64,000 nt of DNA from Lachnospiraceae bacterium (GTDB lineage: Bacteria; Bacillota; Clostridia; Lachnospirales; Lachnospiraceae), in contig JAILAN010000027.1 of NCBI GenBank assembly GCA_024681595.1, forward strand, positions 1 through 64,000, in the 5' to 3' direction. Positions 1-64,000 of the stretch are shown in pieces. The notes below the pieces were generated by a model. That model was not told where the DNA came from. It was given only the letters and a program-made list of their open reading frames with translations, and made no database searches. Both the position numbers and the translations under genes were made by a program. Position 1 is the first letter of the stretch, and the number at the start of each line of letters is the position of its first letter.

Positions 1-2009
1 GCGCTTGAAGACATAAATTTTTGTCGAAGAGCGCTTTCATTATGCAGATTTTTAACCATATTGGTGCGTCTTATGACAAAATCATCCATTTTCTGAAGAT
101 ACTCTTCTTCGGATATCGTTCCTTCCGCCACCCCTGTTAATCCCTTTTCCCAGCTGGCAGTCAGTTTCGGATCGAGCAGAGGCTTTATCGAGCTGTCAAC
201 AACATCATAGATCATCTCTCCCAACAATGTGGGAGTTACAATCTGAGTCTTTTTATTTGTGGACAGATATTTGTTTTTATCCAGTTTTTCAAGTATTCCG
301 GATCTGGTCGCACTGGTTCCTATACCGCTTCCCTTGATCTGTGATCTTAATTCTTCATCCTCGATCAGGGAACCCGCATTCTCCATTGCAAGGATCAAAG
401 ATCCTGAATTATACCTCTTGGGCGGTGACGTTATCCCTTCTTTGATCTCGAAGCCTTCGTTATGCAGAACATCACCTTTTTTTAATGATGAAATGGCTTT
501 CATCATATCTTCGTCAAGGACAGTTTCATTTTCATCATTACTGCCGGAATCTTCTTTTTCTTCTTTATTATCCTTTGCAGCATTATCCTCTTTTTTTCTG
601 GAAGTATTCGCAGCCACTACCTGATAACCGGGATCCTCCTGGAACTTAAATCCGGCGAAAAAAGCTTCTGTATCTATGTCAGCCCTTATTGAGAGTTTTC
701 TGAATACAGCAGGCGGATAAAATATACTTAGGAATCTTCTGACGATCAGTTCATATACACCCTGAATCATAGGATTGAGGTTTTTAAGATTGCCGAATCC
801 CTGCCCGGTAGGTATGATAGCATAGTGATCCGTGATCTGCTTGTCGTTAACATATCTGGTCTTTGACAGATTCTTATATGAACCGTTTTTAAGTATTTCA
901 TCAGCAAACCCTGAAGTCGGAGTATAATTTGTTAAACCTCTTATATTTTTATCTATCTCCTTAGAAACAGCTGTAGACAGTACTCTGGCATCGGTTCTCG
1001 GATATGTTGTCAGTTTCTTTTCATAAAGTTCCTGAGCTATCTTAAGCGTCTCTTCAGGACTTATCTTAAATACCTTTGAGCACTCATTCTGAAGTTCAGC
1101 CAGATTATAAAGCAATGGTGCATTCTTATTTTCTTTTTTCTTATCTACACTTCGTATTATTGCATCTTTACCTGATAAAGAATCGATAAGGGACTGTGCA
1201 TCAGCTTTTTCCTTAAATCCGTTTTCCTTGTAAAGATAAGGGGTATTAAAATATCTAGAGCCTTCAACAGACTTCCACTCAAGATCTATGCGTATATCTG
1301 ATAGCGATCCTTGCAGCATCACTCTGTAAAAAGGAGTTTTAACAAAAGACCGTATCTGTCTTTCCCTGTTAACAACCATGCCCAGAACACAGGTCATGAC
1401 TCTTCCTACTGAAACAACGCACTTATCTAGTTTAAGGAAATTCTTAACCGGATAACCGTATTTAAGCGTAAGAACACGTGAAAAATTAATACCCATCAGG
1501 TAATCTTCCTTGGCTCGAAGATATGCTGCCGAGCACAGATTATCATATTCTGACAGATCTTTGGCTTCTCTGATCCCGCGAAGGATCTCTTCTTCGGTCT
1601 GTGAGTCGATCCAGACCCGTTTACGTGTTTTGCCTTTTACATCAGCCATTTTCTCTACCAGACGATATATGTATTCTCCTTCTCTACCGGAGTCGGTACA
1701 TACATATATGACTTCAACATCAATTCTGTTAAGCAGTCCGGAAACAATACCAAACTGTTTTTTTACATCAGAAATGACCTCGTATTTATATTCCGAGGGT
1801 ATAAAAGGAATAGTCTCAAGAGACCATTTTTTTAGTTTTTCATCATAAGCATCGGGGTAAGACATCGTTACCAGGTGTCCGACACACCAGGTGATGATGG
1901 AATCATCCGATTCGATATAACCGTCGCCGGAACGACCGTTTATCTTAAGAGCATTTGCAAATTCCCTTGCAACAGACGGTTTTTCGGCAATATAAAGATT
2001 CTTTCCCAT
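1..2009 (-). CDS. topB: DNA topoisomerase III (partial; C-terminus beyond left edge)
   Basis: Minus-strand reading frame from ATG at 2007-2009 (MGKNLYIAEKPSVAREFANALK...), open to the window edge. Contains TTYPRTDAR active-site motif and TDSGREGE Toprim motif. Absent from the ORF track because there is no stop in the window. Confidence 0.93.
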   Translation of the reverse strand, partial: MGKNLYIAEKPSVAREFANALKINGRSGDGYIESDDSIITWCVGHLVTMSYPDAYDEKLKKWSLETIPFIPSEYKYEVISDVKKQFGIVSGLLNRIDVEVIYVCTDSGREGEYIYRLVEKMADVKGKTRKRVWIDSQTEEEILRGIREAKDLSEYDNLCSAAYLRAKEDYLMGINFSRVLTLKYGYPVKNFLKLDKCVVSVGRVMTCVLGMVVNRERQIRSFVKTPFYRVMLQGSLSDIRIDLEWKSVEGSRYFNTPYLYKENGFKEKADAQSLIDSLSGKDAIIRSVDKKKENKNAPLLYNLAELQNECSKVFKISPEETLKIAQELYEKKLTTYPRTDARVLSTAVSKEIDKNIRGLTNYTPTSGFADEILKNGSYKNLSKTRYVNDKQITDHYAIIPTGQGFGNLKNLNPMIQGVYELIVRRFLSIFYPPAVFRKLSIRADIDTEAFFAGFKFQEDPGYQVVAANTSRKKEDNAAKDNKEEKEDSGSNDENETVLDEDMMKAISSLKKGDVLHNEGFEIKEGITSPPKRYNSGSLILAMENAGSLIEDEELRSQIKGSGIGTSATRSGILEKLDKNKYLSTNKKTQIVTPTLLGEMIYDVVDSSIKPLLDPKLTASWEKGLTGVAEGTISEEEYLQKMDDFVIRRTNMVKNLHNESALRQKFMSSS

Positions 2010-3373
2010 TACATATCTTCCAAACTGATCAATTTAAGGTTTGGTTTGACTTTGGCTTCCAGGTTCAGTTTTTCGTCAAATCTCTTAACAGAGAAAAGAT
2101 ATACATAATCTACATGTATCTTTGCTTCCTTGCAGCAGAACAAAAGCCATTCATAATCATCATATCTCATAAGAGGTTTATCCCAGTTACATATGCTGAC
2201 TATGGTCTTGCCTTCCTCGTTCTGAGCTATTACGTCGATATTACCGATCTTGCCTACCCACTCACCGATCCTGTCGATCTCGATAGGCAGCTCCTTCCAT
2301 TTATTCCATTTCTCGATATGCTGTTTGCAGACGGTCTTGAAGTATTCTGCTACATATGATTTAAATGTTGGAGCAATGTGTTTCTTATAAAATTCCGAAC
2401 CGACCATAGTCTCCAGATCGGTCAGATTGGGATAAATATATGTGAAATAGAAATTCACAAAATGATTGCTGATCCTGTATATACCCTTCTGTGTATTTTC
2501 TTTGCCATCCGTATCATAAGAAAAAACCTTCTCAACAAGTTCAAGCTCCATCAGATTCTTAAGATATACCGAAATTTTGGCTCTTGAAAATTCAGTATGG
2601 AGATACAGATCGTTAAGTTTATGGTTGCCGGCAGCTATTGAAGATAAAATAGTATTGTATACATTGGTTTCCCTGAGCTCTTCTTCAACGATCCTCTGCC
2701 CCTCAAAACGCAACAGAGAGTGCATATCCAGTATATACCGGCTGATATTCTCTCTGATTGACTGTTTGTCCGAAAAATGCTCCCACAATCCCGGAACTCC
2801 GCCTAAAACAGCATAGGATTCTATGCACTGTTCCATGGAAAAACCCGGGAAAAACTCCATCATATGTTCAAATGACAGTTCCTTGACCTTGAGAAATGAT
2901 GATAATTCATATGCAGCTTCACCTATCTTGTTTATCATGGAATTCTCCACCCAGCCGATAGAAGAACTGACAAGAACGATCATAACGTTCTGTTGCTGCC
3001 AGTAACTGTGTACAAAGCTGATCAATTCCTTCATAAAAGTTTCTGAGGATTTTATGATATATTGAAATTCATCGATAATGATTATCTTTTTTTCTTTTTC
3101 ACCCTTTATGATGGCTTTAAAGATATCCATATAAGTAGGATATTTCAGAAGTTTAACATCTTCCTCGGCAAGCTCCATGCCCCAGTTATAGCGCTGCTGG
3201 CGGCAAGATGCGCTTCTTGCTCTGTAATAATGAAACGGCTTGTCCTCAACAAATGAACGTAACAATGAAGTTTTGCCAATGTTGCGCTGTCCATATACGA
3301 CCATGATCTGAGAGCCTTCCTGATCATAATATGTATTCAGATGTTTAAGTTCCGATGTTCGTCCTAATAGCAT
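2009..3373 (-). CDS. AAA-family ATP-binding protein (archaeal-type ATPase with DUF234-like C-terminus)
   Basis: 454 aa; Walker A GQRNIGKTSLL, Walker B IIIIDEFQYI; C-terminal segment IDVIAQNEEGKTIVSICNW resembles a DUF234 nuclease-like domain. TAATG overlap with topB start. Confidence 0.8.
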   Translation of the reverse strand: MLLGRTSELKHLNTYYDQEGSQIMVVYGQRNIGKTSLLRSFVEDKPFHYYRARSASCRQQRYNWGMELAEEDVKLLKYPTYMDIFKAIIKGEKEKKIIIIDEFQYIIKSSETFMKELISFVHSYWQQQNVMIVLVSSSIGWVENSMINKIGEAAYELSSFLKVKELSFEHMMEFFPGFSMEQCIESYAVLGGVPGLWEHFSDKQSIRENISRYILDMHSLLRFEGQRIVEEELRETNVYNTILSSIAAGNHKLNDLYLHTEFSRAKISVYLKNLMELELVEKVFSYDTDGKENTQKGIYRISNHFVNFYFTYIYPNLTDLETMVGSEFYKKHIAPTFKSYVAEYFKTVCKQHIEKWNKWKELPIEIDRIGEWVGKIGNIDVIAQNEEGKTIVSICNWDKPLMRYDDYEWLLFCCKEAKIHVDYVYLFSVKRFDEKLNLEAKVKPNLKLISLEDM

Positions 3374-3385
3374 ATTTAATACCCC

Positions 3386-5137
3386 TTATAAGGATCTGTC
3401 AGCTAACAGCCTTTCAATACCTTCACTGTCTGTCGGGACAGCCAGATAGAATCCCTGAATGCAATCACAATTTACGGATTTGAGATAATCATACTGTTCT
3501 TTGTTCTCCACTCCCTCGGCTATCGTCTCAAAGCCGAGTTTCTTCGTCATATATATGATAGTATCCAGTATTATCCTTGAGTTTTCGTCTATGCAGATAC
3601 TGTCAACAAATTCCTTGTCAATCTTTAAAGTATCAATAGGCAGTCCCTTCAGATATGATAATGAAGAAAAACCGGTTCCAAAGTCATCCAGAGAAATCCT
3701 GACGCCATATTCTCTTAATATCTCAAGTTTAACAATAACATCGGAAAAATCCTCGATAAGAAAGCTCTCAGTTATCTCAAGCTCAATATCTTCAGGATTT
3801 ACATCATAGGAAGATATTACATCAAGTACTGATTGAGCAAAGTTCTCGGTTCTGAATTGTACTGCTGAAATATTGATTGAAAGTATCATGTCAGTATCGT
3901 ATTTTTTCTTCCACTGAACATAATTCCTGATACTTTCTTTGATAACGAAATTGCCTATCGGTATTATCGCACCATTCTTTTCTGCGATTGGAATAAAGAC
4001 CGACGGAGATATCATTTCGCCGTTTTTATCCTTCCATCTGATCAGCGCTTCCACTCCCCTTAGCCTGTTACTCTCAACAAAGAACTGCGGCTGAAAATTC
4101 ATGGTAAAGTTTTCATTAAATACAGCATCCTTGAGCTTGTTTTCAATCGTAACATTAGAAAGGAAATCCTTTAGTATCGGAGCATCAAAATACTGGATCT
4201 GACCTCTGCCCTTTTCCTTGGCCTTAAACATTACTATCTCGGCACAGTTGATGAGTTCAAGAGGTCCCTGAGCAGACTCGGGATAATCGGCAACTCCGGC
4301 GCAAAATGATATGAGCGCTTCGGATCCGTTCGTAAGCTTTATGGGGTTACGTACCGCTTCGCGAAGTTCATAAAAGATACTGTTGGCATTAAGCGCTGCC
4401 CCGGGATTATAAATAGCTATACAATAAGTATCATTGTTAAAATGAGATACTATAACATTATCGTTTTCATATCTCTTTATCATCTGGCCGAAAACCTGTA
4501 TTATCTCATCTCCGACTACTATGCCCATTCCATCGTTTATCTTGTGAAATCCGTCAAGATCCAGAAACATGACAGAAATCACAGAATTGTCTTCTTCGGC
4601 TCTTTTTATCAGGTTGGACAGTTTAGATACAAAATAGTTTCTGTTGATAAGTCCTGTATTGGAATCATAATATGCCATATAGGTCAGCTCATCATTCTGA
4701 GCATGTTCCTTGGTCACATCCTTGAATCTGATTATCTTGTCAGATAAAGATCCCATCTGATCAAATAGCGATTGTATCTCAACTTCAATATATCTGTTTT
4801 CATCAGCCATCCGGTATGTTCCGGATATAGTCTCATCAGGTTTGTTGGTATGAAGAAGGTCACGAAAAGAAAGAACCGACGGTTCTTCTATATAAGAATA
4901 TAATTTTGATATGTCATTGGGTGTTGTGATCTCAACGCCCGGAAAAAATGACTCCCAATTGGCCAGTGTTCTGACACTTCCCTTTTTGCAATCTATATAA
5001 AGGATAGCACTAAGGGAAGTGGAGCAGACCAACCTGTACATTCTTTCATCAGCCTGAAGACGGCTGTTCATGGCGTTAAGAAGATCGACCTGATAACGTA
5101 ATTCGTCCATATGATGTAACCTGACCCCAAGCACCAA
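3386..5137 (-). CDS. PAS-like/degenerate GGDEF/EAL domain protein (putative c-di-GMP phosphodiesterase)
   Basis: 583 aa; EAL motifs EALIRW, NISAVQF, ELEITES, SLDDFGTGFSSLSYL, AEGVE; GGDEF site degenerate (HFNNDTYCI). Confidence 0.85.
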   Translation of the reverse strand: MVLGVRLHHMDELRYQVDLLNAMNSRLQADERMYRLVCSTSLSAILYIDCKKGSVRTLANWESFFPGVEITTPNDISKLYSYIEEPSVLSFRDLLHTNKPDETISGTYRMADENRYIEVEIQSLFDQMGSLSDKIIRFKDVTKEHAQNDELTYMAYYDSNTGLINRNYFVSKLSNLIKRAEEDNSVISVMFLDLDGFHKINDGMGIVVGDEIIQVFGQMIKRYENDNVIVSHFNNDTYCIAIYNPGAALNANSIFYELREAVRNPIKLTNGSEALISFCAGVADYPESAQGPLELINCAEIVMFKAKEKGRGQIQYFDAPILKDFLSNVTIENKLKDAVFNENFTMNFQPQFFVESNRLRGVEALIRWKDKNGEMISPSVFIPIAEKNGAIIPIGNFVIKESIRNYVQWKKKYDTDMILSINISAVQFRTENFAQSVLDVISSYDVNPEDIELEITESFLIEDFSDVIVKLEILREYGVRISLDDFGTGFSSLSYLKGLPIDTLKIDKEFVDSICIDENSRIILDTIIYMTKKLGFETIAEGVENKEQYDYLKSVNCDCIQGFYLAVPTDSEGIERLLADRSL

Positions 5138-5151
5138 TAAGCAGTTTGTAC

Positions 5152-6237
5152 TTATTTAGCGCTTATATACCCCTTTTCTTTGAGTAGTTCAGCACACAGA
5201 ACAGCTCCGCCCGCAGCGCCTCTTAATGTATTATGAGACAATCCGACAAATTTCCAGTCATAAATTGAATCTTCTCTGAGTCTGCCTATCGACACGCCCA
5301 TTCCTCTCTCATAATCGACATCAAGTTTAACCTGCGGTCTGTTATCTTCTTCCATATATCTGATAAACTGCTTAGGCGCCGAAGGAAGCTTAAGATCCTG
5401 TGGTTCGCCTTTAAATGATACCAGTTTATCTATAAGCTGTTCTTTTGAAGGGTTCTTTTTAAATTTGACAAAGCATGCTGCAGTATGCCCATTAAGAACA
5501 GGCACTCTGATGCACTGAGCGGTGATCTTTACATCATCTGCAGGTACGATTCTGTCACCCTCAACTTTGCCCCATACTCTTAAAGGCTCCTTTTCGGATT
5601 TTTCTTCCTCGCCTCCGATATAAGGGATAACATTTTCAATCATTTCAGGCCAGTCTTTAAAAGTCTTGCCTGCACCGGAAATAGCCTGGTACGTGCAAAC
5701 CACAACTTCATACGGTTCAAACTCTTTCCAGGCTGTTAATGCGGGAGTATATGACTGAATGGAACAATTAGGCTTTACTGCTATAAATCCTCTTTTAGTG
5801 CCAAGTCTCTTTTTCTGAGAATCAATTACCGCAATATGGGAAGAATTGATCTCGGGAACTATCATCGGAACATCAGGAGTCCATCTGTGCGCAGAATTAT
5901 TTGATACTACAGGTGTCTCAGCTTTGGCATATTCCTCCTCGATAGCACGGATCTCATCCTTGGTCATATCAACAGCGGAAAAGACAAAATCAACCAAAGC
6001 AGATACTTTGTCTACCTCATTTACGTTCATAACTACCATTTTTCTGACCTTCTCAGGCATCGGAGTATCCATTTTCCATCGATTGCCGACAGCATCTTCA
6101 TATGTCTTGCCCGCACTTCTGGGACTGGCTGCGATAGCTGCAACCTCAAACCAGGGATGATCTTCCAGCAAAGAGATGAATCTTTGCCCGACCATACCCG
6201 TACCGCCTAAAATACCAACCTTTAACTTTTCACTCAT
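5152..6237 (-). CDS. asd: aspartate-semialdehyde dehydrogenase
   Basis: 361 aa; GILGGTGMVGQRFI NADP site, KPNCSIQSY catalytic Cys region; archaeal/fungal-type Asd. Confidence 0.92.
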   Translation of the reverse strand: MSEKLKVGILGGTGMVGQRFISLLEDHPWFEVAAIAASPRSAGKTYEDAVGNRWKMDTPMPEKVRKMVVMNVNEVDKVSALVDFVFSAVDMTKDEIRAIEEEYAKAETPVVSNNSAHRWTPDVPMIVPEINSSHIAVIDSQKKRLGTKRGFIAVKPNCSIQSYTPALTAWKEFEPYEVVVCTYQAISGAGKTFKDWPEMIENVIPYIGGEEEKSEKEPLRVWGKVEGDRIVPADDVKITAQCIRVPVLNGHTAACFVKFKKNPSKEQLIDKLVSFKGEPQDLKLPSAPKQFIRYMEEDNRPQVKLDVDYERGMGVSIGRLREDSIYDWKFVGLSHNTLRGAAGGAVLCAELLKEKGYISAK

Positions 6238-6240
6238 TTT

Positions 6241-7632
6241 TCATGTCTCCTCTTTAATTTTTTCAAGAAATTCTTTGTTCTTCTTAAGTTCTTCCATAAT
6301 GGCACATTTACCGGGAGCACCAACTGTCACCCTCTTTTCAACACATGTTTTAAGACTGATAGCATCATAAATATCATCATCAAAGCATTCAGAAAAACCT
6401 TTAAGTTCTTCGATAGTCATTTCATCTATAGAAATTCCCTTGTCAATGCAGTATATGACGATTCGACCGATTATTCCATGTGCATCTCTGAACGGAACTC
6501 CTTTGCAAACCAGGTAATCAGCAGCGTCTGTAGCATTTGTAAATCCTCTCACAGCGCTTTTTTCCATGATCTCTTTATTAAACCTGATAGTATCCAACAT
6601 TCCGTTAAATAGATCCAGGCAGTCATTGACCGTCTTAAACGCATCAAATGTAACTTCTTTATCCTCCTGCATATCTTTATTATAAGCAAGCGGAAGGCCC
6701 TTCATGGTTGTAAGAAGCGAAATAAGTGATCCGTAAACGCGCCCGGTCTTGCCTCTGACGAGTTCGGCTATATCGGGATTCTTTTTCTGAGGCATTATGC
6801 TTGACCCGGTTGAATAACCGTCATCAATTTCCACAAACCGGTATTCATTGGTATTCCATATAATGATCTCTTCAGAAAAACGGCTCATATGCATCATGAT
6901 AAGTGACAGATCGGACAGTGATTCAATACAATAGTCACGGTCTGATACAGAATCCATTGAATTAGCAGTCGGTCCTTCAAAGCCAAGCATCGACGATGTG
7001 TAATTGCGGTCCAGAGGATAAGTCGTACCTGCAAATGCTCCTGCTCCCAAAGGATTATAATTCATACGTCTGTATGTGTCTTTCAGCCTTTGATGATCTC
7101 TTTTAAACATCTCAAAATATGCGCCAAAATGATGAGCAAGTGTGGTAGGCTGAGCCTTCTGCAGATGCGTAAATCCGGGCATGAATGTTTCAATATTATC
7201 TTCCATTATCCTGTTGATCGTCTCAAGTAATCTGACGATACTGTCGGCAGTAGCATCAAGGGCTTTGCGCACATACATCCTCATATCAAGCGCAACCTGG
7301 TCGTTACGCGAACGTCCTGTATGCATCTTTTTGCCGTCATCACCTATCTTTTCTATAAGCTTGGCTTCAACAAAACTGTGAATATCTTCATATTCATCAG
7401 TTATCCTGGTCTTACCGGTTTCCACCTCGCTTCTTATTTCGGTCAGTCCTTTGACTATAGAATCTTTTTCGGACAGATTAAGAACGCCCTGCTTTTCCAG
7501 CATGACCACATGTGCTATGGAGCCTTCAATATCTTCATCGATAAGAGCCTTGTCAAAGCTGATCGAAGCATTAAAGTCAAATACCTTTTTTTCAGTTTCT
7601 TTGGTAAATCTTCCTCCCCAAAGCTGAGCCAT
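6241..7632 (-). CDS. argH: argininosuccinate lyase
   Basis: MAQLWGGRFTKETEKKVFDFNASI; GSSIMPQKKNPDIAELVRGK signature. ORF extends to 7659 but the start at 7632 fits the family N-terminus. Confidence 0.95.
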   Translation of the reverse strand: MAQLWGGRFTKETEKKVFDFNASISFDKALIDEDIEGSIAHVVMLEKQGVLNLSEKDSIVKGLTEIRSEVETGKTRITDEYEDIHSFVEAKLIEKIGDDGKKMHTGRSRNDQVALDMRMYVRKALDATADSIVRLLETINRIMEDNIETFMPGFTHLQKAQPTTLAHHFGAYFEMFKRDHQRLKDTYRRMNYNPLGAGAFAGTTYPLDRNYTSSMLGFEGPTANSMDSVSDRDYCIESLSDLSLIMMHMSRFSEEIIIWNTNEYRFVEIDDGYSTGSSIMPQKKNPDIAELVRGKTGRVYGSLISLLTTMKGLPLAYNKDMQEDKEVTFDAFKTVNDCLDLFNGMLDTIRFNKEIMEKSAVRGFTNATDAADYLVCKGVPFRDAHGIIGRIVIYCIDKGISIDEMTIEELKGFSECFDDDIYDAISLKTCVEKRVTVGAPGKCAIMEELKKNKEFLEKIKEET

Positions 7633-7687
7633 AAAACATCTCCCAAAATTTAATCTCAATTTAATTGCATTGAATAAAATATATCAC

Positions 7688-7719
7688 AAAAAAAGACCCA
7701 AGACAACATGTCGAGGGTC
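7688..7719 (-). terminator. Rho-independent terminator downstream of tRNA-Thr
   Basis: Minus strand GACCCTCGACATGTTGTCTTGGGTCTTTTTTT: stem-loop followed by 7 T. Confidence 0.75.
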
Positions 7720-7733
7720 ATATTAAACTCAAA

Positions 7734-7804
7734 GCTCCCGATGGGACTTGAACCCATGACCTACTGATTACGAATCAGTTGCGCTACCACTGCGCTACGG
7801 AAGC
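7734..7804 (-). tRNA. tRNA-Thr (anticodon CGT)
   Basis: Cloverleaf on minus strand: GCTTCCG...CGGGAGC acceptor stem; anticodon arm ACTGA-TTCGTAA-TCAGT; TpsiC GGTTCAAGTCC. CCA not encoded. Confidence 0.92.
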
Positions 7805-7846
7805 ATCGAAAGATATTATATCAGATAAAAATGAAAAAAAACAGTA

Positions 7847-10279
7847 TTACTTTGCCTCTTCAAGAGCTTTTTTAGCTTTTGATAGCTCTTTCTTTTCGTT
7901 TTCAAGGGCGGCCTTAACGCGTTTTTCGGCCTCATTCATCCGTTCAACAGCTTCTTCCATAGCCGCTTTAGCCTCATCGTATTCCAGCTGAGCTATACGT
8001 GCTTCTTCTTTGTATTTTGCTGCATTGGAGTCAGCTATGATCGCTTCTTTTTTCTTTTCGATCTTGTATTTTTCTGTTTCCGTAAAGGGTATATACTTAA
8101 ATACTGCCAGTGACAAAGGAGCGAGTTTTACCTCAATTGAATATGGTCTTCCGTCGGCTTCCTTTTCCGATACGACTTTTGTTCTGGTATTTGTCAGGTT
8201 GCCGCCTCCGAATATTTTATCATCGGTGTTCAGCAATTCTTTGTATTTTCCCGGATATGGAGTCCCGACTGTTATATTTCTTATCACTCCTGCAAAATTA
8301 CATATGACAAGCAGAGTATCCTTATCATTTATTCCTTTTCTCATAAAACTCAGAGTGCATTCATTTGAACTGATGCAGTTGATCCATTCAAAGCCTTCCT
8401 GAGTATAATCAAGTTCATATAATGCTCTGTTAGAAGAATAGAGCTTGTTTAATTCCCTTATAAGGGTTCTCAATCCCTTGTGGGCATTTTTGCGAAGAAT
8501 CCCAAAATCAAGCCGGTAACTTCTACCGAAAACATATTCCGAGCCGAAATCCGGTCCCATCATCAGCATTTTCTTACCGGGATGCATAAACAGATAAGCA
8601 TAGCTCAGTCTCAGATTGGCAATCCTCTCTTCATCCTCTCCGGGCATATTTTGTATAAACGCACCGGTATCCTGTAAAGAATAATTGTATGGAAATCCGC
8701 AGATAAAGTTCTCGGAATACTGATAAACCATGCTGAAAGTCAACTCATTATGATGATGAGCACGGAAATACGGATCATATGAAATATAAGACAGATAATC
8801 ATCCGAAAAACCATTGTTTAACTTATAGTCAAATCCCAGTCCGTCCTCGGATACCGGCACTGTCACACCTCTGTATGCCGCATCATCCTGAGCGATAAGA
8901 ATAATATCCTTATGCTTCTTTTTTAGTACTGAGTTTAAATGCTTGATAAATTCGATACCGTCAAGATTTTCATTTCCACCGTACTGATTAGGCAACCATT
9001 CGCCCTCACCCTTATGGTAATCAAGATAAATCATAGAGGATGTTTCATTGATATAATATCCGTCAAAATGAAACTGTTCTATATAATATAGGGCATTAGA
9101 TATAAGGAACGAAGTTACCTCAGGTCTGGAATAATTGAAATTCAGCGCATCACGTCCCGGATGCGTGGATTTTCTTGAATCAAGATGTTCATAGAGGCAT
9201 GTGCCGTCATAACAGTTAAGAGAATCGTTAGATGCAGAAAAGCATGTGCATCCAAAGTCAAATAAAACTCCTATTCCGTTACGGTGAAGCACATTGACAA
9301 GTTCTTTAAGTGATACTGGTTCAAACAGGACAGATGAAGGTGCATAAAAGAATGCAGCGGGATCTTGGGACGGATGATCGGTAAGACTTTCCGTAAAAGG
9401 AAGAAATTTAACATAGTCATATCCAAAATCCTTGACATGTTTAACTATCCTGTCTGCAAAACTCTTTATATCAGGCAGATCATAGTCATCCGGGCCCAGT
9501 AAAGATTCCGGATCGATCTCACAGACAGACAGTTTATCTTTAATGTGATCGGTACATCCGGATATAAACTCATCATCAGTAAACTCAAAAGCATCATCAC
9601 ATATTACGGAATATGGCCTTCCGTCAATATATCTGATCTTTCTGCTGAACGGATCAGGTTTTATAACAACTGCTCCGCCACGGGTTTTGATCTCATAACA
9701 ATAGCATTCGTCAGTAGATACATGCGGGATAAACATCTCATATATACCGGAATCATCATTCTTATGCATCATATGAAATCCGGATCTGAAATCATTGAAC
9801 GATCCGATAACACAGACTGACAGTGCAAACGGGGCCCACAGAGCGAACCTGACACCCTTTACCCTGTCTGAAATATAAGGAAATGATCCAAAAAGCTCAT
9901 ATGCTTTATACTGAGTCCCGGATATAAAAGAAGAAATATTCTTATCTGAAATGAATTTATGCGAAAATCTGTAAGGATCCTTGTAATTTATCGAACTTCC
10001 GTCTGATAAAATGACTTCATATTCATAATCATAAGTAAGCTTGCCCGGGATTATCTGGGCAAAAAAGCCCATTTCATCAGCCATTTCCATGGCAATTGTT
10101 TTATGTTCACGGTCATTTATCACAAGGTTCATCAAAGTAGCATCAGGAAAAAAGGCCTGGAACAGCGTGCCTCCCGAAACACTATGAGGGCCAAGAACAT
10201 CATAAGGATGTGATTCCTCACGATAAGTAACGGCCTCAATTTCAGGCCAGTTCATAAATTTATAAAGCTTTTTTTTCAT
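7847..10279 (-). CDS. GlgB-family (GH13) protein with substituted catalytic residues and C-terminal coiled coil; putative pseudoenzyme
   Basis: 810 aa; collinear with GlgB (SMIYLDYHKGEGEWLPNQYGGNENLDGIEF, GLGFDYKLNNGFSDDYLSYISYDPYFRAHHHNELTFSMVYQYSENF) but DGYYINETS, ILIAQDDA and GFPYNYSL at the three catalytic positions; Lys/Glu/Ala-rich tail. Confidence 0.85.
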   Translation of the reverse strand: MKKKLYKFMNWPEIEAVTYREESHPYDVLGPHSVSGGTLFQAFFPDATLMNLVINDREHKTIAMEMADEMGFFAQIIPGKLTYDYEYEVILSDGSSINYKDPYRFSHKFISDKNISSFISGTQYKAYELFGSFPYISDRVKGVRFALWAPFALSVCVIGSFNDFRSGFHMMHKNDDSGIYEMFIPHVSTDECYCYEIKTRGGAVVIKPDPFSRKIRYIDGRPYSVICDDAFEFTDDEFISGCTDHIKDKLSVCEIDPESLLGPDDYDLPDIKSFADRIVKHVKDFGYDYVKFLPFTESLTDHPSQDPAAFFYAPSSVLFEPVSLKELVNVLHRNGIGVLFDFGCTCFSASNDSLNCYDGTCLYEHLDSRKSTHPGRDALNFNYSRPEVTSFLISNALYYIEQFHFDGYYINETSSMIYLDYHKGEGEWLPNQYGGNENLDGIEFIKHLNSVLKKKHKDIILIAQDDAAYRGVTVPVSEDGLGFDYKLNNGFSDDYLSYISYDPYFRAHHHNELTFSMVYQYSENFICGFPYNYSLQDTGAFIQNMPGEDEERIANLRLSYAYLFMHPGKKMLMMGPDFGSEYVFGRSYRLDFGILRKNAHKGLRTLIRELNKLYSSNRALYELDYTQEGFEWINCISSNECTLSFMRKGINDKDTLLVICNFAGVIRNITVGTPYPGKYKELLNTDDKIFGGGNLTNTRTKVVSEKEADGRPYSIEVKLAPLSLAVFKYIPFTETEKYKIEKKKEAIIADSNAAKYKEEARIAQLEYDEAKAAMEEAVERMNEAEKRVKAALENEKKELSKAKKALEEAK

Positions 10280-10361
10280 ATGATCGCCCTCACATCTGAT
10301 CTATAAAATACAGAAATATATTAACAAAGAAAACTGTACAAAACAAGTTCATGATGCTATC

Positions 10362-10640
10362 ATGAATGCTATGACAGACGAGGAAATTCTTAAAGAATTA
10401 AACAAATATGCAGAAAATGTTCTGGGAGATATCGATCCTCAGAAAACTCCGGTTTCCACGCAGCTTGACAAGCTAAAACCCAAAATGGAGGAACTGGCTT
10501 TAAAAAGCGGTCTCAGTGTTGAAGATATCTTTATACGATATATGGACCTGGCTTCAACTCAAAAGGTCAAGATGGAACAGAATTTTAAGGATACGATGGA
10601 GCGCGCCGGAGTTACTGATCTTGGTTCCCTGCCCTATTGA
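10362..10640 (+). CDS. hypothetical small protein
   Basis: 92 aa (or about 89 from the second ATG) plus-strand ORF in a gap between minus-strand genes; helical, charged composition; no clear Shine-Dalgarno. Confidence 0.6.
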   Translation: MNAMTDEEILKELNKYAENVLGDIDPQKTPVSTQLDKLKPKMEELALKSGLSVEDIFIRYMDLASTQKVKMEQNFKDTMERAGVTDLGSLPY

Positions 10641-10655
10641 TATTCATTAAACAGT

Positions 10656-10681
10656 GAAAGGCTAACGTATGTTAGCCTTTC
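10656..10681. terminator. Bidirectional terminator-like hairpin
   Basis: GAAAGGCTAAC-GTAT-GTTAGCCTTTC perfect 11-bp stem between converging genes; overlaps the last codons of the minus-strand GGDEF gene. Confidence 0.6.
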
Positions 10682-12569
10682 CTTTGAATTCTTTTTTATT
10701 CTCATACATTACTGTATCTGCTCTTTTAAATACATCTGAAAGATTCTCATCTTTATTATTCTGATATAACGCCATTCCAAATGCTATTGAGACTTTTTTC
10801 CATCTTTCAATATCCTGTATGGCCAGATCATCCATTCTGTCATTAAGTTCTATCAAAAGACTGTTTCTATCATCATAATCCTCACCCTTTAGTATAGTCA
10901 GGAATTCATCGCCTCCGATCCTGAAAACCGGGCTGTGCTTGAAAATATTGCATAACATTTTACAAGAATTGATGATATAGGAATCTCCATATTCATGTCC
11001 GAATTCATCATTAACTGCCTTCAGACTGTTGATGTCAAAGATAACTACAGCAAAATCTTCACATGATCTGTTAAATATCTGAGAATTGATTCTCGAAGCC
11101 ACAGAATCGTAAGCAGTTCTGTTCTTTACCCCTGTAAGCGGATCGGTTTCATTAATAATCTTTAATTTATTATTTAGATAATTGGCCAGCAGGTTTTTAC
11201 GGTATTTAATGAATATCGAATTGAGTCTCTGTTCATATCTTACAAGATTATTGTTCTTATCTATCTCATCAACAATATCACGGAAAACAAAATAACCCAT
11301 TGTCCTTTCATTATCATGAAGCGGCATAAAGATATAGGTATGATTTTCATCTGAATTGTCATCAATATTGGGAACAAGCTGTCTGGTTTCGAAATTGGGA
11401 TTAAAGCTGATCCGACCATCATTCATGGAAAAGATGTCAAACATATAATCCGAGTAACCCTCCTGACGAAGAGTGATGCTCTCGTCATAAACGGAATTCT
11501 CATAATCGGGTTCAAGAAGTATATGCATATTACCTTTTTCAAACTCTGAATTCACGCCGAAAAAAGACGAAAGTGAACTGTATATATCTATAAATTCGAG
11601 ACCTGATAAAAGCGCCGCATCAAGAAAGTTGAGCTTGGTTGCAAAATTATTTGCGATCAGTCTGTCAACAAAAAGTTTATGACCGATATCACGTCTGGCA
11701 GAATTGGCTATTTCACTGTCTGTTATTGACTCTGTACTTTCTCTGTTCTTTAAAACACAGGGTATTATCCTGGCTGAGGGAACAGTTTTACCGTTAATTG
11801 AATCTATGATGATCCTTACGGAATCACAGCCTATGGTTTCAAAATTTTGGCTGACTGTGGTAAGTGTCGGGTCAAACAATGCAGAACTGTATGTATCATC
11901 AAATCCCGTAACATAAACATCATCCGGGATCCTGTATCCGTTCTTTTGTAACTCACTCGCGGCAAAAATAGCAAGGCCGTCATTAGCGCACATGAAAGCA
12001 TCCGGCAGTTCTCTCCCGGATTTGATATATTCATTTATAAATCGAGCTGAAGAGGTCAGATCCCAGTTAGTATAAAAGATATCATCTGAATCAAATTCTT
12101 CGAAGGTGTCAGAAATTGCTTTTGCACGCAACAAAGAATCAGGGTGATTAGCAGAACCAGCTAAATAGAATACTTTTCTGATTCCATGAACATTTTTAAG
12201 ATTCTCGCACAACTGTTTCATCCCGTTATAATTGTCCGGAGTAAGGAAGTAACCGTAATCGGGTTTCCGGCCACAGCTTACAGTTGGGATATGTGCGTCT
12301 TTACAGGATTTTACCAAAGACTCGAATGCATCATCATGATCGATAGAATTTCCGAAAATTATGGCGCCGTCAAAATCATCCAGTACCGGCAGTTTGAATA
12401 TATTAAGTTCTCCTCTGGCAGAAGTAAGTGCATCCGTTAATAAAGGAAAACAAAGAAACAGGTAAACATCAGCATTTAAATCCTTTATACCGTTTGCAAC
12501 ACCGGACATGAACTGGTTCATGATCTCTGAACCCCAGCCAGCTCCAAAAACTGCTATCTTTTTTTTCAT
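10662..12569 (-). CDS. LacI-type periplasmic-binding-like domain fused to GGDEF diguanylate cyclase
   Basis: 635 aa; N-terminal LacI/PBP1 fold (PDAFMCANDGLAIFAASELQKNGYRIPDDVYVTGFDDT) without HTH or signal peptide; middle GAF-like region; C-terminal DPLTGVKNRTAYD...FRIGGDEFLTIL. Confidence 0.85.
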   Translation of the reverse strand: MKKKIAVFGAGWGSEIMNQFMSGVANGIKDLNADVYLFLCFPLLTDALTSARGELNIFKLPVLDDFDGAIIFGNSIDHDDAFESLVKSCKDAHIPTVSCGRKPDYGYFLTPDNYNGMKQLCENLKNVHGIRKVFYLAGSANHPDSLLRAKAISDTFEEFDSDDIFYTNWDLTSSARFINEYIKSGRELPDAFMCANDGLAIFAASELQKNGYRIPDDVYVTGFDDTYSSALFDPTLTTVSQNFETIGCDSVRIIIDSINGKTVPSARIIPCVLKNRESTESITDSEIANSARRDIGHKLFVDRLIANNFATKLNFLDAALLSGLEFIDIYSSLSSFFGVNSEFEKGNMHILLEPDYENSVYDESITLRQEGYSDYMFDIFSMNDGRISFNPNFETRQLVPNIDDNSDENHTYIFMPLHDNERTMGYFVFRDIVDEIDKNNNLVRYEQRLNSIFIKYRKNLLANYLNNKLKIINETDPLTGVKNRTAYDSVASRINSQIFNRSCEDFAVVIFDINSLKAVNDEFGHEYGDSYIINSCKMLCNIFKHSPVFRIGGDEFLTILKGEDYDDRNSLLIELNDRMDDLAIQDIERWKKVSIAFGMALYQNNKDENLSDVFKRADTVMYENKKEFKGKANIR

Positions 12570-12677
12570 ATAAACGAAATATCCCCGTAAAACGTTTTAT
12601 TAGTTTTATTATAACACTCATCCGTGAAAATAGAAATTATAATGGAAATCAGAATATGTTATATTTCCGATAACAGC

Positions 12678-12707
12678 AAAAAAGAGGTGCCATCAGGCAC
12701 CTCTTTA
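12678..12707 (-). terminator. Rho-independent terminator downstream of serA
   Basis: Minus strand AAAGAGGTGCCTGATGGCACCTCTTTTTT. Confidence 0.8.
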
Positions 12708-12721
12708 CTAAAGCTCATGAG

Positions 12722-13885
12722 TTATTTAATCACTCTGACTCTTATCACACCTTCAATACTCTTAAGTTTATTGATTATATCCTCCGTAGAAGGCTGCTCG
12801 ATATCAAGCATTGTGTATGCATACTCACCTTTAGACTTATTAGTCATATCAGAGATATTGATGCCCAGATCACCAAAGCAGGCAGTAAATCTGGTTATCA
12901 TGTTGGGATTGTTCTTATGCAGGATAGTAACACGACCTGCCTGAGAGCATTCTCCCATATCACAGTTGGGGAAATTCACGGAATTATTTATATTACCGTT
13001 TTTAAGGTAATTCATAAGTTCCTTAACAGCCATCTTGGCACAGTTGTCCTCAGATTCTTCTGTAGATGCGCCAAGATGAGGAATAACAATGCACCCTTCC
13101 TGTCCGGCAGTTGTCGGATTAGGAAAATCCGATACATATTTTCTGACTTTTCCGTTTTTGATCCCTTCAAGCACGGCTTTTTCATCGCAAAGAAGATCTC
13201 TGGCGAAATTAAGGATAATAACTCCGTCTTTCATCTTGTCTATTGCTTCTTTGTTAATCATCCCCTTAGTAGAATCAAGCAAGGGAACATGTATGGTGAT
13301 GATATCGCATGTTTCAAATATCTCTTCAACGTTTAAAACATGCTTGACATCACGGCTTAAGTTCCATGCAGCATCAACAGAAACATAAGGGTCGTAACCA
13401 TATACTTCCATACCCATATGCTTGGCCACATTAGCTACTTTAACACCGATCGCACCAAGACCTATGATACCAAGCTTTTTGTCCTGAACTTCTGTACCGG
13501 CAAATGCTTTTTTAGCTTTTTCAGCGCTCTTTCCTATATCAGCATCGTCTTTGTTTTTTAAGACCCAGTCTATACCGCCAACAACATCTCTTGAAGCAAG
13601 AAGCATTCCGGCAATGACCAGTTCCTTTACACCGTTGGCATTAGCTCCGGGAGTGTTAAATACAACGATTCCCTTTTTTGCGCACTCATCAAGAGGTATG
13701 TTGTTAACGCCTGCCCCGGCTCTTGCTACAGCAAGAAGATCCTTCGAAAGTTCCATCTCATGCATCGATGCAGATCTGACTAGGATTCCTTCTGCTTTAT
13801 TTACATCCTCTGTTTTAACAAATTCATCCGTGAACTTCTCAAGTCCTACATTTGCAATAGGATTCAGGCAAAAATAATTAAACAT
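12722..13885 (-). CDS. serA: D-3-phosphoglycerate dehydrogenase
   Basis: MFNYFCLNPIANVG...; LGIIGLGAIGVKVANVAKHMGMEVYGYDPY NAD site; C-terminal ACT domain. ORF track extends to 13900. Confidence 0.92.
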   Translation of the reverse strand: MFNYFCLNPIANVGLEKFTDEFVKTEDVNKAEGILVRSASMHEMELSKDLLAVARAGAGVNNIPLDECAKKGIVVFNTPGANANGVKELVIAGMLLASRDVVGGIDWVLKNKDDADIGKSAEKAKKAFAGTEVQDKKLGIIGLGAIGVKVANVAKHMGMEVYGYDPYVSVDAAWNLSRDVKHVLNVEEIFETCDIITIHVPLLDSTKGMINKEAIDKMKDGVIILNFARDLLCDEKAVLEGIKNGKVRKYVSDFPNPTTAGQEGCIVIPHLGASTEESEDNCAKMAVKELMNYLKNGNINNSVNFPNCDMGECSQAGRVTILHKNNPNMITRFTACFGDLGINISDMTNKSKGEYAYTMLDIEQPSTEDIINKLKSIEGVIRVRVIK

Positions 13886-14963
13886 GATTTTTCTCCTCAA
13901 ACTCTTTCATGAACTCAACCAGCTTCTGAACACCTTCAATAGGCATTGCGTTATATATCGAAGCTCTCATACCGCCGACACTTCTGTGCCCCTTTAGATT
14001 AACAAAGCCACGCTCAGTTGCTTCCTTAATGAACTTGTCATTAAGTTCATCTGAATCTGTTACAAAAGGAACGTTCATCAAAGACCTGTCTTCTTTTCTC
14101 ACGGTTCCCCTGAACATCTTTGAAGAATCAAGATAATCATAAAGAATCTTGGCTTTCTTCTCATTAAGTTCCTTCATCTTTTCAAGTCCGCCCATCTTTT
14201 TAAGCCACTTGAACACCTTGCCGCAGATATATATCGTGTAGCAGGGAGGCGTATTATACAACGAATCATTATCTGCCTGAGTCTTCCATTTTAACATGGT
14301 AGGAGTACCGGGAAGTACATCATCGGTTATAAGATCTTCTCTGATGATCGCAATGACGCATCCGGCAGGTCCGACATTCTTTTGTACTCCGCCATAGATA
14401 ACGGCATATTTAGATACATCCACGGGCTCTGAAAGGAAACATGAAGATACATCAGCTACCAGATCCTTGCCTTTGGTGTTAGGAAGAGTTTTGAACTTTG
14501 TTCCGTAAATTGTATTGTTCTCACAGATATAAACATAGTCCATATCATCAGTGATAGGAAGATCCGAGCAATCGGGTATATAGCTGAAAGTTTCATCTTC
14601 ACTGGAGGCCAGTTTAACTGCTTCACCATAGATCTTTGCTTCAGCAAATGCTTTTTTAGCCCACTGTCCGGTAATGATATATCCGGCTTTTTTGTTTTTC
14701 ATCATGTTCATGGGAACTTCTGCGAAAAACTGTGAAGCACCGCCCTGAAGGAATAATACCTTATAATTATCCGGAATATTCATAATATCACGAAGATCCT
14801 GTTCAGCTTCCTTGATAATGTTATCATAGACCTTTGAACGATGGCTCATCTCCATAACAGACTGGCCGGAGCCCTTATAATCCAACATTTCTTCTGCAGC
14901 TTCTTTAAGCACTTTTTCAGGTAAAACTGCCGGACCTGCCGAAAAATTATAAACTCTAGACAC
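13878..14963 (-). CDS. serC: phosphoserine aminotransferase
   Basis: 361 aa; MSRVYNFSAGPAVLPEKVL; GGVQKNVGPAG PLP Lys region. Confidence 0.95.
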   Translation of the reverse strand: MSRVYNFSAGPAVLPEKVLKEAAEEMLDYKGSGQSVMEMSHRSKVYDNIIKEAEQDLRDIMNIPDNYKVLFLQGGASQFFAEVPMNMMKNKKAGYIITGQWAKKAFAEAKIYGEAVKLASSEDETFSYIPDCSDLPITDDMDYVYICENNTIYGTKFKTLPNTKGKDLVADVSSCFLSEPVDVSKYAVIYGGVQKNVGPAGCVIAIIREDLITDDVLPGTPTMLKWKTQADNDSLYNTPPCYTIYICGKVFKWLKKMGGLEKMKELNEKKAKILYDYLDSSKMFRGTVRKEDRSLMNVPFVTDSDELNDKFIKEATERGFVNLKGHRSVGGMRASIYNAMPIEGVQKLVEFMKEFEEKNHV

Positions 14964-15060
14964 TTTTTTCTCCTCCTTGCGATGTTAGTTGTATACAATT
15001 ATGCAATTGAATAGTATTTTATACTTTATGTCCTGATTTGTCCAGTATCAGGCTTTTCAA

Positions 15061-16467
15061 CTAATAAAACAAAATAACCGGAGTGCCGTCTTCAACCATT
15101 TCCCACATGGATTTGATATTCTCATAGGGTGTATTTACACATCCATGTGACCCGGCGGTTTTGTATATCTCACCGCCAAACTTTGAACGCCAGCTGGCAT
15201 CGTGAATACCGTAGCCTTTATAAATCCCCAGCCAGTATCTTACATAAGATCTGTAATCAGGCCCTATCAGATATGTATTCTGACGATGATTATATATATA
15301 ATATGTACCCCTTATGGTACTGTGTCCGTTAGCGGTACATCCTGTAACAACATCTGTTGCAACCTCCAGGACACCATCCCGGTAATAATACATTCGCTGC
15401 TTAGTAAGATCGATCTCAATATATGTATTTCCAAGATCATTTTTCCCCTTTATAGGTGCTTCATGTTCATATACGGGTTCATGATCTTCATTGATTCCGT
15501 TTACAAATGCATTGTAAAGATATTCTTTTTCAGCATCAGCATCTATTTTATTGCCATAATTACCGCCTGATACCTTGACCAGTCTGCCATCAGTAGATTT
15601 GAAATTCCTTTCTGTGCCATATGTATCATATTTGGCAGCCAGAGAATCGATATATTCATCTATCTTATCCCTGTCAAGAATAAGATCGTTTTTCTCATCA
15701 AATACAAAATTACCGTATTCATCAGTCATGATAAATGTTGAGGCTACAGCTCTGTCAATGACTTCCTCATCATCACCGAAATGATAAACTATATTTCGAT
15801 TCTGAAATGAATCTACCTTTTTAAAAAGATCGATACACGAAGCCATTTCACTGTCCATTGACAGGTTTCTGTAACATCCGGCTTTATAAAGATCCAAAGT
15901 ATCCCTGAAGTCATTGAATGATTGCGTGATCAGTTCCTTGGCATACTGTTCATTAAGAACATTAACGCGCATATTGATAAGCTCATAGCCGTTGTTGGTC
16001 GTTCTGTTTATCCTGACGATCCTGCTCTCTTCCGGTATATGGGTAAAGAATGGCAATTTATCTACATATGTGTCGAATATGGCGGTATTGTATGTGATAG
16101 TCGGCGTAAAGTTGCTGTAACGATTGGCATTTATCAGATTTGCGCCCCACAAAATGGGCATTTGCGAATAATACAGTTCTTTAAGCCTGTCGGTGAAATC
16201 ATATTTTAGATCTACATCCTCGGCATTTACAGTATAAGACTTACCATCAGAATCAATGATGGTAAGTCCTTTGTAATCACCGATGTTGCGAAGCAATTCG
16301 CTGTTAACCTGTTCAATTGTTTTTCCGGTGCAGTATATTCCGTTTATATATGTTCCATAGGAGAATCCGTTCCTGTAATAATATGCCATCAGGCAATACA
16401 GAATCAGCAAAAGTAATCCCATGAAAACAAATGAAATAAAAGCACCTTTAAAAAACTTTCTGATCAT
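15061..16467 (-). CDS. L,D-transpeptidase (YkuD domain) with N-terminal membrane anchor
   Basis: 468 aa; N-terminal TM segment; YkuD signature GYGIHDASWRSKFGGEIYKTAGSHGCVNTP. Confidence 0.9.
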   Translation of the reverse strand: MIRKFFKGAFISFVFMGLLLLILYCLMAYYYRNGFSYGTYINGIYCTGKTIEQVNSELLRNIGDYKGLTIIDSDGKSYTVNAEDVDLKYDFTDRLKELYYSQMPILWGANLINANRYSNFTPTITYNTAIFDTYVDKLPFFTHIPEESRIVRINRTTNNGYELINMRVNVLNEQYAKELITQSFNDFRDTLDLYKAGCYRNLSMDSEMASCIDLFKKVDSFQNRNIVYHFGDDEEVIDRAVASTFIMTDEYGNFVFDEKNDLILDRDKIDEYIDSLAAKYDTYGTERNFKSTDGRLVKVSGGNYGNKIDADAEKEYLYNAFVNGINEDHEPVYEHEAPIKGKNDLGNTYIEIDLTKQRMYYYRDGVLEVATDVVTGCTANGHSTIRGTYYIYNHRQNTYLIGPDYRSYVRYWLGIYKGYGIHDASWRSKFGGEIYKTAGSHGCVNTPYENIKSMWEMVEDGTPVILFY

Positions 16468-18155
16468 CAGTCTTTCATATCAGTCGCATCAAAGGCTTCG
16501 GATATCGGAGCGCCGGCGGGAACCATCGGAAAAACTTTATCATCTTTTTGGATAACACATTCAATGAGTGCCGGCCCTTTCAGACTGATAGCTTTTTTAA
16601 TGGCCTTTGAAACTTCTTCCTTATTGGTAACCCTGAAGGCTTTTACTCCAAGTCCTTCTGCAACCTTACAATAATCTACCTTATCTTCAATGACAGTCTC
16701 GGAATATCTTTTCCCGTAAAACAGAGTCTGCCACTGTCTGACCATACCAAGAACCTGGTTGTTGATAACGATCTCAATAATGGGAATATTATATCTGCTG
16801 GCTGTAGCCAGTTCATTCATATTCATTCTGAAACATCCGTCACCGGCAATGTTCACACATATCTTGTCAGGCATTCCCACTTTGGCGCCTATACAGGCTC
16901 CAAGCCCATAGCCCATTGTTCCCAGGCCACCTGATGAAAGAAATGTCCTCGGCATAGTATATCTGTAATACTGAGCCGCCCACATCTGATGCTGTCCTAC
17001 ATCGGTAGTGATAATGGCCTGTCCTTTGGTTATCTTATCCAGTTCTTCTATAAGATAAGGGCAGGTCAGAGTTGATCTGTCATAATTCATCGGATACTTC
17101 TTGTTAAGATCCGCTATATGTTTCATCCATGTATCATGTTTACGTTTTTTGATCTTCTGGTTGATCAAAGTCAGCACTTCTTTCAGATCACCGACAACCG
17201 AAGCATGTGTCTTGATGTTTTTATCAATTTCAGCAGCATCGATATCGATATGAAGTATCTTGGCCTGATTTGCAAATTTAGATGCATTTCCGATTACTCT
17301 GTCTGAGAATCTGGCGCCAAGTGCGATGAGCAGATCACATTCCGATACACCGAAATTCGAGGCTTTGGTCCCGTGCATGCCTATCATACCGGTATATCTG
17401 GGTGAATAGGCATCCATGACTCCTTTACCCATCAGAGTATCACATACCGGGCAGTCAGCTTTTTCTGCAAGTTCCCTTACTTCTTTATATGCACCCGATA
17501 TAACTGCTCCGCCGCCGACATATATAAACGGTTTCTTGGCTGATTCTATAAGTTTAACCGCAGTATCTATATCATCTTCACTATATGTTTTTTCCGGTGT
17601 GACATTATCCGGCTTTATGTGTGTATATTCACACATGGCAGCAGTAACGTCCTTTGTTACATCAACAAGAACAGGCCCGGGTCTTTTGCTCGTTGCGATC
17701 TTAAACGCTTTTCTGATTACACCTGCCAGATCATTGATATCCTTAACTATAATGCTGTGTTTGGTGATGGGCATTGTGACTCCGGCAATATCAACCTCCT
17801 GGAAGGTATCCTTGCCAAGTAGAGGCAGATTGACATTACATGTTATAGCTACCATAGGAACAGAATCCATATAGGCGGTTGCTATTCCCGTTACCAGATT
17901 TGTTGCTCCGGGACCTGAAGTAGCAAAGCATACCCCAACTTTACCGGTGGCTCTGGCATATCCGTCTGCAGCATGAGCAGCACCCTGTTCGTGTGAAGTC
18001 AGGATGTGTCTTATCTTGCCGCTTTTGTGGGACTCATTGTACTTGTACAGAGCATCATATACGTTCAAAATAGTGCCTCCGGGATATCCGAAAACAGTAT
18101 CAACGTTCTGCTCCTTAAGACATTCGATAATGATATCAGCACCGCTTAATAACAT
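16467..18155 (-). CDS. ilvB: acetolactate synthase large subunit
   Basis: 562 aa; VFGYPGGTILNVYDAL, GDGCFRMNMNELATA TPP motif. Confidence 0.95.
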   Translation of the reverse strand: MLLSGADIIIECLKEQNVDTVFGYPGGTILNVYDALYKYNESHKSGKIRHILTSHEQGAAHAADGYARATGKVGVCFATSGPGATNLVTGIATAYMDSVPMVAITCNVNLPLLGKDTFQEVDIAGVTMPITKHSIIVKDINDLAGVIRKAFKIATSKRPGPVLVDVTKDVTAAMCEYTHIKPDNVTPEKTYSEDDIDTAVKLIESAKKPFIYVGGGAVISGAYKEVRELAEKADCPVCDTLMGKGVMDAYSPRYTGMIGMHGTKASNFGVSECDLLIALGARFSDRVIGNASKFANQAKILHIDIDAAEIDKNIKTHASVVGDLKEVLTLINQKIKKRKHDTWMKHIADLNKKYPMNYDRSTLTCPYLIEELDKITKGQAIITTDVGQHQMWAAQYYRYTMPRTFLSSGGLGTMGYGLGACIGAKVGMPDKICVNIAGDGCFRMNMNELATASRYNIPIIEIVINNQVLGMVRQWQTLFYGKRYSETVIEDKVDYCKVAEGLGVKAFRVTNKEEVSKAIKKAISLKGPALIECVIQKDDKVFPMVPAGAPISEAFDATDMKD

Positions 18156-18168
18156 AACTGCTCCTTTA

Positions 18169-19842
18169 TTATCTATCTTTGGGTATTTCCAGGATTGCGC
18201 CGCGGTTTCCGGAAGTTACGAGTTCTCTGTATCTTGACAGATATCCGCTCTTTATATCGGATTCAACGGGTGTCCAGTTCTTTTTTCTTTCGGCGAGTTC
18301 TTCATCGGAAACTTTAACATCAAGTTTCATTTTGGGAATATCTATGGAAATGATATCTCCTTCCTTAACGAGAGCTATAGGTCCGCCTACGGCTGCTTCA
18401 GGAGACACATGGCCAATAGATGCTCCTCTTGAAGCACCTGAAAAACGGCCGTCGGTAATAAGAGCTACAGTTGAACCCAGTCCCATACCGGCAATCGCAG
18501 ACGTGGGATTGAGCATTTCTCTCATACCCGGCCCTCCCTTAGGGCCTTCATTTCTGATAACTACTACATCTCCCGGATTGATCCGGCCGCCTTTAATTGC
18601 ATCTATCGCGTCTTCTTCACATTCAAAGACTCTGGCAGGTCCCTCATGAACCATCATTTCAGGTACCACTGCCGAACGCTTGACTACAGAACCGTCAGGT
18701 GCAAGATTTCCTTTTAATACAGCCAGTCCGCCTGTCTCAGAATAAGGATTTGATAAAGGTCTTATTACTTCTTCATTAAGGTTACGTGCTCCGGCGGCGT
18801 TTTCGCCAATGGTCCTCCCCGTAACCGTCATGCAGGAAGTATCGATAAGACCTTTTTCTATCAGTTCAGATATTACAGCATAAACTCCTCCGGCCTCATT
18901 AAGATCCTCCATATAGGTAGGTCCGGCTGGTGCCAGATGACACAGATTAGGTGTCTTTTCGGATATTTCATTTGCATATGAAATATCAAAGTCAAACCCA
19001 ATCTCATGAGCTATCGCAGGAAGATGAAGCATTGAATTAGTCGAGCAGCCCAATGCCATATCTACGGTAAGTGCATTGATTATAGCCTCTTTGGTCATGA
19101 TGTCTCTGGGTCTTATGTTCTTTTTGAGCATATCCATGACAGCCATGCCTGCATGCTTGGCCAGCTTGATCCTCTCGGAATAAACCGCAGGAATGGTTCC
19201 GTTACCCGGAAGGCCCATTCCAAGTGCCTCTGTCAGGCAGTTCATGGAATTAGCGGTATACATTCCGGAACATGATCCGCATGTCGGGCAGACCTTCTGT
19301 TCGAATTCTTTAACATCATCTTCACTCATCTTGCCTGCAGCATAAGAGCCAACAGCTTCAAACATAGATGAAAGTGATCTTTTTTGTCCTTTAACATGGC
19401 CGGCCAGCATAGGGCCTCCGGAAACAAATACGGTAGGAACATTTATCCTGGCAGCTGCCATCAACAGTCCCGGAACATTCTTATCACAGTTCGGTACCAT
19501 TACCAGAGCATCAAACTGATGGGCCAGCGCCATGCATTCGGTTGAATCAGCTATAAGATCTCTGGTAACCAAAGAATACTTCATGCCGATATGCCCCATG
19601 GCTATGCCGTCGCATACCGCTATTGCGGGGAACACGACCGGTACTCCACCTGCTTCAGCGACCCCGAGCTTTACAGCATTAACGATCTTGTCCAGGTTCA
19701 TGTGTCCGGGTACTATCTCATTATATGAGCTGACTATACCCACCATAGGTTTTTGCATTTCTTCTTCGGTGAATCCCAAAGCATTAAACAAACTTCTGTG
19801 GGGAGCCTGCTGCATCCCGCATTTTACCGCATCACTTTTCAT
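18169..19842 (-). CDS. ilvD: dihydroxy-acid dehydratase
   Basis: 557 aa; [56 protein letters not shown]. Confidence 0.96.
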
Positions 19843-20927
19843 TTTCCTATTCTCCCTGCTATTTCATCGCCCATATCTGAGCAACTTATCTTAGTAGTGC
19901 CATCAGTATAAATATCCGCAGTCCTCAATCCGTCTGAAAGGACTGAATTGACGGCTCTTTCTATATCATCGGCTTCTTTATCAAGATCAAATGTATATCG
20001 AAGCATCATTGAAGCACTGAGTATCGTAGCTATTGGATTGGCTATATTCAATCCTGCGATATCCGGAGCCGAGCCATGCGAAGGCTCATAAAGGCCGAAT
20101 TTAGTATCATTTAAGGAAGCCGACGAAAGCATTCCTATGGATCCCGTTATCATTGAAGCCTCATCGGAAAGTATGTCTCCGAACATGTTCTCGGTAAGGA
20201 CCACATCAAACTGTGAAGGATCTCTGACCAGCTGCATAGCACAGTTGTCAACGAGCATATGCTCAAGTTTCACGTCGGGATAATCCTTCGATACTTCATT
20301 TACCACGCTTCTCCATAGTCTTGATGAATCAAGAACATTCGCCTTGTCAACGGATATCACGCTGTTTCTTCTCTTGCGGGCTATCTCAAAAGCCTTGATG
20401 GCGATCCTTCTTATTTCTTCTTCGGTATATGTCAAAGTATCGACAGCTTTTTTGATTCCGTTTTCCGTAACAGTCTTTCTTTCACCGAAATACAGTCCGC
20501 CGGTCAGTTCTCTCATAATGAGCATGTCAAAACCTTTATCGGCTATTTCCTTTTTAAGCGGGCATGCATCGGATAGTTCTCTGTACAGATATGCCGGTCT
20601 TAAATTTGCAAAAAGGTTAAGTGCCTTACGGATCCCAAGGAGCCCGGCCTCGGGTCTCTTAGACGGCTCAAGCTTATACCAGGGAGACGTATTGGTATCA
20701 CCACCGATAGAGCCCATCAACACGGCATCCGAAAAGCGGCACACCTCGATGGTTTCATCAGTCAGAGGGATTCCATAAGCATCTATAGATGCACCTCCCA
20801 TTAAGACTTCTTTGTAATTGATTTCGTGTGAATATACAAAAGCAACTTTATCAAGTACCTTCATAGCTTCTGTAACTATTTCAGGTCCGATACCGTCGCC
20901 TTTGATGACTGCAATGTTAAGTTTCAT
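19839..20927 (-). CDS. leuB: 3-isopropylmalate dehydrogenase
   Basis: 362 aa; [52 protein letters not shown]. Confidence 0.95.
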
Positions 20928-20935
20928 TATTCAGA

Positions 20936-21259
20936 TCATTCCTTTGTAGCTTTTTCAATCTGTGATATTGCATTTTTCTGCATGGGAATACGGCAGTTCT
21001 TGTTATTACCAAATTCAACGATAACAGTATCATCGGTTATGTCGATAATGCTACCGTAAAAACCGCTGGTAGTAAGAACATAGTCTCCGACTTCCATTGA
21101 AGATATCATCTCCTGGAGCTTTTTCTGCTCTTTTTTCTGAGGGCGGATCATGAAAAAATACATGAATCCGATTATAATGGCTATCCAGAGTACCATCAGA
21201 ATCAGGCTGCCGGCTCCTGAGGCAGCAGCTTCATTTGCTGTAAGTAAAATTCCGTTCAT
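20936..21259 (-). CDS. yajC: preprotein translocase subunit YajC
   Basis: 107 aa; single TM then FFMIRPQKKEQKKLQEMISSMEVGDYVLTTSGFYG. Confidence 0.93.
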   Translation of the reverse strand: MNGILLTANEAAASGAGSLILMVLWIAIIIGFMYFFMIRPQKKEQKKLQEMISSMEVGDYVLTTSGFYGSIIDITDDTVIVEFGNNKNCRIPMQKNAISQIEKATKE

Positions 21260-21358
21260 TAGGATATTCCTTTCATGGTTATATTTCTTTTATGGCGTCA
21301 GATTTTATAATACACAAAAAGCGCCATTAAAACAAGACTTTATTGGCATTTACAGGAC

Positions 21359-22486
21359 TTACTCATCATCAAGACCGTTTAAGAAAGATTTCTTGAAACC
21401 GGCAAAATTTCCTTCATCGAGAGAATTCCTTATCTCCTCCATCAGATTATTGTAAAAATACAGATTATGAAGTACACAAAGACGCATTCCGAGCATTTCT
21501 TTGGCTTTAAGAAGATGACGTATATATGCACGTGAATGGAATCTGCACGCCGGACACATACATCCTTCTTCTATAGGTCTTAGATCTTTTTCATATTTTG
21601 CGTTAAAAAGGTTTATCTTTCCTTTATGTGTATAAAGGTGCCCGTGTCTTCCGTTCCTGGATGGATACACACAGTCAAAAAAGTCGATACCGCGTTCAAC
21701 TCCTTCAAGAATATTTGCAGGTGTGCCGACACCCATTAGATAAACCGGTTTGTCAGAAGGCAGATTTGGAACTGTGCATTCGATGATCCTGTACATTTCC
21801 TCGTGAGTTTCACCGACTGCGAGCCCGCCTATGGCATATCCCGGGAGGTCCAGTTCCGATATTCTTTTAGCATGTTCTATCCTGATATCTTCAAAAACCG
21901 CACCCTGATTTATTCCAAAGAGCATCTGTTCCTTATTTACAGTATCATCAAGACTGTTTAGCCTTCGAAGTTCCTTATCGCATCTTTCCAGCCATCTGGT
22001 AGTCCTCATAACAGAATCATGGACATATTTATATTCGGCTCTGGATGATGGGCATTCATCAAAGGCCATGGCAATGGTAGATCCGAGATTTGACTGGATC
22101 TGCATGCTCTCTTCAGGACCCATGAATATCTTTCTGCCATCTATATGTGAATTAAATGTCACTCCTTCTTCCTTTATTTTTCGAAGTGAAGCAAGTGAAA
22201 AAATCTGAAATCCCCCTGAATCAGTCAGGATCGGGCGATCCCAGTTCATAAAACCATGAAGACCTCCAAGGTCATGGATCAGTTTATCCCCCGGACGAAC
22301 ATGCAGATGATAAGTATTGCAAAGCTCGACCTGGCATTTTATATCTTTAAGGTCAATGGATGATACAGCGCCCTTTATCGCCGCAACAGTTCCGACATTC
22401 ATAAAAACGGGCGTTTCAATGCGGCCGTGAACCGTCTGAAACTGCCCTCTTTTTGCATTTCCTTCTCTTTTTAATATCTTAAACAT
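21359..22486 (-). CDS. tgt: tRNA-guanine transglycosylase
   Basis: 375 aa; LTDSGGFQIFSLA, GINQGAVFEDIR, CMCPACR zinc ligands. Confidence 0.96.
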   Translation of the reverse strand: MFKILKREGNAKRGQFQTVHGRIETPVFMNVGTVAAIKGAVSSIDLKDIKCQVELCNTYHLHVRPGDKLIHDLGGLHGFMNWDRPILTDSGGFQIFSLASLRKIKEEGVTFNSHIDGRKIFMGPEESMQIQSNLGSTIAMAFDECPSSRAEYKYVHDSVMRTTRWLERCDKELRRLNSLDDTVNKEQMLFGINQGAVFEDIRIEHAKRISELDLPGYAIGGLAVGETHEEMYRIIECTVPNLPSDKPVYLMGVGTPANILEGVERGIDFFDCVYPSRNGRHGHLYTHKGKINLFNAKYEKDLRPIEEGCMCPACRFHSRAYIRHLLKAKEMLGMRLCVLHNLYFYNNLMEEIRNSLDEGNFAGFKKSFLNGLDDE

Positions 22487-23541
22487 TAAAGGTATCTCTC
22501 CCAGAATTCTTCAAGGCATATATCGTTGTCCATAATAACGGCTGCCGCCGGTTTGCCAACATATCTGAAATGCCATGGCTCAAATTCTATACCGGTAATA
22601 TATTCTTTATCTTTGGGATATCGGAGTATGAACCCGTATTCATCACAATGCTCCTTAAGCCACATGCCGGCATCGGTATCTGCAAAGCCATCATCAAGAT
22701 AAGTATAATTATCGGTCACTATATCTATTGCCAGCCCGACCTGATGTTCGGAAGCTCCGGGTACTGTGACCGCCTGAGAAGACAGTTTGTATGCATCCAT
22801 ATATGAATATCCTTTTTTCATATACGAATTAATCTTTTTTTCAAACAGCATTTTCTGCCTGTCAGGATCACGGTATGGTGAACATATAACCAGTTTTACA
22901 CCATCCTCTTTTGCTGCTTTGACCATTGATAGCAGATCACTTATTATCCTCTCATCACACTTCATGCTGCCGGATAAAGAGCCGAGAACGAAATCATAAT
23001 CATCAGGTATCGGATGCTGTTTATTGATAAGTATCAGTTTCCAGTCGTCAGGAGAAAAACTGTCCTGCGAAGACTCCGTTTCATCGCTGTCCTGTTCGAT
23101 CGTTTCGAGGTCTTCGAGCATATCATCGAGATATATCAGGTCAGAATCAAGCAACATGCCTGATTCATCCCTCACTGTATTGTCATGTGAATCCGTCTCA
23201 TTTGCCACAGTATCGTATCCGACTGCATCAGGGGATACATCCTCTGATACAAAATCAAGATCCGAATCAACAGCTGCAATATCTTTCTCTTCATCAGGAG
23301 CAGATACAAATCCGTTATTCTGATTGAAAATCGGAAATGCAAAACTGCTACCTATAAAAAAACAGCAGATTACAAATGAAGCACATGCAAATCTTTTGGC
23401 GGACCTTGAACAATAAAGAAAAAGATCAGTAAAGAACATGGTCAGAAACAGACCGCATACAGCCAACGGCTTTAGTATACGATATCGTTTACCCATGTTG
23501 ATAAAAAAATCTCTGATCTTTTCGTGTGTTTTTTTATGCAT
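22486..23541 (-). CDS. D-alanyl-D-alanine carboxypeptidase, M15B (VanY) family, membrane anchored
   Basis: 351 aa; TM segment; SEHQVGLAIDIVTDNY and EPWHFRYVG metallopeptidase motifs. Confidence 0.9.
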   Translation of the reverse strand: MHKKTHEKIRDFFINMGKRYRILKPLAVCGLFLTMFFTDLFLYCSRSAKRFACASFVICCFFIGSSFAFPIFNQNNGFVSAPDEEKDIAAVDSDLDFVSEDVSPDAVGYDTVANETDSHDNTVRDESGMLLDSDLIYLDDMLEDLETIEQDSDETESSQDSFSPDDWKLILINKQHPIPDDYDFVLGSLSGSMKCDERIISDLLSMVKAAKEDGVKLVICSPYRDPDRQKMLFEKKINSYMKKGYSYMDAYKLSSQAVTVPGASEHQVGLAIDIVTDNYTYLDDGFADTDAGMWLKEHCDEYGFILRYPKDKEYITGIEFEPWHFRYVGKPAAAVIMDNDICLEEFWERYL

Positions 23542-23545
23542 TTTA

Positions 23546-24613
23546 TTATTTGGGAAGTTTATGGAAGATAATACAGTTAGGTCTGTCGACCGGTATTTCC
23601 CTTCCGTTCATGACTATAGTCCCTTTATCCATATCAACAGTAAAGAATGTCATTGTATTGGATTCATGATTTAATGAAACCAGGTGCTTATTATCAGGGA
23701 AAAGTGCAACATCCTTTGGATAATCACCCGAAACAGGCAGACAAAGTACCTTTTTAAGCAACCCGGATTTTGTATCAACCGAATAAATGACAACGGAATT
23801 ATCTCCGGCATTTGAACTGATGATATATTTGAAATCCTCAGAAAGATTAATAGCAGATGCAGATGTCACCGAAGCATGATAATCATTCAGCGTAGATATC
23901 GTCTGTATCTTCTCAAATACCGGTATCTCGTTCTTGTCAAGTGAATACTGATATACATCTATATAACTTTTAAGTTCATGCACGATATAAAGAAATTTAC
24001 CGTCCTTGCTGAACTTAAGGTGTCGAGGTGCCGATTCCTGCTCGGAATGTATTATATCTAGCTGACTTAGCTTACCGGTAACATGATTCAGCTTATATAC
24101 GATAATGTGATCCATTCCAAGATCAGCAGCAAGCAGGAATCTGTTATCCCTGGTCATCTTTACGCAGTTGATATGAGGTCTGAAGTTTCTTTCCGCTATT
24201 GATCCTAAACCCTTGTGATAGATCTCGTCAGTAATCTCTCCGGCTCCTCCATCCTGATTTATCCTAAGGACTGTAACTTTGGCATCATGATAACCGGCAA
24301 CAAAAAGGAACTTATCATCATAATCAGTCGAAAGATAACAGCCTCTCATCCCGTTGATCGAAGCGCTGCCTATTAGTTTAAGCGATCCGTCTTTTTCGAT
24401 CTTATAGGATTCCACACCGAAATCGGTAATGGAATACAGGAATTTCTGATTATGTGATATGGTTATATAAGAAGAGTTTGTGATCTCAACCTGATCCTTC
24501 TTGGTCATTCTTCCGGCTTCAACATCAACATCAAAGATTGATATGCCAAGTTTTGCATTGTTGCCGGACGTATATGAAGATACATAAGCTACATATTTAT
24601 CTTTTTCAGCCAT
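23546..24613 (-). CDS. lactonase family protein (7-bladed beta-propeller, YbhE/Pgl-like)
   Basis: 355 aa; YVSSYTSG..., repeated propeller motifs, SAPRHLKFSKDGKFLYIVHEL. Confidence 0.85.
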   Translation of the reverse strand: MAEKDKYVAYVSSYTSGNNAKLGISIFDVDVEAGRMTKKDQVEITNSSYITISHNQKFLYSITDFGVESYKIEKDGSLKLIGSASINGMRGCYLSTDYDDKFLFVAGYHDAKVTVLRINQDGGAGEITDEIYHKGLGSIAERNFRPHINCVKMTRDNRFLLAADLGMDHIIVYKLNHVTGKLSQLDIIHSEQESAPRHLKFSKDGKFLYIVHELKSYIDVYQYSLDKNEIPVFEKIQTISTLNDYHASVTSASAINLSEDFKYIISSNAGDNSVVIYSVDTKSGLLKKVLCLPVSGDYPKDVALFPDNKHLVSLNHESNTMTFFTVDMDKGTIVMNGREIPVDRPNCIIFHKLPK

Positions 24614-24627
24614 ATAATCCTCCCGGG

Positions 24628-25689
24628 TTATTCCGATTTAACCTCTTTCCAGAGTTCATTATATAATTCATCGCCTTCCTGGCCCAGATACGTATATGTC
24701 TCCAGGTTTTCGTACTGGGACAGATCAGGGAATGCTATGGTCGAATTCCTGATTTCCTCATCTTCGATAAGATCTCTGGCTGCATCATTGGGTGTAGAAT
24801 AAGTGATATAATCAAAATTCATGAGCGCTATATCGGGGCGGCACATGAAATCGATGAATTTCTCAGCATTTTCCACGTTTTTAGCATTTTTAGGTATTAC
24901 CCAGGCATCTATCCAAACATTCGTACCTTCTTTGGGTATAACATATTCAAGATCAGGATTCTCTCTTTGAGTATAAATGGCCTCTCCTGAATATATAACG
25001 CCTAGAGCAGCTTCATTTCCGATCATTTTATCCCTGACCTGATCAACTACATATGCCTGAACGAGGTCCTTTTGTTCCAAAAGATAGTTCTTTGCTTCGT
25101 TAAGCTCATCAAGATCAAGTGTGTTCATCGAATATCCCTTGGTCTTAAGGGCTACCATGAACGCATCTCTTACCGAATCCTGCATGAGGATGTTGTCCTT
25201 ATACTTCGGATCCCATAATATCGTCCAGCTGTCTACAGGTTCGTCTACCATGGTTTTATTATACAGGATTCCAACAGTCCCCCAGCAATAAGGAACTGCA
25301 TAAAGGTTTCCAGGATCGAATTCCATAGCCGAATCATAATACTGTTTGCCAATGTTTTTGGCATTGGGAATATGATCAAAATTCAGCTCCTGAAGCAGAT
25401 CGTTTTCGATCATTTTCCTGATAGTGTAATCAGAAGGACATATAACATCATAAACTGTAGCCCCGGCTTCAACCTTGGGATACATGGTCTCATTAGTTTC
25501 AAACTCATCATAAATCACTTTGATGCCTGTTTCTTTTTCAAACAGTTCCAGAGTTTCGGGGTCTATGTATTCTCCCCAGTTGTATACTACGACTTCTCCG
25601 TTTGAAGAATCGGCTTTTTTGCATCCGGTAAGGCCAAAAGCCATAACAAACGCAAACAGCATTAACACACATAATTTCTTTTTCATCAT
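24628..25689 (-). CDS. potD: spermidine/putrescine ABC transporter substrate-binding lipoprotein
   Basis: 353 aa; lipobox FGLTGCKK; VVYNWGEYIDPETLELFEKETGIKVIYDEFETNE; downstream of potABC. Confidence 0.92.
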   Translation of the reverse strand: MMKKKLCVLMLFAFVMAFGLTGCKKADSSNGEVVVYNWGEYIDPETLELFEKETGIKVIYDEFETNETMYPKVEAGATVYDVICPSDYTIRKMIENDLLQELNFDHIPNAKNIGKQYYDSAMEFDPGNLYAVPYCWGTVGILYNKTMVDEPVDSWTILWDPKYKDNILMQDSVRDAFMVALKTKGYSMNTLDLDELNEAKNYLLEQKDLVQAYVVDQVRDKMIGNEAALGVIYSGEAIYTQRENPDLEYVIPKEGTNVWIDAWVIPKNAKNVENAEKFIDFMCRPDIALMNFDYITYSTPNDAARDLIEDEEIRNSTIAFPDLSQYENLETYTYLGQEGDELYNELWKEVKSE

Positions 25690-25703
25690 TTCTCCTTAAA
25701 CGC

Positions 25704-26501
25704 CTATGCAGCCTGTTTTGGGGCTGCTGTTTTGGGTTTATCCACAGGCTTATAATTTACCAAGAGTAATAATACCAAAACCGTGAGAAAAATGATAGTA
25801 GAAAGTGCATACATTTCAGGTTTTATGCCCTTCTTGACTTCTGTGTAGATCTTGGTCGATAATGTGTCGACCCCTGCTCCTTTGGTAAAATGAGTGATAA
25901 TGAAATCATCTATACTCATGGTAAATGCCATAAGGAAGCCGGAAGCAACTCCGGGCATTATCTCGGGCAAAACAACTTTTATATATCCGTATACAGGTGT
26001 AGCTCCCAGATCAAGCGCCGCTTCATACGTATGAGGATCAAGCTGTTGCATTCGAGGCATTACACTAAGGATCACATACGGAATACAGAAAGTTATATGT
26101 GAAAGCAGTATTGTTCCCAATCCAAATCTGAAATTGAAACTTATAAACAGCAGCATAAGCGAGATACCGGTCACTATTTCAGCATTGAGCATCGGTATAT
26201 TAGTTACACCCATAACCAGCGAACGAGTTTTTTTCCTCAAGTTCATTATCGAAATACATGCAATGGTTCCGATTAGTGTAGAGACTACCGAAGCGATAAG
26301 TGCTATGAGCAATGTATTAAACAATGCTCCCATGATCGCATCATTATTAAACAGTTCACCATACCATTTCAATGTAAACCCGCCCCATTTTGCTCTGGTC
26401 TTGCTTTTGTTAAAGCTTAATACGATGAGCGTTATGATGGGTGCATATAAAAATACAGCTATAAGAAACATATAAATGTTCCTGAATATCTTTTTTATCA
26501 T
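25704..26501 (-). CDS. potC: spermidine/putrescine ABC transporter permease
   Basis: 265 aa; permease EAA motif YEAALDLGATPVYGYIKVVLPEIMPGV. Confidence 0.92.
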   Translation of the reverse strand: MIKKIFRNIYMFLIAVFLYAPIITLIVLSFNKSKTRAKWGGFTLKWYGELFNNDAIMGALFNTLLIALIASVVSTLIGTIACISIMNLRKKTRSLVMGVTNIPMLNAEIVTGISLMLLFISFNFRFGLGTILLSHITFCIPYVILSVMPRMQQLDPHTYEAALDLGATPVYGYIKVVLPEIMPGVASGFLMAFTMSIDDFIITHFTKGAGVDTLSTKIYTEVKKGIKPEMYALSTIIFLTVLVLLLLVNYKPVDKPKTAAPKQAA

Positions 26502-27352
26502 AGGAAGTTGGATTCACCTCCTTTGTCAAATATATTGGTTATGATGATACTTATGATGATAAAGATCATCAGGACTATGGACAGTCCGGATCCCAGGTTC
26601 CAGTTGCTGGCCTGTGTAAACTCTTCTTCGATGATATTTCCGATGAGCAGGATCTTGGATCCGCCCAGTAATTTGGATATCACGAATGTTGTCAGTGCCG
26701 GAATAAAAACCATGGTTATACCGCTGATTATGCCCGGTACAGACAACGGAAGGATTATCCTGGTAAATACTTTAATTGAATTGGCACCCAGGTCTCTTGC
26801 CGCATTTATGACATTTTCATCAATCTTTGAGATACAGTTATATAAAGGAAGTACCATAAACGGCAGAAAATTATATACCATACCAAGCACTATGGCTGAC
26901 GGAGTGTTTATTATCTTAAGTACCGGAAGGTTTAAAAATGTAAGAACCGAGTTGATAACGCCCGTCTTTTCAAGAAGGGTCTGCCAGGCCATGGTGCGTA
27001 AGAGAAAGTTCATCCACATGGGAAGAATAAATATAAATACCACGAAGCTTTTTGTTGATACCTTCATGGCACTTAATATCATAGCCAGAGGATACGACAG
27101 CAGGATACATATTATAGTTGATAAAAAAGAAAGCCCCAGCGCGAGAAAAAGTCCTTTGATATGCTCAGGCTGAGTTATTGCGGCGATATTTTCAAATGTT
27201 AATGAACCGTTTCTGTCAGTCAGCCCATAGTAAAAGACCATGCCCAACGGTATGATGATAAAAAATGCGCACCATATAAAATATGGAGTTCCGAGGAGTT
27301 TTTTGTTGCGCTGTAAACTATTCATCGATCTTAAGCGCCTCCTCGTCTTCAA
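26498..27352 (-). CDS. potB: spermidine/putrescine ABC transporter permease
   Basis: 284 aa; EAA motif [27 protein letters not shown]; overlaps potC. Confidence 0.92.
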
Positions 27353-28403
27353 ATTCGGGTTTGTTCATGATCTGTATGTTGAAGGGATCAACATCGATAG
27401 AAACCAGTGTTCCTACAGGGAAAAAGCTTGTGGAATGTACAAGCCATTCAAATCCGTTAGCCTGGACTTCCATCTCGTAGTGAACACCTTTGAAAATCAG
27501 ATGGGAAACGACACCCTGGATCCTGCCTTGCATATTGTCAGTGTTGCATTCTGTAAGTATTACATCCTCAGGTCTTATGACTACATCAACCGGTTTATTG
27601 TTTCCAAATCCGGTATCAACGCACTCAAAATCAACCCCGAGTATATTTACAAGCTTATCCCGGACCATCGTGGAACGGATAATATTACTGTCCCCGATAA
27701 AATCGGCAACAAAAGCATTCTCCGGTTCATTGTATATCTTTTCGGGTGAACCGATCTGCTGAATATAACCCTGATTCATGACTACTATGGTATCTGACAT
27801 GGTCAGTGCCTCTTCCTGATCATGCGTAACATAAATAAATGTAATACCAAGCTCATTCTTCAGTCTGATGAGTTCGTACTGCATGTCCTGTCTCAATTTA
27901 AGGTCAAGCGCTCCTAGCGGTTCATCAAGCAGCAGAACTTTGGGTTCATTTACGATGGCTCTGGCTATAGCGATACGCTGCTGCTGACCTCCTGACAGAG
28001 AATCGGGCATTCTGTTCTCATATCCGTCCAGATTGACCAGTTTGAGCGCATATTTGATCTTATCACTGATATAGCTTTGTGTCTTTCCTTTGATCTTAAG
28101 ACCGAAAGCTATATTTTCTTTGATATTCATATGAGGAAAAAGAGCATATTTCTGAAATACGGTATTTAGCTGTCTCTTGTATGGAGGCAGATGTGTAATA
28201 TCCTCTCCGTCAAAAATGACCGAACCCTTTTCAGGAGTTTCAAATCCTCCGATAATGCGCAAAGTAGTCGTCTTGCCACATCCCGAAGGACCCAGTAAGG
28301 TTATAAATTCATTTTCTTTTATATACAGATTAAGATCATCCAAAACCAGCTGGCCATCGTATGATTTACTTATATTTTGCAGATCGATCAGTTTTTTTGA
28401 CAT
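27318..28403 (-). CDS. potA: spermidine/putrescine ABC transporter ATP-binding protein
   Basis: [43 protein letters not shown]-terminal TOBE-like. ORF track extends to 28415. Confidence 0.94.
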
Positions 28404-28432
28404 TAAAACCTCCAAAGATGAGCAAGCATTAT

Positions 28433-29449
28433 TTATCCAATACTTTCAATCCAGTCATAAGCAAGTCCCGGCCATGTGGAAATCGAACTTATCAGTCTTT
28501 GTATATAGGGGTCATCGGTTTTATCCGACAACTTGCTTTCAAGTATTTCTTTTTCGTATGTTTCTTCTTCGTATTTGAACTGAGCCAGTAGTTCATTGAT
28601 GCGCTCTTTTGAGACAGAAACAGTATTTCCGTTTCTGACCGCATCCACAACACGATGATACTGGTCCATAACATATTCTCCTGTTCCTGCATGATTAAAA
28701 TAATCGCTGTTGCATAGACCTAAACCGTGCCAGCCTTCAGGATAAACATAATGCGCAAACGGAATATTGTGTTTTTTAAGAGCCATAGCCATCAGATAAC
28801 TGTTTTCAACAGGAACAGCATCATCCGTTGCTGTCTGCCATAAAAAGCATGGCGGAGTATCATTCACTACGTTTTTCTCTATGGAAAAATATTGAAGCTC
28901 CTCTACGGACGGATGAAAGCCACATAAGGAATAAACAGAATAAATATGTGTATATTCGCCTGTTGTGATGACCGGGTAGGAAAGGATCACTCCATCCGGC
29001 CTGTTTGAGTTCTCATTATATGAAATGTCAGGATCAGATATATCCATATAGTGTACCGCCAGACTTCCACAAAGATGAGCGCCGGCGGAAAACCCGCACA
29101 GTATCAGTTTCTTATTACTGATATGAAGTTCAGAAGAATTCTTCCTTAAATAACGGACAGCCCTGGATATATCATTAAGCGGCTGTTTATGCAAAGGTAC
29201 TGACATAGTCTGGTCAGTTGTATATGTCAGTACAAATGTATTCATTCCCATATCAAAAAAGGCTCTGGCAACCGGTTCGCCTTCATGGGGCGCACACATG
29301 CAGTAACCGCCTCCCGGCACGACCAGCATACAATCTCTGTCTGATGTATCTTCATCATGAATATATGCATGGATATCGGGTCTGAATCCATAAGCGGCTT
29401 TGTAATCGTATTCATCTTCTTTCCATATCTTATGTTCAAAACATCTCAT
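28433..29449 (-). CDS. alpha/beta hydrolase (esterase/lipase-like)
   Basis: 338 aa; [34 protein letters not shown] (GxSxG), [22 protein letters not shown]. Confidence 0.85.
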
Positions 29450-29497
29450 TTGATCATATCCTCAAACAATAGTAATAAAAGTCAAATAAAGAAACAG

Positions 29498-30745
29498 TCA
29501 TGATCTGACATCATAATTTCCATCAATAAGGTATTTATAGGATGTTATCTCCTTAAGTCCCATCGGTCCTCTGGCATGAAGCTTTTGTGTGCTTATCCCG
29601 ATCTCGGCTCCAAGTCCGAATTCAAATCCGTCAGTAAACCTCGTAGAACAATTAACATACACGCAGGCAGCATCTACTTCATTCTGGAACCTTACGGCAT
29701 TATCCTTATCGGATGTCAGAATCGATTCTGAATGATGCGTGGTATACCTGTTAACATGTTCGATAGCCTCATCGATATTATCAACTGTTTTAGCCGAAAG
29801 AATAAGATCAAGGTATTCTGTTGCATAATCTTCTTCTGTAGCCTTTTTACAGTCGATAATATTACAAATTTTTTGATCTGCTCTTATCTCTACGTTCTTG
29901 GTTCTTAATGCTTTGGCAAGTAATGGCATAAACTCATCAACGATTCCGCTGTGCACGATAAGAGATTCCATCGCGTTGCAGACTCCGATCCTCTGGGTTT
30001 TGGCATTAAGTATGACTTCAACAGCTTTATTAAGATCCGCGCTCTTATCGACAAATATATGACAGTTACCGGTTCCGGTTTCAATAACAGGAATAAGGCT
30101 GTTTTCCACAACAGATCTGATAAGGCCTGCGCCTCCCCTCGGGATAAGCAGATCAACATATTCTTTCATTGTCATGAATTGTCTTGTCACTTCCCTGTCT
30201 GTTGACTCAATGAGAAGAATGGCATCCTCCGGGATGTTCAGATCTTTGAGTGCATCCTTTATGATACTCGTTATCATTCTGTTTGAGTTGAGCGCGTCGG
30301 AACCACCCTTTAATATCACTGCGCTTCCGGCTTTGAAACAAAGTGAAAAAGCGTCGGCGGTCACATTCGGTCTTGATTCATATATGATACCGATAACACC
30401 CATCGGAACTGAAACTTTTCTAAGATGAAGTCCATTATTAAGATCTCTTTTTTCAAGAGTTTTTCCTACAGGATCATCCAAAGCGGCAACCTGCTTCAAT
30501 CCTTCGGCGATCCCCGTTATTCTCTTTTCATCTAATCTCAGGCGGTCCAACAGTCCTTCATTCATGCCTTTTTGTGTACCGGCAACAATATCTTCGTGAT
30601 TGGCACTTATTATCTCATCACTTCTTTCGATAAGCCTCCGGGCAGCATGGATCAATGCTTCATTTTTTCTGTCGGATGTAAGCTTTTGTATATCATATTT
30701 TACTTTTTGAGCTCTTTTGCAAAGATCGAGAAGTTTTTCATCCAT
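29498..30745 (-). CDS. proA: glutamate-5-semialdehyde dehydrogenase
   Basis: 415 aa; PMGVIGIIYESRPNVTADAFSLCFKAGSAVILKGGSDA. Confidence 0.96.
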   Translation of the reverse strand: MDEKLLDLCKRAQKVKYDIQKLTSDRKNEALIHAARRLIERSDEIISANHEDIVAGTQKGMNEGLLDRLRLDEKRITGIAEGLKQVAALDDPVGKTLEKRDLNNGLHLRKVSVPMGVIGIIYESRPNVTADAFSLCFKAGSAVILKGGSDALNSNRMITSIIKDALKDLNIPEDAILLIESTDREVTRQFMTMKEYVDLLIPRGGAGLIRSVVENSLIPVIETGTGNCHIFVDKSADLNKAVEVILNAKTQRIGVCNAMESLIVHSGIVDEFMPLLAKALRTKNVEIRADQKICNIIDCKKATEEDYATEYLDLILSAKTVDNIDEAIEHVNRYTTHHSESILTSDKDNAVRFQNEVDAACVYVNCSTRFTDGFEFGLGAEIGISTQKLHARGPMGLKEITSYKYLIDGNYDVRS

Positions 30746-31325
30746 TGATTCTTAAAACCTGCCTTTCGGAAACAATAAGGTCCATTTTTACATCGTTATG
30801 ATCATGTGGTATTTCTTCGTCCATTATCTGCATATCATAGCTGACTGCAGTCTTAATGAGTTTATCATATCTTTTCAAAAAACGATCATAAAATCCTTTA
30901 CCATATCCCATCCTGTTTCCCGACCGATCAAATACTGACCCGGGAACTATGACCATAGTCGTATTATTCTGCATGTTTGCAGTATAACGTCTCAGTGCAT
31001 CCGGTGCAGGTTCCAAAATCCCCTGATATCCGGGTTTAAGATCCGTCATATCATCAATCCTGAAAAAAGAGATATCAAGCCCTTCAACTCTTGGACAATA
31101 TACCTTTTTACCTTCGGACAAAGCCTTTTTAATATAAGGTCTGGTCATGACTTCGCTTCTGTAATCAACATAAAAAAGCAGGGTATCTGCTTCTATATAT
31201 TCATTAAGCTCCGATAAAGACGCAAAAATCTCACAGCTTAAAGATTCTCTGAGGGAAAGCTGCATCCGATCTCTTTTATCAAGAGTTTTAAGTCTCATTT
31301 GATTCTTCAGACTGATATCACTCAC
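30738..31325 (-). CDS. 5-formyltetrahydrofolate cyclo-ligase
   Basis: 195 aa; VIVPGSVFDRSGNRMGYGKGFYDRFL signature. Confidence 0.92.
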   Translation of the reverse strand: MSDISLKNQMRLKTLDKRDRMQLSLRESLSCEIFASLSELNEYIEADTLLFYVDYRSEVMTRPYIKKALSEGKKVYCPRVEGLDISFFRIDDMTDLKPGYQGILEPAPDALRRYTANMQNNTTMVIVPGSVFDRSGNRMGYGKGFYDRFLKRYDKLIKTAVSYDMQIMDEEIPHDHNDVKMDLIVSERQVLRING

Positions 31326-31329
31326 TTTA

Positions 31330-32937
31330 TCACCTGTTGATATGATTATTTGAAACGATCGATCCTGCTACATATTCTGCTGTCCTGATTCCGTCTGTAG
31401 CTGCACTCATAATGCCACCTGCGTATCCTGCTCCTTCACCGCAGACATAGAGCTTGTTTATGCTTGACTGTCCGTCATGTCCCCTTAGCATTCTGATGGG
31501 CGAGGATGTTCTGCTTTCAACCGCATATAATGTAGCGTCATCTGAAGCAAAACCGGGAATTATGCTGTCGAAATGATCAATTCCCTCGATTATGTCTTTC
31601 CTGATATGATCGGGCAGAATATCTCTTATATCGGCATGCTTTACACAGCCTTTCACACAGTCAAAATCTGATTCTTCAGTTTGACTGATTTTATCGAATG
31701 TTCCGTCATTTTTGTATTCAGAATAGTATTGAGCCGGTATGCATCCATGACCCGCATAGTATGCTTTTTTTTCGATATCCTGCTGAAAGTACATTCCGTT
31801 TAAGACATCATCATCTCTCATGTAATCTCCAGGCTCGACAGTAACAACTATAGCACTGTTCGATCTAAATGAATTTCTCCCCGAATAACTCATGCCGTTA
31901 ACAGCAAGCATTCCATCAGACGAAGATGCATTTACAACATATCCTCCCGGACACATGCAGAAAGAATATACTCCTCTTCCATCTTGACATATGTATGTAA
32001 GCTTATAGGATTCATTTTTCAGTTTATCATCATAATCAGATCCGTAAACATAACGGTTTATCACAGAGCATTTGTGTGATATCCGAAGCCCGACTGCAAA
32101 GCCCTTGGGTTCAAGCTTCATGCCATACTCTTTGAGTTTGATAAACGTATCTCTGGCGCTGTGTCCGACGGACAGGACAACCGAATCACTATCTATCATG
32201 TTTCCGTTTATACTGATCGCATTTACGGTGTTATCGGAAATGTACAATCCATCAAGAAGTGAGCGAAAATGAACCTCTCCTCCGAGAGAGATTATCTCAT
32301 TCCTGATACCCTTAACTATCCTGACAAGAACATCGGTTCCGACATGAGGGTGGAAATCCGTCAAAATATCTTTGTCTGCACCGTGTGTGACAAGATCATT
32401 CAAAACAGCTCTCATCATTCCATTCCTGTCTTTGACCTGAGTATTTAATTTACCGTCGGAAAAAGTACCGGCTCCGCCCTCACCGAACTGAACGTTGGAT
32501 ACAGGATCGAGCTTGCCTTCATTCCAGAATTGATTTACTGCCTTTATCCTGTTATCCGCATCATAACCTCTTTCATAAACGACAGGTCTTAATCCGGCTC
32601 TTGCAAGATACAGAGCACAGAACATTCCCGCAGGGCCAAAGCCTATGATGATAGGTCTTTTATCATCACTGACAGATATATCACAAAATGGGAAAACATA
32701 TTTTTTAATATCAGTTTTAATAATCCCGGGATTACGTTTTAAGATCAGATCTTCCCTGTCGGAAAAAATATCAATCGTATAGCAGTAGAAAATATCAGGT
32801 TTCTTTCTGGCGTCGAGCGATCTTTTATGGATGTTGTATTCATATGAGATTCCACGTCCGATAATCTTTGATATCTTATTGCTAAGATCTTCAGATGTAT
32901 GATTGACGGGAAGACGAAGTTCATTGATCCTAAGCAT
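31330..32937 (-). CDS. NAD(P)/FAD-dependent oxidoreductase (YtfP/HI0933-like dehydrogenase)
   Basis: 535 aa; IIGFGPAGMFCALYLARAGLRPVVYERG; VQFGEGGAGTFSDGKL; CGEGAGYAGGIMSAATDGI. Confidence 0.87.
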   Translation of the reverse strand: MLRINELRLPVNHTSEDLSNKISKIIGRGISYEYNIHKRSLDARKKPDIFYCYTIDIFSDREDLILKRNPGIIKTDIKKYVFPFCDISVSDDKRPIIIGFGPAGMFCALYLARAGLRPVVYERGYDADNRIKAVNQFWNEGKLDPVSNVQFGEGGAGTFSDGKLNTQVKDRNGMMRAVLNDLVTHGADKDILTDFHPHVGTDVLVRIVKGIRNEIISLGGEVHFRSLLDGLYISDNTVNAISINGNMIDSDSVVLSVGHSARDTFIKLKEYGMKLEPKGFAVGLRISHKCSVINRYVYGSDYDDKLKNESYKLTYICQDGRGVYSFCMCPGGYVVNASSSDGMLAVNGMSYSGRNSFRSNSAIVVTVEPGDYMRDDDVLNGMYFQQDIEKKAYYAGHGCIPAQYYSEYKNDGTFDKISQTEESDFDCVKGCVKHADIRDILPDHIRKDIIEGIDHFDSIIPGFASDDATLYAVESRTSSPIRMLRGHDGQSSINKLYVCGEGAGYAGGIMSAATDGIRTAEYVAGSIVSNNHINR

Positions 32938-32938
32938 A

Positions 32939-34552
32939 TCAAATCAGATTAAAAGTTCTACCGATAACCAAAATGAAACGTCCAAGCGGACTGACCTCGA
33001 GTTCTTCTTCCTGATATCCTTTAAGCGCCAGCAATATAACAACATAAAGAAGACTGCAGAGTGCAAATACTATTACAAACGATATACTCTTGCCCACAAG
33101 AGGACTGATAACTTTATTAAGGAGCATTCCGATAAGTGCGCTTACCAGTGCTCCTATCATCGACACAACAAATGTCCTGAACCACTCCTGTGTATACTGG
33201 AAAGTTCTTGAAATAAAGACAAAACTGACAAAAGCGATTATCGCATAGAATATAAGGTCCGCTATTATCAATCCTATAACAGACAGATTAAACGTGCAGA
33301 TCATCAAAAAAGCCAGAATGATATGTACAACAAAAGCCAAAGCTGAAATCCCCAGGGAAAAAGCGTAATTCTGCATGCTGATCATCATTTCAGTGAATAT
33401 TACCGTATAAATGGCAAATATTATACATAATGACTGAAGCTGTAGATACAATGCTGTCTGTTCTCCGCTCGAAACATATAACGTATCAAGAATATTATCT
33501 GCCAGAACAGCCACCATGGCCGAAACGAAAAAAGCAAGCGCGGAGCATCTGTGTATCATGAATTTGAGTTTCTCACGGGCATTTCTGTACTCTTCTTTTT
33601 TTATCGCTCCAATAGCTTTGCGAATATAGGGATACGCAAAAACGCAGATAGTAAAAACGATGATCCCTGTTATTGAATAAGCTTTTCCGTAATATTCTCC
33701 AAAAGCAAAATCCAATGAAGTATCTTCAGATCCGTTCTTGAAAATAAGCGCTATATTAAGCACCTGCACCAGAACAAATATCAGAAAGAGGGCAAAAGGA
33801 AGAAGTGCCGTGGCAGCAAGATTTATGACCAGTTGTAAAGGCGAATCAACAACCTTGGAGTAATCCCTGGAATTGCCAAGAGATGACCTGTGCTTAAAAA
33901 GGTACTGCATGACCAGAACATGTATAAGGCAGACAAAACTGGCACATAAAATGCCGGCTGATGCACCCATTGCTCCGTACGAATATGCAAACTCTTCATT
34001 TCTTAAAAGTTCTGATACTCTCTGCCCGTAAACAGAACATACATAGCCTATTAAAGAACCTGATATCGCATATGTTATGACAAACAGTATCAGAGAAAAT
34101 GACAGAACAGAAGTCTGATTCATACCTTTAAAATATCCCTTTACCGCGCCTGAAAAAACATACATGGGGATAGCCGGCAAAATAAGATAATATGACATAT
34201 AAGACAGGTGCAGGTGAAAAAATCTGTTTACAAGAACATTCATTAAAAGCAGAAGTATCAGACTCATAATGATGCCGACCGCAAATGAATATACCATAGC
34301 ATACCTCGATACATTACGGGCGTTAGTATATTGCTGCCTCATCATCCTGTTTTCGACCATTGAAGCGCATGCCTCCTCTATAGCAAATGATGAAGCGCCT
34401 GCAAGTAGAAAAAACAGTTCATTGGCAAGTGAAAAATAGCATACTCCTTTAGAGCCTATGATCCGCACCAATACCAGTCTGAATATCAGTACAAAAACAA
34501 AGGCTAAGAGGAGCAATATGAAGCTTGAACTCTTTCTTTTAGTTTTTGCCAT
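32939..34552 (-). CDS. polysaccharide/lipid flippase, MATE/MVF superfamily (SpoVB-like)
   Basis: 537 aa with about 12-14 hydrophobic segments; N-terminal LFFLLAGASSFAIEEACASMV and SLIGYVCSVYGQ pattern. Confidence 0.7.
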   Translation of the reverse strand: MAKTKRKSSSFILLLLAFVFVLIFRLVLVRIIGSKGVCYFSLANELFFLLAGASSFAIEEACASMVENRMMRQQYTNARNVSRYAMVYSFAVGIIMSLILLLLMNVLVNRFFHLHLSYMSYYLILPAIPMYVFSGAVKGYFKGMNQTSVLSFSLILFVITYAISGSLIGYVCSVYGQRVSELLRNEEFAYSYGAMGASAGILCASFVCLIHVLVMQYLFKHRSSLGNSRDYSKVVDSPLQLVINLAATALLPFALFLIFVLVQVLNIALIFKNGSEDTSLDFAFGEYYGKAYSITGIIVFTICVFAYPYIRKAIGAIKKEEYRNAREKLKFMIHRCSALAFFVSAMVAVLADNILDTLYVSSGEQTALYLQLQSLCIIFAIYTVIFTEMMISMQNYAFSLGISALAFVVHIILAFLMICTFNLSVIGLIIADLIFYAIIAFVSFVFISRTFQYTQEWFRTFVVSMIGALVSALIGMLLNKVISPLVGKSISFVIVFALCSLLYVVILLALKGYQEEELEVSPLGRFILVIGRTFNLI

Positions 34553-34558
34553 ATTGAT

Positions 34559-35761
34559 TTATCTTAAAAAATCATAAAACAGTTTTTCTTCTCCAAGAGT
34601 CTTACGTATGATGTTAATATCCTCAAATGTAAGCTTGGAATTTGAAAAGATCCCGCTTTCGATCTTTTTGTCGATTATAGTATCGATCAATTTATCATAG
34701 TTGATCCTGGCATCTTTATCTTTGGAAAAAAGGTAGCTGATAGATGAAATAACGGTTTCAGCTATAACCAGAACAGCTGTATTTCTGGAAAAGACTCCTT
34801 CATCTTTGGAACTGTAATATTCTCTCATCAGATCTATGACCTCTTCGGGGAGCATATGTTCCTGCATCAATCCATAAGTGTTTTCCCAATTGTTTTCCCC
34901 CCTTAATGAACCTATCCTGTGATAAAAGCCCAAAGCTTTGGTGAGTTTTTCATCGAGTCCCAGCTTAATTGCAAGTTTGGAACACAATACAGCCGTATAG
35001 ATTGAATGATCATAATCCTCTTTCGAGTAATTCTTAAGATCAGACAGCAATTCAAATTCCGGATCCAGGATATCCATATATCGATCATCCTTTTTAAATA
35101 CAAAAGTAAAACTGATGACTTTAAGAAAGATCAGGATCAAAATCACGCATATCAGGACGTTGACAAACGGAATAAAAAACAGATCAAAACCAAAAGTCCT
35201 GTTTGAAAAAAGGATACTGGTCATACAAAGGCATACAAACTGTGAAAAAACCGACACAGCCATAGGGATCAGTATCCTGAAATCTTCATTTACAGTCGAG
35301 AACATCATCACGCAGATGATAGCCGGAACCAGAAAGGCAATCAAAAAGCCAAAAGATGGCTCTTTTGAAAGCAACTCACAGACTACAAGTAACGTAGTAC
35401 CGGCACTGAGCGATGATATCTCATCGGAAACCATGGTAAGAGCAACAAACAGGACCAGATATGGTCTCCCATATTCCGATATCAAAGGAAATACTGCACA
35501 AATCAAAACTCCGGCAGTATAAACCGCGTAAAAACGCCAGGGATGCTTCTCATTATCAAAAAGCAGTCTTTTACTGATCCTCTGTCTTTCATATGCAAAA
35601 ACAATGCCGGTCAGCATCACTGTGAATGCAATGGTATTGCCGGCTATCCTGTCAGTTGTAAATCCGTATAATATTGAAGAGACGACCACTATTATCGGAC
35701 ATAATACGACCGTCAACCATGTATATAATGTACTAGCTTTGCTTTTTTCTGTTTCTTCCAT
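34559..35761 (-). CDS. 7TM-HD (PgpH-like) membrane protein with degenerate HD domain
   Basis: 400 aa; about 7 N-terminal TM segments, C-terminal KEDYDHSIYTAVLCSKLAIKLGLDEKLTKALGFYHRIGSL; adjacent to phoH as pgpH is in many Firmicutes. Confidence 0.65.
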   Translation of the reverse strand: MEETEKSKASTLYTWLTVVLCPIIVVVSSILYGFTTDRIAGNTIAFTVMLTGIVFAYERQRISKRLLFDNEKHPWRFYAVYTAGVLICAVFPLISEYGRPYLVLFVALTMVSDEISSLSAGTTLLVVCELLSKEPSFGFLIAFLVPAIICVMMFSTVNEDFRILIPMAVSVFSQFVCLCMTSILFSNRTFGFDLFFIPFVNVLICVILILIFLKVISFTFVFKKDDRYMDILDPEFELLSDLKNYSKEDYDHSIYTAVLCSKLAIKLGLDEKLTKALGFYHRIGSLRGENNWENTYGLMQEHMLPEEVIDLMREYYSSKDEGVFSRNTAVLVIAETVISSISYLFSKDKDARINYDKLIDTIIDKKIESGIFSNSKLTFEDINIIRKTLGEEKLFYDFLR

Positions 35762-36749
35762 TTACGGAATTATCCTTGTTTTTCTTTTTTGTCAGTTTCA
35801 GTTCATAATCCTCGTATGCTTTTACGATCTTCTGAACCAGCGGATGTCTGACAACGTCCTTTGAAGTGAGATTAATAAATGAGATACCCTCAACGCGATT
35901 TAATACCCTCTGAGCGATATCCAAACCGGATACAACGTCACGGGGAAGATCCTTCTGGGTATCATCACCGGTGACGACAACTTTGGATCCAAAACCGATC
36001 CTTGTCAGGAACATTTTCATCTGTGCCTGAGTAGTATTCTGGGCTTCATCCAGAATAATGTATGCATTATCAAGGGTTCGTCCTCTCATGTAGGCCAATG
36101 GTGCGACCTCTATGAGTCCTTTTTCCATATTTCTGAGGAACGATTCCGCTCCCATTATCTGATACAGAGCGTCATATAAAGGGCGAAGGTAGGGATCGAC
36201 CTTTGACTGAAGATCGCCCGGCAAAAAACCAAGCTTCTCACCTGCTTCTATTGCGGGACGTGTTAGTATTATCCTTTCAACTTCACCTGCTTTGAATGCC
36301 GTAATCGCCATTGCCATTGCAAGATAGGTCTTGCCTGTTCCTGCAGGACCGATGCCAAATACGATCATGTTTTTTTTGATGGCCTCTACGTACTTCATCT
36401 GTCCTAATGTCTTGGGCTTTACAGGTCTTCCGGATACGGTATGGCAGATTATCTCTTCACCGATATCAAGGATAGAGCCGGAACTGTCTTCTTCTTTTAA
36501 TGAAATTGCATAATCTATCTTTTGCTCGTCTATTGTATTACCTCTTTCAGACAATTTGATAAGGTCATCTATCATTTTGCATGCATCCCGGACACTGTTC
36601 TCGTCCCCGTTGATCTTAAGGCTTCCGTTTCGGTCAACGATATCTACATTAAGTTCTTTTTCAATCTTTTTAATATGACAGTCGAACTGCCCGAAGACAT
36701 TTTTCAGGTCTTCGCTGTTCAACTCCGATAAAGAATACACTGTTTCCAT
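35733..36749 (-). CDS. phoH: PhoH-family ATPase
   Basis: 338 aa; FGIGPAGTGKTYLAMAMA, IILTRPAIEAGEKLGFLPGDL, IILDEAQNTTQAQMKMFLTRIGFGSKVVVTGD. Confidence 0.95.
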   Translation of the reverse strand: METVYSLSELNSEDLKNVFGQFDCHIKKIEKELNVDIVDRNGSLKINGDENSVRDACKMIDDLIKLSERGNTIDEQKIDYAISLKEEDSSGSILDIGEEIICHTVSGRPVKPKTLGQMKYVEAIKKNMIVFGIGPAGTGKTYLAMAMAITAFKAGEVERIILTRPAIEAGEKLGFLPGDLQSKVDPYLRPLYDALYQIMGAESFLRNMEKGLIEVAPLAYMRGRTLDNAYIILDEAQNTTQAQMKMFLTRIGFGSKVVVTGDDTQKDLPRDVVSGLDIAQRVLNRVEGISFINLTSKDVVRHPLVQKIVKAYEDYELKLTKKKNKDNSVNGRNRKKQS

Positions 36750-36759
36750 CTGTCAGTAT

Positions 36760-37422
36760 TTAAACTTCCCGTTCAAAAATATCGGGATATATCTCTTCTA
36801 TGATCCTGTCTACATATGCTCCGTCAAGATTCATATACTGATTGTTGATCATATCCTTAAGTTCACTGATCCTGCCAAAATATCTTAACTCCTCAGTTTC
36901 ATCGGTAAAACCGATCCTGGAATCCATTTGTGCTTTATCAACATTTTCAACGAGCCACTTTTTTATCGTTTCGGTAAGATTATTCTCGGAATAAGCCTTA
37001 TTCATAAACAATCTGGAATTGCGCATTGAAACAAAGCCCATAATGAGGAACAGGAAGAACAATACCCCCATAACACCACAGACCATATATTTGCCTGAAG
37101 GTGTAAGGGAATTAGGTATATATCCCAGAAAATAAGCAATATCAGTAACAAACCCTACTGCTCCTACCAGAATGAGAATGTAAGCGCTGCTTTTGTTTTC
37201 TCTGGCTCTTTCTTCATTATTAACGTACAGTTCTACTTTTTGAGCCGGTTTTTCAACCTCATCCTGATCGTTATACAGCATACGGAGGAGCTGGTTTGGG
37301 TCTATTGACTGCTCCTTATCATCACAAACTAAAGAGAGGTCGTCGACCAGTTCGCACTCACAATCGGGACAAACTGTGACACCCTCTCTGTATTCATACC
37401 TGCATTTAGGACACCAAGCCAT
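36760..37422 (-). CDS. zinc-ribbon membrane protein, hypothetical
   Basis: 220 aa; N-terminal CPKCRYEYREGVTVCPDCECEL; two central TM segments. Confidence 0.75.
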   Translation of the reverse strand: MAWCPKCRYEYREGVTVCPDCECELVDDLSLVCDDKEQSIDPNQLLRMLYNDQDEVEKPAQKVELYVNNEERARENKSSAYILILVGAVGFVTDIAYFLGYIPNSLTPSGKYMVCGVMGVLFFLFLIMGFVSMRNSRLFMNKAYSENNLTETIKKWLVENVDKAQMDSRIGFTDETEELRYFGRISELKDMINNQYMNLDGAYVDRIIEEIYPDIFEREV

Positions 37423-37502
37423 GTGAATCCCTCCCCAAAAGCCAAATTACACTAAGTATTATTTTAGCATTGAAGAGGCTATTATTCCACATTTTTTTGT
37501 GG

Positions 37503-38642
37503 TTATTCATAGGAAATGACGCCTATATTCTTGTTATCTTTTTCGGATATCCACATATAGCTGTCAGGGTTCTCTCTGTCAGTCATGACCGGACCTCGCT
37601 TGAGATTGTCCCTGCTTTCTGAAATATACTCAAAAGACCCGTTTTTTGCCATGCCTTCCCAGTCATGGTAATCTCCGTCCTTGTCTGTTGAAGTGCAATA
37701 TACACTGCCATCTATCAGCCCGTCCTTGTATGAGCAGATGTAGTTGGTTATATAATTCTTATTCGGACTTAACAGCTCGGATCTGTATTCATAATGATCC
37801 TGCCCCTGCCCGTTGGGCTTATCATTTTTAAATTCGCCCTGATACTCATGATAGACCAGTTTATCACGTGTATCGGATTCATCATGTATATGAAAATGAA
37901 CCCATTTACCGGAACCGCTCCTTTGTCCGTGGACAAAATCTCCGTAATAATACCGGTTATCGGAATATACCGCTATCCCTTTACCGTCAGGCCGTCCTTC
38001 GCCGTCTACATCACCGTAGTAATAACAATCCTCATTGGTAAAATTCAGGGAATACGACATAGCTATATACCGGTCAAGATATGCCAGATCTTTTATTGCC
38101 TCATTATGGTTCTCGGAAAAATAGCCTTCCATTTCCTTTAGATTGGATTTGGTATCGAACTTAACCTTTGTGTAGTCCTTTTTACCGGTTTCCATTGGCA
38201 AACCGTGAACAGCAAACCCGTTATCATCTTCAGTGTTTTCTGAAGCATCCGTCATATTTGGGTCTGTTTCAATACCGGGAGTAGGAATATCCTGGGAGTT
38301 TACTGTAGCAGAAGCTGTGGGTTTCGGTGTGATCACCGGTTCGGCAGTCGGAAGATCCGATTCTACTTTTGAATAATCGATTATATTGTTTTGAAGATCT
38401 TCGGCATTATCATTCTTATTCTTTTTGATATTAAGAATGACCAGTAATAGAATAATACACAGTAAAAAAACACCGGCAAGCAAAGCAAATCTTATCAAAT
38501 ATCCTTTTTTGCTCTCTTCTTTGAAATATTCGTCTTCAAAGAGCTCCTCCGATGATTTTTCATTATTCAAAGAATCATCTGCTTCACTATCAAGATCCTG
38601 TATATTTAATTCTTCATCAATTTCATCTTCATATTTGGACAT
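37503..38642 (-). CDS. membrane-anchored MORN-repeat protein
   Basis: 379 aa; one TM segment, then YYYGDVDGEGRPDGKGIAVYSDNRYYYGDFVHGQRSGSGKW and YQGEFKNDKPNGQGQDHYEY. Confidence 0.8.
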   Translation of the reverse strand: MSKYEDEIDEELNIQDLDSEADDSLNNEKSSEELFEDEYFKEESKKGYLIRFALLAGVFLLCIILLLVILNIKKNKNDNAEDLQNNIIDYSKVESDLPTAEPVITPKPTASATVNSQDIPTPGIETDPNMTDASENTEDDNGFAVHGLPMETGKKDYTKVKFDTKSNLKEMEGYFSENHNEAIKDLAYLDRYIAMSYSLNFTNEDCYYYGDVDGEGRPDGKGIAVYSDNRYYYGDFVHGQRSGSGKWVHFHIHDESDTRDKLVYHEYQGEFKNDKPNGQGQDHYEYRSELLSPNKNYITNYICSYKDGLIDGSVYCTSTDKDGDYHDWEGMAKNGSFEYISESRDNLKRGPVMTDRENPDSYMWISEKDNKNIGVISYE

Positions 38643-38726
38643 ATTAATCTCCGATCAACAAAATGATAATATATGGCAACAGCCTGACACATAGAATATG
38701 ATATCTGAAAATTATTAACTGGGGAA

Positions 38727-38750
38727 AATAAAATCCTTAAGATTTTCTTA
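38727..38750 (-). terminator. Possible terminator near the yraN 3' end
   Basis: Minus strand AAAATC-TTAA-GGATTTTATTTT just beyond the yraN stop. Confidence 0.5.
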
Positions 38751-38752
38751 AA

Positions 38753-39106
38753 TCAGCACTGATACTCAAATGCATTTTCATAATAAGATATATCATCACC
38801 AAGGATGCAGGCAACATCAAATCTCATCTGCAGATTCGAGAACTGCCGGTGTGAGCTAATATAATATGCAGAAGTTTTGCATATTTTTCTGACTTTTGAG
38901 GGACTGATGGCTTCTTCAGGAAATCCGGTTTTGGAATCCTTCCTGTATTTGACTTCAACGAAGCATATATTTCCATCCTTTAACGCAATGATGTCTATTT
39001 CGCCGTATCTTGAATAAAAATTCCGATCCAGAATTGTATATCCGCAATGGATCAAATGATCACATACCTTGTTTTCATAAACAGAGCCGGTTTTTCTATT
39101 GTTCAA
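38753..39106 (-). CDS. yraN: YraN family protein (UPF0102, endonuclease-like fold)
   Basis: 117 aa; GSVYENKVCDHLIHCGYTILDRNFYSRYGEIDIIALKDGNICFVEVKYR. Confidence 0.93.
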   Translation of the reverse strand: MNNRKTGSVYENKVCDHLIHCGYTILDRNFYSRYGEIDIIALKDGNICFVEVKYRKDSKTGFPEEAISPSKVRKICKTSAYYISSHRQFSNLQMRFDVACILGDDISYYENAFEYQC

Positions 39107-39108
39107 AT

Positions 39109-39408
39109 CTATTTCCTTTTTGCTGCATCTATTTTGGCCTTTACCTTATCCATTGCATCAACGAATATCAGGATCTCTGCAACAACTTCATATAATTCGG
39201 GAGGAATCATATCCCCGATCTCCAGTTTGGACAGAGTATCAGCCAGTTTATCATCTCTGTGAACCGCGACATTTGACTCTTTAGCCTTTTCGATAATACG
39301 TTCAGCCAGAGCTCCTTTACCTGAAGCAATGACTTTGGGGGCATCTTCGTCCGGATCATATGACAGCGCAACAGCTGTTTTTATTTTTTTCTTTTCATCT
39401 TTCATCAT
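39109..39408 (-). CDS. stand-alone FlhB C-terminal-domain homolog (YlqH-like export switch protein)
   Basis: 99 aa; AVALSYDPDEDAPKVIASGKGALAERIIEKAKESNVAVHRDDKLADTLSKLEIGDMIPPELYEVVAEILIFV matches the post-cleavage FlhB C-domain. Confidence 0.88.
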   Translation of the reverse strand: MMKDEKKKIKTAVALSYDPDEDAPKVIASGKGALAERIIEKAKESNVAVHRDDKLADTLSKLEIGDMIPPELYEVVAEILIFVDAMDKVKAKIDAAKRK

Positions 39409-41117
39409 CAGGCTCTGGCATCAAATGAACTGTTTGAGAGAATCGGTACACCATTATCTTCATCCAGCATCTTTTCAAATACCGTTTTGGGGTCATCGTT
39501 ATTTATAAATTCAGCATTCATGTTATATCCTCTTTTGGACAACCGACTGTTCAGGATCTCAATATTCTCAGCAATCAGGTCCAACGCTGAATCATCCTTC
39601 AACATGAATCTGGTCTTTACGTTGTTTGATTCATTTAGTACAACATGTACATCAACAGGTCCCAGATTATCCATATCAAGATGAAGAAGAGCCGATACTG
39701 TACCGTCATTATCGGCCAGTGATCTTTTGTTGGTATATACGTATAGTTCCCCTGTCTTATTCTGATCATCGAATTTGAGTGGTATCTGAACGTAGTTGAA
39801 TGTCTGATTCAGTTCGTTCATGAAATTTATATTTCCGGACAGATTGCCTGCAGCCTGTGCCAGAGGAGTATTCGGTCTGTTCTCGGACTGAAGTGAATCC
39901 GTAAGGGTCTTGATCTGGGAATTCAGTCTATCATACAGTTCTCTGACGCTTCCTTCTTTGGCTACATCCTCGGGTTTTAACATCCATTGCTTTGACACTT
40001 CGTTTTTTAGAGCCTTAATGAATCCTTCACTTTTTATCAGATCAGAAACGGACTTAATGTCCTTGTCTTTAAGTTCAGCAGGATCTTTCTCCATCAGTTC
40101 TTTAAGCCTGTTATCAAGTACACGTATGGGATCAGAAACAGAATCCTTAATGCTATTAAGATCCGTCAGATTCCGGCCCATATCAGCTTTTTCCGGGGAT
40201 GATTTTTCATCTGAAGATATGGTTTGAGATCCCTCCTTATCTGCAGTAATAGTATCACCCTTCGCCAAAATGGTCTTTTCGGTCATCTCCTGCTCACCGG
40301 TTTTAAGATCATTTATGCCATTTTCAGCCGAAGGATCATTGGATCCGGCAATGATACTGTTTTCATGATCTGTCCCCGATATGACATCTTCAGTTAAACT
40401 GTCCTTTTCAGGGATCAATATGTCCAGTGTCTGTTTGATAAATTCCAGCGCTTTGGCTGCATCTTCACCCTCAAGCAGCATAAGAGAGCTTTCGGTAAAT
40501 GTTTCAGCTATATCGGTAAGAGAATTACTGATTGTATGCTCATAATTTTTATAATTTTCAAACTGCGACAGCATTTCTTCGTTTACCGGTATATTTAGTC
40601 TTTGAAGAACAGCTATGTCTTTGGGGTCAAAGGACGGATATTCATTGACTGTCTTTACCATATCCAGTAGTGAATCTTTGTCAACGCTAAGGCCTTCTTC
40701 CATCATTGACCTGACAACATACTGCGTCTGCGGATTGTCTGGAATTCCGGCAGCATTTAATGCATTTGAAATTGTTGAACTGGGATTCATATTGGCGAAC
40801 AAAGGAGAAAGAGTGATATTTCCTTCTGAATTTCCTTTGACCATAAAACTGAGATTCTGTCCGATAAGAGGCTGACTCATTCCCTCCAGTCTGGCCTGAA
40901 TCATATTTCCTTCAGACAGTTGAAGTATGAGATTCCCTTCATTGAACCCTGCGACAGTACCCGACAGGCTGCTTCCCGGAGGAAGTGAACTCAATATATC
41001 CATGCCGCGTTGAATAGACGATGTCAGTTCATTTAGATTCTGAACCGTTTCGCCTGAGTTTTGAGTTAAATTATTGATCGCATTGTTGACCTGATTGAAG
41101 ATCGATCCTATATTCAT
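39408..41117 (-). CDS. FliK-like/YlqG-like protein with hook-length-control-type C-terminus
   Basis: 569 aa; C-terminal GELYVYTNKRSL...LLHLDMDNLGPVDVHVVLNESNNVKTRFML; adjacent to FlhB-C homolog. Confidence 0.7.
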   Translation of the reverse strand: MNIGSIFNQVNNAINNLTQNSGETVQNLNELTSSIQRGMDILSSLPPGSSLSGTVAGFNEGNLILQLSEGNMIQARLEGMSQPLIGQNLSFMVKGNSEGNITLSPLFANMNPSSTISNALNAAGIPDNPQTQYVVRSMMEEGLSVDKDSLLDMVKTVNEYPSFDPKDIAVLQRLNIPVNEEMLSQFENYKNYEHTISNSLTDIAETFTESSLMLLEGEDAAKALEFIKQTLDILIPEKDSLTEDVISGTDHENSIIAGSNDPSAENGINDLKTGEQEMTEKTILAKGDTITADKEGSQTISSDEKSSPEKADMGRNLTDLNSIKDSVSDPIRVLDNRLKELMEKDPAELKDKDIKSVSDLIKSEGFIKALKNEVSKQWMLKPEDVAKEGSVRELYDRLNSQIKTLTDSLQSENRPNTPLAQAAGNLSGNINFMNELNQTFNYVQIPLKFDDQNKTGELYVYTNKRSLADNDGTVSALLHLDMDNLGPVDVHVVLNESNNVKTRFMLKDDSALDLIAENIEILNSRLSKRGYNMNAEFINNDDPKTVFEKMLDEDNGVPILSNSSFDARA

Positions 41118-41875
41118 ACAAAATTCCCGATAAAACTTCTCCTGTGTATAGGCGTAGGACCATATTTTTTTAATGCTGCAATATGCATCGCGCTTCCATA
41201 TCCTTTGTTAGATGAAAAACCGTATTCAGGATATATCTCATCATATTCGACCATGAGACGGTCTCTGGTCACCTTGGCAACTATACTGGCGGCAGCTATG
41301 GATATGCTCTTGGCATCTCCTTTAATAATTGGTATCTGACGTATGTCTATCCCCGGAATGGTAACTGCATCATTAAGTAAAATATCCGGTTTTACGGGCA
41401 GTTTTGATACCGCTTCACGCATTGCCTCATATGTAGCGTTTAGGATATTAACGGTATCTATCCTTTCAGGACTGTTATAGCCCAAGCCAACCCCGACGGC
41501 TTTTTCCATGATCTTATCATAAAGCTCTTCTCTTTTTTTTTCGGTCAATTGCTTGGAATCATTTAGATACAATATGTCACAATCTTTGGGGAGAATAACG
41601 GCTCCGGCTACAACAGGCCCGGCCAGGGGTCCACGCCCTACTTCATCAATTCCACAAATGAATTCAAATTCGGAATACTTTTTTTCATATTCCTTCATGA
41701 TCTCAATCCTGGCAACTTCCTTTTCAAGGTCTGAGATCCTGCGTCCGGCCTTTTTTACAAGTTCCATGACCTGACTACGTTCATCAGATGAATATTCCGA
41801 TATTAAATCAGGCAGCTCATCATATGATGCTGCCTTGAATTCCGATCTTATGGCTGAAACACTTTTCTCATTCAT
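41114..41875 (-). CDS. rnhB: ribonuclease HII
   Basis: 253 aa; ICGIDEVGRGPLAGPVVAGAVIL, SIAAASIVAKVTRDRLM. Confidence 0.96.
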   Translation of the reverse strand: MNEKSVSAIRSEFKAASYDELPDLISEYSSDERSQVMELVKKAGRRISDLEKEVARIEIMKEYEKKYSEFEFICGIDEVGRGPLAGPVVAGAVILPKDCDILYLNDSKQLTEKKREELYDKIMEKAVGVGLGYNSPERIDTVNILNATYEAMREAVSKLPVKPDILLNDAVTIPGIDIRQIPIIKGDAKSISIAAASIVAKVTRDRLMVEYDEIYPEYGFSSNKGYGSAMHIAALKKYGPTPIHRRSFIGNFV

Positions 41876-41876
41876 A

Positions 41877-42416
41877 CTACTGATGTTTGATCACTCCCAT
41901 CTTAGCAAACGGAAAGACTCTCATAAACGCCTTTCCTATGATAACACTCCGCTTGAGATTACCGACATTCGGATCTCTGGAATCCATGGAATTATTACGA
42001 TTATCTCCCATCACGAAATATTCGTTGTTCCCTAATTTTATAGGTTCATATGCAAGTCCAGGGTCCTTTATCGGTTCATTACCATAACCTTCTTCAAGTA
42101 TCTCACCATCTATGTAGATATTCCCTTCTTCGTCGATATAAACGGTTTCACCGGGAAGACCTATGACACGTTTGATGAAAAATGTGTTTGCCTCATATTT
42201 ATAGGGAAAAACAACAATATCAAACCGCTCAGGATCATGAAGACGGTAAGACAGTTTATCAACGAGAAGATTATCCTTGTCAGTAAGCGTCGGGGACATG
42301 GACGAACCTATTACCGCAACCCTCTGGCCGACATATGTTACGACCAGAAAAACTCCAACAAGAACAAGAAGCAGATATATACTTGTCAACAGCAGATCCT
42401 TAACTCTTTTATTCAT
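41877..42416 (-). CDS. lepB: signal peptidase I
   Basis: 179 aa; GSSMSPTL catalytic Ser, FFIKRVIGLPGE catalytic Lys, GDNRNNSMDSRDPNVG. Confidence 0.94.
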   Translation of the reverse strand: MNKRVKDLLLTSIYLLLVLVGVFLVVTYVGQRVAVIGSSMSPTLTDKDNLLVDKLSYRLHDPERFDIVVFPYKYEANTFFIKRVIGLPGETVYIDEEGNIYIDGEILEEGYGNEPIKDPGLAYEPIKLGNNEYFVMGDNRNNSMDSRDPNVGNLKRSVIIGKAFMRVFPFAKMGVIKHQ

Positions 42417-42424
42417 TATTACAC

Positions 42425-43270
42425 CTATGGTCTTTCAAGGCTGAACCTCCCGATACGCCCGCTTCGTATCTCATCCATAAAGATCAAAGCCATTCGTCCC
42501 GTATCAGGTTCATTTCCTTTTTTTTTGATATTTCTGATGATCGACATATCAGATAATATATCAGCAGAACTTTTTGACAGATCAAGGTCCTGTCCAAAAC
42601 GTCCGATAAGCAGGCCGGGATAATCCCTTTTGAATATATCTATAGTATCAAGACACAGTTGTTCCATGTCAATGATATCATCATTGATCGTACCAAGTAT
42701 CGCAAGTTTAAAACCAACAGATTCATCCTCGAATTTAGGCCACAAAATTCCGGGAGTATCAAGAAGATCAGCGCTTTTGCCAAGAGATATCCATTGTTTT
42801 CCGCGCGTTACTCCGGGTTTGTTCCCTGTCTTGGCTCCGGAACGCCCCGATACCGTATTTATGAATGTGGATTTTCCGACGTTGGGGATTCCGGCCACCA
42901 TAACCCTGACAGGCCGTTGCATGATCCCTCTCTTTTTGTCCCGTTGAATCTTATCAGAACAGATTTCGGTTATAACACGATCAAAATTCTTAAGTGTTTT
43001 TTTATCCCTTGAAACAGCTTCGAGAACCTTAAATCCAAGTGAAGAATAATAAGATTTCCACTGATCGTTTGCCTGAGGATCAGACAGATCGGCTTTATTA
43101 AGAACAATGAGTCTTAGTTTGCCTTTAGCCAGAGTATCTATATTGGGATTTTTGGAGCTCATAGGAGCTCTTGCATCCAAAAGTTCTATAACAAGGTCAA
43201 TCAACTTTATGTCATTTTCCATACTGCGTATGGCTTTTGTCATATGACCCGGAAAATACTGATATGCCAT
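42425..43270 (-). CDS. rbgA: ribosome biogenesis GTPase RbgA/YlqF
   Basis: 281 aa; circularly permuted GTPase: NKAD before GIPNVGKSTFIN; FPGHMTKA N-terminus. Confidence 0.94.
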   Translation of the reverse strand: MAYQYFPGHMTKAIRSMENDIKLIDLVIELLDARAPMSSKNPNIDTLAKGKLRLIVLNKADLSDPQANDQWKSYYSSLGFKVLEAVSRDKKTLKNFDRVITEICSDKIQRDKKRGIMQRPVRVMVAGIPNVGKSTFINTVSGRSGAKTGNKPGVTRGKQWISLGKSADLLDTPGILWPKFEDESVGFKLAILGTINDDIIDMEQLCLDTIDIFKRDYPGLLIGRFGQDLDLSKSSADILSDMSIIRNIKKKGNEPDTGRMALIFMDEIRSGRIGRFSLERP

Positions 43271-43277
43271 GATCTTC

Positions 43278-43865
43278 CTATTTTACGAATCCAAACATTG
43301 ATTCGCCTCTTGAATGTCTGAACCAGACTTTGCCAATTATAGTATCTTTTTTAACAGCTCCGATATTACCGTTCCGGGAATCCTCCGAATTATTTCGGTT
43401 GTCACCGAGAACAAAATACTCATCGTTTCCAAGCAGGAACTGAGAGGAAGCATCACCGGGGTCTGCTATGATATCAAAGTTTTCTTCTTCGTTATATCTG
43501 ACTCCGTCAATATAAATATATCCGTCCATTATCTGGATTACTTCTCCGGGGAGACCCACAACTCGTTTAACATAAATATGGGAATTTTCGTTTCCTTTGG
43601 GATAAAAACAAACAACATCCCCTCTCTTGGGAGAAAGAAGCCTGTATGCAAATCTGTTGATCAAGACAGTCTGGTTATTAACAAGACCGGGAGTCATCGA
43701 AGAACCGATAACTGTTGTTTTCATCCCATATGCAGCAACTAAAACGACGGCAATAAGAACGGCCACAAAACAATAAAATACAGTTACCAGGATCTCTCTT
43801 ATAATCTCACCCGATACTATCTTTTTCTTTTCGGCAAAACTAAGCCCCTTATACCTGTTTTTCAT
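43278..43865 (-). CDS. lepB: signal peptidase I (second copy)
   Basis: 195 aa; GSSMTPGL, IYVKRVVGLPGE, GDNRNNSEDSRNGNIG. Confidence 0.94.
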   Translation of the reverse strand: MKNRYKGLSFAEKKKIVSGEIIREILVTVFYCFVAVLIAVVLVAAYGMKTTVIGSSMTPGLVNNQTVLINRFAYRLLSPKRGDVVCFYPKGNENSHIYVKRVVGLPGEVIQIMDGYIYIDGVRYNEEENFDIIADPGDASSQFLLGNDEYFVLGDNRNNSEDSRNGNIGAVKKDTIIGKVWFRHSRGESMFGFVK

Positions 43866-43911
43866 TGCTTACTCCATATTTTCAAATCAATATATTTTAG
43901 CATACAGCAAC

Positions 43912-43943
43912 AAAAAAATCGAGTGGGAAACCCACTCGATTTA
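43912..43943 (-). terminator. Rho-independent terminator downstream of rplS
   Basis: Minus strand AAATCGAGTGGGTTTCCCACTCGATTTTTTT. Confidence 0.85.
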
Positions 43944-43967
43944 ACAGATCATTCAAATCATACGAGA

Positions 43968-44312
43968 TTATCTTACAACCTCTTTTACCTTTGCAGCCTT
44001 GCCGACACGATCTCTGAGATAGAAAAGCTTAGCACGACGGACTTTACCTTTTCTAACCACTTCGACCTTCTCAACAAGGGGAGAATACAAGGGCCATGTC
44101 TTTTCAACGCCGACACCGTTTGATGTCTTTCTGACTGTAAATGTCTGTCTGGCACCGGTTCCCTGGATCTTTATAACAGTTCCTTCATAGATCTGTATTC
44201 TCTCGCGGTTACCTTCCTTGATCTTGCCATGTACCTTAACGGTATCACCAACATTGAATTCATTGATTTCTTTTAATGCTTCGTTTTCGATCTCTCTGAT
44301 AATATCACTCAT
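43968..44312 (-). CDS. rplS: 50S ribosomal protein L19
   Basis: 114 aa; [33 protein letters not shown]. Confidence 0.97.
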
Positions 44313-44403
44313 CTTTTTTCTCCTTTATCCTTTAAACTTAAGATGTTCATACGTATATAAATACCAGAGGACCATCACGTTTTTAGACAACATTAATAAA
44401 TTA

Positions 44404-45186
44404 TCATATGTCTTTATCATTTGCAAGTTTTTTTAATCTTTTTCGTTCTTTTTCTGCTTCCTTTCGGGCTTTTTTCTCTAATCTGATAAAATATTCCTCA
44501 TGAGATGAAGCCCATTTATCGTAAAGATCAGGCCTTATTGTTCTTGTTCTTTCTATTGATTGCTCTAAACGCCATTCATCAACCTTTGCATGATCACCCG
44601 ATAACAGGATAGAAGGAACCTTATCACCCATCCATTCCTCGGGCCTGGTATACTGAGGATATTCGATAAGATCCTCACTGAAGCTCTCCGATATGCCGGA
44701 TTGTGAATTGCCCAAAACGCCCGGTATCAGCCTTGAAATGCAATCCATTATACACAGAGCAGGAAGTTCTCCTCCGGTCAGAACAAAATCTCCGATAGAA
44801 ATCCTGTCGGTAACGATCTTATTAAGAACTCTTTCATCTATACCTTCATAGTGTCCGCATAAAATGACCAGTTCCTCCTCTTGCGAAAGTTCTCGCGCAT
44901 AGCTCTGGTCAAATGTTTTTCCTGCAGGTGTAACATATATTACCCGGGTATTTAAAGGAGTCCTCAGGCTCGAATATGCATCGTATACAGGTCCCGGCAT
45001 CATCAGCATTCCGGCACCTCCACCATACGGATAATCATCTACGCTGTTATGAGCGTCCTTTGAAAAGTCACGGATATTAACAGTATTAAGTTCGATCAAA
45101 CCTTCCCTGCAGGCCCGTCCGGTGATGCTGGTATTAAAAAAATCGGATATCTGCTCGGGAAATAAAGTCAAAACATCGAATTTCAT
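44404..45186 (-). CDS. trmD: tRNA (guanine-N1)-methyltransferase
   Basis: MKFDVLTLFPEQI; VDDYPYGGGAGMLM; LVILCGHYEGIDERV. ORF track extends to 45213. Confidence 0.95.
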   Translation of the reverse strand: MKFDVLTLFPEQISDFFNTSITGRACREGLIELNTVNIRDFSKDAHNSVDDYPYGGGAGMLMMPGPVYDAYSSLRTPLNTRVIYVTPAGKTFDQSYARELSQEEELVILCGHYEGIDERVLNKIVTDRISIGDFVLTGGELPALCIMDCISRLIPGVLGNSQSGISESFSEDLIEYPQYTRPEEWMGDKVPSILLSGDHAKVDEWRLEQSIERTRTIRPDLYDKWASSHEEYFIRLEKKARKEAEKERKRLKKLANDKDI

Positions 45187-45196
45187 GATCATTATC

Positions 45197-45718
45197 CTAA
45201 AGCAATCCGTCAAGCATCGTAAAATCTACTGTCCCGTTTTGAAGATCGATCCTGTTTATGCATTCTTTTATAGCCGGAAGCAGGACTTTTCTTTGATCAA
45301 CAAGCGTAACTTCATAAACATCATTGGCGTTGCCGCTCAATACATCGGTGATCTCGCCCTTATAGATACCGTCTGAGGATACTGCCCTAAGTCCGATAAG
45401 GTCTGAAATGAAAAATTCGTTTTCATCAAGATCCACGGCATCTTTTCGCGTAACCATTATCGATGCGTTTTTTAATCCTTCAACGTCATTGATACTGCTA
45501 TACTCTTTAAACTTTAATATGACCATCTGTTTGAAGAACTTAACCTGCGATACCTCCAGTTCAAAAGATTCCCTGTCTGTGCGGATGATCACTTTTGACA
45601 GTTTCTTAAACCTGTTAACATCGTCAGTTGTCGGGTATACCTTGACTTCACCCTTTATTCCGTGAGTGGTCGTTATTATACCGATCTGAAACAGATCGTC
45701 ATCACTTATTATTTTCAT
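45197..45718 (-). CDS. rimM: 16S rRNA processing protein RimM
   Basis: QIGIITTTHGIKGEVKVYPTTDD; PRC-barrel C-terminus LPAIKECINRID. ORF track extends to 45733. Confidence 0.93.
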   Translation of the reverse strand: MKIISDDDLFQIGIITTTHGIKGEVKVYPTTDDVNRFKKLSKVIIRTDRESFELEVSQVKFFKQMVILKFKEYSSINDVEGLKNASIMVTRKDAVDLDENEFFISDLIGLRAVSSDGIYKGEITDVLSGNANDVYEVTLVDQRKVLLPAIKECINRIDLQNGTVDFTMLDGLL

Positions 45719-45733
45719 AATCTTAAAATACAA

Positions 45734-45757
45734 GCCTCCGGAAAACCCGGAGGCCGG
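45734..45757 (-). terminator. GC-rich hairpin between khpA and rimM (possible attenuator)
   Basis: GCCTCCGG-GTTTT-CCGGAGGC-type stem in the khpA-rimM gap; weak T tract. Confidence 0.45.
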
Positions 45758-45761
45758 ATGA

Positions 45762-45989
45762 TCAGATGATCTCTACATCAACTCTCTTATTGTCCTTCGA
45801 TGAAGCTGCTTTTACAACGGAACGTATCGCTTTGGCGATCCTGCCCTGTTTGCCGATAACTTTTCCCATATCGGATTCAGCAACATGAAGTTCGATAACA
45901 ACATGTTTTCCGTCTTCTTTTTCTGAAACAGTAACTTCATCCGGATGTTCAACGAGAGCCTTAGCTATAACTTCAACTAATTCTTTCAT
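45762..45989 (-). CDS. khpA: KH-domain RNA-binding protein KhpA
   Basis: 75 aa; VAESDMGKVIGKQGRIAKAIRSVVKAA. Confidence 0.93.
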   Translation of the reverse strand: MKELVEVIAKALVEHPDEVTVSEKEDGKHVVIELHVAESDMGKVIGKQGRIAKAIRSVVKAASSKDNKRVDVEII

Positions 45990-46014
45990 TTTTCTTATCC
46001 TCCAGATAAAAAGA

Positions 46015-46260
46015 TTACTTTTCTATTCCAGCAAGCTTAAACAGTTTAGCAACAACATCTGTAGGCTGTGCACCGTTTGAGAGCCACTTTTTAGCCAGTT
46101 CCTCATCAACTTTAAATGTGCTGGGATCTGTATTGGGATCGTATGTTCCGATCTCCTCAATAAATCTTCCGTCTCTGGGAGAACGGGAATCAGCAACTAC
46201 TATCCTGTAGAAAGGAGCTTTCTTCTGACCCATTCTTCTTAATCTGATCTTTACTGCCAT
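46015..46260 (-). CDS. rpsP: 30S ribosomal protein S16
   Basis: 81 aa; [42 protein letters not shown]. Confidence 0.97.
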
Positions 46261-46326
46261 TTTTGTTTTCCTCCAATTATATAAAATATATTTAAATCCA
46301 CTTAACGTGCGAATTTACGAAATCAT

Positions 46327-47694
46327 TCAGAAAGGAAATCTCATTCCGCCGAGTCCGCCGAACATTCCTTTACCCTTTTTTCCACCGAGCATTCCGGGCA
46401 TCTGTTTCATCATCTTCTGAGTCTGTTCAAACTGTTTGACAAACCTGTTTACGACGGCTATATCAACACCGGCGCCTTTGGCGATCCTGCCTTTTCTTGG
46501 AAGAGACATGATCTTGGGATTGGCTCTTTCTTCCTTTGTCATACTGAGGATGATCGCTTCATTTCTCTTAAGATCATCTTCGTCAATGGCACCTTCAATA
46601 TCCTTGGTTTTAAGTCCCATCCCGGGAAGCATTCCAAGGATCGAAGACAGACCGCCCAGATTTTTCATCTGTTTCATGCTCTCAAGGTAATCATTATAGT
46701 CAAACTTTCCCTTTTTAAGGCGCGAAGCCATATCCTTTGAGGTTTCTTCATCAATATCAATAGATTCCTCAGCTTTTTCTATAAGGCTGAGTACATCCCC
46801 CATTCCCAGGATACGGTTAGCCATTCTGTCGGGATAAAAAGGTTCAAGATCTGTAAGCTTTTCTCCCATTCCGACGTAGAATATCGGTTTTTGAGTCACG
46901 GCTTTGACTGACAGAGCTGCACCGCCTCTGGCATCACCGTCCATCTTTGAAAGAATGACACCGTCAATGCCTATGCGTTCGTTGAAATCCCCTGCCACAG
47001 TAACAGCGTCCTGACCTGTCATTGCATCAACAACCAGTATGGTCTGATGAACCTCAACATTCTTCTTAATGTTGACGAGTTCCTCCATCATCTCATCATC
47101 GATATGAAGACGTCCTGCAGTATCAAGTATCACTACATTATTATCATTTTTTCTGGCATGCTCTATAGCCGCTTTGGCAATATCAACAGGCGAATTGGAA
47201 TCTCCCATCTCAAAAACGGGAACACCGACCTTCTGTCCATTGATCTGCAACTGTTTGATAGCTCCGGGTCTGTATATATCACACGCAACAAGCAGCGGTC
47301 TTTTGCCCTTCGTAAGCAGCCTTCCGGCAAGTTTGGCCGTAGCTGTTGTTTTACCGGCGCCCTGAAGACCGCACATCATTATGACGGTAGCAGCCTTGCC
47401 AGGCTGGAATTCGATCTCGGCATTTTCCGGTCCCATCAATGATACCAGTTCATCATTAACTATCTTAACGACCATCTGGCCCGGATTAAGACCGTTTAAA
47501 ACATCACTTCCGACAGCGCGTTCTTCGACACCTGATACAAACTGCTTGACCACCTTGAAGTTAACATCCGCTTCAAGTAAAGCCATCTTGACTTCTTTAA
47601 GGGCAGTCTTGACATCCTCCTGTGTCAGAAGTCCTTTTGATCTGAGTTTCTTAAAAGCATTCTGCAGTTTATCGGTAAGTGACTCAAAGGCCAT
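46327..47694 (-). CDS. ffh: signal recognition particle protein Ffh
   Basis: 455 aa; GLQGAGKTTATAKLA, DTAGRLHIDDEMM, Met-rich M domain. Confidence 0.97.
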   Translation of the reverse strand: MAFESLTDKLQNAFKKLRSKGLLTQEDVKTALKEVKMALLEADVNFKVVKQFVSGVEERAVGSDVLNGLNPGQMVVKIVNDELVSLMGPENAEIEFQPGKAATVIMMCGLQGAGKTTATAKLAGRLLTKGKRPLLVACDIYRPGAIKQLQINGQKVGVPVFEMGDSNSPVDIAKAAIEHARKNDNNVVILDTAGRLHIDDEMMEELVNIKKNVEVHQTILVVDAMTGQDAVTVAGDFNERIGIDGVILSKMDGDARGGAALSVKAVTQKPIFYVGMGEKLTDLEPFYPDRMANRILGMGDVLSLIEKAEESIDIDEETSKDMASRLKKGKFDYNDYLESMKQMKNLGGLSSILGMLPGMGLKTKDIEGAIDEDDLKRNEAIILSMTKEERANPKIMSLPRKGRIAKGAGVDIAVVNRFVKQFEQTQKMMKQMPGMLGGKKGKGMFGGLGGMRFPF

Positions 47695-47703
47695 AAATAT
47701 ATC

Positions 47704-48003
47704 CTATAACTGTCCTAAGATCAGTTCTTTTTCTTCTTTTGTCAGTTTATCATTGCATTCGACCTGTTGTTTTATCCTGTCAAACCTGGACACAAGGCCG
47801 AGTTTTTCTTCGTAATTGCCAAGAATATTATTGATTCGCTTTATCAAATCATGTGCACCCTGACGGGAAATGCCGTGATCCTGTGCTATCTCGGAAACCG
47901 ACAGGTCATTATAAACCAGATCCTCGTAGATCTCTTTTTGATGATCCGTAAGGAGTTCTCCGTAGAAATCATAAAGCTTGCCGAGTTTGATAATATCTTC
48001 CAT
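47704..48003 (-). CDS. ylxM: YlxM family putative HTH DNA-binding protein
   Basis: 99 aa; LYDFYGELLTDHQKEIYEDLVYNDLSVSEIAQDHGISRQGAHDLIKR; adjacent to ffh. Confidence 0.93.
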   Translation of the reverse strand: MEDIIKLGKLYDFYGELLTDHQKEIYEDLVYNDLSVSEIAQDHGISRQGAHDLIKRINNILGNYEEKLGLVSRFDRIKQQVECNDKLTKEEKELILGQL

Positions 48004-48026
48004 AGCCGCAAATCATATTACAACAT

Positions 48027-48062
48027 AAAAAAACACGTGTCAAGCATTTTTACTTGACACGT
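48027..48062 (-). terminator. Rho-independent terminator downstream of GH25 gene
   Basis: Minus strand ACGTGTCAAG-TAAAAATG-CTTGACACGTGTTTTTTT. Confidence 0.85.
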
Positions 48063-48073
48063 CAAGATGATGA

Positions 48074-49141
48074 TCAGTATTTTTTCATGCATATATTAAG
48101 GTCAACATCCCCTTCGATCCCCGGCACTTTACCTTTACTGCTGTATTGCCAGATCGAATACTCATACGGATAATAATCCGGGAAATGATAATATGCAAAC
48201 CACTTGTCATACCCTTCGATCCTGTCCGTCTCGAGTAGATAAAGCATACTCATCAGATTCCCGTACAGCATTGGTTTATAACCGGCGCCTTCTATCCTGT
48301 CAAAAAATGCTATGGCGCAGTCGGTTCTGGTTTTTGCATCGAGATCTTCGGCTCTGCCTTCCAACGCTTCAATGTCCCAAACAACAGGATATTTAAGGTT
48401 ATATGGTTCTATCGCATCCAGAACAAAGTCAGCCTCTTCAACGGCCTCCTCCACGGTTATCGCCTGGGTAAAGAAATAAACACCGACATCTATTCCATTA
48501 TCAATAGCGCCCTTGATATTCTCCTCAAACAGTTCGTCCAATACCAGTCCTCCGTTTGATGATCCTCTGTATCCTACTCTGATAAAGGCAAATTCTATGC
48601 CTTCATCCTTGACCTTTTTCCAGTCGATCGTTCCGTTATGTCTGGATACATCGATACCTTTAGCGGAGATCACGTTTCCGTTTCCGTCGGTATATGTTAT
48701 CTCATCCGTGGTCTCATCTTTGATGAAATTATCGGAAACATAATCATTATGGGCATAATTATCGGATATTGGATAAAAAACATAAGAATTATCAACATAT
48801 ACGATAAGGTCATCCGGAAAGATATCCCTGAAAAGCGCATAAGCGGAGTCTCCGGAAGAAAGACGATCCTTCATTTCTGACAGAAGCATATTTTTTTCTT
48901 CTTCTTTAAACTCCTCTTTGGCAGATGTTACCGCACTGTCAAGATCGGATTGTGTATAAATATGGGTATCGGCATAGTCGCTTAAGGATCTGTTGACTTC
49001 ATTTGAATTCTCCAGGTCTTCACGTATCGAATGGTTTATCAGAAGGCAGACTATCGTAATACCCAGTGATGTCAAAGCTATCAGACTGAATATTATATTT
49101 GCATATAAAGCTGATTTTCTCTTTCTCTTTGGATTAGACAT
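48074..49141 (-). CDS. GH25 family lysozyme (membrane anchored)
   Basis: 355 aa; N-terminal TM; AKGIDVSRHNGTIDWKKVKDEGIEFAFIRVGYRG; VDLNICMKKY. Confidence 0.92.
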   Translation of the reverse strand: MSNPKRKRKSALYANIIFSLIALTSLGITIVCLLINHSIREDLENSNEVNRSLSDYADTHIYTQSDLDSAVTSAKEEFKEEEKNMLLSEMKDRLSSGDSAYALFRDIFPDDLIVYVDNSYVFYPISDNYAHNDYVSDNFIKDETTDEITYTDGNGNVISAKGIDVSRHNGTIDWKKVKDEGIEFAFIRVGYRGSSNGGLVLDELFEENIKGAIDNGIDVGVYFFTQAITVEEAVEEADFVLDAIEPYNLKYPVVWDIEALEGRAEDLDAKTRTDCAIAFFDRIEGAGYKPMLYGNLMSMLYLLETDRIEGYDKWFAYYHFPDYYPYEYSIWQYSSKGKVPGIEGDVDLNICMKKY

Positions 49142-49143
49142 GA

Positions 49144-50364
49144 TCAGATATTGGTCCTTACGATCTTAGGTTTATAACCTTCCTCTTCAAGCTTGCTGAT
49201 TATCTGGTTCTTATGATCCGTTCCGAATGCCTCCAGTGTGATCCGAAGTTCAACGGCAGCACTTCTGTTAATGGATACGAACTGGTTATGTTCAAGTTTT
49301 ATAACATTACCGTTAAGTGTCGCTATAACTTGGGATACTTTCGAGAGCATTCCGGGTTTGTCGGGAAGCAGTACGGAAACAGTAAATATCCTGTCTCTGA
49401 ATATGAGTCCCTGCTGAACAACAGACGACATGGTAATGACATCCATGTTTCCGCCGCTGAGGATAGAAACGATCTTCTTGCCTTTAACATCGAGTTTTTT
49501 AAGAGCTGCCACAGTAAGAAGCCCGGAATTCTCAACGACCATCTTATGACTTTCAACCATATCAAGAAAAGCAACAACCAGTTCCTCATCAGCAACTGTT
49601 ATGATATCATCAAGATTCTCCTTAAGATAAGGGAATATCTTTTCGCCCGGTTTTTTGACCGCCGTACCGTCTGCTATAGTGCTTACCGAGGGTAGCTCTA
49701 TGACATGACCGGCATTAAGCGATTCCTGAAGACAATTAGCGTGCTCAGGTTCAACTCCGATGACCTTAATATTGGGATTGAGCAGTTTGGCCAGAGTTGA
49801 AACTCCTGTCGCAAGTCCGCCGCCGCCTACAGGAACCAGGATATAATCAACCAGGGGAAGTTCCTTGATTATTTCCATTGCAATAGTGCCCTGGCCGGTC
49901 GCTACAGCCGGGTCATCGAAGGGATGGATAAATGTATATCCTTTTTCATCAGCCAGTTCAAGAGCCTTTTTGCATGAATCATCGTAAACATCCCCGTACA
50001 GGATCACTTCAGCCCCGTAACTCTTAGTCCTGTTGACCTTGATAAGCGGAGTTGTAGTCGGCATGACTATAACAGCCTTGGCTCCAAATTCTTTGGCCGC
50101 ATATGCTACACCCTGTGCATGATTTCCGGCCGATGCGGTTATAAGACCTTTCTGTCTGTCTTCGGGCGTCAAAGTGCTTATCTTGTAATATGCTCCTCTT
50201 AGCTTATAGGCTCCGGTGAGCTGCATGTTTTCAGGTTTAAAATATACTTTATTTCCTGTTGATTTGGAATAAAAATCCGAATAGATCAGTTTGGTTTCAA
50301 AGGCTACTTTACGAACCTGTTCAGAGGCTTCCTCAAAAGCCTCGAGAGTTAGCATTTTTTTCAT
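49144..50364 (-). CDS. ilvA: threonine ammonia-lyase with C-terminal ACT domain
   Basis: 406 aa; PENMQLTGAYKLRGAYYKI PLP Lys motif; ASAGNHAQGVAYAA; C-terminal ACT. Confidence 0.93.
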   Translation of the reverse strand: MKKMLTLEAFEEASEQVRKVAFETKLIYSDFYSKSTGNKVYFKPENMQLTGAYKLRGAYYKISTLTPEDRQKGLITASAGNHAQGVAYAAKEFGAKAVIVMPTTTPLIKVNRTKSYGAEVILYGDVYDDSCKKALELADEKGYTFIHPFDDPAVATGQGTIAMEIIKELPLVDYILVPVGGGGLATGVSTLAKLLNPNIKVIGVEPEHANCLQESLNAGHVIELPSVSTIADGTAVKKPGEKIFPYLKENLDDIITVADEELVVAFLDMVESHKMVVENSGLLTVAALKKLDVKGKKIVSILSGGNMDVITMSSVVQQGLIFRDRIFTVSVLLPDKPGMLSKVSQVIATLNGNVIKLEHNQFVSINRSAAVELRITLEAFGTDHKNQIISKLEEEGYKPKIVRTNI

Positions 50365-50376
50365 TTGTGTTCCTCA

Positions 50377-51234
50377 TTAATCAAAAAGGCTGTCAACATA
50401 TTCTCCGGCATCGAATCGTCTTAGATCATCGATCTTCTCACCGACACCAATGTATTTAACCGGGATCTTCAGCTCGGACTGGATAGCCACAGCTATTCCT
50501 CCTTTTGCTGTACCATCCATCTTGGTCATTATTATCCCGGTAGGTTTTGTCACTTCCGAAAACTCTCTGGCCTGATTAAGTGCATTCTGTCCGGTGGTGC
50601 CGTCCAAAACGACCAGATTTTCTCTGTGAACCAGAGGATAATACGAATTGATGAGCCTGTTCATCTTCTCCAGTTCATCCATCAGGTTCTTTTTATTATG
50701 AAGCCTGCCGGCCGTATCGACCAGCAATACATCAACCTGCTTGGCTTTGGCCGACTGTATGGAATCAAAAAGAACGCTCGAGGGATCCTGGCCCTCTTTG
50801 CCGGATACAATTTCCACGCCGGCTCTTAGTGCCCATTCATTTAACTGTTCGGCTGCTGCAGCACGAAATGTATCAGCAGCTGAAAGAAGTACTCTCTTGC
50901 CTTCATTTTTAAACATTGAAGCCAGTTTACCGATCGAAGTCGTCTTACCGACACCGTTAATACCGATAATGAAGATAACGCTTCTTTCCTTTTCAAAAGC
51001 ATATGCATCTTCATCAAGCTTCATTTCGTTTTTGATTAGATCCTTCAGATATTCCCGGCAGCTTTCCGGCTCCTTAATATGGTTTTCACGAACCAGTTCC
51101 TTCAGCTTTTCTACGATCTCCTCGGATGTTCGTACGCCGACATCACCCATTACGAGCTTTTCAAAAATCTCTTCGTAGAAATCTTCGTCGATCTTACTGA
51201 GTCCGCCGAATATCTTTGAAAAAAATCCAGCCAT
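50377..51234 (-). CDS. ftsY: signal recognition particle receptor FtsY
   Basis: 285 aa; IGINGVGKTTSIGKLA, DTAGRLHNKKNLMDEL, KMDGTAKGG, FDAGEYVDSLF. Confidence 0.95.
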   Translation of the reverse strand: MAGFFSKIFGGLSKIDEDFYEEIFEKLVMGDVGVRTSEEIVEKLKELVRENHIKEPESCREYLKDLIKNEMKLDEDAYAFEKERSVIFIIGINGVGKTTSIGKLASMFKNEGKRVLLSAADTFRAAAAEQLNEWALRAGVEIVSGKEGQDPSSVLFDSIQSAKAKQVDVLLVDTAGRLHNKKNLMDELEKMNRLINSYYPLVHRENLVVLDGTTGQNALNQAREFSEVTKPTGIIMTKMDGTAKGGIAVAIQSELKIPVKYIGVGEKIDDLRRFDAGEYVDSLFD

Positions 51235-54200
51235 TAGTCATCCAGCTCCTCATCAATGAGATTAACGGAAACAAGTGCAGAAACACCTTTCTCCTGCATG
51301 GTTATACCATATAATCTGTCAGCTTTTTCCATAGTGCCACGTCTGTGTGTGATAACTATAAACTGAGTATTTTTAGTCAGTTTGTGCAGGTAAGAGGCAA
51401 ATCTGCTGACATTACTTTCATCAAGCGCCGCTTCAATCTCATCAAGCAGGCAGAACGGTGACGGCTTAAGATTCTGGATCGCAAATAACAGTGATATCGC
51501 TGTCAGCGCTTTCTCGCCTCCGGATAACTGCATCATATTCTGCAGTTTTTTGCCCGGTGGCTGGGCTACGATCCGTATTCCCGCTTCGAGAATATCTTCA
51601 TCCTCTATGAGCTCGAGCGAACCGGTTCCACCACCAAACAGTTCTTTAAATACCTTGTCAAACTCTTTATCGATATCCTTGAATTTCTCCGCGAACTGCT
51701 TACGCATCGCTGTATCCAGCTCGGTGATTATACCTTCAAGTGTTTTGGCTGCCTCGATCAGATCATCATGCTGAGTTTTAAGGAATGTGTATCGCTCCAT
51801 CAAAGTCCTGTAATCTTCTATGGCGTTAACATTTACATCTCCAAGTCCCTTAAGCTCGGCTTTAAGAGAATTTGATCGTCTCTTCATGGCATTAAGATCG
51901 TTCATTTCGTCATCTTTTAATGACGCAGCGTCAGTCAGAGTGATCTCATACTCTTCCCACATATAACTGATCTGGGCACTGATGCGTTCCTCGAGGCGGG
52001 TCTTCTGATCGTTAAGTCTGTAGACTTCCTTGTCCAGACTGCTCATTTTTTCAGATAGTTTTTCACGATCTTCAAAAAATGTCTTTTGCTTCTCAGACAG
52101 TTCTTCCTTCTTCTCGATATCACCGGAGAGTTTCTTTTCCGTATCGGTCTGTGTATCAAAGGATGCTTTTATTGTCTGTTCAATTTCCTTAATATCATTT
52201 TCTTTATTCTCGATATCAGAAGTAGAGGTTTTTATTCCTTCAACGATCTCTTTAAGTTCATCGTCCAGTCTTTCTATCTCTGAATTGATCCTGTCCAGAT
52301 TCTGCTGATGGAATCCGGTCTGTTGGAGGATCTTTGAGACCTCGACTTCCCATTCGGATACTTTGGACAGATGCTCTGTTTCCTCTTCCCGTTTTTTATC
52401 AAGCTCTTTCTGAAATTCTTCTATCTGCTTTTCGACATTTTTCTCAAGTTCATTGCTCTTGACAAGTTCAGAGTCTATCTCCTCTTTGCTTTGAGCGATC
52501 TCCTTGATCTGTGTCTCTATCTCTTTTTCTTCATTAGCAAGTTCAAGCGACCCTTCAGAAGCCTCGTTTTTGCGTTCTTCTGCTTTAAGGACATTGAGTC
52601 TTGCAGTATTCTGCTCAATGAATTTCTTTTGGATATCAGCTTTGACTTCTTCTATCTCGAGCCTTATTCGGTTCCTTTTCTTTTTGGTATCTTCGATGTC
52701 CTGTAATATCTTGTCTATGAGAACAACATATTCTTTGACTTTCTTTTCCAGTTCATCCATTTCGCGTCTTCGGCTTAAAAGGTTAGAACTGTTTTTAAAT
52801 GTACCGCCGGATATCGCGCCGCCGGGAACCAGAAGTTCACCTTCCAAAGTGACCATTCTGATGCCGTAATCATATTTCCTTGCTATCTTAAGAGCATTGT
52901 CGACGTTATCAACTACAACGATCCTTCCCAGCATTGCCTTGGCAACATTCCTGTATTTTTTGTCGGTATTGACCAGTTCATCAGCCATGCCGATAGCGCC
53001 TTTTTCATTCAATGATTCGGGATTCTTAAATTCCTGGGGATTATTAAGCGAATCAAGAGGAAGGAATGTTGCTCGTCCCGCTTTGTGAGACTTTAAAAAA
53101 GCTATCATCTTTTTGGCTGTATTCTCATCATCAGTTACTATGTTCTGAATATTTCCCCCAAGAGCCGTCTCGATCGCAACCTCATACTTGGGGTCTACCT
53201 TAATGATATCCGCAACGACTCCGATAATACCCTTTTCTTCATCCTTTTTCTCCATAACGGCTTTAACCGAGCCGCCATATCCTTCATATCTTTCAGTAAT
53301 ATTGGACAGTGCTTCCAGTTTTGATTTGTCCTGATGATATTTTACCTGGGTATCGCGTAATTCTTCGTCTTTTTTGGATAATTCTTCCCTGGCCAGGGAC
53401 AGATCCTCTTCTTTCTTTTCCTGAAGATTATTCAGTTCATCAATATTGGCTGATATCCTGTTGAATTCTTCTTCCAGATTTTTGATAGTCTCGGCCTGCT
53501 GTGCCTCGTCTGATCTGACCTTGAGGATTCTGGAAGTCAGTTCGGATTTTCTGATATTTATGGATTCTGTCATGGAATCCAGTCTTGAAAGCTTGGACTT
53601 TATGGTAGCGCGATTATTAAGCGTGTCAATTATAGTGTTCTTGCCACTTTCAATGTTATTATTTAATTCTTCGATCTTATTCTGAACTTCAGTAAGTACA
53701 GACTTTGCTTCATCCCTTGAGTGTTCGATCTTTTTAAGTTCATCATCAACAACACTCTTGTCTTTTAATATGTCTTCTTTTTCTTCCGTTCGTTCTTTGA
53801 TTTGATCTTCGATAGCGTTTTTACGGTTAAGGAAGTGTTCTTCATTTGTTTTGGCAGATCTGATCTGTTCCTTTAAGACATTTATCTGACCTTCAAGTTT
53901 GCCCCTTAGTAAGCCTGTTTCTGACAAAGAAGACTTCTCATCATCTATATTTTTAGACAGTTCTTCAATCTGCGTCTGTATACGATCGTATTCTTCTCTA
54001 GTAGATTCATATTGGAGTTTAACGGAATCCAGATCACGCGAAGCAATAGTCAGGTTCTCACCTGCCTTTTGCAAAGACTGTTCCAATGATTCATTCTCCA
54101 AAAGAAACATGTTGACATCTACAGTCTTTAATTCTTCTTTTTTCTTTAAGTAAATCTTTGCTTTTTCAGACTGCTTTTCAAGCGGTCCGACCTGTCTTTC

Positions 54201-54794
54201 GAGTTCGGATAAAATATCGTTTACCCTTATCAGATTATTCTGCTCGTCTTCGAGTTTTTTGACTGCAGCGGCCTTCCTTTTTTTGAATTTAACAATTCCC
54301 GCTGCTTCATCAAAGAGTTCTCTTCTTTCTTCAGGTTTGCCGGACAGTATCTTGTCGATCTGTCCCTGTCCTATTATTGAGTAGCCCTCTTTACCGATAC
54401 CTGTATCATAAAAAAGCTCATTCACGTCTTTGAGCCTGCATGGTGTTCCGTTAAGAAGATACTCACTCTCACCGGAACGATATATTCTCCTTGCTACGGT
54501 TATCTCATCAAAATCAGTAGGGAGCTGATGATCGGAATTGTCCAGAGTTATGGCAACATAGGCATAGCCCTGCGGTTTGCGCATCTCGGTTCCGGAAAAG
54601 ATAACATCCTGCATGGATGCGCCTCTTAACTGTTTGATCCTCTGTTCTCCCAAAACCCATCTGACTGCATCGGCAACATTTGACTTGCCTGAACCGTTTG
54701 GTCCGACTATTCCGGTGATCCCATTATGAAACTTAAATACTATTTTATTTGCAAATGATTTAAATCCGTGGATCTCAATCGACTTTAAATACAT
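51234..54794 (-). CDS. smc: chromosome segregation protein SMC
   Basis: 1186 aa; IVGPNGSGKSNVADAVRWVLGEQ, hinge, MQLSGGEKALTAISLLFAI. Confidence 0.97.
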   Translation of the reverse strand: MYLKSIEIHGFKSFANKIVFKFHNGITGIVGPNGSGKSNVADAVRWVLGEQRIKQLRGASMQDVIFSGTEMRKPQGYAYVAITLDNSDHQLPTDFDEITVARRIYRSGESEYLLNGTPCRLKDVNELFYDTGIGKEGYSIIGQGQIDKILSGKPEERRELFDEAAGIVKFKKRKAAAVKKLEDEQNNLIRVNDILSELERQVGPLEKQSEKAKIYLKKKEELKTVDVNMFLLENESLEQSLQKAGENLTIASRDLDSVKLQYESTREEYDRIQTQIEELSKNIDDEKSSLSETGLLRGKLEGQINVLKEQIRSAKTNEEHFLNRKNAIEDQIKERTEEKEDILKDKSVVDDELKKIEHSRDEAKSVLTEVQNKIEELNNNIESGKNTIIDTLNNRATIKSKLSRLDSMTESINIRKSELTSRILKVRSDEAQQAETIKNLEEEFNRISANIDELNNLQEKKEEDLSLAREELSKKDEELRDTQVKYHQDKSKLEALSNITERYEGYGGSVKAVMEKKDEEKGIIGVVADIIKVDPKYEVAIETALGGNIQNIVTDDENTAKKMIAFLKSHKAGRATFLPLDSLNNPQEFKNPESLNEKGAIGMADELVNTDKKYRNVAKAMLGRIVVVDNVDNALKIARKYDYGIRMVTLEGELLVPGGAISGGTFKNSSNLLSRRREMDELEKKVKEYVVLIDKILQDIEDTKKKRNRIRLEIEEVKADIQKKFIEQNTARLNVLKAEERKNEASEGSLELANEEKEIETQIKEIAQSKEEIDSELVKSNELEKNVEKQIEEFQKELDKKREEETEHLSKVSEWEVEVSKILQQTGFHQQNLDRINSEIERLDDELKEIVEGIKTSTSDIENKENDIKEIEQTIKASFDTQTDTEKKLSGDIEKKEELSEKQKTFFEDREKLSEKMSSLDKEVYRLNDQKTRLEERISAQISYMWEEYEITLTDAASLKDDEMNDLNAMKRRSNSLKAELKGLGDVNVNAIEDYRTLMERYTFLKTQHDDLIEAAKTLEGIITELDTAMRKQFAEKFKDIDKEFDKVFKELFGGGTGSLELIEDEDILEAGIRIVAQPPGKKLQNMMQLSGGEKALTAISLLFAIQNLKPSPFCLLDEIEAALDESNVSRFASYLHKLTKNTQFIVITHRRGTMEKADRLYGITMQEKGVSALVSVNLIDEELDD

Positions 54795-54802
54795 AGATTA
54801 CC

Positions 54803-55498
54803 TTACTTTTCTGTTTTTTTCATTTCAAGCAGAACCGCATAAGCAGATTGTTGTTCTGCGGATTTTTTTGATTTGCCTTTTCCCTTTGAACGAAGAATAT
54901 CATCAATATAGGCAGCCACTTCAAATGATTTATCATGATCCGGCCCGGTCTCCGATATCAGTTCATATCGAAGAGTCTGACCTTTTTTCTGTACATATTC
55001 CTGAAGTATCGTTTTTGCATCATAAAAGAGCTGTTTGTTTTCCAGGTCTGTCAGAACATGTTTACGAACAAATCTGTTTGCTTCCTCAAATCCGCCGTCA
55101 AGATAGATCGCACCGATCACTGCTTCATATACATCGGAAATAATGGAGTCTCTTTGGCGGCCTCCGGTCACTTCCTCTCCCTTGCCAAGCAAAATAAATT
55201 TCGGAAGGTCAATAAGTCTGGCGCAGTATGCCAGAGCCATCTCACACACCATTGAAGATCTCATTCGGGTAAGTTCGCCTTCATTCTTGTTTGGATACTC
55301 CAGATAAAAGAACCATGAAGTAGTCAGTTCCAGGACAGCATCTCCCAGGAATTCCAGTCGCTCATAATTTCCGTATTTGTTCAGTTTAAGTTCATTGGCA
55401 TAAGAGCTGTGCGTCAGGGCCAGTTTTAACAGTGATCTGTCTTTAAACGAATAGCCGAGAGCATTTTCAAGTATGCCCAGATCCAAATCTTTGTTCAT
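54803..55498 (-). CDS. rnc: ribonuclease III
   Basis: NYERLEFLGDAVLEL signature; C-terminal dsRBD. Likely start MNKDL at 55498; ORF track extends to 55519. Confidence 0.95.
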   Translation of the reverse strand: MNKDLDLGILENALGYSFKDRSLLKLALTHSSYANELKLNKYGNYERLEFLGDAVLELTTSWFFYLEYPNKNEGELTRMRSSMVCEMALAYCARLIDLPKFILLGKGEEVTGGRQRDSIISDVYEAVIGAIYLDGGFEEANRFVRKHVLTDLENKQLFYDAKTILQEYVQKKGQTLRYELISETGPDHDKSFEVAAYIDDILRSKGKGKSKKSAEQQSAYAVLLEMKKTEK

Positions 55499-55518
55499 AG
55501 TGTATATCATACATAACA

Positions 55519-55540
55519 AAAGCCCCTAGGGGCCTTTATT
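55519..55540 (-). terminator. Short hairpin between acpP and rnc
   Basis: AAGGCCC-CTAG-GGGCTTTT on minus strand. Confidence 0.45.
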
Positions 55541-55769
55541 AATTAACAGCATTCTTGATCAGATTGACCGCTTCTTCAACGGTAGTTATCTTTTCAGCTT
55601 CCTCGGCAGGAACTTCTATATCGAACTCCTCCTCGATCCCCATTATTATCTGAAAAACGTCCAGTGAATCGGCCCCCAGGTCGTCGAGGAATGTGGTCTC
55701 CATTGTGATCTCCTCAGGATCGACATTCAAAACGTCCGCTATTATTTTCTTAAGTTTTTCAAATTCCAT
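55539..55769 (-). CDS. acpP: acyl carrier protein
   Basis: 76 aa; [23 protein letters not shown] phosphopantetheine Ser. Confidence 0.96.
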
Positions 55770-55789
55770 ATCTGATTCCTCTCCTTAAT

Positions 55790-56794
55790 TTAGATTGAAA
55801 TTTTATCTTTGATCTTGTCGTTTATATGCTGCTGTGAAAAAGCAATACATTGAAGTATCGAGTTTTTGATCTCCTTGGATCTGGAACTGCCATGCGTCTT
55901 GACAACCAGACCATTGAGGCCAAGCATAGGTGCTCCACCATATTCGTCGGTCGAAAATGTCTTTAGAGTATCCTTGAGGGCATCCTTAACAAGAAGAGCT
56001 CCGATCTTAGTCTTTAACGAAGACATAAAGCTTTCTTTTACCTTGCTGATCAGAACAGAGCCGACACCTTCATACGTCTTTAGGATCACATTACCGGTGA
56101 ACGCTTCGCATACTACAACATCAGCTACACCCATAGGTATATCTCTTGCTTCAACCGATCCTATGAAATGTATATCCGGACAGTTTTTCAGCAAAGGGAA
56201 TGCTTCCTTGACCAGGGCATTGCCCTTTTCTTCCTCAGCTCCTATGTTAACGATACCAACTTTGGGATTCTTAACACCCATTATAGATTCCATATAAACA
56301 GAACCCATCTTGGCAAACTGCAGCAGATGATTTGCGCGGGCATCAACATTGGCACCGCAATCAATAAGAAGCGTAAAACCGTTAGCTGTGGGAATAAGCG
56401 GAGCAAGCGGTGATCTGTCAACTCCGGGCAGTCTGCCTACAATAACCTGTCCACCAACCAATGTGGCTCCGGTGCTACCTGCAGATACATAGCCGTCGCA
56501 GGTACCGTCCTTAACGAGGTTAAGAGCCTTGACAAGCGATGAATCCTTTTTTCTGCGTATTGCCATGACAGGTGGCTCGGCATTCTCTATAACCTCACTG
56601 GTCGGAACAACTTCGATCTGTTCTTTATTATATTCGTATTTGCCAAGTTCCCTCTCAATATCGTCTTGGTAGCCGGTGATGAATACCTTTATCTCCTTGG
56701 ATTCATTAACTGCTTCTACAGCACCTTTAACGATCTCCAAAGGAGCATTATCACCGCCCATGCCATCAAGGGCAACATTAATGTAACTGTTCAT
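55790..56794 (-). CDS. plsX: phosphate acyltransferase PlsX
   Basis: MNSYINVALDGMGGDNAPLEIVKGAVEA; SAGSTGATL. ORF track extends to 56848. Confidence 0.94.
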   Translation of the reverse strand: MNSYINVALDGMGGDNAPLEIVKGAVEAVNESKEIKVFITGYQDDIERELGKYEYNKEQIEVVPTSEVIENAEPPVMAIRRKKDSSLVKALNLVKDGTCDGYVSAGSTGATLVGGQVIVGRLPGVDRSPLAPLIPTANGFTLLIDCGANVDARANHLLQFAKMGSVYMESIMGVKNPKVGIVNIGAEEEKGNALVKEAFPLLKNCPDIHFIGSVEARDIPMGVADVVVCEAFTGNVILKTYEGVGSVLISKVKESFMSSLKTKIGALLVKDALKDTLKTFSTDEYGGAPMLGLNGLVVKTHGSSRSKEIKNSILQCIAFSQQHINDKIKDKISI

Positions 56795-56872
56795 AAAGAG
56801 CCTTTCTATATTCTTATTAACTATACTAAAGGTGTAATTAAAAATCAAGGATTCTATTTATTTCGGAACAAT

Positions 56873-56902
56873 AAAAAAGCCTGAGGAAAACCTCAGGCTT
56901 AA
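56873..56902 (-). terminator. Rho-independent terminator downstream of rpmF
   Basis: Minus strand AAGCCTGAGGTTTTCCTCAGGCTTTTTT. Confidence 0.85.
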
Positions 56903-56912
56903 AAAAGCAAAC

Positions 56913-57092
56913 TTAATCTACGGAAATGACTTCCTTCTTGTTATATGCGCCACAGGCCTTGCATACTCTGTGAGGCATCATCAAAGCACCGCATTTGCTG
57001 CACTTTACAAGATTAACAGGATTCATTTTCCAGTTAGCTCTTCTCTTATCTCTTCTACCTTTAGAAGATTTATTTTTAGGACAGATCGACAT
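56913..57092 (-). CDS. rpmF: 50S ribosomal protein L32
   Basis: Manual translation: MSICPKNKSSKGRRDKRRANWKMNPVNLVKCSKCGALMMPHRVCKACGAYNKKEVISVD (59 aa, below ORF-track cutoff). Confidence 0.95.
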   Translation of the reverse strand: MSICPKNKSSKGRRDKRRANWKMNPVNLVKCSKCGALMMPHRVCKACGAYNKKEVISVD

Positions 57093-57094
57093 CT

Positions 57095-57634
57095 CTACAC
57101 CTCCTTATTCGCCATGAAAATATCCATAATACCTGCCATTCTGGGATCCGGTACAAAGGAGTCACAGTTACATTCATTCAGGTTCCTGTCAGTTCCGCAT
57201 ATCGGGCAGATTCCTTTACATTCATCACTGCAAAGTATCTTTGAAGGCAGATTTAGAAGAATCTCCTGATCGATGAAATCAAACACGTTAAGATCGGACC
57301 CCTCCAAAGCATAGAACTCATCCTTGTCGTCCATTGATCCCTGATGTTCTTCATCGAGAAATTCTTTTTGAAACTCCAGATCAATCGGTACCTCAACATC
57401 CTTAAGGCATCTGTCACATGGCATCAACAATGTGATCTTAAACGAGCCTTCAAGAAGTATCTGTCCCTTTTTAACGTTTGAAATCTTTAATTCAATATCA
57501 CTTTTTGATGATATCGGATAAGATAAGCCATCTGCACCCGAATACTCTTCAAACGGATATTCTGATTTTTCAAACCGTACCCTGCCTTCGGATAAAAACT
57601 CTTCAGTCAGGTTGATCCTCTTAAGTTCGCGCAC
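57095..57634 (-). CDS. yceD: YceD/DUF177 family protein
   Basis: 179 aa; LLMPCDRCLKDVEVPIDLEF...CKGICPICGTDRNLNECNC; next to rpmF. Confidence 0.92.
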   Translation of the reverse strand: MRELKRINLTEEFLSEGRVRFEKSEYPFEEYSGADGLSYPISSKSDIELKISNVKKGQILLEGSFKITLLMPCDRCLKDVEVPIDLEFQKEFLDEEHQGSMDDKDEFYALEGSDLNVFDFIDQEILLNLPSKILCSDECKGICPICGTDRNLNECNCDSFVPDPRMAGIMDIFMANKEV

Positions 57635-57675
57635 CTTATGAATTATAAAGATACACTAAAACTTTGTCAAGGACT

Positions 57676-58872
57676 TTATTTCAGTAATTTCAACGTCTGA
57701 CGGGCTATTTCGAGTTCTTCGTTTGTAGGTATTACATAAACCTTGACATCGGAATCCTCGGATGAAATGAGAATGTTCTGGCCTCTCAGGGCATTAGCGG
57801 ATTCATTTAGTCTGATCCCCAAATATCCGAGATTATCAACTATGATCTTTCTGACAAATGAAGTGTTCTCGCCGATTCCTGCAGTAAAGCAGATCGCATC
57901 AACGCCGTTCATTGCAGCCACATAGGCTCCAATATATTTAATGACCCGGTAGCAGAAAGCATTAACGGCTCTTATCGCGTTCTCATCGTTTTTGTTATAT
58001 CCGTCCTCAAGATCCCTGAAGTCTGATGAGAAATTATCTGAAAGTCCAAAGACTCCGGATTTTTTATTGAGTATATTCAGCATCTGGCTTACCGTCATAT
58101 TCTCTTTATTGCATATGAATTCAAGAATAGCCGGATCCAGATCACCCGAACGCGTTCCCATTATCAGTCCTTCCAGTGGAGTAAGTCCCATGGAAGTATC
58201 AACACATTTACCGTTTTTAACGGCACTTATCGATGCACCATTGCCCAGGTGACATACGATTATCTTAAGCTCATCATATTTTCTGGTCATCAGTTCAGCG
58301 CACACATGCGATACATAATCATGGCTCGTACCATGGAATCCATAGCGGCGGATCTTGTATCTTCTGTAGTACTCATACGGAATACCATAAAGATAAGCCT
58401 CCTCGGGCATTGTCTGATGAAAAGCCGTATCAAACACTACACTCATAGGAACATTTGGCATCAGTTCCATGCATGCTTTAACACCGATAAGATTGGCGGG
58501 ATTGTGTAAAGGAGCCAGTTCATTGCACTCTTCGATCGCTTTTAAAACCTCATCATTTACAAGTGTGGCTGCTTTAAACTTTTCACCGCCGTGTACAACT
58601 CTGTGTCCGACCGCTCCTATCTCATCCAGTGAAGAGATCACACCGTTTACGGGATCGGTCAAAGTCTTAATGACCAGTTTTATGGCATCAGAATGATCAT
58701 TGATCGAAGCTTCTTTTTTGATCTTATCACCTTCACCTTTGGCAAATGAGATAAAGCTGCCGTCAATTCCGATCCTGTCACACAGGCCTTTGCCTAAAAC
58801 CCTTCCGGAATCTGATTCTATCAGTTGAAATTTTAATGATGAGCTTCCGCAGTTGATTACAAGTATATTCAT
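57676..58872 (-). CDS. ackA: acetate kinase
   Basis: 398 aa; MNILVINCGSSSLKFQLIE; GHRVVHGGEKF; FHGTSHDYVS. Confidence 0.97.
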   Translation of the reverse strand: MNILVINCGSSSLKFQLIESDSGRVLGKGLCDRIGIDGSFISFAKGEGDKIKKEASINDHSDAIKLVIKTLTDPVNGVISSLDEIGAVGHRVVHGGEKFKAATLVNDEVLKAIEECNELAPLHNPANLIGVKACMELMPNVPMSVVFDTAFHQTMPEEAYLYGIPYEYYRRYKIRRYGFHGTSHDYVSHVCAELMTRKYDELKIIVCHLGNGASISAVKNGKCVDTSMGLTPLEGLIMGTRSGDLDPAILEFICNKENMTVSQMLNILNKKSGVFGLSDNFSSDFRDLEDGYNKNDENAIRAVNAFCYRVIKYIGAYVAAMNGVDAICFTAGIGENTSFVRKIIVDNLGYLGIRLNESANALRGQNILISSEDSDVKVYVIPTNEELEIARQTLKLLK

Positions 58873-58885
58873 GATGTACCCCCTG

Positions 58886-59887
58886 TTATGTCAGTTGAGC
58901 CTGGACTGCCGTCAATGCTACAACACCTACAATATCTTCCCATGAGCATCCGCGGGAAAGATCGTTGACCGGCTTGGCTATTCCCTGAAGCATCGGTCCG
59001 TAAGCTTCGGCTTTACCCAGTCTCTGTACCAGTTTATATGAAATATTTCCGCAATCAAGATTAGGGAAAATAAGAACGTTGGCATGACCGGCAACATCTG
59101 AACCGGGAGCTTTGGTCTTGGCGATATGAGGAACAAGTGCAGCATCCGGCTGAAGTTCACCGTCGATCGTCAATGAAGGATATTGCTCTTTGGCGATTCT
59201 GGTCGCTTCAACCATTTTATCTACCAGCGGGTGCTTGGCCGAACCCTTGGTCGAATGAGAAAGCATGGCTATTATGGGCTTAGAGCCGACCAGCTGTTTA
59301 AAACTCTTGGCAGAAGTATCAGCAATCGCGGCAAGTTCCTCGGGAGTAGGATCCTGATTAAGTCCGCAGTCTGCAAAAATAAATGTTCCGTTATCACCAT
59401 ACTCGCAGTCAGGGATACACATCAGAAAGAAACCGGAAACCAGTTTAACACCGGGAGCAGTTTTTAATACCTGGAGCGCAGGTCTTAAAGTGTCGGCTGT
59501 CGCATGACATGCCCCCGCGACCATTCCGTCGGCATCATTGGCTTTAACCATTATAACACCGAACATCAGCGGATCGGAAAGAAGTATCTGACGGGCCTGT
59601 TCTATGGTCATTCCTTTGTTCTTTCTGGTTTCATATAAAAGATTTGCATATTCTTCATATTTCTCGGTTTTCTGAGGATTAACGATCTTAACTCCGTTAA
59701 GGTCGATCTCCAGCCAGTTGGCACCGTCATTTATCTTTTCGGCGTCCCCGATCATTATAATGTTTGCTATCCCCTCTTCCAGAATATGAGATGCGGCGAT
59801 AAGAGTTCTCTTATCCGTAGTTTCAGGCAATACGATGGTTTTTTTATCCATCCTGGCCTTTTCCTTTATCATATCAATGTATGACAT
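58886..59887 (-). CDS. pta: phosphate acetyltransferase
   Basis: MSYIDMIKEKARMDKKTIVLPETTDKRTL; ANVLIFPNLDCGNISYKLVQRL. ORF track extends to 60109, but the family start is at 59887. Confidence 0.95.
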   Translation of the reverse strand: MSYIDMIKEKARMDKKTIVLPETTDKRTLIAASHILEEGIANIIMIGDAEKINDGANWLEIDLNGVKIVNPQKTEKYEEYANLLYETRKNKGMTIEQARQILLSDPLMFGVIMVKANDADGMVAGACHATADTLRPALQVLKTAPGVKLVSGFFLMCIPDCEYGDNGTFIFADCGLNQDPTPEELAAIADTSAKSFKQLVGSKPIIAMLSHSTKGSAKHPLVDKMVEATRIAKEQYPSLTIDGELQPDAALVPHIAKTKAPGSDVAGHANVLIFPNLDCGNISYKLVQRLGKAEAYGPMLQGIAKPVNDLSRGCSWEDIVGVVALTAVQAQLT

Positions 59888-59995
59888 ATACCTTCTCCTT
59901 TCAATGACTATATACCCCATCCGGTGTGCAATTATATACACCAATATGATAGAATTATAAAAAAAAAATAGGTTCATTTCAACAAGGCACAGCAT

Positions 59996-61162
59996 ATGTA
60001 TCAAAGAAAATACACAAAGATCTGTGGTATTATAGCCGAATATAATCCATTGCATAAAGGACACGTTCACCACCTTAATAAAGCGGCACAGATATCCGGA
60101 TGTGAGCACAGGATTGTTATAATGAGCGGTGATTTTGTCCAGCGAGGCGCCCCTGCCATATGCAATAAATATGAGCGTACCAGAATGGCGCTGTTATCCG
60201 GAGCAGATCTTGTCATTGAACTTCCTGTTGTTTATTCTCTTTCCAGTGCCGAGGGATTTGCCCGTGGTGCTGTCAGTATTCTTAATTCACTTGGATGTGT
60301 TGACAGTCTGTGCTTTGGTTCGGAATGCGGGAATATTGATTTATTAATAGAGCAGTCAAAAAAAGCAGTTGCGCGTTCTGATATTAGAAAAGATATAAAA
60401 AGCGGAATGTCATTTGCCGCATCATTGGGAAGATCGCATTCTGATGATGATGGGAGTAAAGAATTGATCTTATCTCCTAATAATATACTCGGGATAGAGT
60501 ATCTTAAGGCTCTCGAACATACAGGGAGCACTATAAAGCCATGTACCATACCCCGTTTGGGTTCTTCATACAATGATGAGGATCTTGGCACGCACACAGA
60601 ATATGCTTCTGCCAAAGCAATACGTTCTTCCATTATGGACAGCAGAACCGATCATATTGCTTATATTCCGGAATATGTCCGCAATATTCTATCCGATACC
60701 AATTTGGTTTATCCCGATATGTTCTCTGATATGCTGTTCTATAAACTTATAACCGAATCATCCAACGGTTTTACTTCATACCTGGATGTCAATGAAGAGC
60801 TATCTAACAAGATAAAAAAGAACCTACATTCATTTGATTCCATATCCTCATTTACCATGCTCTTAAAATCAAAAAATCTGACTTACACCAGAATATCCAG
60901 GTGTCTGTTTCATATACTTCTGGGCATAAAAAAAGAAGACGCTTTCGCATCTCCTCAATATATCAGGATACTGGGCTTCAGAAAAGGATCATCCGATATT
61001 CTCAGCACCGTCAAAAAATGCTCTACAGTACCGATCATCACTAAACTGGCTGATGCTGAAATGAATCCCATGCTCAGAAAAGATATCTTCAGTTCCTCCG
61101 TCTACGAGCAGGCTGCAGGAAGCCATCTGAATGAATATCGTATGTCACCGGTCATCATCTGA
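59996..61162 (+). CDS. tmcAL: nucleotidyltransferase-family protein, TmcAL/YlbM-like tRNA(Met) cytidine acetate ligase
   Basis: 388 aa; CGIIAEYNPLHKGHVHHLNKAA HIGH-like motif; VIMSGDFVQRGAPAICNKYERTRMAL; next to pta/ackA/yceD/rpmF. Confidence 0.9.
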   Translation: MYQRKYTKICGIIAEYNPLHKGHVHHLNKAAQISGCEHRIVIMSGDFVQRGAPAICNKYERTRMALLSGADLVIELPVVYSLSSAEGFARGAVSILNSLGCVDSLCFGSECGNIDLLIEQSKKAVARSDIRKDIKSGMSFAASLGRSHSDDDGSKELILSPNNILGIEYLKALEHTGSTIKPCTIPRLGSSYNDEDLGTHTEYASAKAIRSSIMDSRTDHIAYIPEYVRNILSDTNLVYPDMFSDMLFYKLITESSNGFTSYLDVNEELSNKIKKNLHSFDSISSFTMLLKSKNLTYTRISRCLFHILLGIKKEDAFASPQYIRILGFRKGSSDILSTVKKCSTVPIITKLADAEMNPMLRKDIFSSSVYEQAAGSHLNEYRMSPVII

Positions 61163-61167
61163 CACTA

Positions 61168-62526
61168 CTACGAGATATCGTGTGCAATGATCCTGTTCCT
61201 TCCATGTTCCTTACCGTAATACAGTCTGTTATCGGCATCCGAAATATAAGTATCTATCCTGTGTTTTATAACATCATCATGCCCGTCAGTTTTTTTGCAG
61301 GCCATAATGAGTTCTTCATTATCAAAATCAGCCTTGTCACATTCAACGGCACCCAGCGTCATCGTGACCATGATCGTATATTCTCCGCTCACGATCTGCA
61401 GATCACGTATTTGATCAAGCAGTTCTTCAAGATATGACTTGCACTTATCCAAAACACAGTCTTCAAATATCAGCAGAAATTCCTCTCCGCCCCATCTGAT
61501 GGCATAGCCTTTGCCCATCATGAATCTCTTGATAGTAGAAGATACTGCTATCAAAACCGCATCTCCTGCTTCGTGTCCGTATGTGTCATTTACTTTCTTG
61601 AAAAAATCTATATCGCCGATAGTAACACAGAATCTTACACCCTTATTGATATAAGAGATAACAGTATTGTTCAGGTGCGTATAAGCAGAACGGCGATTGT
61701 TTAGAGATGTCAGCTGATCCTCTTCAACAAGCTTTCGAAGAGATGCGGCCGTCTTGACCGCGCTGTTGCCCATTTTGCCAAGCTCATCATCTCTTGATAC
61801 CACACTGTTGTCCATTGACGAAGTAAAATCACCCTTTGCAAGTCCAGCCATATACTTTTGGATCTTATGGATAGTATCGATAAGCTTGCCTGAATACTTG
61901 ATCGAGAAAAAGCATGCGGAAAGCATGGAAAGAAATGCTATTATCAAAATAGGAACAAGTGTTTTCCAGGCCAGCGGTGAAACATAAGCCGAATCCTCCA
62001 GTATACACAGCATACCGATAACATTTTCATCCGCATCATGTATTGGAGTATAAAATGCAAAATAATCATTCTTGCCGAAACTGACGTTTGAGTAAAAACA
62101 GTCTTTATTTCCGACTATCACATCATTATAGATCACGTCGGAATCGCCCGCACCGATGATGCGTTCTCCGTAAGCATTCCTCAAAGTAGTTATAACAACA
62201 TACTGCTGATAACAGAAGGTGATATCAATTCCTGTCTTATCCTTAATGGAATCTATATATTCATAATCGCCATTGATCATTTTATCGCCTTTGTAAAAGT
62301 CAATAGCATCATTTGATGATTCGTATCTGTAATCACCCGGATACAACATATCATATCCGACAAGGACAGCATTGGACATGTTCCTTAACTGTTGTTCTAT
62401 ATTCTTGTTAAGAGAACGAAGGACCAGTGACGAACCCGAAACAGTAATGATAAAACCCATGATCAGCATGGGTATGATAGTTATAGTCAGAAATGATAGA
62501 GTAATTCCACCCGGTTTCTTTTTCAT
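61168..62526 (-). CDS. membrane sensor diguanylate cyclase (Cache-like, HAMP, GGEEF)
   Basis: 452 aa; two TM segments flanking extracellular domain; DQLTSLNNRRSAYTHL...AIRWGGEEFLLIFE. Confidence 0.9.
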   Translation of the reverse strand: MKKKPGGITLSFLTITIIPMLIMGFIITVSGSSLVLRSLNKNIEQQLRNMSNAVLVGYDMLYPGDYRYESSNDAIDFYKGDKMINGDYEYIDSIKDKTGIDITFCYQQYVVITTLRNAYGERIIGAGDSDVIYNDVIVGNKDCFYSNVSFGKNDYFAFYTPIHDADENVIGMLCILEDSAYVSPLAWKTLVPILIIAFLSMLSACFFSIKYSGKLIDTIHKIQKYMAGLAKGDFTSSMDNSVVSRDDELGKMGNSAVKTAASLRKLVEEDQLTSLNNRRSAYTHLNNTVISYINKGVRFCVTIGDIDFFKKVNDTYGHEAGDAVLIAVSSTIKRFMMGKGYAIRWGGEEFLLIFEDCVLDKCKSYLEELLDQIRDLQIVSGEYTIMVTMTLGAVECDKADFDNEELIMACKKTDGHDDVIKHRIDTYISDADNRLYYGKEHGRNRIIAHDIS

Positions 62527-62563
62527 GATCTCCTCCGGCTAATAAACTCGCATGAAAACCAAG

Positions 62564-63928
62564 TCAGTTTTTAAAACTGTGAATAGGGGCCGGAATACGG
62601 CCTTTACGTGCAATGAAATCATCGCAGGAATACTGATTTACATCCATGATGGGAGCATGTCCCAGCAATCCGCCAAAATTTGCATGATCTCCGGGCTTTT
62701 TGCCGACAACAGGGATGATACGAACAGCTGTGGTTTTCTGATTGATCATTCCGATAGCCATTTCGTCGGCTATTATACCGGATATCGTAGAGCTTTTTGT
62801 ATCTCCCGGAATAGCGATCATATCAAGTCCTACAGAGCATACACATGTCATTGCTTCAAGCTTCTCTATAGTAAGTGAACCCCTTGTAGCAGCATCTATC
62901 ATACCCTGGTCCTCAGATACGGGAATAAATGCTCCGGACAGACCTCCTACATATGAAGCCGCCATAACGCCGCCCTTTTTAACCTGATCGTTTAGGATGG
63001 CAAGCGCTGCAGTTGTGCCGGGAGCCCCTGCACTCTCCAGACCCATTTCACACAGAATATCAGCAACGGAATCGCCTATCGCAGGTGTGGGAGCCAAAGA
63101 CAGATCGACTATGCCGAAAGGAACGCCAAGTCTTTTGGAAGCTTCCATGGCAACCAGCTGTCCGACTCTGGTAACCTTACAGGCCGTTGTTTTTATTGTT
63201 TCACAAAGTACCTCAAAGCTCTCACCACGGACTTTTTCAAGCGCAGTCTTAACAACTCCGGGACCTGAAACCCCAACATTTATTACCTTGTCTCCTTCGG
63301 TAACACCATGAAAAGCTCCGGCCATAAACGGATTATCATCCGGTGCATTACACAGCACAACCAGTTTGGTGCATCCGATCGAATCATTATCCTTTGTCAG
63401 CTCAGCCGTCTTTTTGATCACATCGCCCATAAGTCTGACAGCATCCATATCAATTCCCGTTCTGGTCGAGCCCACATTAACGGAGCTCATAATTCTTTCG
63501 GTGGAAGAAAGAGCGATCGGTATTGAACGGATCAGCAGTTCATCTGCTTTGGTCATTCCCTTCGCAACCAGTGCGGAATAACCACCTATAAAGTTCACTC
63601 CGACTTCTTTTGCGACCTCATCAAGTGTTACCGCTATGGAAGCAAAATCCTCCTCAGTGCGGCAAGCGCTTCCTCCGATAAGACCTATCGGAGTAACTGA
63701 TATCCTCTTGTTAACTATCGGGATCCCATAATATCTGGATATCTTATCGCCTGTTGCAACCAGATCCTTAGCCGAATCATAGATTTTGTCATGTATGTTT
63801 TTTTTCAGCTTATAAAGATCCGAATCTATACAGTCAAGCAAAGAGATACCCAGCGTAATGGTACGTACATCAAGGTTCTCCTTGGAGATCATTTCATTTG
63901 TTTCAGATACTTCTCTTAAATTTATCAT
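62564..63928 (-). CDS. PFL family protein (UPF0210/DUF711)
   Basis: 454 aa; [45 protein letters not shown]-type region. Confidence 0.92.
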
Positions 63929-63939
63929 GTCTACCTCAC

Positions 63940-64000
63940 CTAGAATCTGTGCATCTTTTCAAAGATCTCTTCTTTCTGGGCTTTGATGATAACACCTATA
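63940..64000 (-). CDS. ACT domain protein (UPF0237), partial C-terminus
   Basis: Minus-strand translation ...[19 protein letters not shown]; typical neighbor of the PFL family gene. Confidence 0.75.

Follow-up and report, generated by a model that had tools for sequence, protein, structure and literature searches.

Why would a bacterium keep a glycogen branching enzyme gene whose catalytic site has been taken apart? This question is raised by a locus in a member of the Lachnospiraceae from gut or rumen, a 64,000-nucleotide stretch of whose DNA (hereafter the window) was analysed here. Pseudoenzymes of glycoside hydrolase family 13 (GH13) are known; no report of a pseudoenzyme among bacterial branching enzymes was found in open-licence PMC full texts. 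An earlier note on this DNA, made from the letters alone, described a GlgB-like gene with all three catalytic carboxylates replaced by near-isosteric amides and proposed that it had been selected for a non-catalytic role. The span given in that note was right and the strand was missing from it: the gene is encoded by the minus strand, where analysis of the open reading frames of the window finds an ATG-initiated frame of 810 codons plus stop (10279..7847), frame 1 of the plus strand being closed over the same interval.

Membership of the GlgB family, which had been proposed from collinearity, is borne out by domains, family models and predicted structure alike. The protein has the CBM48, the GH13 barrel, the all-beta C-terminal domain and the overall fold of a branching enzyme (Table 1). 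Its score against the NCBIfam branching-enzyme model TIGR01515 is 516 bits for a cut-off of 464, so that automatic annotation would label it a branching enzyme; the Pfam alpha-amylase barrel model gave no match to it at E ≤ 1. The AlphaFold model (mean pLDDT 83), a check that the earlier note had proposed, keeps the GlgB fold (3k1d, TM-score 0.90 on the target), the top Foldseek matches of the model are branching enzymes, and so are the nearest solved structures, at ~31% identity. Model confidence falls below 50 only in two active-site loops (residues 422-434 and 576-597) and at the extreme C-terminal end. Residues 734-809 are modelled as a single helix, and the tail has a heptad-like period (p = 0.002 by comparison with shuffled sequences). 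This predicted coiled-coil tail is retained in the genus of the window organism. The tail is not coiled-coil-like in every long GlgB homolog, that of locus L011 being K/P/A-rich.

Alignment to GlgB of E. coli K-12 (from NC_000913, the reference for residue numbering) shows that seven of the eight active-site residues are replaced, among them the nucleophile, the acid/base and the transition-state stabiliser (D405N, E458Q and D526N). The motifs and codons that had been reported for these (9047-9049, 8888-8890 and 8684-8686, for N411, Q464 and N532) are exact, as are the exchanges of arginine (R403 to Y409) and histidine (H525 to Y531) for tyrosine; the losses of H340 and Y300 come in addition. 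Because all eight positions are invariant in 162 of 162 intact GlgB rows, the substitutions in the window protein are far beyond chance variation. A catalytic D/E/D intact elsewhere in the protein had been named as a way in which the claim could fail, and no substitute acidic triad was seen in the alignment of the window protein. From established GH13 chemistry it is close to certain that the protein lacks branching activity, and with its family fold and replaced catalytic residues it answers to the description of a GH13 pseudoenzyme.

Table 1. Features of the long GlgB-like gene, its product and the adjoining tRNA gene, in window coordinates
Feature	Position	Strand	Basis or remark
tRNA-Thr, anticodon CGT	7733-7804	-	Between pseudo-GlgB and argH, about where relatives have MscS
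Long GlgB-like pseudoenzyme gene (predicted)	7847..10279	-	810 aa + stop; own Shine-Dalgarno-like GAGG upstream; TIGR01515
N1 domain (GlgB_N), residues 1-110	9950..10279	-	PF22019
CBM48, residues 111-215	9635..9949	-	PF02922
GH13 (beta/alpha)8 barrel region, residues 216-628, with the replaced catalytic site	8396..9634	-	Alignment and fold model
C-terminal beta domain, residues 629-730	8090..8395	-	PF02806
C-terminal tail, residues 731-810; helix 734-809, heptad period, predicted coiled coil	7850..8089	-	
F164, aligned with W159 of glucan site IV on CBM48; still aromatic	9788..9790	-	Alignment
D306, position of E. coli Y300	9362..9364	-	Alignment
D341, E. coli D335, sole one of the eight active-site residues kept	9257..9259	-	Alignment
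C346, position of E. coli H340	9242..9244	-	Alignment
Y409, position of E. coli R403	9053..9055	-	Alignment
N411, position of nucleophile D405	9047..9049	-	Alignment
Q464, position of acid/base E458	8888..8890	-	Alignment
Y531, position of E. coli H525	8687..8689	-	Alignment
N532, position of transition-state stabiliser D526	8684..8686	-	Alignment
F592, position of donor-chain site I W586	8504..8506	-	Alignment; PMC10254366
W632, glucan site VI W628	8384..8386	-	The same in every row, intact or degraded

The gene is neither a sequencing error nor a recent pseudogene. The same paralog with substituted sites recurs in five further genomes of the genus, which excludes an artefact, and the dN/dS pattern and an open-frame simulation described below speak to the same end. 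All six genus genomes examined have both the long paralog and a canonical GlgB, the coexistence that the earlier note had proposed to check. The long copies have whole reading frames, are 43-70% identical and form one supported clade (100/99). In the genome of the window the canonical enzyme, with all eight active-site residues, is encoded elsewhere (G000:C3:3529-5415). This canonical protein has a K/T/A-rich N-terminal extension (L253:3376-5415, G000:C3), and the genes downstream of it resemble, on a reading of their sequences only, those for a flagellar hook-associated protein and flagellin.

A conserved N/Q/N triad can be ruled out. Where intact enzymes read YDHRDEHD at the eight positions, the window copy reads DDCYNQYN and the other five DDCCNGSD, DDRNNEHS, YDHKDNHE, YDHRDNHE and YDTKDDHH; the corresponding triads are N/Q/N in the window copy, N/G/D and N/E/S in relatives at 70% and 62% identity, and D/N/E (twice) or D/D/H in the rest of the genus. 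Comparison of the six sequences thus points to the absence of a complete site, not to the amide set, as the conserved property, and the active site is free to vary in this genus, since the substituted sets differ between closest relatives. Each of the six genomes also encodes one glycogen synthase and two or three phosphorylases (two in the genome of the window). The window organism therefore seems to possess the components of a glycogen cycle, and with canonical GlgB, synthase and phosphorylases present the long copy should be dispensable for branching.

Against its nearest relatives the window gene has a dN of 0.24-0.31 with saturated dS (>2 where computable); the canonical GlgB genes of the same genomes have a dN of 0.07-0.09. 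In a simulation without selection, none of 400 copies of an 810-codon frame was still open at 0.1 substitutions per site. Together with the open frames in all six genus genomes, a dN well under saturated dS means that the paralog has been retained by purifying selection over a long time. Conservation is uneven along the protein: identity between the two closest species is 65% in N1, 58% in CBM48 (the least conserved segment), 69% in the barrel, 79% in the C-terminal domain and 84% in the tail (the most conserved). Of the residues that are near-invariant among intact long copies, the degraded copies have lost 49 of 133 in the barrel, 2 of 29 in CBM48 and none in N1 (0/9) or the C-terminal domain (0/12). 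The proposal of a selected non-catalytic GlgB thus holds in so far as the pseudoenzyme has been kept as a protein by selection, but not for the N/Q/N set itself; likewise the random decay that was to speak against it is found at the active site but not in the rest of the protein.

Part of what has been kept is a potential glucan-binding surface. Of the surface glucan-binding sites described for E. coli GlgB (PMC10254366), site IV on CBM48 retains an aromatic residue (W, F or Y) in 39 of 39 degraded rows and site VI its tryptophan in all 39, whereas loss or variation affects sites I, VII and XII, the donor-chain sites close to the cleft. The site VI tryptophan, W628 in E. coli, never varies in any row, intact or degraded, and may for that reason be kept on structural grounds.

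The long gene sits in a conserved gene neighbourhood. In Lachnospiraceae the block containing it reads serC-serA-DUF1015-glgB-mscS, and at 148 of 186 loci the next gene after long glgB, on the same strand, encodes MscS; the two are usually no more than a few tens of bases apart and often overlap or abut (loci L057-L139 and L169-L248, e.g. L073 and L197). The window locus has serC, serA, a small opposite-strand gene and glgB, followed by tRNA-Thr and argH; DUF1015 and MscS are absent, and no other glycogen gene is adjacent. The shared syntenic position supports orthology of the degraded and the intact long copies. The latter (e.g. L008-L016 and L058) are ~38-44% identical to the window protein, share its order of domains and mostly end in a K/E/A-rich tail; unlike the window copy they have all eight active-site residues and usually an MscS gene after them.

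Loss of MscS was considered as a correlate of lost catalysis and dropped. Loci with and without the MscS neighbour number 15 and 13 for substituted copies and 111 and 15 for intact ones, raw counts that give a Fisher p of 1e-4; no support is left when the pairs compared are phylogenetically independent (median p 0.63), and the correlation is therefore not claimed. The MscS domain occurs once per genome in nine genomes checked, and in two of these (G013 and G009) the single copy adjoins glgB. It is possible that the glgB-mscS arrangement links glycogen branching to osmotic control; no report of a GlgB-MscS operon or of such a link was found in open-licence PMC papers. Two further neighbours deserve mention. 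A minus-strand gene at 10662-12569 encodes a LacI-type sugar-binding domain fused to GGDEF, possibly a sugar-sensing diguanylate cyclase, and such a gene lies upstream of pseudo-GlgB in three genus genomes (G000, G001 and G002). The small plus-strand gene at 10362-10640 encodes a 92-aa protein with no Pfam match; at 60 loci it is conserved between serA and long glgB, on the strand opposite to them.

The loss is not peculiar to one genus. Of 134 GlgB rows surveyed in Lachnospiraceae and neighbours, 107 retain the full set of eight residues, and one to seven of these are missing from the other 27; the final set comprised 162 intact and 39 substituted rows, the latter representing 34 distinct sequences. 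Syntenic long GlgB is mostly intact across the family. A tree of the 134 rows, from a quick search with SH-aLRT support only and with L135 and L136 (which lack a conserved histidine) scored as intact, has at least seven changes between intact and substituted labels on well supported branches, which suggests that catalytic loss in long GlgB arose several times independently in Lachnospiraceae. In these two proteins (from G069 and G333) D/E/D is intact and the histidine before the last D is I or V; they sit on a long stem within a degraded clade, a malQ-like gene follows theirs, and they are possibly intermediate stages of site loss. A canonical GlgB with a full site is likewise encoded by each of the 24 further genomes of the survey that carry a substituted copy, one of these canonical sequences being a fragment cut at a contig edge before the tyrosine. 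Cultured carriers of substituted copies exist (Butyrivibrio sp. NC2002, LC3010, AE3009 and VCD2006, and strain 1XD8-76), and all five have a canonical GlgB as well; the four Butyrivibrio strains maintain an A-or-S/K/E set at 60-88% identity. For eight sampled genomes it is certain that the long copy is the sole GlgB (G020, G029, G135, G151, G210, G240, G282 and G311), and its site is intact in every one of them, a number too small for a firm statistic.

How does the window protein compare with known systems? With bacterial GlgB (GH13, EC 2.4.1.18; structures from E. coli, Cyanothece and M. tuberculosis) it shares the N1-CBM48-barrel-C-domain order and sites IV and VI; it differs in its replaced active site, in the loss of donor-chain site residues and in a coiled-coil tail of ~75 residues. 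As a working model the nearest is plant isoamylase 2 (ISA2), the non-catalytic partner of ISA1 (PMC12510319), likewise a GH13 storage-glucan paralog with several catalytic residues replaced that selection has kept beside an active paralog. As expected of an ISA2-like protein, the window copy has a presumably active paralog in its genome and has kept glucan-surface residues. However, ISA2 belongs to the debranching family, is found in plants and has one old origin, whereas the present case concerns the branching-enzyme family in Lachnospiraceae, has several origins and has a putative partner only. In alpha-amylases of the BmaN1 group (PMC5347038) a catalytic residue is also substituted, but there the triad keeps its D and E, His replaces the transition-state Asp alone, and activity is retained; the window protein has lost all three carboxylates. 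That a GH13 enzyme with one aberrant triad residue can be active is relevant to lightly substituted copies such as L111 or L081, and hardly bears on the window copy.

We consider it probable, though by no means assured, that the window gene encodes a branching-dead GlgB pseudoenzyme kept as a glucan-bound accessory, scaffold or regulatory subunit. Such a protein would dock on glycogen through CBM48 and the C-terminal surface sites, its predicted coiled-coil tail may dimerise or recruit a partner, and, by analogy with the role proposed for plant ISA2, it would serve canonical GlgB or other glycogen enzymes as a non-catalytic scaffold or regulatory subunit, the canonical GlgB of the same genome being able to supply branching. 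Several observations sit uneasily with this: no domain differs more between the two closest species than CBM48, W628 may be structural, the gene is not beside other glycogen genes, and not every long homolog has a coiled-coil-like tail. The same retention of binding-surface residues without a catalytic site would also suit a competitive regulator, which would set chain length by slowing down canonical GlgB, GlgA or phosphorylase, either through binding to outer glucan chains or as part of mixed oligomers; we think this quite unlikely, and by sequence it is inseparable from scaffolding.

Slow decay, in which canonical short GlgB took over, selection relaxed, the site eroded first and a functionless gene is heading for loss, would explain why the substituted residues differ between close relatives, why the dN of canonical GlgB, over the same pairs of genomes, is only about a third as large and why the site is intact wherever the long copy is certainly the sole GlgB. 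We nevertheless regard it as unlikely: frames are whole in all six genus species, dN is well below saturated dS, the Butyrivibrio set is maintained and every simulated run without selection closed the frame, and decay is further weakened by the domain-specific pattern, with erosion almost confined to the barrel and the tail and C-terminal domain best conserved. Alternatively, a rebuilt pocket might carry out another reaction or bind another sugar. The sugar-binding/GGDEF gene upstream in three genomes, the single substituted set of Butyrivibrio and the low-confidence active-site loops of the model are compatible with a changed catalyst or sensor, but the genus has conserved no new set of acidic or nucleophilic residues and those of the pocket vary between closest relatives, which makes this decidedly improbable.

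Beyond the window, a wider reading, tentative and somewhat doubtful, is that Lachnospiraceae have repeatedly and independently made an MscS-linked second GlgB into a non-catalytic glycogen scaffold, complexed with canonical GlgB or other glycogen enzymes, as a bacterial counterpart of ISA2. Since TIGR01515 passes substituted copies, branching activity may be overestimated when CAZymes of rumen and gut Lachnospiraceae are counted or their metabolism is modelled. Why non-catalytic paralogs of starch enzymes such as ISA2 are kept has been stated as not understood (PMC12510319). Several independent losses within one protein family, with intact sister genes and cultured carriers, make this retention question accessible to experiment, and if the scaffold reading is true, they would amount to a natural experiment, run in replicate, on the reasons for keeping dead glucan enzymes.
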